From an archaeon (GTDB lineage Archaea > Thermoproteota > Nitrososphaeria > Nitrososphaerales > Gagatemarchaeaceae), in the NCBI GenBank assembly GCA_021819105.1, contig JAKASK010000001.1, positions 4,448 to 68,447 of the forward strand: a DNA stretch of 64,000 nt, written 5' to 3'. Made by a program: the position numbers and the translations under genes. The notes beneath the pieces were generated by a model. That model did not search any database. It saw only the letters and a list, made by a program, of their open reading frames with translations, and had not been told where the DNA came from. The first letter of the stretch is position 1; the number at the start of each line of letters is the position of its first letter. This document shows positions 1-64,000 of this stretch, one piece after another.

Positions 1-126
1 GCCTACGGCAAGGTGAGCCCCAGGCTCACCGCCCTGAGGGGGAGGTACGGCCTGCTGGCGGCGAACCTGCTCCTCGTCTTCGCTGGGATAGTGGTGACCA
101 AGGTCATCCTGCTCATACACGGCTAG
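1..126 (+). CDS. C-terminal end of a membrane protein (partial)
   Basis: The first bases read in frame 1 as the last 41 residues of a protein whose start lies outside the window, ending with TAG at 124-126. After a basic stretch (YGKVSPRLTALRGRYG) comes one hydrophobic segment, LLAANLLLVFAGIVVTKVIL, that looks like a final transmembrane helix. The following 376 bases carry no convincing gene. The family cannot be named from this fragment. Confidence 0.55.
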   Translation, partial: AYGKVSPRLTALRGRYGLLAANLLLVFAGIVVTKVILLIHG

Positions 127-502
127 CGGGGGGCGCCCCTTCGAAGGCGGCCCGCAAGGCCGCTGCGCTCTTGGAGGCAATGACGCGGCCCAATCCTACG
201 ACAAGTCTAGGCGTTCTTGGAGCGCGGCTCCACTGGATGGCTCCCGGAGGAGCTGGACGCCGCCGTCAACGCAAGGAGGCCTGCGACCGCGAGCAAGGCG
301 CCAAGACAGGTGCCGGCTCCCGGCCGGAGAGCCCAATCGACGGAGCAGGACGCGGAAAAGGTCGGGCACCATGGCTAGACCCGCGGACGTCCGTTTCTGC
401 AGCGTGTTGAGGGGGTGACGTCCCGAGAAGCTACGCAGCCTAAGCGGCCGGCGGGTGGGGGCGTTAAGTACGGCCAGGGGGACCGACCTGGCAGGGAAAG
501 GG
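127..502. other. Intergenic stretch with no supportable gene
   Basis: No reading frame here has both a plausible start and protein-like composition. One minus-strand frame near 230-390 reads as a hydrophobic Ala/Leu/Ser-rich segment but has an upstream stop and no start codon. I see no tRNA-like arms and no clear TATA box close to the next start. Confidence 0.4.
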
Positions 503-1111
503 ATGGCCGCGAAGGTCGTCGCTCGGAGGCTGACGGTGCGTGGGCTCGTCCAGACGGTGGGTTTCCGCAGGTACGTCGCCCAGGAGGCAAGGGACATGGG
601 GTTGGCGGGGCACGTCAGGAACCTCGGAGACGGCTCCGTCGAGGTCGTGGCCAGCGGGACCCCGAAGGTACTGGCTGATTTCTCACGCAGGCTGAGGAGG
701 CCCCCGCCTCCGGCCGTTGTCAGAGATATCTTGGCGTCGGCGACACGCCTTCCTGCCAAGGTCGGGACATTCTCGGTCAAGCTTGGGACGGTCCAGGAGG
801 AGCTGCAGGAGGCGATGGGTGGGATGGAGGCTCAGTTCAGAGACTGCCGGGTGGAGTTCGGAGACTACCGGGGGGAGTTCAGAGGGTTCGCAGATAGGAC
901 CGACTCGAACTTCAGGAACCTTGGGGACAGGTATGACGCCATATCCCAGAAACTCTCCACCATCATGTCAGAGATGGCGGAGCAGACCAAGAAGACCACC
1001 GAGCTCCTAGAGTCCTTCAAGGTCGAATCCAAGGAGTCGAGGGAGAAGCTCGACGAATCTCTGAGGCTGCTCAGGGAAGCGGTCGACAGGGTCGGCCAGC
1101 CCAGGGCCTAG
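503..1111 (+). CDS. Acylphosphatase-like domain with C-terminal coiled coil
   Basis: Residues 1-75 match acylphosphatase, which hydrolyses carboxyl-phosphate bonds of acyl phosphates. The phosphate-loop motif reads [11 protein letters not shown] (the usual VQGVGFR, with Thr for one Gly) and the second motif [12 protein letters not shown] supplies the conserved Asn. After a Pro-rich linker the remaining 110 or so residues are charged and heptad-like ([19 protein letters not shown] and onward), predicting a long coiled coil. Typical acylphosphatases are only about 90 residues, so the tail is an addition. The ATG at 503 is preferred over an in-frame GTG at 455 because it begins just before the domain. 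The enzyme call is good; the tail's role is unknown. Confidence 0.8.
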
Positions 1112-1274
1112 CGGCCCCTGCGGAGCGGAGAACAGCCCTGGTAGGCCCCCACTCCCGGTCCTCGGACGCCCCCCGTTCATGCGGCACGGTGCCCCTGGCT
1201 GACGCGCCTTACCTGTCCTCGGGTGGCCGGCCCTTTCGCAACCCTTAGATTGCGCCCGGGCTGCTCCCCTCCGT

Positions 1275-2636
1275 TTGGTCAGGGTCGGCGCCTCGATCGC
1301 CATCGTGGGCATGGGGTACGTGGGGCTCACCACCGCGGTCTGCTTCGCGAGCAGGGGGTTCGAAGTGACGGGCGTGGAGATAGACAAGGCGAAGCTCACC
1401 AAGCTCAGGCGCGGGGTATCCACAATCGGAGAGGCTGGTGTGCCCCAGCTCCTCAGGAAGGGGACGCAGTCCGGGAGGCTGAGGTTCGTCGGGTCCCTGA
1501 AGGAGGCTGGGCACCCTGGCTTCCTGTTCGTCACCGTGAACACGCCCTCGAGGCCCGACGGGTCCATCGACCTCTCCTACGTCCTCGCGGCTGCCAAGGA
1601 CGTGGGCACCCACCTCAGGCGCGCCGAGGGGTACCCGGTCGTCGTCCCCAAGAGCACCACGGTCCCCGGGACCACCGAAAAGGTCGTCAGGCCCCTCCTC
1701 GAGGCGGAGTCGAAGAAGAAGCTGGGGGAGTTCGGCTTGGCCTACAACCCAGAGTTCCTGAGGGAGGGGAAGGCGGTGGAGGACACCCTGTCCCCGGACA
1801 AGGTGGTCGTGGGGGGCGCCGACGCCAAGTCTTCCTCCGCCTTGGTCGCCCTCTTCCGGGCCTACTACGGCAGGGCGATGCCCCCGGTGGTGGAGACCAC
1901 GCCTGCCAACGCCGAGATGATCAAGTACGCGTCCAACGCGTTCCTTTCGATGAAGGTGAGCTACATCAACCAGGTCGCGCGGCTCTGCTCCGCGGTCCCC
2001 GGGTGCGACGTGGAGGTGGTGGCGGGGGCCATAGGCCTCGACAAGAGGATCGGACGGAGGTTCCTCGACGCCGGCCTGGGGTTCGGGGGGAGCTGCTTCA
2101 CCAAAGACCTGAGGGCCCTGAGGAGCCTTGCCAGGGAGCTGACCGTCCCCATGCCGCTGGTCGACGGGACCCTCGAGGTGAACGAAGACCAGGCCCTGGC
2201 GGCTCTCAGCGCCATCGAGGGGGTGCTCGGGGAGCTCGGAGGGAAGCGCATCGCCGTCCTCGGGCTCGCGTTCAAGCCTGACACCGACGACGTGAGGGAC
2301 GCGGTCTCCCTCAGGCTCATATCGCTGCTGCGGACCAACGGAGCGGCCGTCGTCGCCTACGACCCGGTCGCCGGAGCCAACGCGAAGGAGGCGGACCCCG
2401 GCCTGAGGCTCGCCCCTGACGCCGGGAAGTGCGTCGACGGAGCCGACTGCGCGGTGGTGGTCACCGAGTGGGACGAGTTCCGCAGGCTGAAGCCGTCGTT
2501 CTTCAGGGCCCGCATGCGGCGGCCTTTCGTCTTCGACGGGCGCAGGGTCTACGACCCGGCGGCGTTCAGGAAGGGAGGGGTGGAGCTCCGGGCCGTGGGG
2601 CTCGGCCCGTCCCCCGGGGGCGACGGTGCGCCGTGA
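1275..2636 (+). CDS. UDP-glucose/UDP-hexose 6-dehydrogenase family protein
   Basis: An NAD-dependent nucleotide-sugar dehydrogenase that oxidises the C6 alcohol of a UDP-hexose (or GDP-mannose) to the uronate. The Rossmann motif GMGYVG lies at residues 12-17, the central helix carries the AYNPEFLREG block, the catalytic cysteine is Cys274 in GFGGSCFTKD, and the C-terminal domain has LGLAFKPDTDDVRDA. The 453-residue length fits the family. The start is TTG at 1275. The sugar epimerase at 2760 follows, so the pair probably supplies uronic acid or epimerised sugar nucleotides for envelope polysaccharide or protein glycans. Exact substrate (UDP-Glc, UDP-ManNAc or GDP-Man) cannot be told here. Confidence 0.9.
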   Translation: MVRVGASIAIVGMGYVGLTTAVCFASRGFEVTGVEIDKAKLTKLRRGVSTIGEAGVPQLLRKGTQSGRLRFVGSLKEAGHPGFLFVTVNTPSRPDGSIDLSYVLAAAKDVGTHLRRAEGYPVVVPKSTTVPGTTEKVVRPLLEAESKKKLGEFGLAYNPEFLREGKAVEDTLSPDKVVVGGADAKSSSALVALFRAYYGRAMPPVVETTPANAEMIKYASNAFLSMKVSYINQVARLCSAVPGCDVEVVAGAIGLDKRIGRRFLDAGLGFGGSCFTKDLRALRSLARELTVPMPLVDGTLEVNEDQALAALSAIEGVLGELGGKRIAVLGLAFKPDTDDVRDAVSLRLISLLRTNGAAVVAYDPVAGANAKEADPGLRLAPDAGKCVDGADCAVVVTEWDEFRRLKPSFFRARMRRPFVFDGRRVYDPAAFRKGGVELRAVGLGPSPGGDGAP

Positions 2637-2759
2637 TGCTCGACCTCATGACGTGGGCCAAGGGGCGCGAGAGCCCCTCCAGGCCACCCCGAAGATGATC
2701 AACAGGTTCCACGGCTCCCGCGCGAACGCTTAACAGGAGAGGGGTCAGAGGCGTCGCAC

Positions 2760-3722
2760 TTGCGCATCCTCGTCACAGGCGGAGCGGGTTTCATCGGGAG
2801 CCACATCGTCGCCAGGCTGGTGGCGGACTCCCACAAGGTCTCTGTCATCGACGACCTCTCGGCGGGGCGGACGTCGAACCTCCCCAGGGGGGTGAAGTTC
2901 ACCAAGAAGGCCACCAAGCAGATCTCGAAGCAGGACGTCCAGGGGGTCGACGTGGTCTTCCACTGCGCGGCCCAGGTCTCCACATTCCTTTCCGTCGACT
3001 ACCCCAGGGAGGACTTCGACAGGAACGCCAACGGTACGTTCAGCGTCTTCGAGGCCGTGAGGAAGTACAACGACGGGGCCAAGGTCATCTACACCAGTAG
3101 CAGGAGCGTCCTCGGGGACATCCCCGCGGGGAAGATCGCGGACGAGTCCTTCCCCTACAACCCGAGCACCTTCTACAACGTCCACAAGATCTACGGCGAG
3201 CTCCTCTGCAGCATCTACAACGGGCTCTACGGGATCAAGTCGGCGGTCCTGAGGCCGAGCAACGTCTACGGGCCGGGGCAGCCCTACTGGATGAGCGGCT
3301 GGTACAATTTCATCGCCTATTGGATCAAGCTCGGCCTGGAAGGGAAGCCCCTCCCCATCTACGGGACCGGGACCCAGGTCCGCGACTACACCTACGTCGA
3401 CGACATCGCGGACGCATACATGCGCGCCATGGACAACAGGGCGGCGCTGGGGGAGACCTTCCTGCTGGCGACCGGGAGGCCGGTCACCCTCAACCAGCTG
3501 GCCGACATGGTCAACTCGGTCACCGGGAGCGCGGCAGGGAAGCAGTACTTCCCGCCCAGGAAGGGGGACGTGCAGTACTTCGTGGGGACGTCTGAGAAGG
3601 CTTCGCGGGTGCTGGGGTGGAGCACGAAGGTGTCGTTGGAGGACGGCCTGAAGAAGGAGGCGGAATGGGTGAAGGCGGACCTCAAGGTGAAGAGGAAGCT
3701 CCCAGAGCCCCTGAAGCGCTAG
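2760..3722 (+). CDS. NAD-dependent epimerase/dehydratase (extended SDR, UDP-glucose 4-epimerase-like)
   Basis: A 320-residue extended short-chain dehydrogenase acting on a nucleotide sugar. The N-terminal NAD loop is GGAGFIGSH (residues 7-15), the cofactor acid is in VIDDLSAG, and the catalytic pair is Tyr139-x3-Lys143 (YNVHK). The downstream blocks LRPSNVYGPGQ and RDYTYVDDIADA are typical of GalE/WbpP-like enzymes. The start is TTG at 2760, about 120 bases after the dehydrogenase, so co-transcription is plausible. Likely works with that gene in sugar-nucleotide supply; substrate unresolved. Confidence 0.88.
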   Translation: MRILVTGGAGFIGSHIVARLVADSHKVSVIDDLSAGRTSNLPRGVKFTKKATKQISKQDVQGVDVVFHCAAQVSTFLSVDYPREDFDRNANGTFSVFEAVRKYNDGAKVIYTSSRSVLGDIPAGKIADESFPYNPSTFYNVHKIYGELLCSIYNGLYGIKSAVLRPSNVYGPGQPYWMSGWYNFIAYWIKLGLEGKPLPIYGTGTQVRDYTYVDDIADAYMRAMDNRAALGETFLLATGRPVTLNQLADMVNSVTGSAAGKQYFPPRKGDVQYFVGTSEKASRVLGWSTKVSLEDGLKKEAEWVKADLKVKRKLPEPLKR

Positions 3723-3876
3723 CCGGCCTCTGCGCCCCGCGCAATTAAAAAGTCGCGACCTGCCTGTTCAGGAGGCTGTGTCACGCAGCTCGCTGGCGCC
3801 GCACCCCCTAGCGACAGGCCCGTCGAACTGCGAGGGTCGGCGGCCGGGAACATGAAGGAGCGGAGGCGCGCCGCGC

Positions 3877-5277
3877 CTAGGCCGAGACCGGCCGGAACGT
3901 CTGGTGCCTGGTCGCCCGCCTTCTGGCCGCGAAGTAGGCGGCGAACAGCACGGCGGTGAACGCTATAACGGCAAGGGGCTGGAACGGGAACTGGGGGATG
4001 CCGCCGCTTCCCGACGTTGATGGGGTGCCGGTGGTCGACTGACCCTGAGAGGTGCTCGTCGCGGCTGACGTCGTGGTCGTGGTGGCCGACGCGGAAGTCG
4101 TGGTCTGGGACTCGGAGGTGGTCGAGGTCACGGACACGGACGACGCGTCCAGGACCTGGACCGTGGAGTTCGACCCTACGTAGACGAGGTTCCTCGTCGA
4201 GTCCACCGCGATCCCGAACGGGGACCGCCCCGCGGCCGAGGAGGCGTTCTGATTCATCAGGAGGTTGGTGACGTTCAGGAGGTTGCCCCCGCTGGGGGTG
4301 TCGACCTCCACCGCGTTCTCGCCGTTCGACGCCAGGAAGACCAGGTGGGTGTTCGTGTTCACAGCGATGTAATCAGACGCGGAGGGCCCGATGCCGACGA
4401 CCGCGTGCGACGTCGTGCTCGCCACGTTCAGCCCCGGGCCCACAGAGTCGTCAATGTAGAGGAGGCCCAGTCCCGGGTCGACGGCGAGGCCGGTCCCTCC
4501 TATCCATGAGACGTTGTAGGCCAGGGAGAAGGGCGACTCGTTCAGGGCGACGAGCCCCTGACTGTAGGCGGAAGAGAAACCGTAGACCAGGTGGTTGGCG
4601 GTGTCCACCGCCAGGGCGCTCACCCCGGCCCCTGAGGCGGCGGTGACGTTGAGGCTCGCCACCACAGAGTTGGTCGCCTCGGAGATCTCGTCGACGTTCC
4701 CCGACACCGCGGACGGCTCGCCCCCTGCGAAGACCAGATGGGTTGTGGGGTCCACGGCCACGAACTCGGCTGTGGCGACCGGTATCGCCGCGATCACTGC
4801 CCCGGTGCTCACTTTGATCGCATCCACGTTCACCGGGCACGGGGGAGCGCTACAGTCCCACTGGCTCACACCCACGTAGGCCACCCCGTTGGTCGGGTCC
4901 ACGGCGATGTTGGAGACGGCCGAGACGTCGAAGTCGATGCCGACGTTGCCGCAGGGGTTCGAGCTGCTGACGAGGGAGTCGTTGAACAGCAGGTTTCCCG
5001 AGGGCATGGAGATCCCCAGAAGGTTGGCCGAGTTCGCCGGGCTGCACCCGTTCAGGGGCGCGTACCCGTCCACGGCGAGGAGGACGTTCGAAGTCGGGTC
5101 GATGGCTATCGAATCCACCCCGAGCCCGCCGACCGTGGCGACGGTGGTGGACGCTCCCGCGGCCCTGGGCGCGCCGAACAGGAGCAGGGCCGAGGCTGAA
5201 AGAAGCACGACGGCGGCTACAGCGAGCCACCCGCGGCGGTCTGCTTTCCCCCCGCCCCTGAGGCGCCGGAGGCTCAA
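3877..5277 (-). CDS. Secreted, membrane-anchored beta-propeller-like protein
   Basis: A 466-residue exported protein. The N-terminus has basic residues followed by a hydrophobic stretch (WLAVAAVVLLSASALLLFG), a signal peptide or anchor. The body repeats units such as VDSIAIDPTSN, VSNIAVDPTNG and VSALAVDTANH, like YncE/SMP-type beta-propeller blades. It ends in a long Thr/Ser-rich stalk, then GGIPQFPFQPLAVIAF, a transmembrane helix and an Arg cluster. That ending resembles archaeal PEF-CTERM-type sorting or anchoring tails. The Ser/Thr stalk is a natural O-glycosylation target and glycosyltransferases occur in this window. Ligand and function are unknown. Confidence 0.75.
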   Translation of the reverse strand: MSLRRLRGGGKADRRGWLAVAAVVLLSASALLLFGAPRAAGASTTVATVGGLGVDSIAIDPTSNVLLAVDGYAPLNGCSPANSANLLGISMPSGNLLFNDSLVSSSNPCGNVGIDFDVSAVSNIAVDPTNGVAYVGVSQWDCSAPPCPVNVDAIKVSTGAVIAAIPVATAEFVAVDPTTHLVFAGGEPSAVSGNVDEISEATNSVVASLNVTAASGAGVSALAVDTANHLVYGFSSAYSQGLVALNESPFSLAYNVSWIGGTGLAVDPGLGLLYIDDSVGPGLNVASTTSHAVVGIGPSASDYIAVNTNTHLVFLASNGENAVEVDTPSGGNLLNVTNLLMNQNASSAAGRSPFGIAVDSTRNLVYVGSNSTVQVLDASSVSVTSTTSESQTTTSASATTTTTSAATSTSQGQSTTGTPSTSGSGGIPQFPFQPLAVIAFTAVLFAAYFAARRRATRHQTFRPVSA

Positions 5278-5420
5278 GCCGGTGCCGCCCCCGGGGCAGG
5301 CTGCTCACGGAGTTGCAGGCAGAACGAAGAAACACGAGCGCATCTCAGCCGGGGCCGCCGACCTGCAGTGGGAGCCGCCCCGAGCCAGGCCAGGTCCAAC
5401 CTGACCAGTTAGGGGGGTTT

Positions 5421-5432
5421 CGTACTTAAAGG
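5421..5432 (-). promoter_or_regulatory. Possible TATA box for the beta-propeller gene
   Basis: On the minus strand the sequence reads CTTTAAGTA in this short AT-rich island within a GC-rich gap. It lies about 150 bases before the gene start, so it would imply a long 5' leader. Weak evidence. Confidence 0.25.
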
Positions 5433-5451
5433 CTCGGCCCTGCAGCCCGCG

Positions 5452-6030
5452 CTAACCGGCCCCTTCCGCGGCGAGGAGGTCGATCTTCGTCACTATCCCC
5501 TGGATCTTCTCTTCCGACTCCACCAGCACCGCTGGCAGGTACTTGAAGAGCGAGAAGAGCGCGTCCACCGGGGTGTCCTTCCCCACCACGGCAAAGACGG
5601 GCTCGACGTGTCCCTTCACCTTCTCCCCGAGAACCCCCTGAGGGTCCGACGAGGCGGCGAGGAGGTCCATGATGTGGGAGTCGGTGAGGGTCCCCACCAT
5701 CCTCTCCCCCGAGAAGACAGGGACCTGGGAGAAACCTTTCCTCCTCATCAGGGCGGCGCACTCCCTGATGGTCGCGTCCTCCTGGACTCCCACCACCGGG
5801 GAGGACATGACGTCCGCCGCCTTCTTGACCTTCCCCCTCCCCACCGAGCTCAGGGCCTTCGATATGGCGGCCAGGGTGCCGTAGGTAGGGTCGACGCTCC
5901 CAGCCTCGATCTTCGCAATGATGGACTGGCTCACTCCGGCGGCCTTCGCCAGCCTCCCCTGGGTGTACCCCAGCTGGGTCCGTATCTTCCTGAGCTGGCG
6001 TGGCTCGACGAGGCTCGAAGACACGGCCAC
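5452..6030 (-). CDS. HTH (XRE/Cro-type) regulator with two CBS domains
   Basis: Residues 10-60 form a Cro/C1-type helix-turn-helix (IRTQLGYTQGRLAKAAGVSQ then IIAKIEAGSVDPTY). Residues 70-190 carry two CBS repeats, starting ADVMSSPVVGVQEDATI and GHVEPVFAVVGKDTPVD. CBS pairs bind adenosyl ligands such as AMP, ATP or S-adenosylmethionine. The gene is divergent from the methionine/SAM operon starting at 6257, which suggests it senses an adenosyl compound and controls that operon; this is inference. The start is GTG at 6030, or the third codon GTG at 6024 if the minus-strand TATA at 6047-6055 gives a leaderless message. Confidence 0.85.
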   Translation of the reverse strand: MAVSSSLVEPRQLRKIRTQLGYTQGRLAKAAGVSQSIIAKIEAGSVDPTYGTLAAISKALSSVGRGKVKKAADVMSSPVVGVQEDATIRECAALMRRKGFSQVPVFSGERMVGTLTDSHIMDLLAASSDPQGVLGEKVKGHVEPVFAVVGKDTPVDALFSLFKYLPAVLVESEEKIQGIVTKIDLLAAEGAG

Positions 6031-6046
6031 CGGGGGACCTTCGGGG

Positions 6047-6055
6047 GTAATATCC
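6047..6055 (-). promoter_or_regulatory. Candidate TATA box for the HTH-CBS gene
   Basis: The minus strand reads GGATATTAC here. Its centre is about 21 bases before the GTG at 6030 and 27 before the in-frame GTG at 6024, which favours the second start and a leaderless transcript. Confidence 0.4.
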
Positions 6056-6117
6056 CTGTCCTGACCGCGCGTACCCGCACCTGGGCCGGAGGTCCCGCAG
6101 GTAGCACGTCTCCCGGT

Positions 6118-6128
6118 ATTTTCGTATA
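6118..6128. promoter_or_regulatory. Inverted copy of a possible operator half (ATTTTCGTATA)
   Basis: This 11-base stretch matches 10 of 11 positions of the reverse complement of TATACGAATAT at 6200-6210. The two lie 71 bases apart in the divergent gap between the HTH-CBS regulator and metK. Inverted pairs like this can be regulator sites, but it could also be AT-rich promoter sequence. Confidence 0.3.
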
Positions 6129-6193
6129 TGGCGTGGCGGCCGACTCCGATGGCCGGGGGTGGAGGTCCTGGCGGGCGACCCGGAACAAGGCGC

Positions 6194-6209
6194 TATTCCT
6201 ATACGAATA
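6194..6209. promoter_or_regulatory. Palindromic candidate operator upstream of metK
   Basis: The sequence TATTC-N6-GAATA forms a perfect 5-base-arm palindrome that ends 13 bases before the metK TATA box. Position and symmetry suit a dimeric HTH repressor or activator, such as the divergently encoded HTH-CBS protein. Binding is inference. Confidence 0.4.
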
Positions 6210-6222
6210 TTCCGTGCAGTCA

Positions 6223-6231
6223 AGTATATAT
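6223..6231 (+). promoter_or_regulatory. TATA box of the metK-metE-MTHFR operon
   Basis: AGTATATAT is a strong archaeal TATA box in a GC-rich background. Its centre is about 30 bases upstream of the metK ATG at 6257, the expected spacing for a transcript with only a few leader bases. Confidence 0.65.
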
Positions 6232-6256
6232 CGCGTTACCAGTGCGCGCTCCCTTC

Positions 6257-7411
6257 ATGGCAAGACACCACCTGTTCACCTCCGAAAGCGTCGCCGAGGG
6301 GCACCCCGACAAGTGCTCGGACCAGATCTCTGACGCGATCCTCGACGATGTCCTCAGACAGGACAAGAAGGCGAGGGTCGACGCAGAGACCCTCATCATG
6401 CAGGGGACTGTGATAGTCACCGGACAGATAACGACGACGGCCTACGTCAACGTCAAGCAGGTCGTCAGAGGCGTCCTCAAGGACATCGGCTTCAACAACG
6501 CCAGGGACGGCCTCGACTGGGAGACCTGCGGGGTCCTTATCTCCATCGAGGAGCAGTCTCCCGACATCGCAAGGGGGGTGAACAGGCCCGTCGAGGAGAT
6601 CGGGTCCGGTGACCAGGGGATGACCTTCGGCTATGCCACCACCGAGACCAAACAGCTCATGCCCCTCCCTATCATGCTCGCCCACGGGATAGTGAAGCGG
6701 CTGGCGGACGTGAGGAAAGACGGGACACTTCCCTACCTGAGGCCGGATGGGAAATCCCAGGTGACGGTGGAGTACGACGATGGCAAGGCCCAGAGGGTGG
6801 ACGCGGTGGTGGTGGCGGCCCAGCATAACGAGTCGGCGGAAGAGTCGCAGGTCAAGAGCGACGTGGTCGAAAAGGTGGTCAGACAGGTCATCCCGAAGGA
6901 CCTCCTCGACAGCGGCACGAGGTTCATAGTGAACGGGACCGGGAGGTTCGTGATAGGGGGGACCCTGGCCGACTCGGGGCTCACAGGAAGGAAGATCATC
7001 GTCGACTCCTACGGCGGCGTCGGGGCCCACGGAGGCGGGTGCCAGTCAGGCAAGGACCCTACCAAGATCGACCGCTCGGGAGCTTACATGGCCCGGTACA
7101 TCGCCAAGAACATCGTCGCCGCGAAGCTCGCCGAGAAGTGCCAGGTCCAGATCGCCTACGCCATCGGCGTGGCGAAGCCCGTGTCCTTCATGGTGGACAC
7201 CTACGGGACCGGGATGTTCTCCGACGAGAAGATCACAGACGCCGCCAGCAAGACCTTCGACATGAGACCAGGCGTTATCATCCGAGACCTCGACCTCCTC
7301 AGGCCGATCTACAGGAAGACCGCCTGCTACGGCCACTTCGGGAGGGAGGACCCGGACTTCACCTGGGAGAAGACCGACCGGGTAGCCGCGCTGAGGGCCA
7401 AGCTCAGTTGA
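6257..7411 (+). CDS. metK: S-adenosylmethionine synthetase, bacterial/eukaryotic MetK type
   Basis: Makes S-adenosylmethionine from methionine and ATP. The 384-residue length and the motifs are those of the classic MetK family: [17 protein letters not shown] at the start (metal/ATP site), [14 protein letters not shown], and the P-loop-like [19 protein letters not shown], where most homologues have GGGAFSGKD. Most archaea instead use the divergent archaeal MAT family, so this type is notable. The ATG at 6257 fits a TATA box at 6223-6231; an in-frame upstream extension has no homology. Its stop overlaps the next start (TTGA), pointing to translational coupling with the methionine synthase. Confidence 0.93.
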
Positions 7412-8547
7412 GCGGGCCTTTCACGACGACGGTGGTCGGGTCCTTCTCCAGGCCGCGTGACCTGATCGAGGCCTCGAAGAAGCGGGCCAAGGGGGAGATA
7501 CCCCAGGCAGAGCTGGACGTCCAGCTGGAGAGGGCGACCGAGGCGACCATCAGGGGGGAAGAGGAGGCCGGGCTAGACGTCATCACCGACGGGGAGCAGC
7601 GGCGGAGCAGCTTCGTCAGCTTCGTCGGGGACAAGATCCCCGGTTTCAAGGTCATGCACATCACGGAGCTCAACCCCGACGCGATGGAGATATTGAAGCG
7701 GAACAAGGTCCAGCTCACCTACATGCGGGCCGTGGTCACCGAGGAGCTGAGGGACGCGGTCATAGCCGCAGACGAGTTCGAGAAGGCGCGGAGATACTCG
7801 AAGAAGCCGTTCAAGGTGACCCTTCCCGCCCCCTACCTCGTCATGTGGGAGAGCTGGCACCGCACCCACTCGGAGGGGGCGTATCCCACCCCCGAGGACT
7901 TCGGCTATGCCTACGCGAAGCTCCTCAGGAACGAGGTGGGGAGGCTGAGGGACGCCGGGGTCTCCTTCGTCCAGCTGGACGAGCCGATGCTCGGGGACCT
8001 CACCGAGGCCGGGGACAAGCCCGACAGGTACAGGAACGTCTTCCGCGAACTCTACGGTCAGGAGTACAGGGGGTTCAAGGAGGAGCTGAAGCTCGCCGTG
8101 GACATGCTGAACGAGGTGGTGAAGGGGGTGAGCGGGGTGAAGATAGGGGTCCACATGGACCGCTGGCCCAACAAGGACTCCCCCTACTTCGACCAGGGGT
8201 ACGAGAGGTTCCTCCCCGAGCTGCTCGAGGCCAGGACGAGCCAGTGGATCCTGGAGTACACCAGTCAGGGGACCGGAGACCCGGCCAAGCTCGTCAAGGA
8301 GTTCCCCGACGGAGTGGAGATCGGCCTCGGGGTGATAAGCGTCCAGAACTACGAGGTGGAGTCGCCCGAGCAGGTGGTCGCCCGGGCGGAGAGGGTGATC
8401 GGGAGCATCGAGCCTGAAAGGATCTGGCTCAACCCCGACTGCGGGTTCGCGCCGGGCATGTTCAGGACCTTCCCCCGCGAGATCGCCTTCGCCAAGCTGA
8501 AGTCGATGACCGAGGCAGCGGGAATCCTGCGCAAGAAGTACGCCTGA
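7408..8547 (+). CDS. Core-type cobalamin-independent methionine synthase (MetE C-terminal family)
   Basis: A 379-residue TIM-barrel protein equivalent to the catalytic C-terminal half of MetE, which transfers a methyl group to homocysteine. It opens with [10 protein letters not shown] and carries [20 protein letters not shown] and [10 protein letters not shown] blocks. The zinc-site His is H249 and the last zinc Cys is C345, but the usual His-x-Cys reads H249-M-D251, so one cysteine ligand is an aspartate. The TTG start at 7408 overlaps the metK stop, setting it in one operon. The methyl donor in such archaeal core enzymes is often not methyl-tetrahydrofolate; the following MTHFR-like gene hints at a folate-type donor here. 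Confidence 0.85.
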
Positions 8548-8721
8548 CATGGAAGCCGCCTTCTACCGCCCGATGCCCGGGACGTCGATGCCGAAGGGCC
8601 TGCGAAACCCCGTCGCCGACCCCCCCTCGACCTCGACCTTGGCCGTCTCCGCCACATGGCGGACGCTTGCCCGCGCCCCGCCTCCATCTTGCGCCTGCGG
8701 CCGCGCTCCGGGGACCACCGC

Positions 8722-9651
8722 ATGGCGCTGAAAGAGAAGCTGAGGGACGGCCCCGTCCTCTACGAGATCGTCCCGCCCAGGAAGGACACCTCGAGGTACC
8801 AGTCGGAGCTGAGGGGGGTCGAGGAGGTCCTCCATGACCCGAGGATAGACGCGGTGAACGTCCCCGAGCTGACGAAAAGGGAGGAAGGGGGGCGCGTCCG
8901 ATACTCCCCGGTGACCATCCCGCCCGAAGAGTACGCCCTGATGATCAAGGAATACAAGGAGCCGGTGGTCAACATGATAGCCCCGCGGCTCCCCATGGAG
9001 GCGTTCCTCCACAGGGCGCGGAAGGTCCTTGACGACTACGGGTTCCAGAACCTCGTCCTCGTCGGGAAGGAGAAGAGCGGAGACGTTCTTCCGGGGCCGG
9101 GGGTCCTCGAAGCGCTTGGTGCGCTCAGGCCGGTCAAAGGCGCTGGTGTCGCCCTCGGCGGGATCTGCATATTCGACCGGCGCTCCGTGGATACGGGCGA
9201 ATACGGCGAAGAAAACGGGCGGCTCGACGAGGCAAGACGGGTGTGGGCGAAGGCGAAGGCAGGGTGCGACTTCGTCACGGCGCAAATCGCCTTCGACCCC
9301 GGGCCGGCACTCGACTTCCTGACGTCCTACAAGGTGCTCTGCGACGCGAAGGGGACCGAGCCCGTCACCATCTTCGTGAGCCTCGCCACCATCCCCAGCC
9401 CGAGCATCCTCTCCCTGATCGAGTCCCTGGACGTCGTCGTCCCCCCCTCCATGAAGAGGGCCCTCGGCGGAGGGGCCCAGATGGGCCGGAGGTCCGTCGA
9501 ACTGTCGGCCGAGGTCTTCCGGGAGGTCGTTGCAGGGGTCGAAAGCCGCCGTCTCGACGTCCCCCTGGGGCTCCAGGTCGAGCAGGTGGGCGTGAACAGC
9601 GGCGGCCTCGCCCTCGAGCTCCTGGACAGGGTTCACCCGATGCTCCCCTGA
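8722..9651 (+). CDS. Methylenetetrahydrofolate reductase-like protein
   Basis: A 309-residue TIM-barrel protein of the MTHFR superfamily. The N-terminal YEIVPPRKDTSRYQ block matches the family's active-site region, whose glutamate assists hydride transfer; later parts include VNVPELTKREEGGR and the FVTAQIAFD strand. MTHFR reduces methylene- to methyl-tetrahydrofolate (or pterin), the likely donor for the methionine synthase just upstream. The ATG at 8722 begins just ahead of the conserved domain; an in-frame ATG at 8656 would add a Pro/Arg-rich leader without family resemblance. A gap of about 170 bases separates it from metE. Confidence 0.75.
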   Translation: MALKEKLRDGPVLYEIVPPRKDTSRYQSELRGVEEVLHDPRIDAVNVPELTKREEGGRVRYSPVTIPPEEYALMIKEYKEPVVNMIAPRLPMEAFLHRARKVLDDYGFQNLVLVGKEKSGDVLPGPGVLEALGALRPVKGAGVALGGICIFDRRSVDTGEYGEENGRLDEARRVWAKAKAGCDFVTAQIAFDPGPALDFLTSYKVLCDAKGTEPVTIFVSLATIPSPSILSLIESLDVVVPPSMKRALGGGAQMGRRSVELSAEVFREVVAGVESRRLDVPLGLQVEQVGVNSGGLALELLDRVHPMLP

Positions 9652-9691
9652 GGCCGGGCGGCCCCGGCCCGGGTCCGTCCGATATTGCGCG

Positions 9692-10783
9692 TCAGGTCTG
9701 CAACATCGAGACCCCGTCCCCGAGGTAGAGGCGGTGCTGGGCCCCGCGCGAGAACTGCAGCTTGAGCGCCGTGTCGTTCCCTATCACGCTGGAGGATATG
9801 GTGGTGTCGCAGTCCACCTCGCACCTCTGCATCACGATGGAGTCGCGTATCGAGGCCCTCTTGACCACCGTGTCGTCCCCCACCGCGACGTTGGGCCCGA
9901 GGGTGCACCCGGGCCCGATGACGCACCTCTCCCCGATGATGACTGGCCCTTTCAGCCTGACCTTGCCCACGGTGACCGTCTCCTTCCCGACCCCGACCTT
10001 CCCCTCGACCCGGGTCTCGGCCGACAGCCTCCCCTCTATCTCGAGGTTCGCCTGTAGGAGGAGGTGCCTGTTGGCCCGCAGCAGGCCGCCGGGGGTGCCC
10101 ATGTCGCCGCTCCACCCACGTATCTTCCTCACCCCCAGCCTCCCCCCCGATTCAAGCAGCTTCTGCAGGGCGTCTGTGATCTCCAGCTCCCCCCTGGCGC
10201 TCAGCCCTGTCCTGTCGATGGCGTCGAAGACGGCGGGCCCAAGCACGTAGGTCCCCTTCACGGCGAGGTTGCTCTTCGAGCGCTTCGGCTTCTCGACGAG
10301 GCGGACCACCCTCCCCCCTTCGACCTCGGCGATGCCATACCTCGAAGGGTCCGCGACCGGGGTGACCGAGAGGAGGCAGTCAAGCCCGGCCTCGGCGTAC
10401 ATCCTGATCGAGGGCTCGAGCTTCTCGTCGATGAGGCTGTCCGCGAGCACCGCGACGAAGGGGTCGCCTCCGACGAAGTCCCTGGCCGCCCTCACCGCGC
10501 TCGCGAGCCCCTTGGGGGGGCGGTGGTAGATGTATTCGATCTTCACGCCGAGCTTGGACCCGTCTCCGAGGACCGCCCTGACGTCGGTGTGCCTTTCGAG
10601 CCCCGACTCGTCGCTGACGGGGCCCAGCACCAACCCGACCTCCCCTATCCCTGCCTCGCGGAGCCTCCGGATGGCGAAGTGTATCATGGGCTGGTTCGCG
10701 ACCGGGACGATGTTCTTGTTGGAAGAGAAGGTCCAGGGCTTCAGCCTCGTCCCGTGCCCCCCGGCGATGACGACCCCCTTCAA
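9692..10783 (-). CDS. Sugar-phosphate nucleotidyltransferase with left-handed beta-helix tail
   Basis: A 363-residue RmlA/GlmU-like enzyme that couples a sugar 1-phosphate to an NTP. The N-terminal GT-A domain starts with VVIAGGHGTRLKPWT and NIVPVANQPMIHFAI, has the metal-site block VAVLADSLIDE, and contains LVEKPKRS and GELEITDALQKLL. After about residue 235 come hexapeptide turns (VGKETVTVGKVRLKG, VIIGERCVIGPGCT) of a left-handed beta-helix. This matches the archaeal long-form glucose-1-phosphate thymidylyl/uridylyltransferase. It is convergent with the MTHFR-like gene and fits the sugar-nucleotide genes at 1.3-3.7 kb. The GGHGTR motif keeps the nucleotide-loop glycines and arginine. Confidence 0.85.
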   Translation of the reverse strand: MKGVVIAGGHGTRLKPWTFSSNKNIVPVANQPMIHFAIRRLREAGIGEVGLVLGPVSDESGLERHTDVRAVLGDGSKLGVKIEYIYHRPPKGLASAVRAARDFVGGDPFVAVLADSLIDEKLEPSIRMYAEAGLDCLLSVTPVADPSRYGIAEVEGGRVVRLVEKPKRSKSNLAVKGTYVLGPAVFDAIDRTGLSARGELEITDALQKLLESGGRLGVRKIRGWSGDMGTPGGLLRANRHLLLQANLEIEGRLSAETRVEGKVGVGKETVTVGKVRLKGPVIIGERCVIGPGCTLGPNVAVGDDTVVKRASIRDSIVMQRCEVDCDTTISSSVIGNDTALKLQFSRGAQHRLYLGDGVSMLQT

Positions 10784-10875
10784 CCGGACCGCCCCGTCGC
10801 GAGAGGCATTCTTGTCAGGGGGTCCCCCTCTGCCCCTAAAATAATCTCGCCTTCGCGGAAGCGGCCGGCTCCGAG

Positions 10876-11472
10876 ATGCTTATCCTAAGCCCCCCCTCCG
10901 GTGCCCCCGTGAGCGCCCTCGTCAGGTTGGCCCTGGGCGAGCCGAAGGCTTTCGTCGTGCGGCTCCTCGCCCTTTCCTCGCTGGTGGCGCTGGTGACCGG
11001 CTCGCTGGCGCTGCGGGACCTCATCGCCGCATCTGCCCCCGCAGGCACGGGAGGGGCGGCGCTCTTCGTGGGGTACTTCCTGGCCGAGGCCGACGCCCTC
11101 CTCGCCGCCTGGCTGGTCCCAGTGTGGCTCGTGATCGCCGCGGCCTCCTTCATGGTGACCCTGGACTCGGCTCGCTCGTTCACCCAGACGGCCGGCCTCA
11201 TCAGAGACCTGGGAGGGTCCGACCGCCTGGGCACCGTCCTCCTCGCCAGGGGGGTCCTGCTCGCGCCCCTCTCGCTCGCCGTCGGGGTTTCGCTCGGAGT
11301 GGTGGCGTCCCAGGTGGTGTTCCGGGCCGCCGTTGTCCTCCTGGGCGCACCCTTCTACGTCCCAGAGCTGTCCCCTGGGTCGCTGGGGCTCGCCGCGCTC
11401 CTCGCGTTGACCGCTCTTCTTCTCGGCTCGGGGTCGTCCCTGGCCGTCTCGCGCCCAGGGGGGTCCCGCTGA
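10876..11472 (+). CDS. Multi-pass membrane protein, likely partner of the FtsX-like permease
   Basis: A 198-residue hydrophobic protein with about four membrane helices (for example LLALSSLVALVTGSLAL, WLVPVWLVIAAASFMVTL and LGLAALLALTALLLGSG). Between helices lies SARSFTQTAGLIRDLGGSD, an amphipathic loop like those in FtsX/MacB permeases. Its last codons overlap the start of the FtsX-like gene, so the two probably form one transporter with the ATPase encoded at 14918. No specific family signature beyond this is visible. Confidence 0.6.
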   Translation: MLILSPPSGAPVSALVRLALGEPKAFVVRLLALSSLVALVTGSLALRDLIAASAPAGTGGAALFVGYFLAEADALLAAWLVPVWLVIAAASFMVTLDSARSFTQTAGLIRDLGGSDRLGTVLLARGVLLAPLSLAVGVSLGVVASQVVFRAAVVLLGAPFYVPELSPGSLGLAALLALTALLLGSGSSLAVSRPGGSR

Positions 11473-12635
11473 CGCTCCGAAGGCTCACCCGGTGGAGAGA
11501 GGTAGGAGGGCTCTTCGCCCTGGTCCTCCTCGTCTCGGTCGCGGTGTCCTCGACGTCCATGCTTCTCTCCGGGTCCGCCAGCGCCTTCCTCTCGTCCCCG
11601 GGGACCGGCCCCGGCATCGTTGTCCTCTCGGGAGGGGGGAAAGTCCCCGCGACTGGGTCGGTCGACCTCAGCGTCGTCCAGGCCGCCGCGACTGTGCCGG
11701 GGGTCCTGGGCGCCAGCCCCGAGGTGTACGCCCCGGTCGAAGTCGGGGGGGCCGTGGCAGTGGTCAGGGGGGTCAACCTGTCGGACTTCGCGTCGGTCCA
11801 GTCCATCAGCCTGGTCCAGGGGAGCCTCGACCCCCTGGGCAACGCGACGGTCTACGCTGGGGTCGGCCTTGCCCGCCAGCTGGGCCTGGGGGTCGGGGCA
11901 CAGGTCGCCCTGCGCGGGGTCCTGTCGGGGTCCTCCGCTGACGTCCGGGTGGCGGCCATAGTCTCCGCAGGCTCTCCCTACGACTCGGAGCTCATCTCGT
12001 CGCTCCAGCTGGCCAGGGGGCTGCTGGGGCTCTCGGCGTCTGCGGTGACCTTCGACCGGCTCAAAGTCGACCCTGCCGTGTTCAACGACACCCTGCTCCT
12101 CCGGGCCATCGCGAAGGGGTCCCCGCAGTCCGGCGGCGCGGCCGGGAACGCGGTCGTCCAGCAGCTTCAGCTGGCCCCCACGGCGAGCCTCGTCTCGGTC
12201 TTCACGTCGGGGGTGCCCGCGCCTTCCATCGAGTCGATGCTCGGCAGGGGGGTCGGGGTGGTCCAGGCCGCCTTCGAAGCGCTCGACGTCGTCGTGCTGC
12301 TGGCGTCCTTCCTCGCCGTCTACTTCGCGACCTCCTACTGGCTGGAGTCCGCACGGTCCACCAGCGAGGCGCTCGCGGCCCTGGGCATGGGGAGGAGGAT
12401 GGAGCTTGGGTGGCACCTGGGCGCCGCGGTCCCGGTTTCGCTCCTGGCCGGGGGCGCAGGCTTCCTGGCGGCGTACCTCGGGGTGCGGTACCTGGCGGCC
12501 GAGGGGGCGCTGGAGTTCTTCTTCCAGCCGGTGCAGGTGCCGTTGGACCCCGCCGCCCTGCTCATCTCCTGCGTCGGCCCAGCGGCTGCCGTGGCGGCCT
12601 CCGTCGTGGTCGGCCTGGCATCAAGGCGCCGCTAG
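11469..12635 (+). CDS. FtsX/MacB-type ABC exporter permease
   Basis: After one N-terminal helix (GLFALVLLVSVAVSSTSML) comes a MacB-like extracytoplasmic domain of about 230 residues (VPGVLGASPEVYAPVEVGG, VVRGVNLSDF, YAGVGLARQLGLGVG), then three C-terminal helices with the FtsX-type loop ARSTSEALAALGMGRR. Such permeases export lipids, peptides or act on the envelope. No ATG, GTG or TTG precedes the first helix in frame close to the upstream stop; the codon overlapping that stop is CTG (11469), so the start is uncertain and may be non-standard. The ATP-binding subunit is likely the gene at 14918. Confidence 0.7.
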   Translation: MTLRRLTRWREVGGLFALVLLVSVAVSSTSMLLSGSASAFLSSPGTGPGIVVLSGGGKVPATGSVDLSVVQAAATVPGVLGASPEVYAPVEVGGAVAVVRGVNLSDFASVQSISLVQGSLDPLGNATVYAGVGLARQLGLGVGAQVALRGVLSGSSADVRVAAIVSAGSPYDSELISSLQLARGLLGLSASAVTFDRLKVDPAVFNDTLLLRAIAKGSPQSGGAAGNAVVQQLQLAPTASLVSVFTSGVPAPSIESMLGRGVGVVQAAFEALDVVVLLASFLAVYFATSYWLESARSTSEALAALGMGRRMELGWHLGAAVPVSLLAGGAGFLAAYLGVRYLAAEGALEFFFQPVQVPLDPAALLISCVGPAAAVAASVVVGLASRRR

Positions 12636-12658
12636 CCAATCTACCAGCATGCACACCA

Positions 12659-12667
12659 AAAATCTAT
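12659..12667 (+). promoter_or_regulatory. TATA box of ACT-V4R gene 1
   Basis: AAATCTATA lies about 30 bases before the GTG start at 12693, in an AT-rich patch between two GC-rich genes. Confidence 0.5.
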
Positions 12668-12692
12668 AGGAACCCTTTGGAGAAGCAACGCC

Positions 12693-13475
12693 GTGCCGAA
12701 GGGGAAGGACGTGATCGTCTACGAAAGGGAGAAGGGGGCCAAGCTCTTTCTGGTCGCAGTGAGGCTGGAGCACAGGGTGGGGGCCCTCACCGACCTCTCG
12801 TCGAGGATCGAGCGCGCGAAGTTCAGGTTTGTTTCCGGCTTCGTCGGTCCGGAGAGAGAAGGAGGCTACGCCCGATGCAGCTGGTACGTCGAGGCCACCG
12901 AGGGGAGGCCCTCCAAGGCCGAGGTGAAGGCGCTGCTCCTGACGTCCCCCTACGTCAAGGACGTGGAGGTGGCCGAGGCGCACAAAGGGATGCTGGTGGA
13001 CGCGCTGAGCTTCCCGCTCAGGTGGAGCACGGGGGACAGGGCGATATTGATACGGACGCACTTCTTCGAGGTCATGGAACGGGCGATAAGGTCGCTGCTT
13101 TCGACCGGCGCCGACGTCCTCCTCTACCAGATGGGGTACAACCACGGGAAGCCTTCGTGGGAAGACCTGCTCGGCGCCTACAAGGTGGACACAAGAGAAG
13201 ACCTGGACGAGGTCATCGCCATCTACTCAGCGGTGGGGTGGGGGAAGATGGAGGTCTCGGCCTTCGGCAAGGAAGCGAAGCGCGCCGCGGTGGAGGTCCA
13301 CGAATGCTTCGAGTGCACCGAGAGATCCCAGGAAGCCCGCACAGGGTGCAACTTCATGCGCGGCCACCTGGCGGGGCTCTTCGCCACCGTCTTTGGCGAC
13401 GAGGGGGTGAGGGTGACAGAGTCGAAGTGCGTGAAGGACGGCGCCTCGGTCTGCGAGTTCTCGGTCGGGTCCTGA
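12693..13475 (+). CDS. ACT-like plus V4R domain protein, paralogue 1
   Basis: A 260-residue protein with an ACT-like N-terminal half (FLVAVRLEHRVGALTDLSSR) and a C-terminal V4R (vinyl 4-reductase-type) half. V4R domains bind small hydrophobic ligands. The V4R part keeps several cysteines (ECFECTERS, TGCNF, SKCVKDGASVCEF), a possible metal or ligand site, and the GHLAGLF helix. ACT domains also bind small molecules, so this looks like a two-part sensor without a DNA-binding domain. Two paralogues lie at 15595 and 19859. Start is GTG at 12693, supported by a TATA box. Partner and ligand are unknown. Confidence 0.75.
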   Translation: MPKGKDVIVYEREKGAKLFLVAVRLEHRVGALTDLSSRIERAKFRFVSGFVGPEREGGYARCSWYVEATEGRPSKAEVKALLLTSPYVKDVEVAEAHKGMLVDALSFPLRWSTGDRAILIRTHFFEVMERAIRSLLSTGADVLLYQMGYNHGKPSWEDLLGAYKVDTREDLDEVIAIYSAVGWGKMEVSAFGKEAKRAAVEVHECFECTERSQEARTGCNFMRGHLAGLFATVFGDEGVRVTESKCVKDGASVCEFSVGS

Positions 13476-13556
13476 ACTACTCCAGGCGGACCGGCCGCCG
13501 GCCGCCTGTAGCCGCCGGACAACGCAGAAGAACAGCCCCGGAGGCTCTCTGCGCGG

Positions 13557-14717
13557 TTGGACTTCCTCTTCTTCCTGGGGGTGCTGGGGTGGGTCGCAGG
13601 CGTCGCCCTCTTCACCCTCACCGGCTATTCCACCGTCCTCTTCGTCCTGGGGTCTCGGCCCCTCGCTGCCGACCCCGGGGTGGCTCCCAGCTCCCCGAAA
13701 GTGACTGTGGTCGTCTCAGCCCTCAGGGGAGGGGACGCGGTAAGGGAGACCCTCAGGAGGGCGGACGCCATCGACTATCCCGGCGTCGAGCTCGTGCTCG
13801 CTCTCGGGGAGGGGGGGACGGAAGACCAGGCCCTCGGCGAGGGGCTGGCGGACCCGCTCCGGGTCTTCGTCGCAGGCGAACAAGGAGGGAAGGCGCACAC
13901 CCTGAACTGGGCGGTCCCCGACGCCGGGGGGGAGTTCGTGCTGCTGCTCGACGAAGACTCCCTCGTGGAGCCTGACTGCATCAAGGAGATGCTCCCCCGC
14001 GCCAGGGGCGAGGACTGCTGGGCCGTCGTCGGCGAGCCTTTCTCCTCCAACGCCCGCTCGGGGGTGATTCAGCGGACCCTAGACCTCGAGTCCAAGGCCT
14101 GGGCCAGGGTCGCCAGGGCGAAGGACAGGCTGGGGCTGTTCCTCCCTGCCACTGGCTTCTTCGCCCTCGTCCGCAGGGGGTCGCTGCCTGAAGGCGAGGC
14201 GTGGGACGAGGAGGCCCTCGCCGAGGACACAGACCTCTCGCTGAGGCAAGAGGCGAGGGGGATGAGGGTCCGGCTCTCCGGGGCGAGGGTCGGCATCGAA
14301 GCCCCTTCAAACCTGGGCGACCTGGCGCGGCAGAGGCTCCGCTGGTACAAGGGGATGTTCGACGCCCTGTGGAAGAACCGGGGGGCGCTGTCGCACCTGC
14401 CGCTCTCTGAGCGCTTCGACGTCGCCATGTCCCTGCTCTCCCCGCTGGCGCCCGGGGGGTTCGTCGTCCTGCTGCTGCTCGCACCCGTCTGGCCGTGGGT
14501 CCTCGGCCCGGCCGTGCTCGGGGTCCTCGCCCTCTACGTCCTGGGCGCATGGGTCTCTTCCGCGGGGCTCGAGGAGGGGCGCGCAGGCGTCGTCTTCTTC
14601 TCCGTCCCCTACGCCATCATCCAGGGGGTCGTCGCCCTCGCGGCCCTGGCCGCATTCCTCCTGCACGTCAGGGTCAGTTGGAGGAGGACCCCGAAGTCCG
14701 GCGACAGGACCTCCTGA
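13557..14717 (+). CDS. Membrane-bound family 2 glycosyltransferase
   Basis: A 386-residue glycosyltransferase with an N-terminal helix (FFLGVLGWVAGVALF), a GT-A catalytic domain and three or so C-terminal helices. The active-site motifs are present: LLDEDSL (metal-binding DxD type), EDTDLSLR, and QRLRW, the Q-x-x-R-W signature of processive or membrane GT2 enzymes (hyaluronan/cellulose synthase-like). Likely transfers sugars from a nucleotide donor to lipid or polysaccharide on the inner membrane face, using products of the sugar-nucleotide genes at 1.3-3.7 and 9.7-10.8 kb. The start is TTG at 13557. Confidence 0.85.
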   Translation: MDFLFFLGVLGWVAGVALFTLTGYSTVLFVLGSRPLAADPGVAPSSPKVTVVVSALRGGDAVRETLRRADAIDYPGVELVLALGEGGTEDQALGEGLADPLRVFVAGEQGGKAHTLNWAVPDAGGEFVLLLDEDSLVEPDCIKEMLPRARGEDCWAVVGEPFSSNARSGVIQRTLDLESKAWARVARAKDRLGLFLPATGFFALVRRGSLPEGEAWDEEALAEDTDLSLRQEARGMRVRLSGARVGIEAPSNLGDLARQRLRWYKGMFDALWKNRGALSHLPLSERFDVAMSLLSPLAPGGFVVLLLLAPVWPWVLGPAVLGVLALYVLGAWVSSAGLEEGRAGVVFFSVPYAIIQGVVALAALAAFLLHVRVSWRRTPKSGDRTS

Positions 14718-14883
14718 GCGCCCCTCGCTATCATTCTAGACTGCGACGACCCCCTGCGCTGGGCCTTCAACGCTCCCCGGCCGAAGTGGGTCGGGGAGGG
14801 ACGGCCGAGGTCCTCCGCAGCGTCGCACCGGGGCTGGGGTGGCGCCCCATCTGCGGGTCGCGGGGTCGAGCCCGGCCCCATCG

Positions 14884-14891
14884 CCTTAAAG
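14884..14891 (+). promoter_or_regulatory. Possible TATA box of the ABC ATPase gene
   Basis: CCTTAAAG, about 30 bases before the TTG at 14918, is the only AT-rich patch in the 200-base gap. Confidence 0.45.
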
Positions 14892-14917
14892 CCCGGCCGG
14901 AGCCGTCCAGGGCACAG

Positions 14918-15592
14918 TTGGACACCGCCGTCCTTTCGCTGACCGACGTCTGGAAGTCCTACTCGGCCGGCGACCACGTTCTGAAGGGGGTCAACCTGAC
15001 GGTGGGGAGGGGGGAGTTCGTAGGCGTCTACGGCCGGTCGGGGTCCGGCAAGTCCACTCTGCTCAGGCTCATGGGGCTCCTCGACAGGCCGTCGAAGGGC
15101 TCGGTGAGGGTCGCAGGGGAGGAGACCGCGGGGATGGGCGAGTCGGAGGCGGCCCGGATCAGAAGGGAGAAGGTCGGCTACATCTTCCAGGGGTTCAATC
15201 TGATCCCCCACATAACGGCCCGGGAGAACATCGAGGTCCCGATGTGGCTAGGGGGGGTTAAGGGGGCCGAGCGGCGGGAGAGGGCCCTGGCTGACCTCGG
15301 GCGCTTCGGGCTGGAGCGGCTCGGAGAGCGGCTTCCGAAGGAGATGAGCCATGGGGAGCAGCAGCGGATCGCCGCCATAAGGGCGATGGTGACCAGGCCC
15401 GCGGTCGTCCTCGCCGACGAGCCCACGTCCTCCCTCGACGACGAGAACGCGAAGGCGCTGCTCGACCTGATGGCTTCGTTCAACCGGGACCTCGGGACCA
15501 CGGTGGTCATGGTCTCGACCAGCGCCGAGGAAGCCGGGGTCGGGACCGCGGTCTACAGGCTCTCGAGCGGGGCTCTTTCGCGGGAAAGGTAG
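14918..15592 (+). CDS. ABC transporter ATP-binding protein, LolD/MacB type
   Basis: A 224-residue ATPase. Walker A is GRSGSGKST (residues 39-47), the Q-loop is in YIFQGFNLIPHIT, the signature reads MSHGEQQRIAAIRAM (His replaces a usual Gly of LSGGEQ), and Walker B is VVLADEPTSSLD. Length and sequence fit the LolD/MacB/FtsE class that powers FtsX-like permeases, and such permease genes lie at 10876-12635. Separation by two unrelated genes is odd, but the pairing is the best candidate. The expected switch histidine is missing near VMVSTSAEE, where Thr or Ser sits instead, so hydrolysis may be weak. Confidence 0.85.
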   Translation: MDTAVLSLTDVWKSYSAGDHVLKGVNLTVGRGEFVGVYGRSGSGKSTLLRLMGLLDRPSKGSVRVAGEETAGMGESEAARIRREKVGYIFQGFNLIPHITARENIEVPMWLGGVKGAERRERALADLGRFGLERLGERLPKEMSHGEQQRIAAIRAMVTRPAVVLADEPTSSLDDENAKALLDLMASFNRDLGTTVVMVSTSAEEAGVGTAVYRLSSGALSRER

Positions 15593-15594
15593 CC

Positions 15595-16377
15595 CTACTG
15601 GGGCCTCTTCGCCTGCTTCCTCACCTTGAACGAATAGCTGTTCGAAGCGGGGTCGTAGTCGGTGGGGTCTGCGGCCAGCCGCTGGCCGGCGTGGTACTCG
15701 AGCATCCCCACCATCATCCCGGTGAGGAATCTGCCGAGCCCAGCGCTCACCCTCTCCCCCTTCAGAGTCGGAATAGACGAGAGCTTCACCCCGTACAGCT
15801 CGGGGGTCTCCGTGATCTCCGCCACCGCCCACCCCTGGGCCCTTATCCACGACATGATGTTCCCCAGGTCCCATGTCGCCCCGACCTTCTTCCTGTAGTC
15901 CTCCATGTCTGCCAAAGTCGCGACCGAGTAGGCCCTCCCCTGCTCGTAGGCCATGACCTCCCCGGCCGAACCGAATATCTCCACGAGCCTCCCTTCGACC
16001 TGGCCGAAGGCTGACGCGCCGACCATCAGCACCCTCCCGTCGAAGACCGTGGACATCGGGAACATGAACTCCTCGTGCATGGCTCCATGCATGGGCGCGA
16101 CCTTCACGTCCCTCACGAAGGGGAGGGATGCGAGCTTCCGCCGCAGCTCGTCCGGGCCCATCTTCGCCTTCGACAGGTCGCAGAAGAACGCGTTGGCGAA
16201 GAGCTTGGCCGCCTCGTCCACCTGCCCATGGGAAGAGATGAAATTGACGCCGCTCTGGGAGAACACCTCCGTGACCTTGTTGAGGACCCCCACCGCGTCC
16301 TCGCCTACCACCAGGACCTCGTAGACGTTGTCCCCTGGGGGCCTGGTGGACATGAGGAACCTCGGGAGGTAATCCAA
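15595..16377 (-). CDS. ACT-like plus V4R domain protein, paralogue 2
   Basis: A 260-residue paralogue of the proteins at 12693 and 19859. The ACT-like half reads YEVLVVGEDAVGVLNKVTEV, followed by the linking block HGAMHEEFMFPMSTVFDGR and a V4R-like half (VMAYEQGRAY, RFLTGMMVGMLEYHAG). Unlike its paralogues, the C-terminal half has none of the clustered cysteines, so any metal or thiol chemistry is lost. It is convergent with the ABC ATPase, with only two bases between stops. Its upstream side borders the decayed insertion element at 16.4-17.8 kb. Function unknown. Confidence 0.7.
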   Translation of the reverse strand: MDYLPRFLMSTRPPGDNVYEVLVVGEDAVGVLNKVTEVFSQSGVNFISSHGQVDEAAKLFANAFFCDLSKAKMGPDELRRKLASLPFVRDVKVAPMHGAMHEEFMFPMSTVFDGRVLMVGASAFGQVEGRLVEIFGSAGEVMAYEQGRAYSVATLADMEDYRKKVGATWDLGNIMSWIRAQGWAVAEITETPELYGVKLSSIPTLKGERVSAGLGRFLTGMMVGMLEYHAGQRLAADPTDYDPASNSYSFKVRKQAKRPQ

Positions 16378-16405
16378 CTGATTTTGCGCGATTTCTACCA
16401 GTCTT

Positions 16406-16418
16406 TAACGTTTGTTAA
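16406..16418 (+). repeat. Left flanking direct repeat of the insertion element
   Basis: TAACGTTTGTTAA here and TAACGTCTGTTAA at 17826-17838 agree at 12 of 13 bases in the same orientation and lie directly outside the inverted repeats. This fits an old target-site duplication, though both are themselves near-palindromic and could be part of the element ends. Confidence 0.4.
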
Positions 16419-16470
16419 GTCTAGGCTCCGGCAAGTTGGCGTGCCTCGGTTCCCGCCGTAAAGAGCCGGG
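16418..16470 (+). repeat. Left terminal inverted repeat
   Basis: The 39 bases at 16432-16470 match the reverse complement of 17772-17810 at 37 positions, and the outer 14 bases match at 11. This is a terminal inverted repeat of about 53 bases bounding a 1.4-kb unit. Confidence 0.75.
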
Positions 16471-16515
16471 CATTTTGAGGTGTTCTGAATCGCCGTTATC
16501 CAAGGTTCTCCCCCT

Positions 16516-17090
16516 CTATTTTGATTCCAGCCGCCTCAGCGGTGTCTTTCCGTCCAACGCTATGTGCGGCCTGAAGTAGTTGTGGAAGAGCATCATTCCC
16601 TCGATTACTGGGGAGTCATCCTCTTCAGCCCCCGCATCACCTTCTCCCTGTCCCTCGTTTCCCCGTTCTGCCTCTCCGCCTTGTTGTTGTAGATTTCGCC
16701 GTCAAACCGGGTTTCCTGAACGTGAACGGCGTCCTTGTCCACCTACTGTAACTTCTGAACGAAGGCCGTATGGTATAACTTCAGGCCATCCCTCGTCAGC
16801 TTCTTCGGAACCTTCTCGGCCACTTCCTCGGCCCGTCTGAACAGGTTGTTCGTGTCGTGGGTCTCCTTCCAGTGGGGACCTCCTGTGCTAAACTGAACCG
16901 AGTCTCGTCGTCCATCATGGCGAAGAGATATTTCCTGTTCCCCCGAATCTTCACGTAAAGCTCGTCCGCCCGCCAGTGGTCGACAAGCTGAGGGAATATT
17001 TGGTCGAGATAGCCGTCCATCAGGGAGACATACTTCCTGAACCAGTGGCCCAAGAATCGTAGGCGAGAATCTTCTGGAGTTTCACATGAT
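16516..17090 (-). pseudogene. IS6/IS240-like DDE transposase, frameshifted and truncated
   Basis: On the minus strand the readable pieces are HWRADELYVKIRGNRKYLF and MMDDETRFSLAQEV (first catalytic Asp region), then in another frame HDTNNLFRRAEEVAEKVPKK and DGLKLYHTAFVQKL, an in-frame TAG, then NNKAERQNGETRDREKVMRG, and in a third frame FHNYFRPHIALDGKTPLRRL. This order (WxxDExYVK, then the NxxER region, then the HNYxRPH tail) matches IS6-family transposases. At least two frameshifts and one stop break it. The N-terminal HTH part is missing, cut off next to the methyltransferase stop. Confidence 0.75.
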
Positions 17091-17744
17091 TCACTTCTTA
17101 AAAAGAACGAACAAGCCGTTGTTATTCAGATATTCGTAGAGTTTGATGTCTCTCCTGAGTCGAGAATAGTCTTGAACGGCTTGCTTCACCTCCGGAAATG
17201 AAACTGAATCGTGCATGGTAACTATCCCGCCGCTTCTGACGAATGGCTCATACCTCTGAAGCTCCTTCGACGTTTGCTCGTATGTGTGGGTTGTATCGAT
17301 GAATAAATGATCGATTGGAGAGTTCCACTTTGCGAAAAGGTCGTCGCCTCGGGTAAATTCCCAATATTCTTCCAAGCCATACTGCTTGATTACGTGTTTC
17401 GCTTCCGAACATTCGTCGACGTCATAACTGAATACCTTTCCTCCAATCTCCTTTACTGCCATGAGCAGTGCTACTGTGGATTCCCCGCCGCGAGTGCCCA
17501 ATTCGACAACCGTTCTTAAATTCAACTCTACCGTGAGCATGAATAGCGTAACCAAATGCTCATGAATGTCAGTTGCCTTTGAAGCATGCAGTGAGAATGG
17601 CAGAGCCGAGTCTTTGGCCGTCAGACAACTGCGGGACCACCGCATGTGTCTATATTCCGTGTCGCCTAAAAGAGCGTAAACTAACGCCTGTTTGGGATGC
17701 TTCAGTGCAAATTTCATCTCGGACATCAACATATCACTTGACAA
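17091..17744 (-). CDS. Class I SAM-dependent methyltransferase inside the insertion element
   Basis: A 217-residue Rossmann-fold methyltransferase of the CmcI/Methyltransf_24 sort. The SAM motif I reads VVELGTRGGESTVALL, followed by KVFSYDVDE (acidic ribose-binding position), DHLFIDTTHTYEQT and GGIVTMHDS. Such enzymes methylate sugars, antibiotics or small hydroxylated compounds; the substrate here is unknown. The gene is conspicuously AT-rich relative to its neighbours and sits between the transposase remnant and the right inverted repeat, so it was probably brought in as cargo. Confidence 0.8.
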   Translation of the reverse strand: MSSDMLMSEMKFALKHPKQALVYALLGDTEYRHMRWSRSCLTAKDSALPFSLHASKATDIHEHLVTLFMLTVELNLRTVVELGTRGGESTVALLMAVKEIGGKVFSYDVDECSEAKHVIKQYGLEEYWEFTRGDDLFAKWNSPIDHLFIDTTHTYEQTSKELQRYEPFVRSGGIVTMHDSVSFPEVKQAVQDYSRLRRDIKLYEYLNNNGLFVLFKK

Positions 17745-17771
17745 TGGTGATTTCCTAATAACTCTTCGGGG

Positions 17772-17824
17772 CCCGACTCTTTACGGCGGGACCCGAGGCA
17801 CGCCAACTTGACAGAACCTAGACT
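17772..17824 (-). repeat. Right terminal inverted repeat
   Basis: Reverse-complement partner of 16418-16470; the core 39 bases (17772-17810) match at 37 positions. It lies between the start of the methyltransferase gene and the stop of the GT39-like gene. Confidence 0.75.
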
Positions 17825-17825
17825 C

Positions 17826-17838
17826 TAACGTCTGTTAA
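17826..17838 (+). repeat. Right flanking direct repeat of the insertion element
   Basis: TAACGTCTGTTAA, 12 of 13 bases identical to the copy at 16406-16418; it ends six bases before the stop of the GT39-like gene. Confidence 0.4.
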
Positions 17839-17843
17839 CTGGG

Positions 17844-19802
17844 TCAGTGCCTCATCAGCACCCTGAGCCACACGGGGAGGAACCCCTTGTCGGGGAAGTA
17901 GACCAGGAAGAAGACGAAGACCATGGCCAGGTACACTCCGAGCAGCCACTTCGGGAACCACTTCTTCGAAAGCCAGTAGGCCGCCCCCATGGCGATGGCG
18001 GGGATGGCCGGGATGATGTAGAAGGGGTAGGTCACCCTTTCGCCTATGAACAGGAAGATGTACGGCACGTAGGTCCAGGCGAAGAAGATCAGGGCGAAGG
18101 CCCCGAACTTCGCCCCGGCCGCGTCGAAGGCAGGCGCCTGCTCGGCCGCGAGGGGTGGCTCGGCCCCGGGGACAGGTTCTGCCGGCGCCGGTCCAGGGAG
18201 GACGGGTTCCGCCGGCTGCACCAGCCTGCCGGCCCTGCGGGCCTTCCAGTAGCCGAAGATGTTCCAGACCACGAGGGGGACCCAGACGTAGGTGCTCCAG
18301 GTCACCAGCAGATTGGTGACGCCGTAGTACCCCACCGCGACGTACACCATGTTCCCCGGGTTGATGGTCACCGACACCAGGTAGTAGGCGACCGGGCTGT
18401 AGTAGACAAGCCAGTCCATGGGGAGTATGGGAGCCCCTCCGGGGTTGTTGGCGAACATGCACCAGTAGCCGGTGACCGGGGAGCAGGCCAGCTGCTTCGC
18501 GACCAGGCTGGACCCGTAGCTGAGTATGTAGCTCACGTTGGTGGCGAAGGTCGGCACGGACTGCGCCAGGGTGGAGTCGTAGGCCTGCAGCCCGGCCGCG
18601 AACACGACTCCGACCACCAGGGTGACCTTCAGGACCTGGTAGAGCCTCACCCACCTATCCCCCTCGTCGAAGAACAGGATGTAGGTGAGGAGCGCAAGTG
18701 CGGCGAAGACCGCCGTCTCCTTGGCGAGGCCGGCCACCCCCATGAGGACCCCGGCTACGACGTACCTGTCGAACCTCCACCACTTCAGGTTCGCGAAGTA
18801 GGCGAAGAAGGCGGCCAGGATGAAGAAGACCTGGGGGACGTCGAGGAGGCCGGCGCTCGACTGGGAGAAGAACATCACGTCGAGTGCCAGGAGCAGGGTG
18901 GCGAGGGCCGCCACCTTCTTGCTCTCCGAGAGCTTCCAAGATATCCCGAAAAGCAGCGGGAGGCTGAAGGTGCCGAGCAGGGCGGGCATGAGCCTCCACC
19001 CCACCACGTCGTACTGCCCGAAGACCGCCATCCCGGCCGCGAGCAGCGCCGGCACCATGAAGGGGTGCTCGAGGTGGCAGTCTGTGGGAGCCCCTGTCGT
19101 GGTGCACTGCTGGCCGTTGAGTATCGCCATCCCTTCAGGGACGTAGTACACCTCGTCCATGATGCAGCCGTAGGCCTGCTTGTCCGAGGCGTAGCAGGTG
19201 AGATACTGGTACTGGACCGTCACCTCGGAGGCGTTGGACGGGGCGTACCAGGTCCCCTGGACGGACGACCCCGGTCTGAGTGGCGCCGCGAACGACGGCG
19301 GGGAGCCGAACCCGTCCCCGGACAGCGGGACCCCGCCGCTCGACACGTCCAGCGAAGCGACGGCGTTCCCGCCGCTGGCGGTGACCGTCAGTTGGAGCTG
19401 GTTACCTGAGACCCCGCCCTGGACCGATATCTGGCCGTCGTGGAACCCCGCGGAAGGGTTCCCTGACACCGACCCACCGGCGAAGGCCGAGGGGCTCCCG
19501 ATCACGTAGGCATGGGCGACGAGGGTAGCCGCCGTTATGCACACGATGAAGACGACTGCCTTCCGGTGCTGCGGGTACTCACGGAGGGCGTAGTAGATCC
19601 CGTCGAGGATGGAGGCCGAGGCAAGGACCACCATCGCCCCCCCCAGGAAGTAGATGGGAGGCACCAGGTAGGCGGAGGACGTGTATGCGTGGACGTACAC
19701 CAGGACGCAGAACAGCGCGAGGGCGACGAGGGCCCCCGCGACGAGGAGCCGGATGAGGCGCCGGGGTGCGGTGCGTCTGCCGGGGGGCTCCGCTAGCTCC
19801 AT
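17844..19802 (-). CDS. GT39/PMT-type membrane mannosyltransferase-like protein
   Basis: A 652-residue GT-C glycosyltransferase with about twelve membrane helices. A first helix pair is followed by an external beta-rich domain (residues about 110-230), then MDEVYYVPEG and EHPFMVPALLAAGMAVFG, matching the acidic D-E and HP(P/F)-L motifs of protein O-mannosyltransferases. Later come VAGLAKETAVFAALALL and, near the end, YPFYIIPAIPAIAM. Enzymes of this group transfer a sugar from a polyprenyl-phosphate donor to proteins outside the membrane. The Ser/Thr-rich surface proteins in this window are possible acceptors. The inserted external domain is unusual. Confidence 0.8.
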   Translation of the reverse strand: MELAEPPGRRTAPRRLIRLLVAGALVALALFCVLVYVHAYTSSAYLVPPIYFLGGAMVVLASASILDGIYYALREYPQHRKAVVFIVCITAATLVAHAYVIGSPSAFAGGSVSGNPSAGFHDGQISVQGGVSGNQLQLTVTASGGNAVASLDVSSGGVPLSGDGFGSPPSFAAPLRPGSSVQGTWYAPSNASEVTVQYQYLTCYASDKQAYGCIMDEVYYVPEGMAILNGQQCTTTGAPTDCHLEHPFMVPALLAAGMAVFGQYDVVGWRLMPALLGTFSLPLLFGISWKLSESKKVAALATLLLALDVMFFSQSSAGLLDVPQVFFILAAFFAYFANLKWWRFDRYVVAGVLMGVAGLAKETAVFAALALLTYILFFDEGDRWVRLYQVLKVTLVVGVVFAAGLQAYDSTLAQSVPTFATNVSYILSYGSSLVAKQLACSPVTGYWCMFANNPGGAPILPMDWLVYYSPVAYYLVSVTINPGNMVYVAVGYYGVTNLLVTWSTYVWVPLVVWNIFGYWKARRAGRLVQPAEPVLPGPAPAEPVPGAEPPLAAEQAPAFDAAGAKFGAFALIFFAWTYVPYIFLFIGERVTYPFYIIPAIPAIAMGAAYWLSKKWFPKWLLGVYLAMVFVFFLVYFPDKGFLPVWLRVLMRH

Positions 19803-19858
19803 GGGGTCGCTCCTGCGCGTGCGCTAAAAAACCTGAGTCCTAGAACGGGGGTCGGGCC

Positions 19859-20641
19859 CTAGGCCGCCCTGGGGGACAGGACGAACTCGCAGCGCTCGTC
19901 TCCCTTGGCGATGCAGAGGGTCTCCCTGCACTCCATGGGCTTGCCGAGCCAGGTCGTGGCCATCCCTTCCAGGTGCCCCCTCACGAAGTGGCTGTGGGGG
20001 ACCTTCGAGTCGGCGCCGGCGCACTCGAAGTTCTCCTCCGCCTGGATCGCGATGGTCCCTCCGGCGGGGTCGGACTTCACGGCCGACACCCTGAACCACC
20101 CCAGGGCCTGGTAGAGCTTCAGCACCTCGGCGAGGTTGGACGCTATGAAATCTGCCCCCAGCTTCATCATGTATTCTGCCCCGACCTCTTTCCCGTAGGA
20201 GCGCCCCTCCTCGTAGAGGATGACGTTCCCCCCGGACCCGAACTGCTCGTTGACCGTCCCGAGCATGTTGGCCAGGGCCCTCGCTCCCATCATGACGGCG
20301 CGGGTGCCTGTGTTGAACGCGACCGGGAAGTGCAGGCCGTCGACCAGGAACCCCTTGCTGCTCTCAACCACCATGGCGTCGTGCACGAAGGGGGAGGCCC
20401 CCAGCTTCCTCTTGAGGTCCCAGGCGCTGTGGGTGCTGTCCTCCACGAAGCCGCTCCAGACCCCCAGCCGGGCGGAGCTGTCCACCGAAGAGAAGCTCCC
20501 GAGCACGTTCAGGTGGAGGCCTTGCATCACCTCAAGTACGCTCCTGAGGGCCCCGGGGACGTTTTCGAGCTCCATCACTATGTGGAAGTACTTCCTGGTC
20601 GGGTCGAACAGGTAGACGTTGACGTCTTTTCGCAAACGCAC
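19859..20641 (-). CDS. ACT-like plus V4R domain protein, paralogue 3
   Basis: A 260-residue paralogue of the proteins at 12693 and 15595, exactly the same length. The ACT-like half is HIVMELENVPGALRSVLEVM; the linker SSKGFLVDGLHFPVAFNTG matches that of paralogue 1 (HKGMLVDALSFPLRWSTG). The V4R half has VILYEEGRSYG, HFVRGHLEGMATTWLG and cysteines in NFECAG, ECRETLCIAKGDERCEF. It resembles paralogue 1 more than paralogue 2. It is divergent from pilus locus 1, whose ATPase starts at 20804. Ligand unknown. Confidence 0.75.
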   Translation of the reverse strand: MRLRKDVNVYLFDPTRKYFHIVMELENVPGALRSVLEVMQGLHLNVLGSFSSVDSSARLGVWSGFVEDSTHSAWDLKRKLGASPFVHDAMVVESSKGFLVDGLHFPVAFNTGTRAVMMGARALANMLGTVNEQFGSGGNVILYEEGRSYGKEVGAEYMMKLGADFIASNLAEVLKLYQALGWFRVSAVKSDPAGGTIAIQAEENFECAGADSKVPHSHFVRGHLEGMATTWLGKPMECRETLCIAKGDERCEFVLSPRAA

Positions 20642-20771
20642 GAATATCGAGCCTCCTGGCGGGGTTCTTAAGAGGTGTGAAGAAGTTGTCCACTCCCCCG
20701 GCTCCCCCTCCTCCCGGCAGGCGACCCGGCGGTGTGAAACGCTGGTGTGTGCCCCATCGGAAGTTACACAG

Positions 20772-20780
20772 ACTTAAGCA
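20772..20780 (+). promoter_or_regulatory. TATA box of pilus locus 1
   Basis: ACTTAAGCA, centred about 28 bases before the in-frame TTG at 20804. It argues for that codon as the start rather than the ATG/GTG candidates farther upstream. Confidence 0.5.
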
Positions 20781-20803
20781 AAACGACAGGCCGACCCGCT
20801 CAG

Positions 20804-23800
20804 TTGAAAGCCCCCCGAGGCGGCACCAGGCTCGATCTTAGGCTCTGGGCGCTCGCCGCTCTCATCTGCTACCTCATCGTGGAGGTGCTCGCCCTGGCCG
20901 TCATGAGGGCCCCCACGCTCCCGGTCGCGGTCCTCGTCGCCGACATCGCAGGCTTCGGGGCCTCCGCGGCCATGGTAGTCCTCTCTGCCGCGGTGGTCGC
21001 CGTCGTCGCTCTGGAGGTCCTGTTCATAGCCTCGAAGCGTGCCCCCGGCCCCGCCGCCCCGGCCTCTCAGCCGGCGCCTGCCAAGGGGATCGAGCGGTCG
21101 ACGATCAACAGCCTTCTGGGGGACTCGTCGAAGAACTTCGTGGAGGTCTTCCCCCTGAAGACCGGCGTCATCAACGTATATGGCGCCATAACGAAGGAGG
21201 AGGGGGTCGAGGGGTACAGGTACCTGGTCATCGAGCCAGAGCTGACCGCCACCGAGAAGAAGCAGTTCGCCCAGCTCAACGAGCTGCTCGTCGAGGAGAT
21301 GGACGTCGACCTCCGCAGCATAGAGACCAGGGAGAAGGCGGAGGCGTTCCTGACCGGCAAGGTCTCCCAGCTGGCGCAGACCTACGGCTTCAACATCCCG
21401 AGGCCGAGCATGAGGAAGCTCCAGTACTACTTCGCCCGCGACTTCATCCATCTGGGGAAGATCGAACCGCTGATGCTCGACCCGCTCATAGAGGACATTT
21501 CCTGCGACGGGGCCAAGATCCCCATCTACGTGTGGCATAGAGACTACGAGTCCATCCCCACAAACATCGTCTTCGAGACCGACCAGGAGCTGGACAGCTT
21601 CGTATCCAAGCTCGCCTACGTCTCGGGGAAGCACGTCTCCCTCGCCCTCCCCATGGTCGATGCCTCTCTGCAGGACGGGAGCAGGCTGCACCTCACCTAC
21701 GGGAAGGAGGTCACCCAGAGGGGGAGCACCTTCACCATCAGGAGGTTCAAGGCCGACCCGTTCACCATCGTCGACCTCATCAAGTACAACACCCTGAACC
21801 CGGAGGTCGCAGCCTATCTCTGGTACCTCGTCGAGAAGAGGCTCGCCATGCTGGTCGCAGGCTCCACCGCCTGCGGGAAGACGACCTCCCTGAACTGCCT
21901 GTCCATGTTCGTGGCCCCCGGCCAGAAGATAATCAGCATCGAGGACTCCGTAACCGGGGACGCCGAGGTCCTCGTCCACGAGTCTGGCGTCACCCGCAAA
22001 GTGAAGATAGGTCACCTAGTCGACTCCGCGATCGACCGCGGGGGCGTCGTGACCGAGCTCGGGCACGAGCTCGCAAGGCCCGACGACCTCCGCGTGCTCA
22101 CGATGGGGGAGTCAGGGCGGATAACCTGGGCCCCTTGCACCGCCCTGATCAGGCACAGAGTGACGAAAGAGTTCGTCAAGCTGACGACCCGCATGGGGCG
22201 GACCATCGAAGTCACCTCGGACCACTCTCTGTTCGCAGTCGGGAGCGACGGGAGGGTCGAGGCCGTACCCGGGAAGGAGATCGCGCCGGGCACCTACCTC
22301 GCCACCCCCAAATCTATCGAGATGCCGGGAAGGCCCGTGTCGTTCGACCTGGAGAGTCTCCAGGAGTTCTCCCAGCCCCGGTTTGAAACCCGGGGAGTGG
22401 AGAACCGCAACGGGACGACGGTCCAACAGCTGAGGGTCAACGCGACCCGCAGCCCGCTCTCAGTCCCATCCGTCATCGAGCTGGATGACGACCTGGCGTT
22501 TCTTTCGGGACTCTGGCTCGCCGACGGGTTCTATGATTCGGCCTCCGTAGGGTTCTCTGTGGGGCGCAAGGACGTCGAAGCCAGGCTGCGGAGAATCACT
22601 GAGAGGTACGGGGCGCATCTGACGCGCCATGGCGGCGGCGTCTCGCTTCTCATCCGCTCGGTCCCCTTCAGGGCATTCCTAGAGAAGTCCCTGTGTCTGA
22701 CCGGGGACGAGTACTCTCGCCGTGTGCCCGGGGCCTTCTTCGGGGCGCCCCAAGGCGTCGTAGCGTCTCTGCTGAGAGGATACTTCGCAGGCGACGGCAA
22801 CGTGAGCGCCGGCGGGGTCCACGCGGAGTCCGCGTCCAGAGAGCTGCTCCTCGACCTTCAGACCCTCATCCTGAGGTTCGGGGTCAGACTGAGGGTCGGG
22901 ACCAGGAAAGTCGGAGCCCATGGGGGCGTCGGCACCTACAGGGCCTCGATCGCCGGGACGAGCCAGGTCTCCCTGTTCAGGTCGCTGGTCGGCTTCGAGC
23001 AGGAAGGCCGGATGTTGGAGGTTCGCCGACGAAGCAGGGCGCCGAAGTACCACCTCGACCCCATACCCGTCACCGGCACCGCTGCCGCCGAGCTGAAGAG
23101 CCTGAGGTGGCGCAAGAAGCTCGGTCCTCTCGGGCAGAGGGTGAAGGCTGGGGTCCGCAGGGGGGTCGTGTCGAGGCAGACCATCTTGGAGCTGGCAGAG
23201 GAAAGGCCGGAAGCGAAGGAATCCAGGGCATACATGCTCGCGGCGAGCGACTTGTACTTCGACGAAGTGGTTCACGTGGAGAGGGAGACCCGCGAGGCAC
23301 AGGTGTACGACCTCAGCGTGCCGGAGACGGGGACCTTCGTCGCGAACAACATCGTCTGTCACAACACCCCCGAGCTGTCTCTCCCCCAGGAGAACTGGAT
23401 CCAGGAGGTCAGCCGGGCGGAGGGGTCGGTGGGCGAGATTACCCTCTTCGACCTGGTCAGGAACGCCCTGAGGCAGAGGCCCGACGTCATCATCGTGGGC
23501 GAGATCAGGGGGAAGGAGGCGTTCACCCTCTTCCAGGCGATCAGCACCGGCCACGGCGGCATGTCGACAATCCACGCCGACTCCGTGGAAGCGGTGTTCA
23601 ACAGGCTGACCACCGAGCCAATGAGCCTCCCGAGGAGCCTGGTGGGGACGAGCCTCGACTGCATCGTGATGCAGCTGAAGCTGAGGATCGGGGACAGGTC
23701 GGTGAGGCGGGTCGTGAGCGTCAACGAGATACTCGGCTACGACAACAGGACCAACGAGATGGTGATGAACGAGGTCTACAAGTGGGACCCGGTCACCGAC

Positions 23801-24031
23801 AGGCTCAACGCCACCGGGAGGAGCAGGCTGGTGGACAAGATCAACCAGAGGTACGGCCTCAGGCCGGAAGAGATCAGGCGTGACCTGGACTCGAGGAAGG
23901 TATTCCTCGAGTGGCTGGCGAGCAAGAACTTCCGCTCCTACAAGGAGGTCAGCCAGTACGTCCAGGAGTTCTACGGCAACCCCTACGCCATGGCGAGCAG
24001 GGCGAGGACCGAGTTGGAGGCCGCAACCTGA
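20804..24031 (+). CDS. Type IV pilus/FlaI-like secretion ATPase with N-terminal membrane helices and an intein
   Basis: The assembly motor of pilus locus 1. Starting at TTG 20804 it has 1075 residues: two hydrophobic helices (WALAALICYLIVEVLALAV and MVVLSAAVVAVVALEVLFIA), a VirB11/FlaI N-domain, then the RecA-like ATPase. Walker A is GSTACGKT (Lys359). The Walker B-like strand IISIED is split by a 473-residue intein and resumes at TPELSLPQENW; then come DVIIVGEIRGKEAF and STGHGGMSTIHAD. The spliced protein is about 600 residues. Membrane helices at the N-terminus are unusual for this family. The stop overlaps the next ATG (ATGA). Confidence 0.9.
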   Translation: MKAPRGGTRLDLRLWALAALICYLIVEVLALAVMRAPTLPVAVLVADIAGFGASAAMVVLSAAVVAVVALEVLFIASKRAPGPAAPASQPAPAKGIERSTINSLLGDSSKNFVEVFPLKTGVINVYGAITKEEGVEGYRYLVIEPELTATEKKQFAQLNELLVEEMDVDLRSIETREKAEAFLTGKVSQLAQTYGFNIPRPSMRKLQYYFARDFIHLGKIEPLMLDPLIEDISCDGAKIPIYVWHRDYESIPTNIVFETDQELDSFVSKLAYVSGKHVSLALPMVDASLQDGSRLHLTYGKEVTQRGSTFTIRRFKADPFTIVDLIKYNTLNPEVAAYLWYLVEKRLAMLVAGSTACGKTTSLNCLSMFVAPGQKIISIEDSVTGDAEVLVHESGVTRKVKIGHLVDSAIDRGGVVTELGHELARPDDLRVLTMGESGRITWAPCTALIRHRVTKEFVKLTTRMGRTIEVTSDHSLFAVGSDGRVEAVPGKEIAPGTYLATPKSIEMPGRPVSFDLESLQEFSQPRFETRGVENRNGTTVQQLRVNATRSPLSVPSVIELDDDLAFLSGLWLADGFYDSASVGFSVGRKDVEARLRRITERYGAHLTRHGGGVSLLIRSVPFRAFLEKSLCLTGDEYSRRVPGAFFGAPQGVVASLLRGYFAGDGNVSAGGVHAESASRELLLDLQTLILRFGVRLRVGTRKVGAHGGVGTYRASIAGTSQVSLFRSLVGFEQEGRMLEVRRRSRAPKYHLDPIPVTGTAAAELKSLRWRKKLGPLGQRVKAGVRRGVVSRQTILELAEERPEAKESRAYMLAASDLYFDEVVHVERETREAQVYDLSVPETGTFVANNIVCHNTPELSLPQENWIQEVSRAEGSVGEITLFDLVRNALRQRPDVIIVGEIRGKEAFTLFQAISTGHGGMSTIHADSVEAVFNRLTTEPMSLPRSLVGTSLDCIVMQLKLRIGDRSVRRVVSVNEILGYDNRTNEMVMNEVYKWDPVTDRLNATGRSRLVDKINQRYGLRPEEIRRDLDSRKVFLEWLASKNFRSYKEVSQYVQEFYGNPYAMASRARTELEAAT
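21947..23365 (+). other. Intein with LAGLIDADG endonuclease in pilus ATPase 1
   Basis: A 473-residue in-frame insertion, residues 382-854 of the precursor. It begins with Ser in SVTGDAEVLVHE (block A), has the TSDHSLFAV block B, LAGLIDADG-type helices LSGLWLADGFYD and LRGYFAGDGNVS, and ends VYDLSVPETGTFVANNIVCHN (block F and G; only the end motif VCHN is diagnostic). The +1 extein residue is Thr. It sits right after the Walker B-like IISIED, a highly conserved site, as expected for homing inteins. All splicing blocks look intact. Confidence 0.9.
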
Positions 24032-24927
24032 TGAAGGAGGGAGGGACAAGGCTGGGGTTCTGGGGGACCTCCTACGTCCTCTATGCCCCCTACGCCAAGA
24101 GGTTCGAGCGCTTCTTCGCTGACACCAGGAAGGACCTGGCCATGAGCGGGCTCAGGGTCACCTTCCACGCCTACGTGGCCGGGGCGCTCTTCGTCTCCAC
24201 CATGGCGGGGGTGGGCGGGTTGCTGGCTGGGTTCACCTGGGCCTACTACGCGGGGATGATGCTCGCCTTCCTCCTACTGCTCCCCTTCGGCTCAGGGCTG
24301 CTGGCCTTCGCCGGGAGCTTCGCCGTCTTCTACTTCCTCCCGAGCACCAGGGCCCACGCGAGGGGGCGGAAGCTGGAGACCGAGCTCCCCTATGCGGCCG
24401 GGCACATGTCGGTCCTGTCCACCGCCGGGGTCACCCCCGAGCACATCTTCGACGTCCTGGCGAGGGAAGAGGAGGGCGAGGTGATAGCCCAGGAGTCGAA
24501 GCTGATAGTTAGGGACATGGCGACCATGGGGATGGACCTCTCACAGGCCATCGAAGCGGAGATCAAGCGCTCCCCCTCGGAGAGCTACAGCGAGTTCCTC
24601 GACGGGTTCAGGTCTGCGTCCACCACCGGGAGCGACCTCAGCTCCTACCTCCAGAGGGCCGCCTCGACCATGATGCTGAATAAGCGGCTGCAGGCGAAGG
24701 CGGTGGGCGAGAACGTCGGGGTCGTGGCCGAGATCTACACCATAGTGCTCGTAGTCGCTCCCCTGCTCCTCCTCATCATGTTCTCTGTCATGGGGGCCAT
24801 CGTCGGGACCATAGGCGGCCTAAACATATTGACCCTGATGTACCTCATAGCATACTTCTTCGTCCCGGTGGGGGGGCTGGTCAGCCTCATCATGGCCGAC
24901 CAGACGGTCAGGAAGGAGGTGGAGTAG
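24031..24927 (+). CDS. FlaJ/TadC-like pilus platform protein, first subunit
   Basis: A 298-residue T2SF (GspF)-type membrane protein. Helices at about 50-75 and 85-110 precede a cytoplasmic helical bundle (ELPYAAGHMSVLSTAGVTPE, VRDMATMGMDLSQAIEAE), and two more follow (IVLVVAPLLLLIMFSVMGAI, MYLIAYFFVPVGGLVSLI). These proteins form the inner-membrane platform that couples the ATPase to pilin assembly. Start ATG overlaps the ATPase stop. Its sequence corresponds to the first half of the fused protein at 49194. Confidence 0.85.
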   Translation: MKEGGTRLGFWGTSYVLYAPYAKRFERFFADTRKDLAMSGLRVTFHAYVAGALFVSTMAGVGGLLAGFTWAYYAGMMLAFLLLLPFGSGLLAFAGSFAVFYFLPSTRAHARGRKLETELPYAAGHMSVLSTAGVTPEHIFDVLAREEEGEVIAQESKLIVRDMATMGMDLSQAIEAEIKRSPSESYSEFLDGFRSASTTGSDLSSYLQRAASTMMLNKRLQAKAVGENVGVVAEIYTIVLVVAPLLLLIMFSVMGAIVGTIGGLNILTLMYLIAYFFVPVGGLVSLIMADQTVRKEVE

Positions 24928-25791
24928 GTGGGGGTCCGCGAGCTCCACGCAAGGCGGAGGACCCTCTACCTCGCCTCTGCGGGGACGGCGGCCGCTGCCA
25001 TGGCGGCCATGGCGTTCCTGAACCTCTCCCTGGGGGTGGACTTCCCCTTCCCAATCTTCTCCATGCTGCTCCTCGCAGGGGTGGGCATCATGGCGGTCCC
25101 CGGAGGTGTCGACTGGTGGTTCAACAGGTGGAGGGGGCAGATCGACGACGCGCTCCCTACCTTCCTTTCGGACGTCACCAGCAACGCGAAGACCGGGTTC
25201 AGCCTCACCCGCTCCCTCGAGATGGCCGCAGACAACGACTACGGCGCGCTCAGCAAGGAGCTGAAGCGGATGAGGGCCCAGCTCTCATGGGGGATCCCCT
25301 TCGAGGACGTCATCCGCTCGGAGCTGAAGCGCCTCGACTCCAGGATAGCGAGGAGGACCTTCGGGGTGCTGCTCGAGGCGAACAGGGCTGGCGGCAGGGT
25401 CGAGGACATGCTGGAGGCGATCCAGAGGCACACCATGGAGCTCCACCAGATCGAAAAGGAGGTCAGGAACAACCTCAGGCCCTTCACCATGACCACCTAC
25501 ATAGCGGTCTTCATCTTCCTCGGCATATCCATCGTGCTCGTCGACACATTCTTCGCAGGGCTCATCAACGCCAACAGCTCCGCCGCCGGGGGCGGCATCG
25601 CGTTCCAGGGGCTCTCCGGGATAAGCCTCGCCTCGATAAAGAGCGCCTTCCTGCAGATCGCCCTTGTCGAGGCCGTCATAGGGGGGCTGGGGGCGGGGAA
25701 GCTGGGCGAAGCCTCCTTCGCGGCGGGCATCAAGCACATAGTCATACTGGTGGTCGCGACCGTGCTGGCGTTCCAGCTCTTCGTGGTGTAG
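24928..25791 (+). CDS. FlaJ/TadC-like pilus platform protein, second subunit
   Basis: A 287-residue GspF-type membrane protein that begins with GTG immediately after the stop of the previous gene. The cytoplasmic domain DALPTFLSDVTSNAKTGFSL, then LSKELKRMRAQLSWG, aligns with ALPDFIRDISEGRKIGLSP and LSKHVKKMSAQVSWG in the second half of the fused protein at 49194. Helices flank it (MLLLAGVGIMAVPGGV; TYIAVFIFLGISIVLVDTFF; the last at the C-terminus). With the upstream gene it likely forms a heteromeric platform. Confidence 0.85.
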   Translation: MGVRELHARRRTLYLASAGTAAAAMAAMAFLNLSLGVDFPFPIFSMLLLAGVGIMAVPGGVDWWFNRWRGQIDDALPTFLSDVTSNAKTGFSLTRSLEMAADNDYGALSKELKRMRAQLSWGIPFEDVIRSELKRLDSRIARRTFGVLLEANRAGGRVEDMLEAIQRHTMELHQIEKEVRNNLRPFTMTTYIAVFIFLGISIVLVDTFFAGLINANSSAAGGGIAFQGLSGISLASIKSAFLQIALVEAVIGGLGAGKLGEASFAAGIKHIVILVVATVLAFQLFVV

Positions 25792-25798
25792 AGAAAAG

Positions 25799-26773
25799 AT
25801 GCAGACACCAAACCACAGAGTCGAGTCGGCACGGCTCTACAGCGACCCCAACACCAGGGAGCTCCTGCGGAGGATGCTCACCGAGGACCTCCCCCTGGAG
25901 CCCACGGTGGGGCCGGACGGAAAGGTGCACTATTCCCTCGCCGAGACGGTTCTGGGTGCGGAGGCGGACGTGAAAGGCTGGATCGCCGAGATGGTCCAGC
26001 AGGACGTCCTGAAGAAGCGGGTGGCCAGGGAGTTCGTGATGTGCCCGGTGCACCTGAGGGCGGACCCGGTCATAATGGTCGAGTGCCTGAAGTGCAAGTC
26101 CAGGCTCTCGGTCAAGCGCTCGCTGGTGGAGCACACCTACTGCGGCTACATCGGCGACGACTCGCGCTTCGACAAAGGGGGGTCCCTGCAGTGCCCCAAC
26201 TGCGGCCGGCCCATCCGCGCCCCCAACGAGCTGAGGGTTTCGGGGGTGTGGTACGAGTGCCAGAACTGCCTCTCGAAGACGAGCTCGCCTAGGCTGGTGT
26301 TCGTTTGCAAGGAAGGAAACCACGAGTTTACGGTCCTGGACCTTGCCCTCGTCAACGTAGACAGCTACATGGTGAACGAGAGGGTGCTCGCGGAGCTGAG
26401 GAACACCCTGCTCCTGGACCCCCAGCTGGCAAAGATGATGGAGGAGCTGGGCTACGAGGTCGAGTCCCCGGCCCAGGTGCAGGGGCAGTCCGGTTCGAAG
26501 CACTCCCTGGACGTCTATGCCAAGAAGGACGGCCTCACCATCGCCCTCCAGGTGGCGGTGGACACCAAGCCGGTCGAACCCAGCGCGGTAATCTCGTTCT
26601 TCGCGAAGGCGTTCGACATAAAGCCGAACAAGTCGGTGCTGGTGACCATCCCGGCCGCCTCCGAGGAGGCGAAGAGGCTCGAGGCGGGGTACGGGGTGGC
26701 GGTGGTCGAGGACTTCGACGGGTCGGGGGTCGTCAGGAAGGTGAAGGACCTGCTGGAGGGCGGCGGCAGATGA
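25799..26773 (+). CDS. Zinc-ribbon protein with C-terminal nuclease-like fold, pilus locus 1
   Basis: A 324-residue soluble protein, likely winged-helix-like at the N-terminus (ELLRRMLTEDLPLEPTVG). The middle holds paired cysteine motifs: CPVH with ECLKCKSRL, CPNCGRPI, ECQNCLSKT and CKEGNHEF, so two or more zinc sites. The C-terminal domain (HSLDVYAKKDGLTIALQVAV, SFFAKAFDIKPNKSVLVTI) looks like a restriction-endonuclease-type alpha/beta fold, but the usual catalytic E-x-K reads QVAV. The zinc part recalls the thaumarchaeal TackOD1 output domain; that is a weak resemblance. It lies inside the pilus operon, stop overlapping the next start. Confidence 0.6.
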   Translation: MQTPNHRVESARLYSDPNTRELLRRMLTEDLPLEPTVGPDGKVHYSLAETVLGAEADVKGWIAEMVQQDVLKKRVAREFVMCPVHLRADPVIMVECLKCKSRLSVKRSLVEHTYCGYIGDDSRFDKGGSLQCPNCGRPIRAPNELRVSGVWYECQNCLSKTSSPRLVFVCKEGNHEFTVLDLALVNVDSYMVNERVLAELRNTLLLDPQLAKMMEELGYEVESPAQVQGQSGSKHSLDVYAKKDGLTIALQVAVDTKPVEPSAVISFFAKAFDIKPNKSVLVTIPAASEEAKRLEAGYGVAVVEDFDGSGVVRKVKDLLEGGGR

Positions 26774-27291
26774 AGGTGACGAGGAGGAGGGGGCTCTCCC
26801 CCATCATCGCTGAGCTCCTGCTCATCGCCATCACGGTGACCGTAGGGAGCACCTTCTTCTTCGTCGGGACCCAGTCGATAGGGGGGTACGCCAACGGGTT
26901 CTCCCTCCTCTTCGGCAAGAGCGGGAGCGCAGCCCAGGAGATCTACGTGGTCGAGTACGCCCAGTTCGCCGCAACCCCGACCGTCAACATCACCATCAGG
27001 AACGTGGGCTACGTCGAGGTGCAGCTCGCCTCGGTGAACTTCTTCAACCTCACCGATGTCGTATCGGGGCACCCGACCTCGGGGATCTACACCCTGACTA
27101 CCACCCCTGCGCTGACGGTGGTGAGGTCGACGGCGAGCCCCTACTGCTCGGTGGCAGGAGGGGCGGTGCTGATACCCATCCAGTCCTTCTGCACTGTGAG
27201 CGTCCCGTTCGACTGGTCTTCGGGGGCCACCTACAACCTGGTGCTAAGCACACAAAGGGGGAACAGCATAGTTGTCCAAGAGATTGCCTAG
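26770..27291 (+). CDS. Archaeal pilin-like protein
   Basis: A 173-residue class III signal protein: RRRGLSPIIAELLLIAITV near the N-terminus gives a short basic leader, likely cleavage after the Gly, then the hydrophobic assembly helix. The rest is a beta-rich head with NVT/NIT-type possible N-glycosylation sites. ATG overlaps the upstream stop (ATGA). Longer C-terminal head than the two pilins at 28860 and 29337, and it overlaps the next gene by 20 bases, so it may be a minor pilin. Confidence 0.85.
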   Translation: MKVTRRRGLSPIIAELLLIAITVTVGSTFFFVGTQSIGGYANGFSLLFGKSGSAAQEIYVVEYAQFAATPTVNITIRNVGYVEVQLASVNFFNLTDVVSGHPTSGIYTLTTTPALTVVRSTASPYCSVAGGAVLIPIQSFCTVSVPFDWSSGATYNLVLSTQRGNSIVVQEIA

Positions 27292-28807
27292 GCTCGCCAA
27301 GAGGAAGGGGCTCTCGGAGATGGTGGGGGCCCTGTTCATCCTGATCCTCCTGGTGGTGGCGTTTTCGTTCGCCCTGGTCATGTTCAACTCTTTCTCAGGG
27401 TATCAGAACGCCGTGAACACCAGGGCCCAGTACAATGCCCAGCTCCCAAGGGAGCAGTTGAGCTACAGCAGGGTGGTGTTCGGGGCCTCCACTTCATACA
27501 ATCCGAGCAACTCGGTCACGGGCAACTTCGGTTCCAACAGCCCCGGCAGCATCTACCCGGTCACCAACATGAACTTCACCAGCGACTCGAGCGGCTGGGT
27601 TTTCACCAGGAAGTACACGCTGGGCACCCCCCTGGGTCTGAGCGGGAACTTTGACCCCGTCAGCTCCGTCGGTTCAGACTCCGGCCCAGGAGCAATCTAC
27701 GTCGACCAGACCAACAATCAGGGACCTAGCACCAGGGTCCAAGGGATAGGCAACTGGACCACCCAGTTCACCCTCACGGCGGGTGAGGTGGCCGCCCTCA
27801 GCGGCGGCACGAGCTCGGCGGCGTTCTCCTTCGGGGACATCGTGACCATCAACTCCAAACCGATAAGCGGGTTTCCAACCGTGGCCGTGTACCTCCAAGA
27901 CGCGGTATCGCTCAAGACCGCCACTGTCTCGGCCCCGACCACTCCTTCTGCGACGGCATGGAACATGAACCACTGCTTCAACGGAGGGGCGTGCGGTTTC
28001 GCTTCGTTGGCTGCGCAGCAGTCGTTCTTCTCCGGCAGCTCAGGGACATACAATCTGATACTCGAGACCCAGACAGGGGTGGTGGGCCAATCGGGGGCGC
28101 CCTCCGAGCAGAAGGTGTACTTCGACGACGTGGGAATACAGCTGACGCTGGCGACCTACTTCCAGGCGACTCTCTGCCCCGTCTTCTCCATCACCCAGAA
28201 CCCGCTCTCCATCCAGGACCTCACCATGAGCGTCACCTCCTCTTACACCCAGCCGGTCACCCAGACCGTCTATCTCTGGGACTACGCCCAGGGGACGCTC
28301 ACCCAGGTCGACCTGGCCACCATAGGGAACGCGGCGACCACCCGATTTATCGACCTTGGTGGGCTCGTAGGGGGCGCAAGCGAGATCCAGAGGTTCATCC
28401 AGACCTCTTCTGCCTCCCTGACGATTGCAGGGTGCCCCAACAGCCCGATCTCCACGGCCGCCGGGTCGGTCGTCATGAAGATCTACGCGGTGGGGACCGC
28501 CAGCTTCACCGGGAGCCTGAGCGCCGACATCCTCACCGCATACTACACCGATACGAGCCAGTTCTCGATGCAGCTCACCAACAGCGGCACCGAAACGATC
28601 CACCTGGTGGGCTTTTGGGTCACGGGCTCGGCTGGGGCGACCCAGTTCGCCTCGACACTGGGCTCCCCCTTCAACTTCTCCGAGTGGGTCGCCCCCGGGG
28701 CGACGGTCTCCGTGACGGTCCCCTACTCGTGGACTTCCGGCCAGTACTCCCTCGAGCTCGTTTCAGCCCGGGGGAACATCTTTAGCGACAGCGTGACCGC
28801 GGCCTAA
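27272..28807 (+). CDS. Large pilin-like surface protein
   Basis: A 511-residue protein with a prepilin-like N-terminus (KRKGLSEMVGALFILILL, Gly as likely cleavage residue) followed by a long Ser/Thr/Asn-rich extracellular region full of beta-strand-like segments and repeated NxS/T sequons. This size suggests a tip adhesin or minor pilin presented by the pilus. The start is TTG at 27272, overlapping the upstream pilin. No adhesin family can be named. Confidence 0.75.
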   Translation: MSKRLPRLAKRKGLSEMVGALFILILLVVAFSFALVMFNSFSGYQNAVNTRAQYNAQLPREQLSYSRVVFGASTSYNPSNSVTGNFGSNSPGSIYPVTNMNFTSDSSGWVFTRKYTLGTPLGLSGNFDPVSSVGSDSGPGAIYVDQTNNQGPSTRVQGIGNWTTQFTLTAGEVAALSGGTSSAAFSFGDIVTINSKPISGFPTVAVYLQDAVSLKTATVSAPTTPSATAWNMNHCFNGGACGFASLAAQQSFFSGSSGTYNLILETQTGVVGQSGAPSEQKVYFDDVGIQLTLATYFQATLCPVFSITQNPLSIQDLTMSVTSSYTQPVTQTVYLWDYAQGTLTQVDLATIGNAATTRFIDLGGLVGGASEIQRFIQTSSASLTIAGCPNSPISTAAGSVVMKIYAVGTASFTGSLSADILTAYYTDTSQFSMQLTNSGTETIHLVGFWVTGSAGATQFASTLGSPFNFSEWVAPGATVSVTVPYSWTSGQYSLELVSARGNIFSDSVTAA

Positions 28808-28828
28808 GAGGAGAACTTCTTCACCGGG

Positions 28829-28837
28829 CTTATAATC
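28829..28837 (+). promoter_or_regulatory. TATA box of the small pilin pair
   Basis: CTTATAATC, centred about 27 bases before the ATG at 28860. A separate promoter here would let the two small, presumably major, pilins be made in excess over the upstream assembly genes. Confidence 0.6.
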
Positions 28838-28859
28838 ACCAGGGAGGGAATCCAAGCCA

Positions 28860-29333
28860 ATGAAAATCGCGCAGAGGAAAGCGGTGTCGCCCATCATAGC
28901 GACGCTGCTGCTCATCGCCATCACCGTGGCCGCGGGGATCATCGTCTACGTCTTCGTGGGGAGCCTTTCAGGGAGCCTGACGAAGTCCGGCGGGAACCAG
29001 GTCACGGAGCAGGTCAGCCTCGACGCATACAACTACCAGGCACCGCCAACACTCACGATGTACTTCAGGAACACCGGCACAGGCCTGGTGAACGTCACCA
29101 GCGTCTTCTTCGACGGGACCCCGGTCACCCCGACGTCGAACCTTTTCGCTGCTGGGACATGCCACATCTCCACGAACGGCGGCCATGCGGTCGCCGCGTC
29201 CTGCACTCCAGGAGAGACCTTCATACTCAACCTCAGCCAAGCCTCCACGACCGGCGCATCCAACGCCGTCAAGCTGGTCACGGTCGACGGTGGCACATTC
29301 ACCTACAACGTCATAGCGGGCCAGTCGGGTTAG
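28860..29333 (+). CDS. Archaeal major-type pilin
   Basis: A 157-residue pilin. The signal is KAVSPIIATLLLIAITVAAG, with likely cleavage before VSP. The head contains MYFRNTGTGLVNVTSVFFDG and ends VDGGTFTYNVIAGQSG. It is closely related to the next gene, 3 bases downstream, with matching ends (GTFTYNV/GQFTYNV). It has its own TATA box. Confidence 0.88.
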   Translation: MKIAQRKAVSPIIATLLLIAITVAAGIIVYVFVGSLSGSLTKSGGNQVTEQVSLDAYNYQAPPTLTMYFRNTGTGLVNVTSVFFDGTPVTPTSNLFAAGTCHISTNGGHAVAASCTPGETFILNLSQASTTGASNAVKLVTVDGGTFTYNVIAGQSG

Positions 29334-29336
29334 AAG

Positions 29337-29804
29337 ATGAGACTCAACAACAGGCGGGCGGTAAGCCCGATTATCGCCACGCTCCTTCTTATCGCCATCG
29401 CAGTTGCCTCAGGAGTCTTAGTGTACGTCTTCACAGGGAGCCTCGCCGGAAGTCTGACGAAGTCGGGCGGGTCCCAGGTCACCGACCAGGTGAGCATGGT
29501 CGCCTACTCCTTTGCGCTGAGTCCCTCGGAGAACCTTACCGTCTACCTGCAGAACACCGGTACGGGGACTGTGACGCTTGCGAGCTTCTACTTCAACGGA
29601 GCCCCCGTGGTTCCTTCTGGGGGAGGCGCGACGGCGTGCTCGAAGCTTGCGACCCCCGACCAGATGGCCCCCGGGGCGACATGTCGGATAGTGCTGGCCG
29701 CGCTCTCCCCCGTGCCTGGGGCAGGGACTTCGAACGCGATCCGCATCGTGTCGACTGATGGCGGGCAGTTCACCTACAACGTCGTCGCTGGGCAGACAGG
29801 CTAG
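29337..29804 (+). CDS. Archaeal major-type pilin, tandem paralogue
   Basis: A 155-residue pilin. The signal is RAVSPIIATLLLIAIAVASG, with the same LTKSGGSQVTDQVSMVAY junction as the upstream paralogue (LTKSGGNQVTEQVSLDAY). The head has VYLQNTGTGTVTLASFYFNG. A tandem duplication; the two may copolymerise. Only 3 bases separate the genes. Confidence 0.88.
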   Translation: MRLNNRRAVSPIIATLLLIAIAVASGVLVYVFTGSLAGSLTKSGGSQVTDQVSMVAYSFALSPSENLTVYLQNTGTGTVTLASFYFNGAPVVPSGGGATACSKLATPDQMAPGATCRIVLAALSPVPGAGTSNAIRIVSTDGGQFTYNVVAGQTG

Positions 29805-29893
29805 AACGCGCCCCCGCGGCCCCGGGCAGCGGCGGCTGGCGGTCGTCCAGGGCCCGAAAAACGCATGATATTGTCGCCGCGAAAAGCACAGCG

Positions 29894-29902
29894 CCTATAT
29901 AG
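29894..29902 (+). promoter_or_regulatory. TATA box of the KaiC-like pseudo-ATPase gene
   Basis: CCTATATAG, about 34 bases before the TTG at 29932, giving a very short leader. Confidence 0.55.
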
Positions 29903-29931
29903 GAGACATAAAGGCGCATTGTCCATATCCT

Positions 29932-30705
29932 TTGGCCTACGAAGGCCAGCGCGCAGATACTGAACAGTCTGCTCCTGGAATCAAGCTGACAACCCTCGGT
30001 CTGGTCGGTCTGGACTACGTGCTCGGAGGGGGGCTCCCCGAGAAGTCGGTCTACCTGCTCATGGGCGGGTCGGGGACCCACTACGTGACCTTCGCCAACC
30101 AGGCGGTGTACAACCACCTGTCCAAGGGGGGGAAGGCGGTGTACTACAATCCAGAGACCCCGCTCAACGACACCATCGAGGACATGGCCCTCTACCACTG
30201 GAACATCAGGGGGTACCTGGACGACAGGTCGCTCGTCTACTCGAGGCCCATGCCGCCGCAGCTGCAGACCCTGTCAGACCTCATGCAAGACAACCCGATG
30301 GAAGAAGTGATCAAGCTCGGTTCGTCTTTTGGGGGCCTCACCAAGGACTTCGTCGAGAAGCTGAAGGAGGGCCGTTGGAGCGTGTTCAACCCGAGCTATC
30401 TCATGAGCGTCTATCCGCAGCAGGAGGTGACGGACCTGATAATGTTCTGGGTGGGCGCAGTCCACAAGTACGGAGGCGTCCACTTCCTCACCCTCCCCGA
30501 CGGGGTCCACGACGAGAAGCACGTGAACTTCGTCAAGAGTCTGGTGGACGGGGTACTGACGTTCAAGTTCGCCCAGGGGTTCGGCCAGGCCGAAGGGGAA
30601 GTGGAGATTCAGAAGCTGCGCCGCGTGATACCAAAATCAAAGTCGTTCAGACACACGGTCCAGGCCGACGGCATAGCCATCGAGACCACCGCAAGGATAG
30701 GCTAG
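29932..30705 (+). CDS. KaiC/ArlH-like protein with degenerate P-loop
   Basis: A 257-residue RecA-superfamily protein related to KaiC and to ArlH (FlaH), the archaellum motor regulator. It opens GLVGLDYVLGGGLPEKSVYL as those proteins do, but the Walker A reads GGSGTHYVTFA (residues 45-55): the G-K-S/T positions are His50, Tyr51 and Val52. The Walker B strand is also atypical (VHFLTLPDG). It probably cannot hydrolyse ATP and may act as a regulator or scaffold of the pilus motor. It has its own TATA box and closes pilus locus 1. The TTG start is at 29932. Confidence 0.75.
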   Translation: MAYEGQRADTEQSAPGIKLTTLGLVGLDYVLGGGLPEKSVYLLMGGSGTHYVTFANQAVYNHLSKGGKAVYYNPETPLNDTIEDMALYHWNIRGYLDDRSLVYSRPMPPQLQTLSDLMQDNPMEEVIKLGSSFGGLTKDFVEKLKEGRWSVFNPSYLMSVYPQQEVTDLIMFWVGAVHKYGGVHFLTLPDGVHDEKHVNFVKSLVDGVLTFKFAQGFGQAEGEVEIQKLRRVIPKSKSFRHTVQADGIAIETTARIG

Positions 30706-31892
30706 GTCCCGGGTTCTTCGGCTACTGCGTAATCGTCTTCCTTGGTCCCCCGGCGTTTCTTCAAAGTGTGCCTCACCAAGATGAACCCGACGGCCACCAC
30801 CACTACCACCACTATGACCGGAAGATACGTCGTCACCAACTGAAGCCCGGGTATGGCGGAAGTGGGCGCCTGGGTGGAGGTGGTCGGAGGGGCGGTGACT
30901 ATGAGTACCCCGGCCGAAGACACCGAGCCGATCACCGGAGAGGATGCGGTCACGTTGACGGTGGCGGGACCCTGGCCTCCAGAAGCGTAGACCGTCGTGA
31001 AGACCCCGTCGGCGCCGGTGGCCCCGAAAGGCGGGGCGAGGGTGCCGAGAGACGCTGACATCAAGACGTTGGCTCCCTGGACCGGCATCCCGAGGACCTG
31101 GACTGCGACCTGGACCGAAGCAGACGCTCCGTTGACTATGGTCTGGGGAGAGAATGATACTGCGACGGAGGGCCTCGAAGCCAGGACGCTGAGCTGTGCT
31201 GACCCTGTCCCCAGCTGGGGGGAGAGAGCCGTGAGGGTGGCCGTCCCCCAGGTCGCCGGGCTCAGCACCCCGTAGACGAGGTCCGCCCCCGCAGGGATGT
31301 TCGCGGACAGCGTCCCCGGAAGCATTGTAGTGTTTGACGAGGTGATCACCAGGCTGGTGTCCTGGGCTGCCAGGGCGGGCTGGCCCGCCGAGTTCTTGAG
31401 CTGGACGGCGTACAGGTCGTCGGGACCGAGGAGAGACTGCACGACGCTGCGCGGAGAGAGGAGGAGGGTCAAGGACGCCGGCGACCCGCTAGGATGGACT
31501 GTTGCCGCCTGGACAGACGCGGAGGCGAGGCCCTGAGAGGTGGCCCCAAGGGTGACGGAACCTGTCTTGGTGGAAGTTGCCACGTCGACCTGGAGGTAAG
31601 AATGGCCCGCAGGGAGGGTCACGGTCTCCGGGACCGAGGCCACCGTGGAGTTGGTGGTGGAGAGGTAGACGAGGACGTCCGTCAGGGAAAGCGTCGGCTG
31701 CCCACGGGCGTCGAGGAGCGATATCACGAGCGCCGGGTATGAGCGCCCGTCGGCAGGGACCTGGGAGGGGAGCATCGAAAGCTGCAGCGAGTTTGGCTCG
31801 TGCGAGACCGTCGTCTGGGCGACGCCCGCAAGGGGGACGAGGGCAGTCCCGAGCAGCAGGAATGCCAGAAGCCCGAGCCGGAGCGCATTCAT
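30702..31892 (-). CDS. Ig-like surface protein with C-terminal membrane anchor, pilus locus 1
   Basis: A 396-residue exported protein: signal peptide (LGLLAFLLLGTALVPLAG), about three Ig-like (Big-type) domains with repeated turns such as VPADGRSYPALVISLLDARG and GTATLTAL, a Thr/Ser/Pro-rich stretch, one transmembrane helix (VIVVVVVVAVGFILV) and a short charged cytoplasmic tail. It overlaps the KaiC-like gene by 4 bases, convergently. A larger paralogue sits at 50981, next to pilus locus 2, so it is probably a partner or envelope component of the pilus. Confidence 0.8.
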   Translation of the reverse strand: MNALRLGLLAFLLLGTALVPLAGVAQTTVSHEPNSLQLSMLPSQVPADGRSYPALVISLLDARGQPTLSLTDVLVYLSTTNSTVASVPETVTLPAGHSYLQVDVATSTKTGSVTLGATSQGLASASVQAATVHPSGSPASLTLLLSPRSVVQSLLGPDDLYAVQLKNSAGQPALAAQDTSLVITSSNTTMLPGTLSANIPAGADLVYGVLSPATWGTATLTALSPQLGTGSAQLSVLASRPSVAVSFSPQTIVNGASASVQVAVQVLGMPVQGANVLMSASLGTLAPPFGATGADGVFTTVYASGGQGPATVNVTASSPVIGSVSSAGVLIVTAPPTTSTQAPTSAIPGLQLVTTYLPVIVVVVVVAVGFILVRHTLKKRRGTKEDDYAVAEEPGT

Positions 31893-32010
31893 CTGCCGAA
31901 GTGCGCTTCACGGCTTATAAGAACGGTAAGATGTCCTCGCCGGTGTTACTTGGCACCGTCACGCGCGAAGGAGTCGGATTGAACATGCGACCCGCCGGTT
32001 CGCGCCACAA

Positions 32011-33042
32011 TTGAGCGCCCCTCTCCTCGCCGCCTTCGACCCGGGCATCTATGTTTCGCTCGCCTTCCTCTTCGGGATAGCGGCCCAGTTCAGGGCGATG
32101 GACGGCTATTCTTTCCTGCGCCGGCTCCTGGCTTCTCTCGAGGGGAGGCTGGGGGCGCTGTACGCGGTGGCCCTGCTCACCTTCGCCTTCTCCCCGTTCA
32201 TCCTGAACGACGTCCTGATATTGATCCTGACCCCGCCCCTGATCAAGTACGCGAGGCAGCGGGGGGTCGACCCTGCCCCCTTGGTCGTCGCCGAGGTCAC
32301 GCTCACCAACATCGCGAGCTCGCTCACCCCCATCGGCAACCCCCAGAACATCCTCCTGTGGACGGCCTCGGGGGTCGGGTTCGAGAGCTTCGTCCTCGGG
32401 ACCTGGCCCTATGTGGTGGCGTCGGCGGCACTGGCCGCGGTCGCGCTCTACCCGTTCTCCAGGGAGACAAGGAAGGATGAGGATATCGGAGCGGGGCCAA
32501 TCGGGCCCCTTGGGGCCGGATGGTACCTGGCTCTCGTCACCGCTTCTGTCCTAGTCTTCGACTACGCCGGCCTCCCCTCGTATCTGGGGCTGGGGCTCGG
32601 GTTCGCCCTCGGCTTCGCGTTCACCAGGAACGACCTCCGGGGGGTTGGGCGCGAGTTCGACCTCAGGAGCCTCCTGATCCTCTGCATGTTCGTGGCGGCA
32701 GTGACCGCGGCGTCCTTCTTCATCACAGGGATAGCCGCCCCCTACGTCGCACCGGCGGCGGAGGGCGCGCAGCCATACTCTGGACTGTTCATGGCGGTCG
32801 TCTCCAACGTCATAAGCAACGTCCCGGCGACCCAGCTCCTGATCAGGGTGTCCGGGGTGGCTGCAGCTGTCGCCCCGAAGATCGCGGTAGAAGCCGGGCT
32901 GGCAGGGAACCTCGGCCCCGTGGCGTCCTTCGCAAACCTCCTGGCGCTGCAGATGGCGGCGAGGTCTGGGGTGAAGCTGCGCAAGATAATCATCCTGCAG
33001 ACGCTGGTGGGCATCGTCGCGTTCATCCCAGCCCTGCTTTGA
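32011..33042 (+). CDS. ArsB/CitMHS-like anion transporter
   Basis: A 343-residue polytopic protein of the ion transporter superfamily (arsenite, citrate or Na+/H+ NhaD type). About nine helices are visible and the signature NIASSLTPIGNPQNILLW contains the family's conserved substrate-site hairpin; a second copy, SNVISNVPATQLLI, forms the inverted repeat half. No ars regulator or ATPase is adjacent, so arsenite specificity is unproven. The start is TTG at 32011. Confidence 0.8.
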   Translation: MSAPLLAAFDPGIYVSLAFLFGIAAQFRAMDGYSFLRRLLASLEGRLGALYAVALLTFAFSPFILNDVLILILTPPLIKYARQRGVDPAPLVVAEVTLTNIASSLTPIGNPQNILLWTASGVGFESFVLGTWPYVVASAALAAVALYPFSRETRKDEDIGAGPIGPLGAGWYLALVTASVLVFDYAGLPSYLGLGLGFALGFAFTRNDLRGVGREFDLRSLLILCMFVAAVTAASFFITGIAAPYVAPAAEGAQPYSGLFMAVVSNVISNVPATQLLIRVSGVAAAVAPKIAVEAGLAGNLGPVASFANLLALQMAARSGVKLRKIIILQTLVGIVAFIPALL

Positions 33043-33410
33043 TAGCCGGGGCCGCTCGGGCTCTGCTGTGAGGACGCATTCGCCTCCTCCGGCCATTCGG
33101 GGCACGTTTTGAGATGGATTCTGGCTCCATATCCCATGTCCCTTCAGCTCAAATAGGTCCAGTTAGAAAACCCATGGCGTGAGAAAGCTCCAGTCCATGC
33201 GAACTCAAAGTCCAGGCATGAGAGAAGGGAGCGCAGGAGAGTTTGGCTTCCTTGGTCGTGGATCCTTTGCTGGGACCACGGGGACCCCGTCCAATCTTGC
33301 AAATATTGCAACACCCGTATCATGGCTCCAGAATCTGGGCCCGAATCTTCACTTCATGTGTCTGTATTCTGTGGACGGACACACCGAGATAACGCCTGCC
33401 AGGTTAGCTG
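33043..33410. other. Intergenic stretch with no supportable gene
   Basis: This 368-base region is less GC-rich than its neighbours. The only frame open here (33179-33430) has no protein-like composition. A short motif, CCAGTTAGAAAACCCAT at 33159-33175, recurs as CCAATTAGAAAACACAT at 33892-33908 upstream of the small membrane protein gene. Its role is unclear; I see no hairpin or RNA gene. Confidence 0.35.
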
Positions 33411-33791
33411 GTGGATACCAAGTTGGCTAGTTTCGGACTATACGGCGAACAGCGGGCGACTGCTGAATTTCAAAGCCAGTCCCCGATAACCGAGGCGAAG
33501 AAGAAGGTCCTCGCCCGAAGGTCTCAGCTGGAGATCAGGATGGACATGCTGAAGGTGATCAAGGAGGGAGCGGAGAAGCCGACGCAGATAATGTACAAGG
33601 CGAACCTCTCCTGGGTGGCGCTCCAGACGCACCTGACTCAGATGATCGAGCGCGGCCTGCTGAAGTGGATAAGCGAAGGGACAAGGAAGCGCTACGAGCT
33701 GACCCTGAAGGGGTCGAGCGTCATGTACGCCTACCAGAAGATCCTGGAAGAAGTGGGCGAGGAAGAGGGCGTAGAGTTCTCAGCTTTCTGA
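33411..33791 (+). CDS. Winged-helix DNA-binding protein
   Basis: A 126-residue protein whose last 85 residues form a winged helix of the archaeal ArnR1/Sso10a-like kind: RRSQLEIRMDMLKVIKEGAE, then NLSWVALQTHLTQMIERGLL (recognition helix) and the wing RKRYELTLKGSSVMYA. The start GTG at 33411 is uncertain; a later start is possible since the first 35 residues are less structured. Probably a transcription regulator. A palindrome at 33929-33944 beside the next TATA box could be its site. Confidence 0.75.
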   Translation: MDTKLASFGLYGEQRATAEFQSQSPITEAKKKVLARRSQLEIRMDMLKVIKEGAEKPTQIMYKANLSWVALQTHLTQMIERGLLKWISEGTRKRYELTLKGSSVMYAYQKILEEVGEEEGVEFSAF

Positions 33792-33928
33792 GCTGGGCCG
33801 CCTCTGACCACTGACCTAGAGTCTACGGCAACCACAGGGGACCGGGGGTCCGAACGGACTAATCATGCCTTCCCCCGACTTTGGGGGCAGGCCAATTAGA
33901 AAACACATAGTTAAGGTTGTATTATTGC

Positions 33929-33944
33929 CGCGAGATTACTCGCG
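33929..33944. promoter_or_regulatory. Palindromic candidate operator
   Basis: CGCGAG-ATTA-CTCGCG is a perfect palindrome with 6-base arms, directly abutting the TATA box of the small membrane protein gene (33944-33952). It occupies the BRE position, where a bound dimer would block TFB, so repression is likely. The adjacent winged-helix protein is a candidate binder. Confidence 0.5.
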
Positions 33945-33952
33945 CTTAAATC
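33944..33952 (+). promoter_or_regulatory. TATA box of the small membrane protein gene
   Basis: GCTTAAATC, centred about 28 bases upstream of the ATG at 33976. Confidence 0.55.
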
Positions 33953-33975
33953 TCCGGATGAGGTATAGGCTGCCC

Positions 33976-34098
33976 ATGACTCTCGACGAGAAAGTCCGCT
34001 TCGGAATGTTGGCACTGACCGGCGCGAGCATTGTTTTTGCCTCGCTCGGTCTGCACCTCGGGCCGCTGGAAATCATAGGTGGATCAGGGCCTTCTTAG
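33976..34098 (+). CDS. 40-residue single-helix membrane protein
   Basis: MTLDEKVRFGMLALTGASIV starts a 40-residue protein with one membrane helix (residues about 9-28) and a short LEIIGGSGPS tail. A longer in-frame start exists at 33865, but the TATA box at 33944-33952 sits inside that extension and gives a leaderless transcript beginning at this ATG. It overlaps the convergent gene at 34095 by 4 bases. Function unknown. Confidence 0.5.
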   Translation: MTLDEKVRFGMLALTGASIVFASLGLHLGPLEIIGGSGPS

Positions 34099-35243
34099 GC
34101 CGTTCCACCTATTTCCACTATTTTCTGGATTAGATCGTCGAACCTGCTCGCTAGCCCTGCCCCGTCGAACGTCCATGCGTGCTTGGCGTCATCGAAGAGC
34201 TGATATGATATTGTGAACGAGAGCGCCTCCGTCTGGTCCAGGGCCATCACCGTGACCTTTTCCCTGGCGGAGGAGATCGCGTCGGTGAGGAACTTGAACG
34301 ACTCCGTGATGTGCTCCGTGGGAAAGTAGAAGTGGGCGGCGTAGCTCCCTACCCCGACCGCTTCGCTCCAGATGAACGGGACCCCGTGGACCTTCGTCAT
34401 GATGTCCATCCTCTCGACCTCAGTCAAACCCAGGGCCATTATCGCGAGGTGCTGATACCTGTGCTTCCTGTGGAGTGCCTTCTCGAGGACCGTGCTGTAG
34501 CTCGTCCCCATCCACCTGAGGTTGTACCCGTTGACGAGCTCCCTTTCGAGGACGTGCGTCTTGTAGTGCCAGGAGAGCTTCTTGTAGTTCTCCTTCAATT
34601 TCGCCGCAACTTCGATGAAGCTCCTGGTCGCGTCGATCTGAAGCTCCTTCAGGATAAGGAGGTCTTCCCTGTCGAACTTTATCTTCTCTCCCGGTCGGTA
34701 ACCTGCTTCCTCGGAGGACTTCTGCAGCGTCGACCAGTCGAAGTCCCACCTGCCTGAATCGAAGTCGTAGGCCTCGGCCCTCATCGGGACGATTCTGAAC
34801 CACTCGAAGGGTTGGATGTCCACTGCGGTGAGTAGTCCCTTGTCCTTGAGGGAGAGCATGAAATTCGTGAAGGCCACCAGGTGCTCTGCCGGGACGCTCG
34901 CTTCGACCAGGAAGTCCCCCCTGAACATCCTCTTCTCGAAGTAGACCACATAGCAGAGCTCGTTCATAGCAGACAGGATCGAATGGGCGTAGGTCTCGTA
35001 GGGCGGGGCGAAGTCGAGCAGGAGCGCGACTCTCCGCAGCCCCAGCTTCTCGTGGTTCGGAAGGGCGTGCACCGAGAACCCACGGCCCAGGACCTTCTCC
35101 TTGTACCTGTATCTCACAGACTCTTTGAACTGACCCAGGCGCCTCGAAATCTCAGGGACGTCCGGCCCGATATCCGAAATCAGTTTGACGAGCTCGGCCG
35201 TTTTGTAGCTGGTGTCGCGGGCTTCTGGGACAGGCTTCTGCAC
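34095..35243 (-). CDS. Two-HTH Lrp/AsnC-like regulator
   Basis: A 382-residue protein with two similar halves. Each begins with an AsnC-like winged HTH: ELVKLISDIGPDVPEISRRL near residue 17 and LLILKELQIDATRSFIEVA near 200, followed by alpha/beta ligand-like segments. This duplicated form occurs in thaumarchaeal genomes. Likely a DNA-binding regulator; effector unknown. The start is GTG at 35243, with ATTTAAGTGG on the minus strand about 45 bases upstream as a possible TATA box. Confidence 0.65.
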   Translation of the reverse strand: MQKPVPEARDTSYKTAELVKLISDIGPDVPEISRRLGQFKESVRYRYKEKVLGRGFSVHALPNHEKLGLRRVALLLDFAPPYETYAHSILSAMNELCYVVYFEKRMFRGDFLVEASVPAEHLVAFTNFMLSLKDKGLLTAVDIQPFEWFRIVPMRAEAYDFDSGRWDFDWSTLQKSSEEAGYRPGEKIKFDREDLLILKELQIDATRSFIEVAAKLKENYKKLSWHYKTHVLERELVNGYNLRWMGTSYSTVLEKALHRKHRYQHLAIMALGLTEVERMDIMTKVHGVPFIWSEAVGVGSYAAHFYFPTEHITESFKFLTDAISSAREKVTVMALDQTEALSFTISYQLFDDAKHAWTFDGAGLASRFDDLIQKIVEIGGTA

Positions 35244-35343
35244 GTTCGATTCGAGCCTCTTGTTAGCACCGTCAGGGCAAATCCCACTTAAATCTATGGG
35301 ATTTCTTATTTTCTATGCACGGAGGGGCGATTTTGGGGGCGTT

Positions 35344-35757
35344 CTACCTCGCCACCTGCTCCGTTTCTTCTGCCCCTGCCATCTGGCTGAGCTTCAGGAG
35401 CCCTGGCGCAGGGTAGGGGATCTTCAGCGACCCGCACAGGAGGTACATGGTCGGGTAGACCCGCTGGTATATCTTCATGAACAGAGACGGCGTCGTCCCG
35501 TCCTTCTCCTTGGCGCCGAGGACCTCGTCTATCTCGTCCTCCTTCCCCTTCAGGGTGGCGGTCCCTGACACGAATATCCTGGCCGCAGCGGGCTGGGTTT
35601 CGATGTCCATGGAGAACTTCAGGTTCAGGAACCCCGGCCCCCTGTCCGCCTCGTTGATTGAGGAATTGACGTTGAAGGTGACCGGAGTGGACTCGTTGGC
35701 TTCGTCCGAGGTCTTGTTGGCCTCCATCCCCTTCACGAGCACCTCTATCTGAACCAA
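35344..35757 (-). CDS. Conserved hypothetical protein, weakly SecB-like
   Basis: A 137-residue soluble protein without a signal sequence. Alternating strands (EVLVKGMEANKT, VTFNVNSSI, LNLKFSMDIET, ARIFVSGTATLKG) are followed by helices and SLKIPYPAPGLL. That order of four strands, a helix with YQRVYP and an IP-x-P ending loosely recalls the SecB-like fold; this is only a shape impression. It is divergent from the MoxR-like gene, with an AT-rich gap between them. Confidence 0.45.
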   Translation of the reverse strand: MVQIEVLVKGMEANKTSDEANESTPVTFNVNSSINEADRGPGFLNLKFSMDIETQPAAARIFVSGTATLKGKEDEIDEVLGAKEKDGTTPSLFMKIYQRVYPTMYLLCGSLKIPYPAPGLLKLSQMAGAEETEQVAR

Positions 35758-35861
35758 GGTATGCGGTGTGACACCCGTTTATGGTATTAAAAACTCATGG
35801 ATTCAGAATTCATAATCGCTCTTCGCAATCCCTTTTATTCGAATGACGCCTGCGTCCGACG

Positions 35862-38252
35862 ATGTCCCGTACTGACGAGGCCCAGGGCACGGTCGACCAC
35901 AGGTCGGAGGGGGACAACGCAAGGGTCAGCGTCAAGATTTCACTGAAGCCGCGGTTTGGAAAGGACGACCTGAAGGCGAGGTACAAGGTCGAGAAGTACA
36001 ACCTTTCGGAAGGGTTCTCCATGGGGACTTCCCTGCAGGCGCTGGTGCCGAAGGGGACCCCGTCCTATGTGGAGCACGGAGAGAACTACGTGGAGAGGAT
36101 CATGCGAGCGCTCTATCATTTCAAGCAGTGCGCGCTCATCGGGCCGAGCGGCACCGGGAAGAGTGTCTGCGCCGGAGAGCCAGTCTTCGTCTCCCTCAAT
36201 GGTGGTCTGAAGCTCACCACAGTAGACGGGCTGTTCGATGAACTTGGGCGTAGGTACCCCACCATGATGGATGCGGACGGCTGGGAGGTCCTTCCGCTTA
36301 CAGGTGCAAACATCAGAATCCTCTCGTTGGAGCCAGGGGGAGGGGAACTCTTCTGGAGGCATCCGTCTGCTCTCGCCCGCTCCATCTACAAAGGAAAGGT
36401 CGTCCAGGTGACCACCAGAAGAAACAGGGTCGTCCGCGCCACTCCCGACCATTCTTTCATCGTTGAAGGGCGGAGCAAAAAGGCGAGCGAAGTAAGGGTA
36501 GGAGCGAGGATTCCGATAGCGCGGCACGTCCCAATGCACTCCGACACCCCCCTCGAAGCCGTGCAGATAGCAGACTACGTCCCGGGTGCCGTGTTAGCGG
36601 AAGGGAGAGTGGTAGGGGCACCCGAGGGAGGCTTGCAAATCTCGGCTCCTCCGTCGATAGATCTCGACGAGGATTTTGCATGGTTCCTCGGATTCTTCGT
36701 CGCCGAAGGGTATGTCGGAAAGGGGTTCGCCTCGGTCTACAACCAGGACGGGGCCCTCGTCGAGCGGTGCAATCTGACGGCACGGTCGCTTGGGCTTTCC
36801 GCCTCCATCAGACGCCAAGGAGGGCTCACCGAGACCAGGATCTTCAGCAAGGCTTTCGTCTCGTTCCTTTCAGCCTCGACACTAAGCAGGCGAGTGGGCA
36901 GTGGAAAAGGCTCTCAGGCACGTTACAAGAAGGTCCCCGATTTCGTGTACTCCATGAAGGAGAGTTCCAAGGTGGCCTTCCTCGAGGGGTTCTTTATGGG
37001 AGACGGGTGGGAGGAGGAGCACTCGGAGATCGTCCTTGGCACCTCCAGCGTAGACCTCGCGAACGGCCTGGTCATACTCTGCGAGCAGTTGGGCATCTTC
37101 CCAACCCTGAGGGTCAAGAAGGGCACGAATGCGAGTTACGGAGTCGCAATGGCGCGGGATGGCGCGGCGAAGCTTGGGATCAGAATCTCTGGTCTGAAGG
37201 ACAGGACTGACCATAGAGGCCACGTCGAGAACATGACCGTCACCCAGGAGATGCTTGACCTCGCGAAATCAGCCTATCGGCGCCTCCCCGATGACGAAAA
37301 ATCAAAGGGTCTGCACAAGCGGACCGTATCTGCCTTCTATCCAGTCGGCAAGAAGATCGGCATGGGCCTCCTAGGGAAGATTGCGGCTGAGTTATCTTCT
37401 CCCGACCTCGCCCGAACGGCGGAATCTGACGTACTGTGGGACGAAGTAAAGAAGGTCGATTATCTTGATTACAGCGGGTGGGTGTACGACTTCCAGGTCC
37501 CAGGAACGGAGACGTTCATGGCTGGTTTGGGAGGCGTCGTAACTCACAACACCCATGTGACATACCTGGTCGCCGAGCTCGCCGGCCTGCCCCTGTGGGA
37601 GATCAACTGCGGCCTCCAGACGTCGGTCTACGACCTGTTCGGGAGGTTCGTGGGCCTCGGGAAGGAGAACTGGGTCGACGGACAGATCGTGTCCTGGTGC
37701 AGGTACGGGGGGATACTCTACCTCGACGAGGCGAACATGATGAAGCAGGACATAGCCACGAGGCTGAACCCGATACTCGACACCAGGGGGCACATGGTCC
37801 TGAACGAGAGGGACAACGAGGTCATCCCCAGGCACCCCAACGGCTACGTCATAATCAGCATGAACCCCTACTCGGCCGAGTTCGCCGGGACGAAGCCCCT
37901 CAACGCAGCTTTCAGGCGCAGGATGACCGTCTGGATCGACTTCGACTACCTCAGCGTCGGGAGCAAGATCGCTCCAGACGAAGTGGAGATGATAGCCCAG
38001 AGGGCGAAGATAGACCGTTCCGTAGCCGAGAAGCTGGTAAGGGTCGCGGCGGAGGTGAGGAGGCAGTACAAGGCGGGGGACCTCCCCTACGCGCCGTCGG
38101 TGGGCGACCTTGTAAATTGGGGGACCCTCGTGGCCGACGGGCTCACCCCCGCGGCGGCGGCCGAGGAGACAATCGTTGCGCTCACAGCAGACGACCCCGA
38201 GGTGCAGAACAGCGTCAGAAGGGTCGTCAGGATGGTCGTCGGCGACAAGTGA
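35862..38252 (+). CDS. MoxR/CbbQ/NorQ-type AAA+ ATPase interrupted by an intein
   Basis: A 796-residue precursor. The extein is a MoxR-type AAA+ ATPase: Walker A GPSGTGKS (residues 94-101), then the intein, then THVTYLVAELAGLPLWEINC, the Walker B ILYLDEAN, sensor block VIISMNPYSAEF and FRRRMTVWIDF (Arg finger region). Spliced length is about 335 residues, normal for the family. MoxR-type ATPases act as chaperones with VWA proteins, and a VWA gene starts 13 bases downstream. The target complex is unknown. Confidence 0.88.
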   Translation: MSRTDEAQGTVDHRSEGDNARVSVKISLKPRFGKDDLKARYKVEKYNLSEGFSMGTSLQALVPKGTPSYVEHGENYVERIMRALYHFKQCALIGPSGTGKSVCAGEPVFVSLNGGLKLTTVDGLFDELGRRYPTMMDADGWEVLPLTGANIRILSLEPGGGELFWRHPSALARSIYKGKVVQVTTRRNRVVRATPDHSFIVEGRSKKASEVRVGARIPIARHVPMHSDTPLEAVQIADYVPGAVLAEGRVVGAPEGGLQISAPPSIDLDEDFAWFLGFFVAEGYVGKGFASVYNQDGALVERCNLTARSLGLSASIRRQGGLTETRIFSKAFVSFLSASTLSRRVGSGKGSQARYKKVPDFVYSMKESSKVAFLEGFFMGDGWEEEHSEIVLGTSSVDLANGLVILCEQLGIFPTLRVKKGTNASYGVAMARDGAAKLGIRISGLKDRTDHRGHVENMTVTQEMLDLAKSAYRRLPDDEKSKGLHKRTVSAFYPVGKKIGMGLLGKIAAELSSPDLARTAESDVLWDEVKKVDYLDYSGWVYDFQVPGTETFMAGLGGVVTHNTHVTYLVAELAGLPLWEINCGLQTSVYDLFGRFVGLGKENWVDGQIVSWCRYGGILYLDEANMMKQDIATRLNPILDTRGHMVLNERDNEVIPRHPNGYVIISMNPYSAEFAGTKPLNAAFRRRMTVWIDFDYLSVGSKIAPDEVEMIAQRAKIDRSVAEKLVRVAAEVRRQYKAGDLPYAPSVGDLVNWGTLVADGLTPAAAAEETIVALTADDPEVQNSVRRVVRMVVGDK
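36168..37550 (+). other. Intein with LAGLIDADG endonuclease in the MoxR-like ATPase
   Basis: A 461-residue insertion (precursor residues 103-563). It starts with Cys in CAGEPVFVSLNGG, has the block B region VVRATPDHSFIVEG, endonuclease helices LGFFVAEGYVGKG and LEGFFMGDGWEEE, and ends in VVTHN followed by Thr. It lies two residues after the Walker A Lys/Ser, so the ATPase is inactive until splicing. Confidence 0.9.
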
Positions 38253-38264
38253 AGCCTGGCAGAG

Positions 38265-39947
38265 ATGAACATCCTCGATTACTCCTGGTCGACGTTCTCG
38301 AGCATCTCCGGGGTCGACCAGAGCAAGTTCAGGCTCCTGCTGAGCGAGACGGCGGTCAGGCCCACTCTCGGGCTGGAGGGGGAGGGGTACGTGGCGAAGA
38401 TACCGGTCCCCCGGCGGGTGAAGGAAGGGGTGGTCTCGGTCCAGGGGCTCTTCGCGGACGCCGACGAGCAGGGGTGGGCGACCCTCTGGCGCCTCTATAG
38501 GGCCTCGCTCTACCACGCGGCTTTCCACGTGTCTCACGGCAACCTGGGGCCCCTGGCGAAGTGGGCCAAGGATAAGGACCGGTACCCGGCCATCTTCGTC
38601 ATCTCCATGCTCGAAGACTACCGCATCACCCTCGCGGCCAGGGACAAGTGGCCCGGGGCGATGAGCGACATAGCATACGCCAACGCCGTGGGCGCCATGA
38701 GGATTACTGACCTCGACGACGTGGAGAACAGGGGGCTCAGGACGGCCTCGAAGCTCATGCTTTCGCTCTGGGGGGTCCCTCAGAGGAAGGGGAGGGTGGA
38801 AGAAGACCAGCTGATACTTGCCGCGACGGAGAAGGTCAGGGGGATGGTTGAGAACTCGGCCGACGACCCGTCCAACCCGCTCCTGACCAAGGCTGCGGAC
38901 CTTGTGATGAAGATGTTCAACAAGCTGGTCCTTCCCCAGATACCTTCGTTCCCTCACACCGAGTCGCACTCGGGAGATTCGCTCTTCAGCGACCACCTCG
39001 AAGCGGCGAAGGAGAAGGAGGGCCCGCTCATGGCCGGGGCGCTCGGCGCGATAGGCGTAGAGTCGGGAGGCCAGGCCGCCCAGGACGAGCCGGAGTTCAG
39101 GGACACCTTCCAGGCGCTGCAGGACCTCTACGAGAAGAGGCGGAAGCTGTCGGAGCACTACACAAAGCTGATGGCGAGCACCAGGCTCAACGGGGTCGTC
39201 TTCCCCGAGGGGGACTACGCCGCGTTCCTGCGGGCCAGGGCAGAGCTGGCGGGCCCCATCAGGAACATCAAGAACCACCTCCTGGCGGTGAAGAACGTCT
39301 CAGACGAGGAAGGGGGGAAGCTGAGCGGCCAGGTGGACATGCCTATGGCCATGCAGGTGATAGCCTCCGGCTCCCCGAGGTCCGACGTCTTCGTCAGGGA
39401 TGAGGCGGTGCTGAAGGACGAGGCCTGGGCGGTCCTCGTGGACGCCAGCAAGAGCGTTTCCAAGTCGTCGATGGAGGTCCGCGGCATTGCCACGTGCCTG
39501 GCGGAGGTGGCGAGCGCACTGATGCGGGAGAGGAGCCGCTGGGGGCTCTACGGGTTCAACGACACCCTCCAGATAGTGAAGGACTTCGACGAGCCGTTCT
39601 CGACCGAGGCCAAGGCACGGATCGGGGGGCTCTCGCAGCACGGAGGCACTTACCTCCCGGACGCCCTGACCGTCGCCTCCAGGGCCCTGGGAGCCCGCCC
39701 AATAGACAACAGGTACCTGGTGGTCGTCTCCGACTGCCGGCCCACGGGTTACGCAGGGATCGAGGACGAGCTCGTGGACAAGGTCAAGGAGGTGAGCAAG
39801 TCGGGCGTGATGTTGGTCGGCATCGGGGTGGAGAGCCCGGAGGTGAAGAAGTACTTCAAAGTCAACTCGGTCCTGAGCACCCCCTACGAGATGATGAAGT
39901 TCTTCACCAAGGCCTACATGGAGCTTTCGGGGGTCCCCCAGAGTTGA
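38265..39947 (+). CDS. VWA-domain protein, partner of the MoxR-like ATPase
   Basis: A 560-residue protein with a helical N-terminal region, a coiled middle, and a von Willebrand A domain from about residue 385. The MIDAS motif is complete: DASKS (D-x-S-x-S), a Thr in QHGGTYLP and an Asp in VVSDCRP. This layout is that of NorD/CbbO/CobT-type proteins, which pair with MoxR/NorQ ATPases to load cofactors or remodel enzymes. It starts 13 bases after the ATPase gene. No candidate enzyme target lies adjacent. Confidence 0.85.
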   Translation: MNILDYSWSTFSSISGVDQSKFRLLLSETAVRPTLGLEGEGYVAKIPVPRRVKEGVVSVQGLFADADEQGWATLWRLYRASLYHAAFHVSHGNLGPLAKWAKDKDRYPAIFVISMLEDYRITLAARDKWPGAMSDIAYANAVGAMRITDLDDVENRGLRTASKLMLSLWGVPQRKGRVEEDQLILAATEKVRGMVENSADDPSNPLLTKAADLVMKMFNKLVLPQIPSFPHTESHSGDSLFSDHLEAAKEKEGPLMAGALGAIGVESGGQAAQDEPEFRDTFQALQDLYEKRRKLSEHYTKLMASTRLNGVVFPEGDYAAFLRARAELAGPIRNIKNHLLAVKNVSDEEGGKLSGQVDMPMAMQVIASGSPRSDVFVRDEAVLKDEAWAVLVDASKSVSKSSMEVRGIATCLAEVASALMRERSRWGLYGFNDTLQIVKDFDEPFSTEAKARIGGLSQHGGTYLPDALTVASRALGARPIDNRYLVVVSDCRPTGYAGIEDELVDKVKEVSKSGVMLVGIGVESPEVKKYFKVNSVLSTPYEMMKFFTKAYMELSGVPQS

Positions 39948-40034
39948 CCGGAGGGATTCAGAAGGCGCATAGCGCGGGCGCGGGCGGCCCATGCGATTTT
40001 ACCGCAGCTCCCATATGGATTGGTGCTTCACAAA

Positions 40035-40044
40035 CCTATTATTA
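40035..40044 (+). promoter_or_regulatory. TATA box for the gene at 40067
   Basis: CCTATTATTA, centred about 27 bases before the ATG at 40067. Confidence 0.6.
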
Positions 40045-40066
40045 GCGAGAGGCGACTTCGGCCCAT

Positions 40067-40606
40067 ATGCCAGTGGGCCAGGAAGCGAAGGAGAAGGAGG
40101 CGGTCGAGGAGCAGACCCCCGACCCCCAGGCTCTGATCCGCGACATGCGGGAGATACAGAGCGACGCCGCGCAGCTCTCCGAGATAGAGGAGCTGGAGTA
40201 CTCTCAGACCATGCGGCTCGTCGAGTCGATGAAGGTGATCCAGGCGAGCGTCGGGACGGCCATCTCGATCAGGCCCATGTCGCTGGGCGAGCCACTCAAC
40301 CACGTCAAGCAGGCGATCATAGGGGCGGACGCGGTGATAATCGGGCTCGACGCCGACGGGAAGCCGTTCTCGAAGCCCCTGTCAGACCTGAAGCCTGTGG
40401 ACATCATCAACGTGGTGCACGAGTGGGCCCCCAAGCTGAGGGTGAAGATAGTGGAGCGAAAGAAAGGGGCAGAGGAGAGGCTTTACCTGGTGGAGAAGAT
40501 CCTCCGGGAGTTCAAGGAAGGGACCACTGCGATCAAGGACTCGAGGAAGCAGTTCTACGACTCCGTCGAATCCGACCTCGTTAAAGACTCGCTAGACAAG
40601 GAGTAG
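40067..40606 (+). CDS. Conserved hypothetical protein linked to the MoxR-VWA module
   Basis: A 179-residue soluble protein: an acidic helical N-terminal half (IRDMREIQSDAAQLSEIEEL) and a mixed C-terminal half with AVIIGLDADGKPFSKPLSDL and a long terminal coiled helix. I do not recognise the family. It has its own TATA box and is followed 10 bases later by another unknown gene, both on the strand of the AAA+/VWA pair. Confidence 0.6.
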   Translation: MPVGQEAKEKEAVEEQTPDPQALIRDMREIQSDAAQLSEIEELEYSQTMRLVESMKVIQASVGTAISIRPMSLGEPLNHVKQAIIGADAVIIGLDADGKPFSKPLSDLKPVDIINVVHEWAPKLRVKIVERKKGAEERLYLVEKILREFKEGTTAIKDSRKQFYDSVESDLVKDSLDKE

Positions 40607-40616
40607 GGCCGCCGCA

Positions 40617-41108
40617 ATGCTCCGCGACAACCTGGAACTCAACTCAGGGCTGGTCAAGTTCAGAAGCAGGGAGAGCGCCGTCGCCTACCTTGAGACGCTG
40701 CTGCAGTACTACAAGGCGCGGCAGGAGGAGTACGGGCACCAGCTCGGCGAGCAGCTGAGGAGCCCCCAGGGGGAGGCGCCGAAGAAGGAGAAGAAGGAGA
40801 AGAAGGAGGACAAAGGAGCGCAGCAGCCTGTGCGGGGGTGGACCAAGGTCGGGAGCTTGCCGGTCAATACTGCGGACGCCCAGGGGGCGCTAGCCCAGGT
40901 GACACTTCGCATAGTGGATGACTACAAGTCGAGGGTGGAAAGGGTGTCGGAAGCCCTGAAATCATTCCAGGACGTGGACAGCCTCAGCCAGGCGGGGACG
41001 AAGTCCTACACCCTGTTCGTCTACAAGGGGGTCCCTGAGGGCGTGATAGTCGAGGACATGGCAAAGAAAGAGGTCTTCGCCTTCACGGGCAGGTTCAGGG
41101 CCGTCTAG
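40617..41108 (+). CDS. Conserved hypothetical protein following the MoxR-VWA module
   Basis: A 163-residue protein with a helical N-terminus, a central Lys/Glu-rich low-complexity stretch (APKKEKKEKKEDKGAQQ) and a C-terminal alpha/beta part (SYTLFVYKGVPEGVIVEDM). No signal peptide or membrane segment. Unrecognised; the operon position suggests it works with the gene at 40067 and perhaps the ATPase pair. Confidence 0.6.
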   Translation: MLRDNLELNSGLVKFRSRESAVAYLETLLQYYKARQEEYGHQLGEQLRSPQGEAPKKEKKEKKEDKGAQQPVRGWTKVGSLPVNTADAQGALAQVTLRIVDDYKSRVERVSEALKSFQDVDSLSQAGTKSYTLFVYKGVPEGVIVEDMAKKEVFAFTGRFRAV

Positions 41109-41121
41109 GTCACGGGTCCAG

Positions 41122-41556
41122 TCACACGATCTTCAGCAGGAGCGGGACGTTGTTTCCGAGCACTATGGCGCCGAGTCCGATGTCGAGAGCCACGAGGAGC
41201 ACGAAGGCGGCGAACTTGAGGAGTCTGACCTGGAAGTCGTATTTGGGGTCGGACCTCTTGAAGCCCACCATGTACAGGAGTGGGATTACGGTGACGAACT
41301 TGAGCAGGTACGCGAGCATGTAACCGCCGGGGCCGAGCCTGAACAGCTGCGAACCGACAGGGCTGAACTCGACGAAGCCTTGGCTCAGCCGCGCGGCGAA
41401 CGTCGTGGTAAGCACGTCGGAGAAGTTGAGCAGAATGAACAGCGCAAGAAGCGGCCAGAGGGCCTTTTGGATTAGACCGATGTTCAGGCTGTCCAGGAAG
41501 CGCTTCTCTCTTTCGAAAGGGGCGGTGCTGAACCTCATTTTCTCATCGCACCACAT
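41122..41556 (-). CDS. Small polytopic membrane protein (DUF5658-like)
   Basis: A 144-residue protein with about four helices (WPLLALFILLNFSDVLTTTF, YMLAYLLKFVTVIPLLYMV, KFAAFVLLVALDIGLGAIVL). The first helix with NFSDVLTTTFA and a following gly-rich loop resembles the DUF5658 family. Function unknown. The start may be the second ATG at 41538 (MRFSTAPF). It is divergent from the pilin at 41645. Confidence 0.6.
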   Translation of the reverse strand: MWCDEKMRFSTAPFEREKRFLDSLNIGLIQKALWPLLALFILLNFSDVLTTTFAARLSQGFVEFSPVGSQLFRLGPGGYMLAYLLKFVTVIPLLYMVGFKRSDPKYDFQVRLLKFAAFVLLVALDIGLGAIVLGNNVPLLLKIV

Positions 41557-41576
41557 GATACGGACGGGGTTTTCAG

Positions 41577-41585
41577 ATATATGGA
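41577..41585 (-). promoter_or_regulatory. Candidate TATA box of the membrane protein gene
   Basis: On the minus strand, CATATATCT is centred about 25 bases before 41556, favouring a leaderless or short-leader transcript. Confidence 0.45.
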
Positions 41586-41614
41586 TTCAACATCCATAGC
41601 CGCTGTCCTGAATC

Positions 41615-41625
41615 GTTAATATAAT
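41615..41625 (+). promoter_or_regulatory. TATA box and leader of the pilin at 41645
   Basis: GTTAATATAAT, centred about 25 bases before the ATG, followed by a GGAGG ribosome-binding-type sequence at about 41636-41640. Confidence 0.6.
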
Positions 41626-41644
41626 CGGGAGGAAGACGGAGGCA

Positions 41645-42082
41645 ATGAAGATATCGGGAAACCGAAGAAAAGGTATCTCGCCAATCATAGCAACAGTCCT
41701 CATCATCGCAGCAACACTCATCGCCTTCGCGGCGGTACTTGGATACATATTCGGCATATTCGGCAGCGCAGCGTCTAAAGCAGACGTCACAGTTAGTACA
41801 CAGACGACTTTCTTGGCAAGCACGGGCACCCCTAACGGGACAATTTACTTCATCAACTCCGGCACCGCCAGCACTACCATGTCATCTGGAACACTGACCT
41901 TTGGAGGCGGTTCATGTTCAATTGGGCCATCCGCGACTTCCATCATCCCTGGATCGACCGTGCAAATCACCGCGACTCTCACCTGCACAGGTGCACCGAA
42001 GGCAGCCTCAGGGGAGACCTACACCCTATCACTAGTGTTGGCAGACGGCTCCAGTACATCGTACACCGGGACATTCCATTAG
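41645..42082 (+). CDS. Archaeal pilin-like protein
   Basis: A 145-residue pilin. The signal is RRKGISPIIATVLIIAATLI with probable cleavage after Gly; the head is Ser/Thr-rich, with YFINSGTASTTMSSGTLTFGG. Its TATA box and ribosome site make it an independent transcript. It is the first gene of a stretch leading into pilus locus 2, though the genes in between are unknown membrane proteins. Confidence 0.85.
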   Translation: MKISGNRRKGISPIIATVLIIAATLIAFAAVLGYIFGIFGSAASKADVTVSTQTTFLASTGTPNGTIYFINSGTASTTMSSGTLTFGGGSCSIGPSATSIIPGSTVQITATLTCTGAPKAASGETYTLSLVLADGSSTSYTGTFH

Positions 42083-42160
42083 GACAAGGTAGAGCGCTCC
42101 CATGTTGGGACGCACAGTTCGGCGTGGTAGCGCTTCCCCTCTTTTGAAGGCGAGAAACGA

Positions 42161-42697
42161 TTGACACTTACACGATATAAGGTGAAAGGACTTACACCGG
42201 TTGAACTTGCCGCGTCTTTCGGCCTAGCCTCTAGCGGCTTCGTCTTCGTCAGCCTTGTAGCAGGCAACTACCTCGTCTTCTCACCGACGCTAGCAGTCCA
42301 AAACCTAGGCTCCTACCTGCTCGCCCCGGTGTACTTCTTCTCGGAAGACATTCTTGGCCTCCCCTACTTTGACGAAGGAGTTTGGGCTTTTGTCTCGTTC
42401 TGTGGCATTCTGCTTTCGCTTTCGGCCCTGCGTGCCAGGCCCCTGGGGTGGCGGGGCTCTTTGGTCGAGTCGGCTACCATTTTTGGACCGGGGATTCTCC
42501 TTTCTTTCGAGGCAGGTGTATATTTTCTGATTCCGTCTTACTTCTTCCTCCAAGTGACCAATTTCGTGGGCAGATCGGGGCTCGGCTCCTACCTCACCAA
42601 CTGGACCGTGTTCCTGATCTCGCTCGCGGTGCTGTTGGCGGGGGTGACAATTCGCATGAGGAAGACGCTCAGTAGCTCGATAGTCGATGAAAGCTAG
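42161..42697 (+). CDS. Hypothetical membrane protein
   Basis: A 178-residue protein with about five helices (LASSGFVFVSLVAGNYLVF, LLAPVYFFSEDILGL, VWAFVSFCGILLSLSALRA). No recognisable family motif. It overlaps the next gene by 11 bases, which suggests the two work together. The start is TTG at 42161. Confidence 0.55.
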   Translation: MTLTRYKVKGLTPVELAASFGLASSGFVFVSLVAGNYLVFSPTLAVQNLGSYLLAPVYFFSEDILGLPYFDEGVWAFVSFCGILLSLSALRARPLGWRGSLVESATIFGPGILLSFEAGVYFLIPSYFFLQVTNFVGRSGLGSYLTNWTVFLISLAVLLAGVTIRMRKTLSSSIVDES

Positions 42698-44066
42698 ATT
42701 GGATTTCAAGGGAGCAGCTTGGTCGGTGCCCGCTCTCCTTCTCAACGTCCTCTTCCTTGGGACATCCCACGTCCTAAGCATGTTCCCGCTCCAGTACTGG
42801 GCGCTCTACATGCGTATCATGGGGGGGCTCGCTTCGTTGCTACACATGGAGATCCAGGGCGTCTATGATGCAGTATCATTCGCGCTATTGTCTCTTGTCT
42901 TCTTGCTCGCCTACCTGGGCTTCCGTCGGGGGGGCCGGAAGAGAGCACTATTTCGGGCGGTGCAGCTTTGCGGGCTGGTGGCAGCGCCCTTGGGGGTCGA
43001 AGTCTTCCTTTTCGACCGTTCCGAGTTTTTCCTGCCCGTCACCAGATTTCAAGTTGTTTATGGGGTCGCGCCTTGGCTTACAAACTCGGTTTTCATCTTC
43101 CTTGACTTGGCGTCAGTGGCGATTGCGTCGATCACACTCGTCCTGACTGACAAAACCAGGTCAGGAGGAGCGTCGCTGGCAGAAAGGAACGGGTGGGTGG
43201 AGATGAAATCTCGAACCTCACTCGGGAAAACGCTGGCGGCGGCGGCCGCTGAATTCAGGGGGCAGACCTGGGTGAAACGAATGGGGGTACAGGTGGACCA
43301 CGCCTTCTCCGGTCTCGGCGCTCCCCGTTCAGAGTCCCTCGTCGGATCACAGGGCGCAGCAGAGCCTCCCGGAGGGCCAGAAAATCGTTTACGACTGATC
43401 ACACAGCACGGGGGCAAAGTCCGCGAGACCATTGTCGCCCTCGCTGACGTTCTCCGCTACAGGCACCTCACTCCCGGGGCCGAGTCCATGACCAGTTCCG
43501 AGATTGTCATGTTGGCAGGCAAAGTTGCGTCCATCGCCTTCCTCTTCAATGCCGTCTTTTGGTTGGGGTTGATAGCCCCCCAGGTGTTGCTGAATCCGGC
43601 GAAGTTCTGGAGCCTCGAGCTGATAGGGGGGCACCTGGACTTCGGATATTGGGCAATTCTGATTTTCATGGGCGCCTACGCCGCCGCGATCTTCCCCAAG
43701 CGCCGCGGCGAGTCGATTTGGGTCCTGGGAATCGCGTGGGCCGCAGTCGAGCTGGTAGGCGTGGGTGAGACGCTCGCAGTTCAAGGCATCTCGATCGAGC
43801 CTTTGTGGAATCCATGGTGGTGCGCCTATGTCGGGGGACTGGTGCTGTACTTGGCCGTCTCGCTTTGGGTCTTACGAAAGCGCCTGGTGGCGAGCAGGTC
43901 TGTCCTGGCTCTGCTGCTTGCACTGGTGTTGTGGGGTCCGGCCATGTGGGTGACCCCCCTCCCATGGAATGTGCCGGTTTCTGTGATACCTTACGACTTC
44001 ATTGGCCTTGCTCTCGCCCTGAGGCTTACCAGCGGCAACAGGCACCCCAGCGCGGACCGAGATTGA
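42687..44066 (+). CDS. Hypothetical large membrane protein
   Basis: A 459-residue protein with two groups of helices: residues 1-150 (several helices, such as LFLGTSHVLSMFPLQYWALY) and from about 285 to 450 (GYWAILIFMGAYAAAIF, LVLYLAVSLWVL, LLALVLWGPAMWV). The region between (about 150-280) is hydrophilic, with KTLAAAAAEF and VRETIVALADVLRYRHL. Unrecognised. It overlaps the preceding membrane protein gene, likely one transcript. Confidence 0.55.
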   Translation: MKARLDFKGAAWSVPALLLNVLFLGTSHVLSMFPLQYWALYMRIMGGLASLLHMEIQGVYDAVSFALLSLVFLLAYLGFRRGGRKRALFRAVQLCGLVAAPLGVEVFLFDRSEFFLPVTRFQVVYGVAPWLTNSVFIFLDLASVAIASITLVLTDKTRSGGASLAERNGWVEMKSRTSLGKTLAAAAAEFRGQTWVKRMGVQVDHAFSGLGAPRSESLVGSQGAAEPPGGPENRLRLITQHGGKVRETIVALADVLRYRHLTPGAESMTSSEIVMLAGKVASIAFLFNAVFWLGLIAPQVLLNPAKFWSLELIGGHLDFGYWAILIFMGAYAAAIFPKRRGESIWVLGIAWAAVELVGVGETLAVQGISIEPLWNPWWCAYVGGLVLYLAVSLWVLRKRLVASRSVLALLLALVLWGPAMWVTPLPWNVPVSVIPYDFIGLALALRLTSGNRHPSADRD

Positions 44067-44188
44067 CAGGATACGAAGTCTTGCGAGCACACGGTTGGAC
44101 CGCTAGCAGACTCTACGACTCATCGAAGTCCCTTGCCCCGAGACGTGGAACGCGAGTCCAAACCTGCAGTGACCATCAGAGCGCAGCC
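44067..44188. other. Short gap before the pilin remnant
   Basis: No gene visible; the 87-residue frame beginning at 44189 is treated separately as a pilin-like remnant. Confidence 0.3.
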
Positions 44189-44452
44189 ATGTCGCAGGTC
44201 AGCTCGTGGGTCTCCTTCAAGAGAAGACGGGCGCTTGCCGAAGCCGTCGGGACTATCCTTGCAGCCGCGAAGGCGATGGTCGGCGGAGCGGGCGACCTGA
44301 ACAGTTCCTCGACTTGGGCGCAGGTCAGTGTACACGCCTTTTCTTCCAGAGATGCCTGCTCTGGCACTTCTAGCTGGGCGGGAAGCCAAAAACCGGAGCT
44401 GGGACGCGACTCTGCTTTTGAAAGACAGGAAATCTGGAGCCGGAGTCCATAA
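44189..44452 (+). pseudogene. Possible degraded pilin
   Basis: The frame opening at the ATG at 44189 reads RRRALAEAVGTILAAAKAMV after a short leader, which aligns with RRPAISEVIGTVLVTAMTLV at the start of the pilin at 44489. After that the hydrophobic helix breaks off (GGAGDLNSSS) and the rest is not pilin-like, ending at 44452. A decayed duplicate of the next gene is the simplest reading. Confidence 0.4.
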
Positions 44453-44488
44453 CCGATAATATAACAGAAGCCGCACTTTTCAGTTGGT

Positions 44489-45127
44489 TTGAAGCTGACT
44501 TGCCGCAGAAGGCCAGCAATCTCTGAAGTGATAGGCACAGTACTTGTCACCGCCATGACCCTCGTCGCTGGTGCCGCGATCTGGGGGTACGTGAACGGTC
44601 AAGCGGGGGTGGCTTCGCAGGCCTATGGCCAGTCGGTAGGCAACAGCGTCCAGTACCTGGAGGAGAAATTCGCCGTCATCGATATGCAGATAGCGAACGT
44701 GACATGCCCTGGGGGCATAGGCACGTGCGGGTCGTTCACCCTGTGGATTTACAACACCGGGAAGATCCAGCTCACCCTCGAACAGGTCAGGGTTTACGAC
44801 GCCTCGAAGAACTGGAACCTTGACCTTCTATACAACTACGTGACGTCAGGCGGGTCTGTCACAAACCAGGTCACCGACCTCACGGCTGGAGCGTCGAAGT
44901 GTAGCATCCAGGCAAGCACCTATGAGAAGCCGGCTGTCGGAGGAAGTCTCTCGTACTTTGCGCCGATCTCGAACACCACCGAGATCCAGCTTATCGTCCC
45001 CCCGACAACCGCAACCCCCTTGGGATCGACCTGCCCCTCCTTCGGCCAACTGGCGCACACGACCCCCTATTTCGCGGTGGTCGCGGGCAGCTACGGAAAC
45101 TCGTACACCTACAGCCAGATAGGGTGA
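44489..45127 (+). CDS. Pilin-like protein, pilus locus 2
   Basis: A 212-residue protein with signal RRPAISEVIGTVLVTAMTLV, probable cleavage before ISE, then a hydrophobic helix and a head with paired cysteines (VTCPGGIGTCGSF, SKCSIQ, STCPSF). TTG start at 44489. Its stop overlaps the GTG of the next gene (GTGA). Likely a minor pilin of locus 2. Confidence 0.82.
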   Translation: MKLTCRRRPAISEVIGTVLVTAMTLVAGAAIWGYVNGQAGVASQAYGQSVGNSVQYLEEKFAVIDMQIANVTCPGGIGTCGSFTLWIYNTGKIQLTLEQVRVYDASKNWNLDLLYNYVTSGGSVTNQVTDLTAGASKCSIQASTYEKPAVGGSLSYFAPISNTTEIQLIVPPTTATPLGSTCPSFGQLAHTTPYFAVVAGSYGNSYTYSQIG

Positions 45128-46224
45128 GACAAAGAGTGAAAATCCCAGTCCACGCTCGAAAACAGAAGGCAATCTCGGGAATCATCGGTGCCGTGATACT
45201 CTTCACGCTGCTCTTCACGGTAGGCACCGAATACTTCATCTTCGTAAACAATGCCAACACGTTGGAGACCCAGTCTCTCATCGGGAGAGGCAACGCGCTC
45301 GCGGCCAGGCTGGAAGAGGAAGCGATAGTCACGACTAAGCTCAACAGCGGCGGATACGTAGAGTTCTACCTGAATAACACCGGGGGCGCGACCCTCAACG
45401 TCACTTCGGCGATAGTCCTGTCTTCTGCAGGGACAGTCCTCGAATGCGATGGGGTCGGCCTTCCAGCCGGACAGGGGTGCGGAAACACCTCCCCCGGCCT
45501 TCCTCAGGCGGCTAACGTAGGCAGAGGGACGCAGCCGATCGTCACGAACTACAAGTATGTCACCGGCACGGTGGTCCTCAAGCTGACTACGTCGACGGGG
45601 AACGTCTTTTCCGCCACCTACCCGGAGACCGGGGTCTCGCTCGCGTCGCAGGCGCTTTCGAGCGGCGCCATCGGGGACATCTACATACAGCCTCAGTCCT
45701 ACACCTACTACGAAGTCTGCACTTCACCCTCTGGGACCTGCTCGCCCTGCACAAGCGGAACTTGCTTCATCCAGCCTCAGGCCAAGGCGTTCACCATCCC
45801 AGCCGCTTTCATCGCCAACGCCCCCACTGCCTTCAGCGTGAACGTCACCGACTTCAATCCCCAGCAGGCGAACATCACGTTGGACCAGTATAGTTTCATC
45901 GAGCACTTCTGGGGAAAGGGCTCCAGCTTCAGGGTCGCAATCTGGTACTGCGTCTCCGTGAGCGGTAAGACCCTCCAGGTAGATAGTTCATACGAGCCGA
46001 TCACCCTCATCTACGACAAGCCGACGGTGCTGTATTTCGCTTCGGCTTCGCCGGGAGGGTTCGTCCCCTACAGCCTTGGAGGCTCTAACAGTCCTCCTTC
46101 GAGCACCATCGCTTCCGTCTTCATAATCTCCCACGGATGGGAGGGGGTATCCACCGCTAACCTCGCCACAACCACTCAGAACTACGGGCAGAACAGCCCC
46201 TACGTCTCGACCCTGTACACCTAG
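45124..46224 (+). CDS. Large pilin-like protein with cysteine-rich insert, pilus locus 2
   Basis: A 366-residue protein. The prepilin-like signal is RKQKAISGIIGAVILFTLLF. The head has beta-like segments (GGYVEFYLNNTGGATLNV), two cysteine pairs near residues 109-118, and a short Cys-dense loop, VCTSPSGTCSPCTSGTC, at about residues 198-215. Disulphides probably stabilise an exposed loop, suggesting an adhesive or tip pilin. It ends 3 bases before the ATPase start. Confidence 0.78.
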   Translation: MRQRVKIPVHARKQKAISGIIGAVILFTLLFTVGTEYFIFVNNANTLETQSLIGRGNALAARLEEEAIVTTKLNSGGYVEFYLNNTGGATLNVTSAIVLSSAGTVLECDGVGLPAGQGCGNTSPGLPQAANVGRGTQPIVTNYKYVTGTVVLKLTTSTGNVFSATYPETGVSLASQALSSGAIGDIYIQPQSYTYYEVCTSPSGTCSPCTSGTCFIQPQAKAFTIPAAFIANAPTAFSVNVTDFNPQQANITLDQYSFIEHFWGKGSSFRVAIWYCVSVSGKTLQVDSSYEPITLIYDKPTVLYFASASPGGFVPYSLGGSNSPPSSTIASVFIISHGWEGVSTANLATTTQNYGQNSPYVSTLYT

Positions 46225-46227
46225 CGA

Positions 46228-49197
46228 GTGAATGAGATGAAACTCGGTCTCGGGGGCAGTAAGAGCGGCCCGGTAGAAAAGGCAGAGGCGAAGCAGAGCT
46301 ATGTCGTCAGGTTCCCGTTCACAGGTACCCCAGCTCCCGCGGGGGGGAAGCTGCTCGACCGCTACCCGCTCATCAACCCCTACGCCTACGCCGCGATAAT
46401 CGAAGACGCCAACGGTGGGACGAAGTACTACCTCGACGAGGTGCCCCTCACCCCGCAGGAGGCGAAGGTCTACAGCTACATCCTCGACAAACTCGAGACC
46501 GAGCTCACCATCCCGCGCACCGAGGTCGACCCGAAGAGGTACTTCGCTGAGCAGGCGAAGCGCATCGTCGCGAAGTACGGCATAAAGGTCGCGCCCCTCC
46601 CCTGGGCGAAGATCCTGTACTTCGCGGAGAGGGACCTGGTGGGCTTCGGGGTCCTCGACGCCCTGCTCAAGGACCCGAACATCGAAGACATCTCCATCGA
46701 CGGCGTCGGGAAGCCGCTGTTCGTCTATCACAGGAGGTTCGAGAGCCTCGGGACCAACCTCGTGTTCACCAAGGACCTTGCGCTCGACAATCTGATCACC
46801 AGGCTCGCCCACATGGCCGGGAAGCACATTTCCACGGCATTCCCCATACTCCAGGGGACCCTCCCAGGCAGGCACAGGCTGATGGCGACTTTCAGGAGGG
46901 AGATATCTCCCTACGGCAGCACGCTCACGGTCCGCAAATTCAGAGAAGACCCGCTCACGATCGTCGACCTACTCAACTCCAGGGTTATCGACCAGAAGAT
47001 GGCGGCCTACTTCTGGCTGCTGATGGAGAACAAGGCGACAAGCCTCGTGGTTGGGAGCACTGGAAGCGGAAAGACGACGCTCCTCAACGCCCTCCTCACC
47101 CTCACCCGCACCAACTCGAAGATTGTCACAATCGAAGAGGTTCAAGAAGTGAACATACCTCACTTCAACTGGACCGCGCTGCTCGCCAGGGAGAACTATG
47201 GGTCGACCAGCGATTCTTCGAGCCAGGTCAATCTATTCGACCTTGTGAAGGCGGCCATGAGGATGAGGCCAGACATCATAGTCGTAGGAGAGGTCAGGGG
47301 CGAAGAGGCCTACGTCCTCTTCCAGGCCATCAGCACCGGTCACGGCGGCGCGTGCTTGCCCGGCGATGAGCCCGTGCTGGCGCGCTTGGATGGCACAGTC
47401 AGGTACCTTCCCATCAGGTCATTGGTCGAAGCAATCGAGGGAGGGGCAAAAGCCGAGGTCGTTTCCTTCCAAGAAGGATCGCGGCCCGGGTTCGCGCCAG
47501 TGACCGACGTCGTGAACAAGACCGGCACCAAGACGTTCATCGAATTCAAGCTAAGGCATGGGAAGACCATCCGGGTCCATGACGAGCACCCGTTGTTGGT
47601 CCAAAAAGGGGGCGTCCTCGTAAATGTGCGCGCGACAGACGCCAAGATAGGAGACCTCATCCCTGTCCCCGGCGAAGTCCCCTGCATCGAGTCGGTCAGG
47701 GAGATCGACGTGCTGGAGCTCCTGGGCAGAGGCGCGGAGTCTGACAAGCTGTATGTGAGGGGGGCGAACCTGCAGATCGCATCCTCTGGCGCCGGGTCGC
47801 TGTCCCGCCAACTGCTCTGGGAAACCAGGTCCTACCGCCCCGGTAGGGGCCAACCGTACCACGGTGTCCCAGTCGGCCTTCTAGATCAGGGGCACGTCGT
47901 TCCCACCTCCCAGCACACCATCGTGTATGGAGCAGAAGGAAGGCATGGGGTCCCAGCGAAGCTGCCGCTGACCCGCGACTTCGGCAACCTAATCGGCTGG
48001 TACTTGGCGGACGGCGTCGTAGAGGAAAGGCGCAGGGTCGTATTCCACCCAGGGCGATCCAGAAAGGACGCAGAATCGATACGGTTGTCCGCTATCAGGG
48101 TCGGGCTCACCCCGAAGTCCGTGCGGATATTCAGCAGCAGGGACGGCCAGCTCCATGTTGCGATCGAGTCGAAGGTGTTCGCCCACGTGGTTGACAAGCT
48201 CGGCATCGGTCGCGACTCTTACAGCAGGAGGGTTCCTGACCTGGCATTCAACTCGCCTCAGGCATTCAGAGAAGGCCTCCTCCACGGGTATTGGAGGGGG
48301 GACGGACGCGTCAGACCACGCGGGAAGAGGAGCTTCGAGGCAATCGCTGAAACGGCAAGCATTGACCTTGCCAGGTCGCTCCACCTGCTCCTAAAGTCTC
48401 TGGCCATCGACTCGGCGGTGGACTACTGTAAGCCTCGCCATCGGACCGACAGATTCGACGAGAAAAGCCCTCGCTACGCGCTCAGGATCATCCCAGGTCC
48501 AGGAAAGGCGAGGTTCCGCGACATCATTCCAAGCCTGGCGCGTTACAGCAGCAAGGCATCGAAGGAGTCGCCAGCAGTGCAGTACGAGCCCATCGTATCT
48601 ATTTCCACCTTCACCTCGGACTCCAGGCTCTATGACTTGGAGGTGGCAGGAAGAGGCAACTTCCTCCACGGCTCTTCCGCATTTTCACACAACTGCACCA
48701 TCCACGCGGACGACGTGGAATCAGCGATTCAAAGGCTGACATCGAAGCCGATGGACGTTCCTCCCGCTTTCGTCCCGTTCCTTGACCTGACTTTCACCGT
48801 CCGGAGAATCTCAGTCCCCAACCCGTCCGGAGGGTTCAGGGCAGTCAGGAGAATCGTCTCCGTCGACGAGGTGGTCAAGGTCGGCGAGTACTTCAACACC
48901 TTCAGATGGAATCCCTCGTCTGACACCTTCAGGGTCGCAGAGCTGCGCGGAAGCCCAAAGCTGAACCGCCTAGCCAAGGACCTCGGGGTCAGCCTCGCAG
49001 ACGTCACCGAGGAGCTGAACAAGAGGGCCCTGATCCTCCGCTGGCTCCAGGAGAGGGGGGTCCGCAACTTTAGGGAGGTCTCTGCGATGCTCGAAGACTA
49101 CGCCTCGAAGCCCGGCCCTGTCCTCCAAAAGGCAGTCAAGGACCTCGGCATCGCGACGACCCCCGAAGCCATCGCGGCGGAAGGGTTCAAGATTTGA
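46228..49197 (+). CDS. Type IV pilus/FlaI-like secretion ATPase 2 with intein
   Basis: The motor of pilus locus 2, a 989-residue precursor (about 540 after splicing). The N-domain is followed by Walker A GSTGSGKT (Lys282), the intact IVTIEEVQEVNI strand, DIIVVGEVRGEEAYV and STGHGGA, where the intein splits the conserved GHGG-x-x-TIHAD motif; the rest, CTIHADDVESAIQRL, follows. No N-terminal membrane helices, unlike ATPase 1. GTG start at 46228; the stop overlaps the next TTG start. Confidence 0.9.
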   Translation: MNEMKLGLGGSKSGPVEKAEAKQSYVVRFPFTGTPAPAGGKLLDRYPLINPYAYAAIIEDANGGTKYYLDEVPLTPQEAKVYSYILDKLETELTIPRTEVDPKRYFAEQAKRIVAKYGIKVAPLPWAKILYFAERDLVGFGVLDALLKDPNIEDISIDGVGKPLFVYHRRFESLGTNLVFTKDLALDNLITRLAHMAGKHISTAFPILQGTLPGRHRLMATFRREISPYGSTLTVRKFREDPLTIVDLLNSRVIDQKMAAYFWLLMENKATSLVVGSTGSGKTTLLNALLTLTRTNSKIVTIEEVQEVNIPHFNWTALLARENYGSTSDSSSQVNLFDLVKAAMRMRPDIIVVGEVRGEEAYVLFQAISTGHGGACLPGDEPVLARLDGTVRYLPIRSLVEAIEGGAKAEVVSFQEGSRPGFAPVTDVVNKTGTKTFIEFKLRHGKTIRVHDEHPLLVQKGGVLVNVRATDAKIGDLIPVPGEVPCIESVREIDVLELLGRGAESDKLYVRGANLQIASSGAGSLSRQLLWETRSYRPGRGQPYHGVPVGLLDQGHVVPTSQHTIVYGAEGRHGVPAKLPLTRDFGNLIGWYLADGVVEERRRVVFHPGRSRKDAESIRLSAIRVGLTPKSVRIFSSRDGQLHVAIESKVFAHVVDKLGIGRDSYSRRVPDLAFNSPQAFREGLLHGYWRGDGRVRPRGKRSFEAIAETASIDLARSLHLLLKSLAIDSAVDYCKPRHRTDRFDEKSPRYALRIIPGPGKARFRDIIPSLARYSSKASKESPAVQYEPIVSISTFTSDSRLYDLEVAGRGNFLHGSSAFSHNCTIHADDVESAIQRLTSKPMDVPPAFVPFLDLTFTVRRISVPNPSGGFRAVRRIVSVDEVVKVGEYFNTFRWNPSSDTFRVAELRGSPKLNRLAKDLGVSLADVTEELNKRALILRWLQERGVRNFREVSAMLEDYASKPGPVLQKAVKDLGIATTPEAIAAEGFKI
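47353..48693 (+). other. Intein with LAGLIDADG endonuclease in pilus ATPase 2
   Basis: A 447-residue insertion (precursor residues 376-822). It begins with Cys in CLPGDEPVLARLDG, carries the block B HDEHPLLVQKGG, the endonuclease helices LIGWYLADGVVEER and LLHGYWRGDGRVR, and ends AFSHN, followed by Cys as +1 residue. The site lies inside the His-box of the motor (GHGGA^CTIHAD), different from the site used in ATPase 1. Confidence 0.9.
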
Positions 49198-50927
49198 AGA
49201 CGTCGGGCAAGGCGACCCCAAGGTCATCCGCCGAAGGACTTGGGCCGCTTGATGTGGTCTCAGGCCTGGCTTACAGGATCTTCGGCCGCTACTCCAATGG
49301 CATAGCGGCCAACTCACCCTGGCTCAGGGACGAGATACTAAAATCGAACATGAGGATAACCCCCGAAGGACTGATCTCCCTGGCCTTCCTGGGAGGGGTG
49401 ATATCCGCCGTCGCCTTTGTGGCTGAGATAGGTCTGGCCCTCGTCCTGGCCAACCCCCTGCTCCTCCTGATCTCCGGGGCGTTCGCTGCGACCCCTCCCC
49501 TGGTCTTTCTCATCATCATGCGGGCGCCGCGCATCAGCCAGGGGTCGCGTTCCGCTGCACTGGACAACGAGCTCCCTTTCATGGTTGGCTTCATAGTCGT
49601 CTTGGCCGGAGGAGGCATCTCCCCCATCGCGTCGATCCGCAGGATAGCCCGGATGTCCGACGTGTTCCCCAACGCTGCCAAGGAGTGCCGACGGATTCTG
49701 CTGGACATCGACGTGTTCGGCCTCGACCCGGTGACTGCATTGGAAAAGGCGGCGGAGACGAGTCCCAACAAGCCCTTCGCGGAGCTCTTGTACGGGTACA
49801 CAACCATCATCAAGACAGGGGGAGACATGAACTCCTTCCTCGCAAACAAGCTGAAGGAGATCTATGAGGCCAGGGCGCTAAGAGTCAAGAAGTCCTCCGA
49901 GACCATAGGGACCCTCGCGGAAGGGTACGTCACCGTCACCTCGGTACTGGGCATAAGCCTGTTTGTCCTCTTTCAGGCAGAGGCGCTCATCAGTCACTCT
50001 TCGTCGGGGCTCCAGGGGATCGAAGTCTTCGGACTGGTGGGGGTCCCCGCCTTTTCTGTGCTCTTCATCTATCTTCTGAACGCCGTCCAGGCAAGGTACC
50101 CCTATGTCGACTACGCCCCGTTCGTGGTCTTCGGGCTGTCTATCCCCGTGGGCATCGTGTTCTTCGTCCTCCCATTGCCGCTGACGCTCTTCGAGCACAC
50201 TTCGGTGGCTCTCATACTGATGTCGCTGGCGCCGACGGTGGTGGCTGTAAGGGCTACAAGGGAAAGGACGGCGCTGGAGAAAGCCCTCCCTGACTTCATC
50301 AGGGACATCTCCGAAGGGAGGAAGATAGGGCTCTCGCCCGAACAGACCATCCAGGCGCTCGCAGACAAGCACTACGGCCTCCTTTCGAAGCACGTGAAGA
50401 AGATGAGCGCCCAGGTGTCGTGGGGCGTCTCCACCGTACAGGTCATCTCCACCTTCGCCAGGGAGGTCAGGAGCTGGGTCACCAGGGAAGCAGGGATGCT
50501 CCTAACGGAGGTGATCGACGTCGGTGGAGGCACCGTCAGGAGCTTCTCTGACATGGCCGACTTCTCGCGGAAGATGAACGACCTGGAAAGCGAGAAGCGG
50601 TCTTCGCTCAAGCCCTACCTCTTCATCTGCTACTTCTCGTCGATAATGGTCGTCGTCACGACGTTCATCATGGTGTACTTCATCTCCACGCCCATCAACT
50701 TCGGCTCCTCCAGCAGTTTTGCCCCTCCGCCCCCCACAATCAACAGGTCAGCCATCGACATACTCCTGACGGTCTCCGTGGTCGAGAGCTGGTTCATCGG
50801 CATGGTCGCGGGGAAGATGGGGGAAGGGGGCGTGGCCGAGGGGTTCAAGCACGCCCTCGCCCTGGTTGTGATCGCCCTCGTTTCGGTTTTCATCGCCCAG
50901 GCGTTCATCCACGTCAGCATATTGTAG
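49194..50927 (+). CDS. Fused double FlaJ/TadC-like pilus platform protein
   Basis: A 577-residue membrane protein holding two GspF-type halves in one chain. The first half has DNELPFMVGFIVVLAGGGIS and LDIDVFGLDPVTALEKAAE, the second has ALPDFIRDISEGRKIGLSP and LSKHVKKMSAQVSWG. They correspond in order to the two separate genes at 24031 and 24928 in locus 1. About nine helices. The start is TTG at 49194, overlapping the ATPase stop (TTGA), so translation is coupled. Confidence 0.87.
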   Translation: MKTSGKATPRSSAEGLGPLDVVSGLAYRIFGRYSNGIAANSPWLRDEILKSNMRITPEGLISLAFLGGVISAVAFVAEIGLALVLANPLLLLISGAFAATPPLVFLIIMRAPRISQGSRSAALDNELPFMVGFIVVLAGGGISPIASIRRIARMSDVFPNAAKECRRILLDIDVFGLDPVTALEKAAETSPNKPFAELLYGYTTIIKTGGDMNSFLANKLKEIYEARALRVKKSSETIGTLAEGYVTVTSVLGISLFVLFQAEALISHSSSGLQGIEVFGLVGVPAFSVLFIYLLNAVQARYPYVDYAPFVVFGLSIPVGIVFFVLPLPLTLFEHTSVALILMSLAPTVVAVRATRERTALEKALPDFIRDISEGRKIGLSPEQTIQALADKHYGLLSKHVKKMSAQVSWGVSTVQVISTFAREVRSWVTREAGMLLTEVIDVGGGTVRSFSDMADFSRKMNDLESEKRSSLKPYLFICYFSSIMVVVTTFIMVYFISTPINFGSSSSFAPPPPTINRSAIDILLTVSVVESWFIGMVAGKMGEGGVAEGFKHALALVVIALVSVFIAQAFIHVSIL

Positions 50928-50980
50928 CCCGGTGACATAGATTGCGAATTCTTACTCGGGTTCCTCGAAGCTGAAATATC

Positions 50981-52834
50981 TTGAAAGGGCAAAAAACCAC
51001 AGAATTGAAGCCCGGCCTCCGACGTGTCGCCGTAGCTGTTGCCATCGTGCTCTTCCTGGCGGGCGCGGTCCCCAGCGGCGCCCATGCCGCTTCGAACCCC
51101 TTCAGGTTCCTTTCGCTTAGAGCCCTGCCTCCCAGCCTCCCGACGAGCCCAGGCGGGGCGACGACCTACCCAGCGCTCATCGTCTCGATAACCGACGCCC
51201 AGGGAGACCCCACGGTCTCCCCGAACAACACCATCATCTACCTTTCTTCGTCCAACCCCTCCGTCCTGACGGCCGCCTCCAGCGTCGTAATCTCGGCGGG
51301 GGAACAGTATGCCGTCGCCAACGTCGCAACCACCAAGACCCCCGGAAACAGCACAATCACCGCCGTGACCCCGGGGTATGAGGCTGCCACGGTCAACTTC
51401 GCCACCTACGAGCCGAGGGGCTTCCCTACCCAGCTCCAGATCTACCCGATGCCCGACGCTTTCCCAACAGGGAAGGCCTACGGCTCCACGTTCACAGTCG
51501 TAGTGGAGGATGCGGCCGGGCTCCCGGCGAGGACAATCCAGGACTCCGCGATACAGGTGACGTCGTCGAACACCGGGGTCGTCTCCGTCGGATCCGCGAC
51601 CATCGCGGCCAACCAGACGGTGGGCTACGGGACCCTCAGGACCACCGGCGCACCAGGGGTCGTCTCCATAACAGCCTCGGCCCAGGGGCTCGTCAGCGCG
51701 ACCGCTTTCGTGACCGTGGTGGGCAGCGCCCAGGCCCCCCTTCATCTGCTGCTAAGCGCCCCGCCGACCCTCCCTGCAGACGGCGGTTCATACAACTCCG
51801 TGACAGTTTCACTGCTTGACAACGCTAGCCGGCCTGCCCCTGCGAAGTCGCCGGTCGCGGTGCTGCTGACTTCTTCGAGGCCCGACATCGCTTCGATTCA
51901 GCAGACCGTGTCCATTCCGGCCAACAGCTCCTTCGCGACCGTCACCCTCGACACCGGGTCAGCGTCGGGCTCTGCCTTCATCACGGCCTCTGCCGTCAAC
52001 TACACATCCGACACGGTTGTGCTGAACACGGTGGACATCCCCCCCACGAAGCTTGGCATGTACCTGTCCGACAGCGTGGGTCTGGTTAGTCCCGCCGCAG
52101 GGTCCCTGGACTTTGTGATCCAGCTCCAGGACGCCAAGGGGGTCCCGGCCGAAGCGAGGTCGCCGGCCAACATCATCGTCTCTTTCTCCAACACGTCCCT
52201 GCTGTCGTCCCCCATCGCGCTCACCATCTCCAGGGGGACCGACCTCGCCTACGGGAGCGTCCCGCTGCCACGGGGGACTGAAGGGACATTCACAGCAATC
52301 TCCAACGGCCTCTACTCCACCTCCGTGGCTTTCGAAGCCCAGCGGCTGTCGGTAGCATCGAGCATGGGGCCGTCCTCGTCCACCATCCACTCCAACCAGA
52401 CAGCGACCGTCTACTTCTCACTCCGGTTCCAGGGACGACCCGTGGCGGGCGCAGCGCTCACCTGGACCGCCACCGACGGCACCATAGTCTCCGGGTCGGC
52501 CGTCACTGACAGCAGCGGGTCCGCATCGGCGGTCTTCGCTCCGGCGGGCCTTGGCCCGGCACTGGTCTCGGTGACTGCAAGCTCTCCGGCGATCGGCAGC
52601 GTGAACTCTTCCACCCCCATACTCGTGATAGCGTACCCGCCGAAGGCCGCCCCGTCCTTGCTCACCCAGATACTGAGCCCGCTCTACCTTGGGGCCATAG
52701 GCGCCGCGGTGGCCGTCGTAATCGTGGCTCTGGTCTTGGTCAGGCGCAGGAGGAAGGAGACCGTAGAGGACGAGGACACCTTCAACATGGGCCCGGCCCC
52801 CGGCGAAGGGACCGCCTTCGACCTCAGGGCCTAG
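50981..52834 (+). CDS. Ig-like surface protein with membrane anchor, pilus locus 2
   Basis: A 617-residue paralogue of the protein at 30702, longer by about two domains. It has a signal peptide (VAVAVAIVLFLAGAVPSGAHA), several Ig-like (Big-type) repeats (LPADGGSYNSVTVSLLDNAS, LDFVIQLQDAKGVPAEARS), a final domain almost identical in pattern to the locus 1 protein (AIGSVNSSTPILVIAYPPK), a transmembrane helix and a basic-then-acidic tail. Many NxS/T sequons. It lies between the platform gene and the KaiC-like pair. TTG start at 50981. Confidence 0.8.
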   Translation: MKGQKTTELKPGLRRVAVAVAIVLFLAGAVPSGAHAASNPFRFLSLRALPPSLPTSPGGATTYPALIVSITDAQGDPTVSPNNTIIYLSSSNPSVLTAASSVVISAGEQYAVANVATTKTPGNSTITAVTPGYEAATVNFATYEPRGFPTQLQIYPMPDAFPTGKAYGSTFTVVVEDAAGLPARTIQDSAIQVTSSNTGVVSVGSATIAANQTVGYGTLRTTGAPGVVSITASAQGLVSATAFVTVVGSAQAPLHLLLSAPPTLPADGGSYNSVTVSLLDNASRPAPAKSPVAVLLTSSRPDIASIQQTVSIPANSSFATVTLDTGSASGSAFITASAVNYTSDTVVLNTVDIPPTKLGMYLSDSVGLVSPAAGSLDFVIQLQDAKGVPAEARSPANIIVSFSNTSLLSSPIALTISRGTDLAYGSVPLPRGTEGTFTAISNGLYSTSVAFEAQRLSVASSMGPSSSTIHSNQTATVYFSLRFQGRPVAGAALTWTATDGTIVSGSAVTDSSGSASAVFAPAGLGPALVSVTASSPAIGSVNSSTPILVIAYPPKAAPSLLTQILSPLYLGAIGAAVAVVIVALVLVRRRRKETVEDEDTFNMGPAPGEGTAFDLRA

Positions 52835-52836
52835 GG

Positions 52837-53523
52837 TCACCTCCCTATCGTGAACGGTATCCACTTCTGGGCCAGCGGGGTCCCCTGCATCCTGCTCGCC
52901 ATCATGAACCTCCCCTGGTCAGACACCCGCATCTTCACGGTCCCGTCGGTCGAGTACTCCACGGCTGCTATGGTCCTGGGCGCGTGGACCCCCTCCTCAA
53001 GGAGCAGCAGCCCGGTCACCCCCAGCTCCCTCAGCTTGAGCCTGAGGTAGTCCAGGAACCTCAGTGACTTGTCCACCCCCACGTACCTGACGAAGTCTGT
53101 GAACGAGTCCACCACCAGCCTCTCGTCCTTCTCCGGCGTGACCTTGCAGTCCTCGAACAGCTTCCCCAGGGTGAGCGAGACGTCGTTCAGGGACGTGAGC
53201 GGGGCCGAGTACTTCGACCTCTTCCCCCCCAGCCTCCACGAGTAACAATCCACCACCCGCAGGTGCTTTTCGATCCCGTCCGCCCAGTTGAACATCGACA
53301 TGGTCTCCACCGTGGACTGCTCTGCCTCCGAGGTCAACACCAGGAACGCGTCGTCCCCGTTCCCTGCGGCCAGCGCGCCGTGGAGGAACAGCTTCCCGAA
53401 GATGCTCTTCCCCGCCCCAGGGGGCCCGAGCACGAGGACCAGCGAACCCTTCGGTATCCCGCCGAGCAGGGCGGCGTCCAACTCCGGCACGCCCACCTTG
53501 AGCCTCTCCACAGCACCGGGCAC
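52837..53523 (-). CDS. KaiC-like ATPase A
   Basis: A 228-residue RecA-superfamily ATPase of the archaeal KaiC/GvpD-like group. Walker A is GPPGAGKS (residues 33-40), the Walker B-like strand is RLVVDSFTDFV, and the intro VGVPELDAALLGGIPKGSLV matches KaiC domains. It lacks a second KaiC domain and any sensor domain. It faces the KaiC-like gene at 53557, 33 bases away, with overlapping promoters. Confidence 0.85.
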   Translation of the reverse strand: MPGAVERLKVGVPELDAALLGGIPKGSLVLVLGPPGAGKSIFGKLFLHGALAAGNGDDAFLVLTSEAEQSTVETMSMFNWADGIEKHLRVVDCYSWRLGGKRSKYSAPLTSLNDVSLTLGKLFEDCKVTPEKDERLVVDSFTDFVRYVGVDKSLRFLDYLRLKLRELGVTGLLLLEEGVHAPRTIAAVEYSTDGTVKMRVSDQGRFMMASRMQGTPLAQKWIPFTIGR

Positions 53524-53532
53524 CCTCTGAAA

Positions 53533-53551
53533 CCCTTAAAGCGTTTAACCG
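53533..53551. promoter_or_regulatory. Overlapping divergent TATA boxes of the KaiC-like pair
   Basis: The plus strand reads CCTTAAAGC (53534-53542), about 28 bases before the TTG at 53566, and the minus strand reads GGTTAAACG (53543-53551), about 24 bases before the GTG at 53523. The two boxes are adjacent, so transcription complexes probably exclude each other. Confidence 0.5.
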
Positions 53552-53556
53552 GAAGA

Positions 53557-54297
53557 TTGCGCCGTTTGTACACCCGGGTCGGAGTCAAAGGGGTCGACTC
53601 CCTTCTCGACGACAAGGGCATCCCCGGGGGGCACACCGTACTGGTCCTTGGCGCCCCCGGCAGCGGCAAGACCACCTTCGGGCTGCAGTACCTCGTCGCC
53701 GGCGCAAAGGCGGGCGAAAACGGTGTTTACGTTTCCCTGGACGAAGACCCCGACAGGCTGCTGGAGAGCGCCGAGTCCCTCGGGCTGGGGGTGAAGCAGC
53801 AGGTCGCGGCGAAGAAGATAGCGGTCGTGGACGCGTCCCCGATCAGGCTCCTCCCCGCCAAGGTGAAGCTGGGGAGCACCGAGATCGGGAGGAAGGAGTT
53901 CGCGGTGGCCACCCTGATCGCGTCCATCACCGACGCCATCAAGAAGGTCGGGGCCCAGCGCGTCGTAATCGACCCCATCTCGACCCTCGTCGTGCACTAC
54001 TCTGACGACTACGAGCGGAGGATAGCGCTGCTGGACCTTATGGCCGCCACGGTCAAGAGCAGGTGCACCACCCTGTTGGTGGCAGAGATGAGCGACCCGT
54101 CCCTTCAGCGCAGGTACCAGTTCGAGGAGTTCATCGTCGACGGGGTCCTGGTGCTGACCCGCGTCCTGAGCGGCCAGAACTTCACAAGGGTCTTCAGCGT
54201 GGAGAAGATGCGGGGCATAGACAACGACAGCCAGCCGCACCCCTACAGGATCTCCGAGGGCGGGATAGAGGTCTTTCCGACAGAGCAGCTCTTCTAG
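53557..54297 (+). CDS. KaiC-like ATPase B
   Basis: A KaiC-like RecA-fold protein of 246 residues. Walker A is GAPGSGKTT, the DEDPD block follows the first sheet, Walker B is RVVIDPISTLV, and LVAEMSDP and GIEVFP close the domain. Both TTG 53557 and the in-frame TTG 53566 are possible starts; the TATA box spacing favours 53566. It overlaps the convergent wHTH gene by 4 bases. It could regulate the pilus motor of locus 2 like ArlH regulates ArlI. Confidence 0.85.
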   Translation: MRRLYTRVGVKGVDSLLDDKGIPGGHTVLVLGAPGSGKTTFGLQYLVAGAKAGENGVYVSLDEDPDRLLESAESLGLGVKQQVAAKKIAVVDASPIRLLPAKVKLGSTEIGRKEFAVATLIASITDAIKKVGAQRVVIDPISTLVVHYSDDYERRIALLDLMAATVKSRCTTLLVAEMSDPSLQRRYQFEEFIVDGVLVLTRVLSGQNFTRVFSVEKMRGIDNDSQPHPYRISEGGIEVFPTEQLF

Positions 54298-54683
54298 GCG
54301 AAGAGCCCTATCTCAGGCTTCGCAATCTTGGTCTCTGGGACCAGCGCCCTCGTCAGCATCGAGGTCAGCCCCTGGTAAGCCGCCAGGAACGCTGCCCCCT
54401 GCTTCGTGGCTATGTACGTCACCCTGTCCTCTTCGTCCACCACCGTGTCGACGAGGCTGGTGTCCATCAGCTGCGCCAGCAGATAGGTCGCCGTGACGGA
54501 GTTGACGTTCGCCTTGATCAGCACCGTGTTCTTGGTCGCCGGGGTGGAGCACGCGTTCAGGACGTCGGCCACCACGTCGAGCCGCCCCCGGTTCTTTGCT
54601 GGGGCTGCGAGCCTCCCCCTCAGGCTCTGCTGCGCCTGCTGCGCCTGCTGCGTCGGTTCCTCGGTCTGGTAGGCGGGGAGCAC
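54294..54683 (-). CDS. Winged-helix regulator
   Basis: A 129-residue protein: a Gln-rich N-terminal arm (EPTQQAQQAQQSLRGRL), then a winged helix (RLDVVADVLNACSTPATKNT, ANVNSVTATYLLAQLMDTSL, wing VTYIATKQGAAFLAAY). Of the ArnR1-like archaeal type. Convergent with KaiC-like ATPase B; probably a regulator of nearby genes but no target is visible. Confidence 0.65.
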   Translation of the reverse strand: MLPAYQTEEPTQQAQQAQQSLRGRLAAPAKNRGRLDVVADVLNACSTPATKNTVLIKANVNSVTATYLLAQLMDTSLVDTVVDEEDRVTYIATKQGAAFLAAYQGLTSMLTRALVPETKIAKPEIGLFA

Positions 54684-54797
54684 AGCGAGAGGGAGGGACC
54701 CCAGGGGATTAGAGCAGGAGTAACGCCGACCTGAGCATACACCCGGGGCCGTGCCTCATCGAATGGGACAACCGAGCCATGAGAGGGACCGGCTCAT

Positions 54798-54806
54798 CTT
54801 TATCTG
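54798..54806 (+). promoter_or_regulatory. TATA box of the TrmB-like gene
   Basis: CTTTATCTG, centred about 27 bases before the GTG at 54829. Confidence 0.45.
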
Positions 54807-54828
54807 TGTCTGATACACCCCAGGGGGC

Positions 54829-56031
54829 GTGGACGAGCGCCTGGTCGAGCTTCTCGGCGTTTACGGGCTCTCCGAAAGGGAAGCGCGGATATTCGTGTTC
54901 CTCACAAAGAACGGCTCCTGCGGCGCCGGCGACCTCGCAAAGGCCGTGGACATCAGGAGGATGGAGGCGTACAGGCTCCTAAAGCGCCTCCTCGACCGAA
55001 GGATAGTCATCTCCACGGCCGGGAAACCGATCAAGTACCAGGCGGAGAGCCTGGAGGAGGTCCTCTCCCTGCTGGCCGACGAGCAGAGGGGATACGTCAG
55101 GCGGATGGACGAAGCGAGGCCGGAGCTGGTCTCGCTCTGGAAGCAGCTCCCGAGGGCCCCCCAGGAGAGCTTCGAGCAGCGGTTCAGGATCATCCAGGGG
55201 AGGGAGCAGATCTACAACTCCATGTCGAAGATGGCCGAACAGGCGACGTCGACCCTGAGCGTCGCCCTCACCAAGAACGACGCCATCCAGGCGCACGTCC
55301 TAGGCTTGGGAGACAAGCTGGCGGAGGCGGCGGGGCGCGGGGTCAAGGTCCAGGTGATGGTCACCGTCGACTTCAGCACCCTTGAGGCCGCCGAGGCGAT
55401 GTCGCGGTCTGCCGAGGTCCGCCACTCCGACGACGCCCCCCGCAGCAGGCTCGTTGTCGCCGACGGCTCCCAGACCCTCGTGTCTCTGGTCCTCGACGAC
55501 ACCAAGGGGCTGAAGAACGACCGGGACATCGCCATCTGGACCGACAGCAGAGACTACGCCGAGACCATGGCGGGGCTCTACAGGTCGACCTTCGCCAGGG
55601 GAGAAGACGGGGCGGAGAGGGTCGCCGCCGTCAAGGCCGAGACGAAGTTCTCTGAAAAGACAGCCGGGCTCCTCGGAGTGGTGAAGACCGCCATGACGGA
55701 AGCAGGGTGGAGGTTCGAGGCTCCGGGGACCATCAGGGGCGGCTCGGGGGCAGACTTCCAGTTCTCCGCAGTGCTCCACGGCCCAGGCAAGCGGAAGGTG
55801 GGGGTCGACGTGGTGTTTGCCCCGAGGGGGGCTTCGGTGGCGGAGCGGGTCACGGCCGCCGCCCTGAAGAAGCTGGACCTGGGCGACGCGGGGATGGTCA
55901 TCATTGCCACCCCTGCCCCCGACGAGCAGTCGAAGGGGCTTGCGGGGCTCCTTGGCGTGACGGTGGTGGACGGGACCGACGCGGTGGACGCCGCCGCCGC
56001 GGTCAGGAACTCGGTTGCAGGCGCCGCCTGA
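54829..56031 (+). CDS. TrmB-family regulator with nuclease-like C-terminal domain
   Basis: A 400-residue regulator. The N-terminal winged helix (LLGVYGLSEREARIFVFL, GDLAKAVDIRRMEAYRLLKR) is TrmB-type. The central part (residues 120-255) resembles a PLD-like ligand fold (IYNSMSKMAEQATSTLSVAL). The last 120 residues (LLGVVKTAMTEAGWRFEAPG, VVFAPRGASVAERVTAA, DAGMVIIATPAPDEQS) look like a degenerate restriction-nuclease-type domain. TrmB proteins usually sense sugars or other metabolites; the C-terminal domain is an addition. GTG start, TATA box at 54798. The 3' end overlaps the opposite-strand gene by 29 bases. Confidence 0.78.
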   Translation: MDERLVELLGVYGLSEREARIFVFLTKNGSCGAGDLAKAVDIRRMEAYRLLKRLLDRRIVISTAGKPIKYQAESLEEVLSLLADEQRGYVRRMDEARPELVSLWKQLPRAPQESFEQRFRIIQGREQIYNSMSKMAEQATSTLSVALTKNDAIQAHVLGLGDKLAEAAGRGVKVQVMVTVDFSTLEAAEAMSRSAEVRHSDDAPRSRLVVADGSQTLVSLVLDDTKGLKNDRDIAIWTDSRDYAETMAGLYRSTFARGEDGAERVAAVKAETKFSEKTAGLLGVVKTAMTEAGWRFEAPGTIRGGSGADFQFSAVLHGPGKRKVGVDVVFAPRGASVAERVTAAALKKLDLGDAGMVIIATPAPDEQSKGLAGLLGVTVVDGTDAVDAAAAVRNSVAGAA

Positions 56032-56389
56032 CCTCGGTCTCCTCGGCGTAGCCCGTGGTTATCACGATGTAGTCCTTCAGGGCCTTCACTATGTTGTTCA
56101 CTGCCAGCATGTCGTTCTTCCTGAGCACCAGGAACGGGAGAGAGAACGAGATAGACACGGTGGTGACCGGGACAGACTCCTCGCCCACCAGGGACACTAT
56201 CACCTGCTTGTAGGCGGAGTCGAAGGACGTGGTGTAGATGTTCTTCCTAAGGGACCCCTTCTCGAAAACGAGTATCCAGCTCTGCTCCTTGGAGAGCCTG
56301 TATCCGAACCCTGAGAAGTGCTTGGTCACGAGCTCCTTGACCCTCCGCCTCTCGACGTCGAGGGTGAACGTCTCCGAGTGCTCTCCCAC
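56003..56389 (-). CDS. Conserved hypothetical protein
   Basis: A 128-residue soluble alpha/beta protein: a helix (RRRVKELVTKHFSGFGYRL), strands (SWILVFEKGS, KQVIVSLVGEESVPVTTVSI, SFSLPFLVLR) and a final helix. No family recognised. It is convergent with and overlaps the TrmB-like gene's end by 29 bases. Its start region is near an AT-rich patch at 56410-56440. Confidence 0.55.
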   Translation of the reverse strand: MGEHSETFTLDVERRRVKELVTKHFSGFGYRLSKEQSWILVFEKGSLRKNIYTTSFDSAYKQVIVSLVGEESVPVTTVSISFSLPFLVLRKNDMLAVNNIVKALKDYIVITTGYAEETEVRRRLQPSS

Positions 56390-56452
56390 GACTCCCCGGC
56401 GGGGTTGGTTCTTATGTAAACCCTATCCCCCCGCTGGACGCAAATTTCACAA

Positions 56453-56461
56453 AGTTAATAG
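56453..56461 (+). promoter_or_regulatory. Possible TATA box of the S2P gene
   Basis: AGTTAATAG lies about 50 bases before the TTG at 56507, allowing a leader of about 25 bases. Confidence 0.35.
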
Positions 56462-56506
56462 CCCAAGGATTTTGCGAGCCTCCTGCTTTTCTAGGAGCGA
56501 TGGGCT

Positions 56507-57310
56507 TTGCACTGTGAATTCTGCGGGAAGGACGAGTCCCTCCCCTTCGTATGCAACTACTGCGGCGGGGTCTTCTGCGGCGACCACAGGCTCCCCGAAG
56601 CGCACCAGTGCCGCGGCGACCTTACCCAGAAGCGGACCATAGTCGCCCCCCCTACCACCACCTTCACCTGGCAGACGCCGTCGACCGCGTCCCCCTACCC
56701 CACCACCCGCCAGGCCAAGGTCTTCTCGAGGGTGGAGGTCAGGGACATAGCGATCGCCTGGTTCGCGCTTGGGGTGGCGTTCACCATAAGCAGGTTCACC
56801 TACCTGGGCGGGGTCCCCCTCGACGCCTTCAACTTCAGCGTCTACCTCGGCATCGCCCTGATCACCGTCGGGCCCGGGTTCGTCTTCCACGAGCTGAGCC
56901 ACAAGTTCGTCGCCCAGCGCTACGGCTTCTGGGCGGAGTTCAGGATGTGGCCCATGGGGCTCGTCCTCGCGCTCGTGACGTCCCTCCTGGGGTTCATCTT
57001 CGCCGCCCCCGGGGCGACCTACATCTCCGGGGCGAACATCTCAAGCGAGGAGAACGGCAAGATATCCATAGCAGGGCCTGCGGTGAACGTCCTCATCGGC
57101 GCCCTCTTCTTCCCGCTCACGTTCTCGAACGACCCCCTGCTGTATGCCATCGGGGTGGTCGGCAGTTCGATCAATATCTTCCTCGCGCTGTTCAACCTCC
57201 TCCCCATCGGGCCCCTGGACGGGTCCAAGGTGTGGCGCTGGAGCAAGCCGATCTGGGCCATGGCCTTCATCCCCCTCGCTCTCGCCTTCTTCTACCTCTT
57301 CATCCCCTAG
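56507..57310 (+). CDS. AN1 zinc finger-site-2 protease (M50) fusion
   Basis: A 267-residue protein. Residues 2-35 are a full AN1 zinc finger (CEFCGKDESLPFVCNYC spacing, then C-x4-C-x2-H-x5-H-x-C). A linker leads to a polytopic site-2-type metalloprotease with HELSH (HExxH) in the second helix and NLLPIGPLDGSKV (the LDG motif) later. S2Ps cut transmembrane helices of regulators. The fused AN1 finger may bind substrates or nucleic acid. TTG start at 56507 just before the first finger cysteine. Confidence 0.85.
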   Translation: MHCEFCGKDESLPFVCNYCGGVFCGDHRLPEAHQCRGDLTQKRTIVAPPTTTFTWQTPSTASPYPTTRQAKVFSRVEVRDIAIAWFALGVAFTISRFTYLGGVPLDAFNFSVYLGIALITVGPGFVFHELSHKFVAQRYGFWAEFRMWPMGLVLALVTSLLGFIFAAPGATYISGANISSEENGKISIAGPAVNVLIGALFFPLTFSNDPLLYAIGVVGSSINIFLALFNLLPIGPLDGSKVWRWSKPIWAMAFIPLALAFFYLFIP

Positions 57311-57498
57311 CCGCTCCAGTGCCGGCCCACCGGAAGTAGGCCGAGGCGCCGCTGGGCGCCCCTGATACGCGCAGGCTCGATCGGGGCGGCCCTTCCTGAC
57401 CGGCTCCGTAGGCTTCAGCCCTAGCGCTCCCCGGCCCTGGCCTTCTCGCCGAGCGGCTTCAAACCCATGCCCCCGTCTTGGGCTGTGTCCCCGGGAAT

Positions 57499-57508
57499 CC
57501 TTTTACCC
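57499..57508 (+). promoter_or_regulatory. TATA box of the LLM-family gene
   Basis: TCCTTTTACC, centred about 26 bases before the ATG at 57529. Confidence 0.5.
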
Positions 57509-57528
57509 CCAGAGGACCAGTCCGCCTT

Positions 57529-58548
57529 ATGAGCCGGATAGACGCTTCCTTCGGCGTCGCCCTCCCCGCCTACGCTGGGGATGCGACGGGGACCCCGGGG
57601 GCTGAAGAGTACTGGGGGCTGTACGACATGACGCTCAACGACGAGGTGAGCTGGGACAGGGTGGCCGGGTTCGCGAAGTCGGCCGAGTCCCTCGGGTACG
57701 AGTCCCTCTGGTCCCCCGACCACTTCATGCTGGGGAAGGACGGGAACAGCCTGGAGGTCTGGACCACCCTCAGCGCCGTGTCCCAGATCACTAGGAAGGT
57801 CAAACTGGGGACCTGGGTCGCGTGCAACAATTACAGGAACCCGGCGCTGGTCGCGAAGATGGCTTCGTCTTTGGCGGTCATGTCGGCGAACAGGTTCGTC
57901 CTCGGCTACGGCGCCGGGTGGTACGAGCTGGAGTACAGGGCCCTGGGGTACGAGTTCCCGCCGCCCGGGCAGAGGGTGGACATGATGATCGAGGGGATAG
58001 AGGTCATACAGGGGCTGATGAAGGAGAAGAAGTTCTCCTACAAGGGGAAGTACTACACCGTCGACGGGATGGTGAACAACCCCAAGCCGACGGAGAAGGT
58101 CCCCCTGCTGATAGGTGGGTGGGGGAAGAGGGTCATAGGGGTGGCGGCGAAGTATGCCGACGAGTGGGACATCGGAGCGGAGCCAACATACGCAGAGTAC
58201 AAGCAGAAGGTCGACCTCATGAAAGAGGAGCTGCGCAAGAACGGCCGCCGGGACGACTCCATGATGAAGAGCGTCCACGTCCACGTGCTAATAGCGGAGG
58301 ACGAGGACGAGCTCAGGGAGAAGAAGGCCCGGGTCATGGCCGTGTTGAACGCGCTGGGGCCCAGCGTCGTCCAGCTCCCGTCAGCCGACTACAGGTTCGA
58401 CATCGACAAGGCAATCGTCGGGACCCCTGACCAGGTGAAGGAGAGACTGAAGGGATACGTGGACCTCGGGTGCCAGCGTTTCGAGCTCATGTTCATGGAC
58501 TACCCCAAATACAAGTCCATGGAGTTGTTCTCGTCGACAATCCTCTGA
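57529..58548 (+). CDS. F420-type luciferase-like (LLM) oxidoreductase
   Basis: A 339-residue TIM-barrel protein of the bacterial-luciferase/F420-dependent family. Motifs: WSPDHFMLG, LGTWVACNNYRNPALVAKM, LGYGAGWYELEY and VPLLIGGWGKRVIGVAAKYAD (the last with conserved Gly-Gly and Ala-Asp). These enzymes use F420H2 or FMNH2 to reduce or oxygenate organic substrates. It stands alone between the S2P gene and the catabolic cluster. The ATG at 57529 has a TATA box at leaderless spacing. Confidence 0.85.
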   Translation: MSRIDASFGVALPAYAGDATGTPGAEEYWGLYDMTLNDEVSWDRVAGFAKSAESLGYESLWSPDHFMLGKDGNSLEVWTTLSAVSQITRKVKLGTWVACNNYRNPALVAKMASSLAVMSANRFVLGYGAGWYELEYRALGYEFPPPGQRVDMMIEGIEVIQGLMKEKKFSYKGKYYTVDGMVNNPKPTEKVPLLIGGWGKRVIGVAAKYADEWDIGAEPTYAEYKQKVDLMKEELRKNGRRDDSMMKSVHVHVLIAEDEDELREKKARVMAVLNALGPSVVQLPSADYRFDIDKAIVGTPDQVKERLKGYVDLGCQRFELMFMDYPKYKSMELFSSTIL

Positions 58549-58584
58549 GCCCGGGTACTGCGCACCCTCTGCGCGCGGGAACTG

Positions 58585-59712
58585 TCACAGCCTGAGCGCG
58601 TACCTTTCTATGACCCTCTCGTCCGGGGTTATCCCCAGCCCCGGCTTGCTGGGCGGCAGGAACTCCCCGTGCTCGTGCCTGATCGCGTCGCCCGCCAGCC
58701 CGTCCCTGAACGGGTTCGGCCTGAGGTGGTATTCTATCATCGGGGAGTTCACGGCGAGGGCGGCGTGCAGGCTGGCGACGAACCCGACCCCCCCAGCCGA
58801 GTAGTGTGGTATCACCGGGAGCCCGTGGGCCCTGGCCAGGGTTCCGATCCTGAGCACCTCCGTTATCCCGCCGTTCCAGGCGGCGTCGTCCTGCACGATG
58901 TCCACGGCGTGCCGCTCGATGAAGTCCCTGAACTCGTAGAGGGTGTACGCTGTCTCGTAGCCCGCGATGGGGACGTCGAGCGTCCGGGCGAGCTCTGCGC
59001 TCAGCTCGGGGTGGTCGGTGGGGATCGGCTCTTCGAACCAGATGACCCCCAGCTTCTCGAGCTCCCTCCCCATCCTGAGCGCGGCGTTGAAGTCCAAGGT
59101 GTTATTGGCGTCGACCGCGATGTCGATCTTGTCCCCGAACGCGTCCTTGACGGCCTTTACCCTCCTGACGTCCTGGACCAGGGGGAGCGCGCCTATCTTC
59201 AGCTTCACCGTGTCGAAACCAGCTTGGCGATACCCCCTCGCTTCCTTGACCAGAGCCGGTATGTCCTTGTCCTCGCGATAGTAACCTCCTGTGATGTACC
59301 CCTTCACCCTCCTTTCGGCTCCTCCGAGGAGCTTGTAGATGGGGGCGCCGAGCTCCTTGCCGAGTATGTCCCAGAGGGCGATGTCGACCCCGCTCATGGC
59401 CGAGATGATCACCCCCCTTCGCCCGAGCCGGAATGTGGCTGCGTACATCTTGTCCCAGAGGCGTGTTACAGTGGACGCTTCCTCTCCTGAAACCAGTGGG
59501 CTGAGCACCTTCTCGACGGACGCTGCGACCGGCTCGAGCCCGCCATAGGAGACGCACTCCCCATAACCGACCTCCCCATTGGCCGTCTCCAACCTGACCA
59601 AGACGATCTCCATCGGGTGCTCCGCGCCTCCGACCATCGCCAGGGCGTCCCTCTCGTAGAACTCCTTCGTCGGCTGCTTGACCTTTATCGTCTCAACCTT
59701 GGAAATCTTCAT
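58585..59712 (-). CDS. Enolase-superfamily sugar-acid dehydratase 1 (MR/MLE type)
   Basis: A 375-residue enolase-superfamily enzyme. The capping domain is followed by a barrel with KLKIG (K-x-K acid/base), DANN, FEEPIP and GYE (three metal ligands), then VQDDAAWNGG and IPHYSAGG (the Asp-His dyad). These residues put it in the mandelate-racemase subgroup, which dehydrates sugar acids by abstracting the proton next to the carboxylate. Faces the cyclase-family gene at 59871 divergently. Confidence 0.85.
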   Translation of the reverse strand: MKISKVETIKVKQPTKEFYERDALAMVGGAEHPMEIVLVRLETANGEVGYGECVSYGGLEPVAASVEKVLSPLVSGEEASTVTRLWDKMYAATFRLGRRGVIISAMSGVDIALWDILGKELGAPIYKLLGGAERRVKGYITGGYYREDKDIPALVKEARGYRQAGFDTVKLKIGALPLVQDVRRVKAVKDAFGDKIDIAVDANNTLDFNAALRMGRELEKLGVIWFEEPIPTDHPELSAELARTLDVPIAGYETAYTLYEFRDFIERHAVDIVQDDAAWNGGITEVLRIGTLARAHGLPVIPHYSAGGVGFVASLHAALAVNSPMIEYHLRPNPFRDGLAGDAIRHEHGEFLPPSKPGLGITPDERVIERYALRL

Positions 59713-59735
59713 CGCGGCTGCGAAACCCGCGGGTG

Positions 59736-59744
59736 GTTAAAAGC
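59736..59744 (-). promoter_or_regulatory. TATA box of dehydratase 1
   Basis: On the minus strand GCTTTTAAC, centred about 28 bases before the ATG at 59712. Confidence 0.5.
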
Positions 59745-59870
59745 GATTCAAGGCCTGACCGTCTCGGGCCTGACGCCGCATCAACTTCTCCCGTGTTTTG
59801 TTTATCTAGTATGAGGGGGCCGGAGCAGTGACCAAAGACGGCGAAGGGAAAAGACGACCAACTGGGAAAC

Positions 59871-60707
59871 ATGAGGCATGTCACCCCGGATAAGGTCCTC
59901 TCCGCCCTCGGCATCCCCAAGAAGGGGAGGGTCTATTCCCTGTCGCATGTCATGGATGAAACGATGCCGCTTAATTCATTCCATGGCCCGTTCTTCATCC
60001 AGACATTCCGCAGGCTCGAAGACGGGCTGAAGTTCTGGGGCGGGAACTTTAGCGCCATCAACGTGCGCCTGGAGATGACCGACCAGCACGGCACCCACGT
60101 AGATTCGTTGAACCACGTGTCTCTGGGCTACAGGATGTACGGCACTGAGGACGGAAGGAAGATCACCACGGAAAAGGGGACGACGCGCCTCGGCATCGAA
60201 ACGATGCCGCCGCTGATAGCCCACGGCGCCTTCATCGACGTCGCGCGCTACATGGGGACAGACGTGCTGCCGGACGACTACAAGATAGACATCGGCACCG
60301 TGAAAGAGATAATGAGACAGGAAGGGGTCGCGGAGCCGAGCAGAGGGGATGTGGTCCTCTTCCGGACGGGCTATGGAAGGTTGTGGGGGCGGGACAATAA
60401 GAAGTTCACGGGCCCGCCTCTTCCGGGGATAGACCTCAGCGTGGCCGATTGGGCGGTGACGAGAGGTCTCCCGGCGATGGGGAGCGACACGCAGTCCCTC
60501 GAATACATCCCGCGCACCGACCCACCGACGGGCCACGTGGAACCCGTGCACCAGACGCTGATTGTGAAGAACGGGATACACATAATCGAGAACATGATGC
60601 TGGAAGAGCTGTCAAGGGACAGGGTGAACGAGTTCCTCTTCGTGTGCCTCCCGCTGAAGATACGGGGAGGTTCAGGCTCTCCGATAAACGCGGTCGCAGT
60701 GGCGTAG
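59871..60707 (+). CDS. Cyclase-family hydrolase (kynurenine formamidase-like fold)
   Basis: A 278-residue metal-dependent hydrolase of the cyclase family (PF04199). The signature HGTHVDS (residues about 75-81, His and Asp metal ligands) is present, with a later VVLFRTGYG block and PVHQTLI. These enzymes open lactams, lactones or formamides. Flanked by two sugar-acid dehydratases, a lactone substrate is plausible. A TATA-like GTTTATCTA lies at 59800-59808. Confidence 0.8.
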   Translation: MRHVTPDKVLSALGIPKKGRVYSLSHVMDETMPLNSFHGPFFIQTFRRLEDGLKFWGGNFSAINVRLEMTDQHGTHVDSLNHVSLGYRMYGTEDGRKITTEKGTTRLGIETMPPLIAHGAFIDVARYMGTDVLPDDYKIDIGTVKEIMRQEGVAEPSRGDVVLFRTGYGRLWGRDNKKFTGPPLPGIDLSVADWAVTRGLPAMGSDTQSLEYIPRTDPPTGHVEPVHQTLIVKNGIHIIENMMLEELSRDRVNEFLFVCLPLKIRGGSGSPINAVAVA

Positions 60708-60726
60708 TCTCCGGCGGCTCAGCCAG

Positions 60727-61887
60727 CTAACGCCGTACCAGGAACTTGGCCATCTTATTCTGGTTTATCTCCAAATTCAGGCCGGGCCCGTCCGGCACTT
60801 CCAGGTACCCCTTGTCGAAGGTCTCGATCTGCCTGTCGATTATGTCCGTGTGCAGCGGGTTGGGAAGGAAGTAGATTTCATAGTTCAGGAAGAGCTCCCT
60901 TGGGAGGACCGGCGCCAGCTGTAGGGTCGCCGCCCTGCAGCCGGGTCCTGACAGCCCGACGTGAAGTGTTATCGGGATATCGAAGGCTGAGGCCATGGCG
61001 GTTATCTTCCTGGCCTCCGAGATCCCTCCGACCCTTGCGATGTCGGGTTGGATTATGTCCACCGCCCCCTGCGTCATCAGGTCCCTGTAGTTGTAACGCC
61101 CGAACAGGCCCTCGCTCCCGCACACGGGGATGTCCAGGGCCCTGGCGACGCTGACGTAGCCGCGAATGTCGTCAGGTGGGACCGGCTCTTCGAACCACAT
61201 GCACTCGTACTTCTCGTACTTCCGCCCCCACCTGATGGCCGAGGCGACATTGAACGCCGAGTTCGCGTCGACCATTATGTCTACGCCGTACCCGAGGGCG
61301 TCCCGCATCGCCTTCAGCGCTTCGACGTCCTCTTCGCCTCTTCCTACCTTTATCTTGATCTGGTCGTGGCCGGCCTCGACCAGTTTCGTGGCTGTGTCGA
61401 CGATGGCCTTGGTCTTGCCATAGAGTATCGACGACGCGTAAGCCTTCACCCGCTTTTCATGGGCACCCCCCAGCAGCTTGTAGACGGGCACCCCGAAGTG
61501 CTTGCCCGCGATGTCCCAGAGCGCGATGTCGACGCCTGAAATCGCTTCGATGAAGAATCCCTCGGAGTGCCCCCTGGTCCTGAGGGTGTGCAGCATCCTC
61601 TCCCAGAGCACTTCGACGTCCAGCGGGTCCTGGTTCAGCAGGAGCGGTCTGAACAGTCTCTCTATGATTGCGGCTGACGCCTCGGGGACTTCCCTTGCTA
61701 TCGATTCCCCCCAGCCGAAGACCCCTTCGTCCGTCGTTATCTTCACGAGCGTCGAGTAGTAACCTGCTCTTGCAATCCCTGCAAGATGTTCCTCGTAGGG
61801 GAGGTGCCCGCTCAGATTTTCCTTCCTGGGGGCTGCGAGAGGGAACGCCTCGACTCTTGTTATCTTCACTCGAAGGCGCCTCGCCAC
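60727..61887 (-). CDS. Enolase-superfamily sugar-acid dehydratase 2 (MR/MLE type)
   Basis: A 386-residue enolase-superfamily enzyme distinct from the one at 58585. Motifs: KIKVG (K-x-K), VDANSAFN, FEEPVPPDD, CGSEGLF, and a dyad in QPDIARVGG and LHVGLSG. Probably dehydrates an aldonate or related acid. It overlaps the upstream alcohol dehydrogenase gene by 22 bases on the same strand, and together with it and the aldehyde dehydrogenase forms a minus-strand operon. Confidence 0.85.
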   Translation of the reverse strand: MARRLRVKITRVEAFPLAAPRKENLSGHLPYEEHLAGIARAGYYSTLVKITTDEGVFGWGESIAREVPEASAAIIERLFRPLLLNQDPLDVEVLWERMLHTLRTRGHSEGFFIEAISGVDIALWDIAGKHFGVPVYKLLGGAHEKRVKAYASSILYGKTKAIVDTATKLVEAGHDQIKIKVGRGEEDVEALKAMRDALGYGVDIMVDANSAFNVASAIRWGRKYEKYECMWFEEPVPPDDIRGYVSVARALDIPVCGSEGLFGRYNYRDLMTQGAVDIIQPDIARVGGISEARKITAMASAFDIPITLHVGLSGPGCRAATLQLAPVLPRELFLNYEIYFLPNPLHTDIIDRQIETFDKGYLEVPDGPGLNLEINQNKMAKFLVRR

Positions 61888-63014
61888 ATCTGGTTGTAGA
61901 ATTGGTTCATCTTCCCGGCGTCAAAGACGACGGGGCTGTTGCCCCTGCCATACATATTCAGGCATTCCGATGCCAGGTTCGGAAGGTCAGCTTCCTTGAC
62001 CCCCAGCTCTTTCAGCGATTTCGGCACACCGAGCTCGGCCAGGATCCCCTTGACCTTCTGTGCGATGGCTTCGCCCAGCTCCTTTGGCCTCTTTGAGCCG
62101 GCGTCCACGCCGTACGCCTCGGCCAACTTCTGCATCTTCGGAGCGACGGCTTCGGCGTATCCGGCGATAATGTAGGGGAGGGGGATGCCGCACGACACGC
62201 CATGCGGCAGATTGAATCTCGTCGCTATCGTATACCCTATTGAGTGGCCGTAGACCATCCGCGCATGCAGGGCTATTCCGCCGAGCAGCGCGCCCAGGCT
62301 CATCGCCTCCCTGGCTTTCCTGTCGTTCCCGTCCGTGTATGCCTTCACCAGGTTGCGGGAAACCAGCTTGGTTCCCTCCAAGGCGGCAGCGTCGGTGATC
62401 ACATTCGCTTCGCCTGAAAGATACGCCTCGGTGTTGTGGCTGAGGGCATCCAGCCCGGTCGCCGCCGTCACGCCCTTCGGCATCGTTATCGTAAGCTCGG
62501 GGTCCACAACGGCAACCGACGGCAGGAGCAGGGGGCTGTTTATCCACTGCTTGTGGCCTTCCACTGTGACCATCGATGTGACTGTGAGTTCGGCCCCGGT
62601 CCCGGCGGTGGTGGGCACCATAATCGAAGGGAGCGGCCTTCGGCTGAATAGGTTGCTTCCCACGAACTGCCTCACGGGGCCGGGGTTTGTCGCGAACGCA
62701 GCGGCGACCTTCGCCATGTCCATCGAGCTCCCTCCACCGACACCGACAACGGCGTCGAAGCTGCCTCTTCTGACCCGGTCTGCGACAGCCTCGGCCACCT
62801 CCAGCTTTGGCTCGGCTTCCACCCCGTCGAATACCTCGGTGCGGACGTCCCCCAGTTTGGCTGTCACCTTCTCGACTATGCCTGTCTTAATCATCACCCT
62901 GTCTGTCACTATCAGGGGCCTGTTGGCTGACAGCGCCTTGGTTTCTGCGGACAGCGCATCGAGAGAGCCGAATCCGAACACTACCTTTGTGGGAAGGTAG
63001 AAAGAAAAGGTCAT
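61866..63014 (-). CDS. Iron-containing (type III) alcohol dehydrogenase
   Basis: A 382-residue Fe-ADH family protein. The NAD loop is VGVGGGSSMDMAKVAAAF, followed by VPTTAGTGAELTVTSMVT, the metal-site GLDALSHNTEAY, and HARMVYGHSIGY with the remaining His ligands. The family interconverts aldehydes and alcohols (lactaldehyde, 1,3-propanediol and others). Its place between the aldehyde dehydrogenase and a dehydratase suggests handling an aldehyde from sugar-acid breakdown. Confidence 0.87.
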   Translation of the reverse strand: MTFSFYLPTKVVFGFGSLDALSAETKALSANRPLIVTDRVMIKTGIVEKVTAKLGDVRTEVFDGVEAEPKLEVAEAVADRVRRGSFDAVVGVGGGSSMDMAKVAAAFATNPGPVRQFVGSNLFSRRPLPSIMVPTTAGTGAELTVTSMVTVEGHKQWINSPLLLPSVAVVDPELTITMPKGVTAATGLDALSHNTEAYLSGEANVITDAAALEGTKLVSRNLVKAYTDGNDRKAREAMSLGALLGGIALHARMVYGHSIGYTIATRFNLPHGVSCGIPLPYIIAGYAEAVAPKMQKLAEAYGVDAGSKRPKELGEAIAQKVKGILAELGVPKSLKELGVKEADLPNLASECLNMYGRGNSPVVFDAGKMNQFYNQMWRGAFE

Positions 63015-63039
63015 TGCGCTACTACACCACTACATCCTG

Positions 63040-64000
63040 TTAGGATGACGGCGTGAAGTACCAGGGCCTGTCCGAGTACGAGTAGTCGATGAAGACTGTC
63101 TTCTTTTCTGTAAAGTGTTCGATGGCTTCGTCTCCCAGTTCCCTGCCGAAGCCCGAGCTCTTGACCCCGCCGAAGGGCGCGCCAACTTCGGGGCCTACGG
63201 TCCCCTGGTTCACGAATGTCATGCCCGCGTCGATCCCGTTGATCGCCTTGAACATATTCCCTATGTCCTTCGTGTAGATCGCCGACGACAGGCCGTACTC
63301 CGTGTCGTTCGCTATCTCGATGGCCTCGTCCACGCTCTTCGCCGGGATTATCGACGTCACCGGCCCGAAGATCTCGTCCCTGGCGATCTTCATGTCGTTG
63401 GTCACCGATCCGAAGACGGTCGGCTTTACGAAGTACCCCCGCTTCCTCTCCGGGTCTTCATAGACCCCGCCGCCGCTTAGGAGGACCGCCCCGTCGAGCG
63501 TCCCTGACTCTATGTACTCGAGGGACTTCTTCTGCTGGGAGCGGCTGACGACAGGTCCGACCTCCACGTCCTCCCTGAGGCCGTTGCCCACCACCAGCTT
63601 CGACGCCCCTTCCGCGAAGGCGCGAGAGAACTTGTCCACAATCCCCTTCTCTACGATGATGCGCGAAGCCGCCGTGCACTTCTGGCCTGCGCTGCTGAAC
63701 GAAGCGTAGAGCGCCGCATGCACGGCGACGGAGATCTCGGCGTCATCGGCCACTATGAGCGCGTTCTTGCCCCCCAGTTCCATGACCTGCTTGCGGAACA
63801 TGGGCGCGTTGACCTCTGCGATGTGCCTTCCCGTCGAGCTCTCCCCCGTGAACACAGTCAAGCCCACCTTCCTGTTCCTGATGAGCGCCTCCCCGACCTC
63901 CCCTCCTCCTCCGGTCACCATGTTCAGGACTCCCTTGGGCAGCCCTACCTTTTCGTAGACCTTCACCAGCTCTGCCGAAATCACAGCGCTGTTGGAGGCT
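63040..64000 (-). CDS. Aldehyde dehydrogenase (C-terminal part; runs off the window)
   Basis: The visible last 320 or so residues hold VLNMVTGGGGEVGEALI, FTGESSTGRHIAEV, MELGGKNALIV (general-base Glu), SAGQKCTAASR (catalytic Cys), FGPVTSIIPA and FGGVKSSGFGRELG, the full C-terminal signature set of NAD(P)-dependent ALDH. The N-terminus lies beyond 64000. It ends 26 bases before the Fe-ADH start on the same strand, so the two are probably co-transcribed. Oxidises an aldehyde product, perhaps of sugar-acid catabolism. Confidence 0.9.
   Translation of the reverse strand, partial: ASNSAVISAELVKVYEKVGLPKGVLNMVTGGGGEVGEALIRNRKVGLTVFTGESSTGRHIAEVNAPMFRKQVMELGGKNALIVADDAEISVAVHAALYASFSSAGQKCTAASRIIVEKGIVDKFSRAFAEGASKLVVGNGLREDVEVGPVVSRSQQKKSLEYIESGTLDGAVLLSGGGVYEDPERKRGYFVKPTVFGSVTNDMKIARDEIFGPVTSIIPAKSVDEAIEIANDTEYGLSSAIYTKDIGNMFKAINGIDAGMTFVNQGTVGPEVGAPFGGVKSSGFGRELGDEAIEHFTEKKTVFIDYSYSDRPWYFTPSS

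Follow-up and report, generated by a model that had tools for sequence, protein, structure and literature searches.

The insertion sequences of the IS6 family are best known from bacteria, as small, single-gene elements that mobilise resistance genes. A review of the family gives a length of 0.7–1.8 kb (700–1760 bp), one gene, terminal repeats of 15–20 bp and target duplications of 8 bp, and names a single passenger-carrying member, ISDsp3, amongst nearly 160 (PMC7986276). A thaumarchaeal survey reports no detection of passenger-carrying composite transposons in archaea, and in the open-licence literature we found no later description of a passenger-carrying archaeal IS6-type family.

We describe a 1.4-kb unit at about 16418–17824 of a 64,000-nucleotide stretch of archaeal DNA, analysed as a whole and referred to here as the window, that sits between an ACT-like gene and a gene of the PMT family (Table 1). 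The unit is very probably a degenerate member of a family of cargo-carrying IS6-type transposons of this archaeal phylum; in this copy the first half of the transposase is missing and a methyltransferase of foreign base composition occupies its place. With its 1.4 kb, its 54-nt repeats and its second gene it departs from the IS6 norm of a short, single-gene element with 15–20-bp repeats. A first-pass annotation of this DNA had proposed a transposable unit with 53-base inverted repeats, 13-base flanking direct repeats, a dead IS6-like transposase and an intact, AT-rich methyltransferase. All four components are found as described, the inverted repeats with a length of 54 nt, and the proposal as a whole agrees with the ends, the dead transposase, the foreign gene and the empty sites reported below; it falls short in that the 8-bp duplication expected of IS6 is absent.

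Table 1. Features of the window unit and its flanks, with positions in the window, and the cargo of related elements
Feature	Position	Strand	Description
Flanking gene, weak ACT domain	15595..16377	-	adjoins the PMT gene in relatives
Left target-duplication copy	16403..16418	.	CTTTAACGTTTGTTAA; limits uncertain by a few bases; single copy in relatives' empty sites
Left terminal inverted repeat	16418..16471	+	54 nt; IS6-type tip GGCTCCGGCAAGTT from 16424; tip diverged
Transposase remnant	16486..17053	-	C-terminal half, three frames, one stop
Methyltransferase gene, intact	17091..17744	-	217 aa; Methyltransf_24 E 7e-19, weakly CmcI
Right terminal inverted repeat	17771..17824	-	54 nt; tip GGTTCTGTCAAGTT, minus-strand reading from 17818
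Right target-duplication copy	17823..17838	.	CTCTAACGTCTGTTAA; exact limits uncertain; single copy in relatives' empty sites
Flanking gene, PMT/PMT_2 family	17844..19802	-	adjoins the ACT-like gene in relatives
L041 cargo			HEPN-AbiV
L046 cargo			N6/N4 DNA methylase with Mrr
L053 cargo			GIY-YIG
L148 cargo			ParB-DUF488
L149 cargo			Fic
L153 cargo			N6 methylase with HsdR-N and specificity domains
L157 cargo			proteasome-like protein
L159 cargo			NYN
L160 cargo			N6 methylase and specificity subunit; also proteasome-like protein
L162 cargo			Eco57I-type methylase

The two arms of the unit are 91% complementary over 54 nt, a value that no second inverted pair in the 2.8 kb searched comes near. 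Both carry the GG tip and the conserved CTGT motif that are traits of IS6, in diverged form on the left; each tip (16424 on the left, 17818 on the right) is set 6 nt inward of its repeat end, and the family tip excludes the outermost six bases (AGTCTA) of each repeat. The ends are of the same family as those found on contig C5 of the same genome and in relatives within the genus. It could be argued that each arm comes from its own IS6-type copy, the two copies having once enclosed the gene as a pseudo-compound transposon and since shrunk to their outer parts, since bacterial IS6 elements form such structures (PMC7986276) and neighbouring copies and solo tips occur in the relatives. This origin is, however, scarcely credible: the arms are 91% alike mutually as against 80% to the C5 end, the best of the other ends seen, and compound IS6 structures hold direct copies (PMC7986276), whereas here one remnant and one inverted pair make up a single unit.

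Flanking the unit are the direct repeats TAACGTTTGTTAA (16406–16418) and TAACGTCTGTTAA (17826–17838), which match at 12 of 13 positions and can be extended to a match of 15 in 18. They represent a true target duplication, because relatives that lack the insert have a single copy. The unit itself is an insertion, as seen from the empty sites of five relatives of the genus, in which the two flanking genes are neighbours, about 50–160 bp apart, without the unit and without the methyltransferase. In the closest of these (G019, with 70% protein identity in the left gene) the junction reads CTTTAACGTTTGTTTGACGGGTCAGTGCC and holds one copy of the motif that stands, slightly diverged, on both sides of the unit in the window. 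The duplicated motif, TATAACGTTTGTTA, is nearly palindromic and is conserved upstream of the left flanking gene in the relatives; it is perhaps an operator.

The length of this duplication, 14–18 bp as against the 8 bp typical of IS6, counts against our preferred reading; a search at the unit for a duplication of 8 bp found none. Just outside each tip lie six extra matching bases (AGTCTA/TAGACT), which together with the duplication occupy 16403–16423 and 17819–17838. Both features would suit insertion by a different transposase or integrase, one that makes longer duplications and whose ends overlap the IS6-type tips. We nevertheless consider the action of such an enzyme very unlikely, given that neither a further transposase gene nor another known type of end came to light and that every related end, that at C5 included, begins at GG, with 8-bp duplications where these are readable.

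What is left of the transposase aligns, in its three frames and across one TAG, to residues 191–367 of a 425-residue relative, the first 190 or so residues being missing. The match of this remnant to DDE_Tnp_IS240 is weak, that of the intact relative strong (E 1.6e-16), and it is through the remnant that the unit is assigned to the IS6/IS240-type DDE transposases. Over 56–57 residues it is 75–79% identical to the two nearest intact transposases in the genus.

The place of the transposase's N-terminal half is occupied by the methyltransferase, whose GC content of 46.3% compares with 65–67% in the surroundings and which is collinear over its full length with an archaeal homologue of 48% identity. 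The gene is absent from the other 45 genomes of the taxonomic family (46 searched), and a search of 398 genomes from across the phylum added only two with clear relatives (48% and 36% identity) and one further match that is short and weak; a scan of genome contigs returned only remote bacterial and haloarchaeal relatives. A viral carrier was considered and dropped: in viral contigs the transposase had no relatives at all and the methyltransferase only remote ones. The protein is Methyltransf_24/CmcI-like and no DNA methylase, which sets the unit apart from mobile restriction-modification units. Its closest homologue adjoins genes that read, in translation, as a flippase-like membrane protein and a glycosyltransferase-like protein, and because of these neighbours our best guess at the acceptor is a sugar or surface glycan.

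Since no second copy of the methyltransferase was found between such ends, the argument that it was transported as cargo is drawn from its position and its composition. A plain element of the family might instead have inserted and died, the methyltransferase replacing part of the dead transposase later and by an unrelated event, in which case it was never cargo; its location where the N-terminal half of the transposase belongs and the lack of any other element with this gene would both be in keeping with such a history. Yet elements of the family normally carry passengers, some of which (in L041 and L047) precede the transposase and are in line with it, as in the window unit, and the unit is framed exactly by its own ends and one duplication, with no second insertion seen inside, so that a later replacement appears unlikely. 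The first-pass annotation took an intact cargo beside a dead transposase to suggest that selection had kept the cargo; this may be so, or the gene may be younger than the inactivation of the transposase.

If the unit is, as we prefer, a degenerate cargo-carrying element, the starting point would have been either a cargo carrier or a derivative in which the methyltransferase had by then taken the place of half the transposase. The insertion of this element between two genes that adjoin in the relatives would have been the work of its own transposase, at a time when this was still intact, or, we infer, of another acting in trans, and the methyltransferase would have travelled as cargo. After insertion the transposase remnant would have decayed further, leaving a unit that is no longer self-mobile. 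The window genome (914 kb in 12 contigs) is only 65% complete, and a helper transposase can therefore be neither demonstrated nor excluded.

Intact relatives of the remnant are transposases of about 380–425 aa that match DDE_Tnp_IS240 and in which the catalytic domain is preceded by an invariant CxC...CxH motif and two CxxC pairs. A profile built from six of them matched 47 of the 398 genomes, representing 23 genera across the phylum. Where a locus had wide flanks, an element was delineated by a pair of inverted tips that matched and were adjoined by an exact 8-bp direct duplication, a strong tip match being one of 18 or more of the 24 tip bases. Such a match was obtained at 18 of 21 loci outside the genus, compared with 8 of 418 pairings of unrelated flanks, and eleven further elements were delineated within the genus, several with weaker tip matches. 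The outcome is a set of about 30 elements with GGTTCTG tips and exact 8-bp duplications, the length known from IS6; at 2.2–6.9 kb (median 3.2 kb) and with passengers, they lie outside the IS6 description of 700–1760 bp and a single transposase gene. Repeats related to those of the window are thus linked to intact transposases phylum-wide. An ungapped repeat search had suggested that the transposase relatives lack terminal repeats, a result overturned by the gapped-repeat and tip-plus-duplication searches.

The mobility of two of these elements is also seen in their flanks. When joined, those of the L047 element match uninterrupted DNA in one genome (G006) at 88%, and those of the L046 element match uninterrupted DNA in many genomes at 64–73%. 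The elements of the GC-rich genus have a GC content of 49–56%, against 57–65% in their flanks. IS6-type elements delineated with base precision occur in many genera of one archaeal phylum, ammonia oxidisers included, and the family constitutes a small, precise vehicle for the movement of single genes in these archaea. As a separate observation, the right flank of L047 and the left flank of L039 (in G025 and G014) show that different elements of two species have inserted into one shared intergenic region, beside a small gene common to both sites and in opposite orientation; this region is a possible insertion hot spot.

Most ends of the family begin with an outer tip, GGTTCTG plus some 15 bases, and a similar copy follows further in, giving bipartite terminal repeats of 50–60 bp. 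The best offset of the inner copy clusters at 26–29 and 36–40 bp, and the inner copy is closer to the tip than are control stretches (Wilcoxon p 4e-7). The difference between these spacings, about one helical turn, suggests that the transposase contacts the DNA at two places on the same face.

Amongst described elements, IS6 (IS26/IS240) and in particular its zinc-finger clades h and i share with the archaeal elements the DDE_Tnp_IS240 domain, GG tips with CTGT, an N-terminal zinc-finger extension and, in the relatives of the window unit, 8-bp duplications (PMC7986276). The archaeal elements differ in their greater length, their several genes and their bipartite repeats, and the window copy differs in its 14–18-bp duplication. 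ISDsp3 and the transporter IS (tIS) are alike in holding a non-transposase gene in an IS (PMC7986276), and both the window methyltransferase and the cargo of the relatives lie, in the same manner, between two ends of one IS. ISDsp3 is, however, by its description one bacterial member with one hypothetical gene, as opposed to many archaeal members with diverse and often defence-like cargo. Tn7-like and other defence-cargo transposons resemble the family in precise insertion and in single-copy cargo that includes restriction-modification genes (PMC8649781); the archaeal elements have one IS6-type DDE transposase and no accessory transposition genes, and are much smaller. As far as the open-licence literature goes, the archaeal cargo-carrying IS6-type family is apparently undescribed.

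Nearly all of the delineated elements have convincing open frames beyond the transposase, the shortest (L156) being doubtful. As judged from domain matches, the cargo appears rich in restriction-modification genes and in others that resemble defence genes (Table 1). Many other cargo frames have no domain match, and these are a place to seek new functions. In addition, a small AbrB-like frame lies near the transposase in four elements (L046, 3702–3977; L053, 5271–5495; L159, 6884–7066; L162, 7337–7585) and perhaps encodes a regulator or antitoxin; a Pfam search with one of these frames gave no match.

The related ends on contig C5 of the window genome (G000) bound a 1666-bp unit (L054, 5124–6789) that has IS6-type tips and no transposase, its sole gene encoding a TnpB with a Cas12f1-like_TNB domain. 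It is flanked by an exact 8-bp duplication, GAGCTAGG, and has empty sites in relatives; these two features set its true right end, 325 bp outside an inner repeat. The first-pass annotation had held that the same repeats unlinked to any transposase would speak against a transposable unit. Such repeats do occur at C5, but they provide no counter-example, because the exact duplication and the empty sites identify the C5 unit as a non-autonomous mobile unit. Of 25 TnpB loci tested, six, C5 amongst them, have such tips together with 7–8 of 8 duplication bases, against 2 of 600 cross-pairings. Ends of this kind therefore occur as insertions without an internal transposase and, by analogy, the last move of the window unit may likewise have taken place without a working one.

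In twelve TnpB units (L054, L181, L182, L184–L186, L190, L192, L194, L198, L200 and L201) the tip follows closely after the end of tnpB and is preceded by a strongly conserved nucleotide block. The block, GTGAAGCGGTGAAGGGGAAC...GGTAATCCTCAGAGTCGATGCC, lies within the last ~150 nt before the tip and ends about 35–75 nt from it; it is a candidate guide-RNA scaffold beside IS6 ends. A TnpB with this domain is a likeness to the IS200/IS605 and IS607 elements. IS607 is described as having neither inverted repeats nor duplications (PMC6188088), whereas the C5 unit and its relatives are bounded by IS6-type tips and flanked by 8-bp duplications. These units raise the possibility that an IS6-type transposase and an RNA-guided nuclease work as partners, which is directly testable.

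For IS605, a role of TnpB in retaining or restoring the element once it has transposed has been proposed. A broader reading, which we offer tentatively and regard as doubtful, would place the window unit in a distinct archaeal superfamily of DDE transposons that has bipartite ends, with their two copies spaced at about 27–28 or 36–40 bp (one helical turn of difference), and routinely carries passengers (restriction-modification, abortive-infection-like and other) in ammonia-oxidising archaea and their relatives; in the window's own family it would also include stable, transposase-less TnpB units, with TnpB aiding retention or restoration of the element after transposition.

As to the host, neither the window genome nor the three tested relatives of its genus have archaeal AmoA, which all tested genomes from three other families of the order do have; given this absence, the window genome most likely represents a sister lineage of the ammonia-oxidising archaea that does not itself oxidise ammonia. 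Two minor observations concern the neighbourhood of the unit. Just before the window, at the start of the contig, lies a second remnant of the same transposase family, which is N-terminally truncated (L060, G000:C10:3-269). Within the window, at 20747–24031 (+), a pilus/secretion-type ATPase gene has a frame with a long insert whose ends, read from the translation, are intein-like (...SVTGDAEVLVHES... to ...VANNIVCHN/T).
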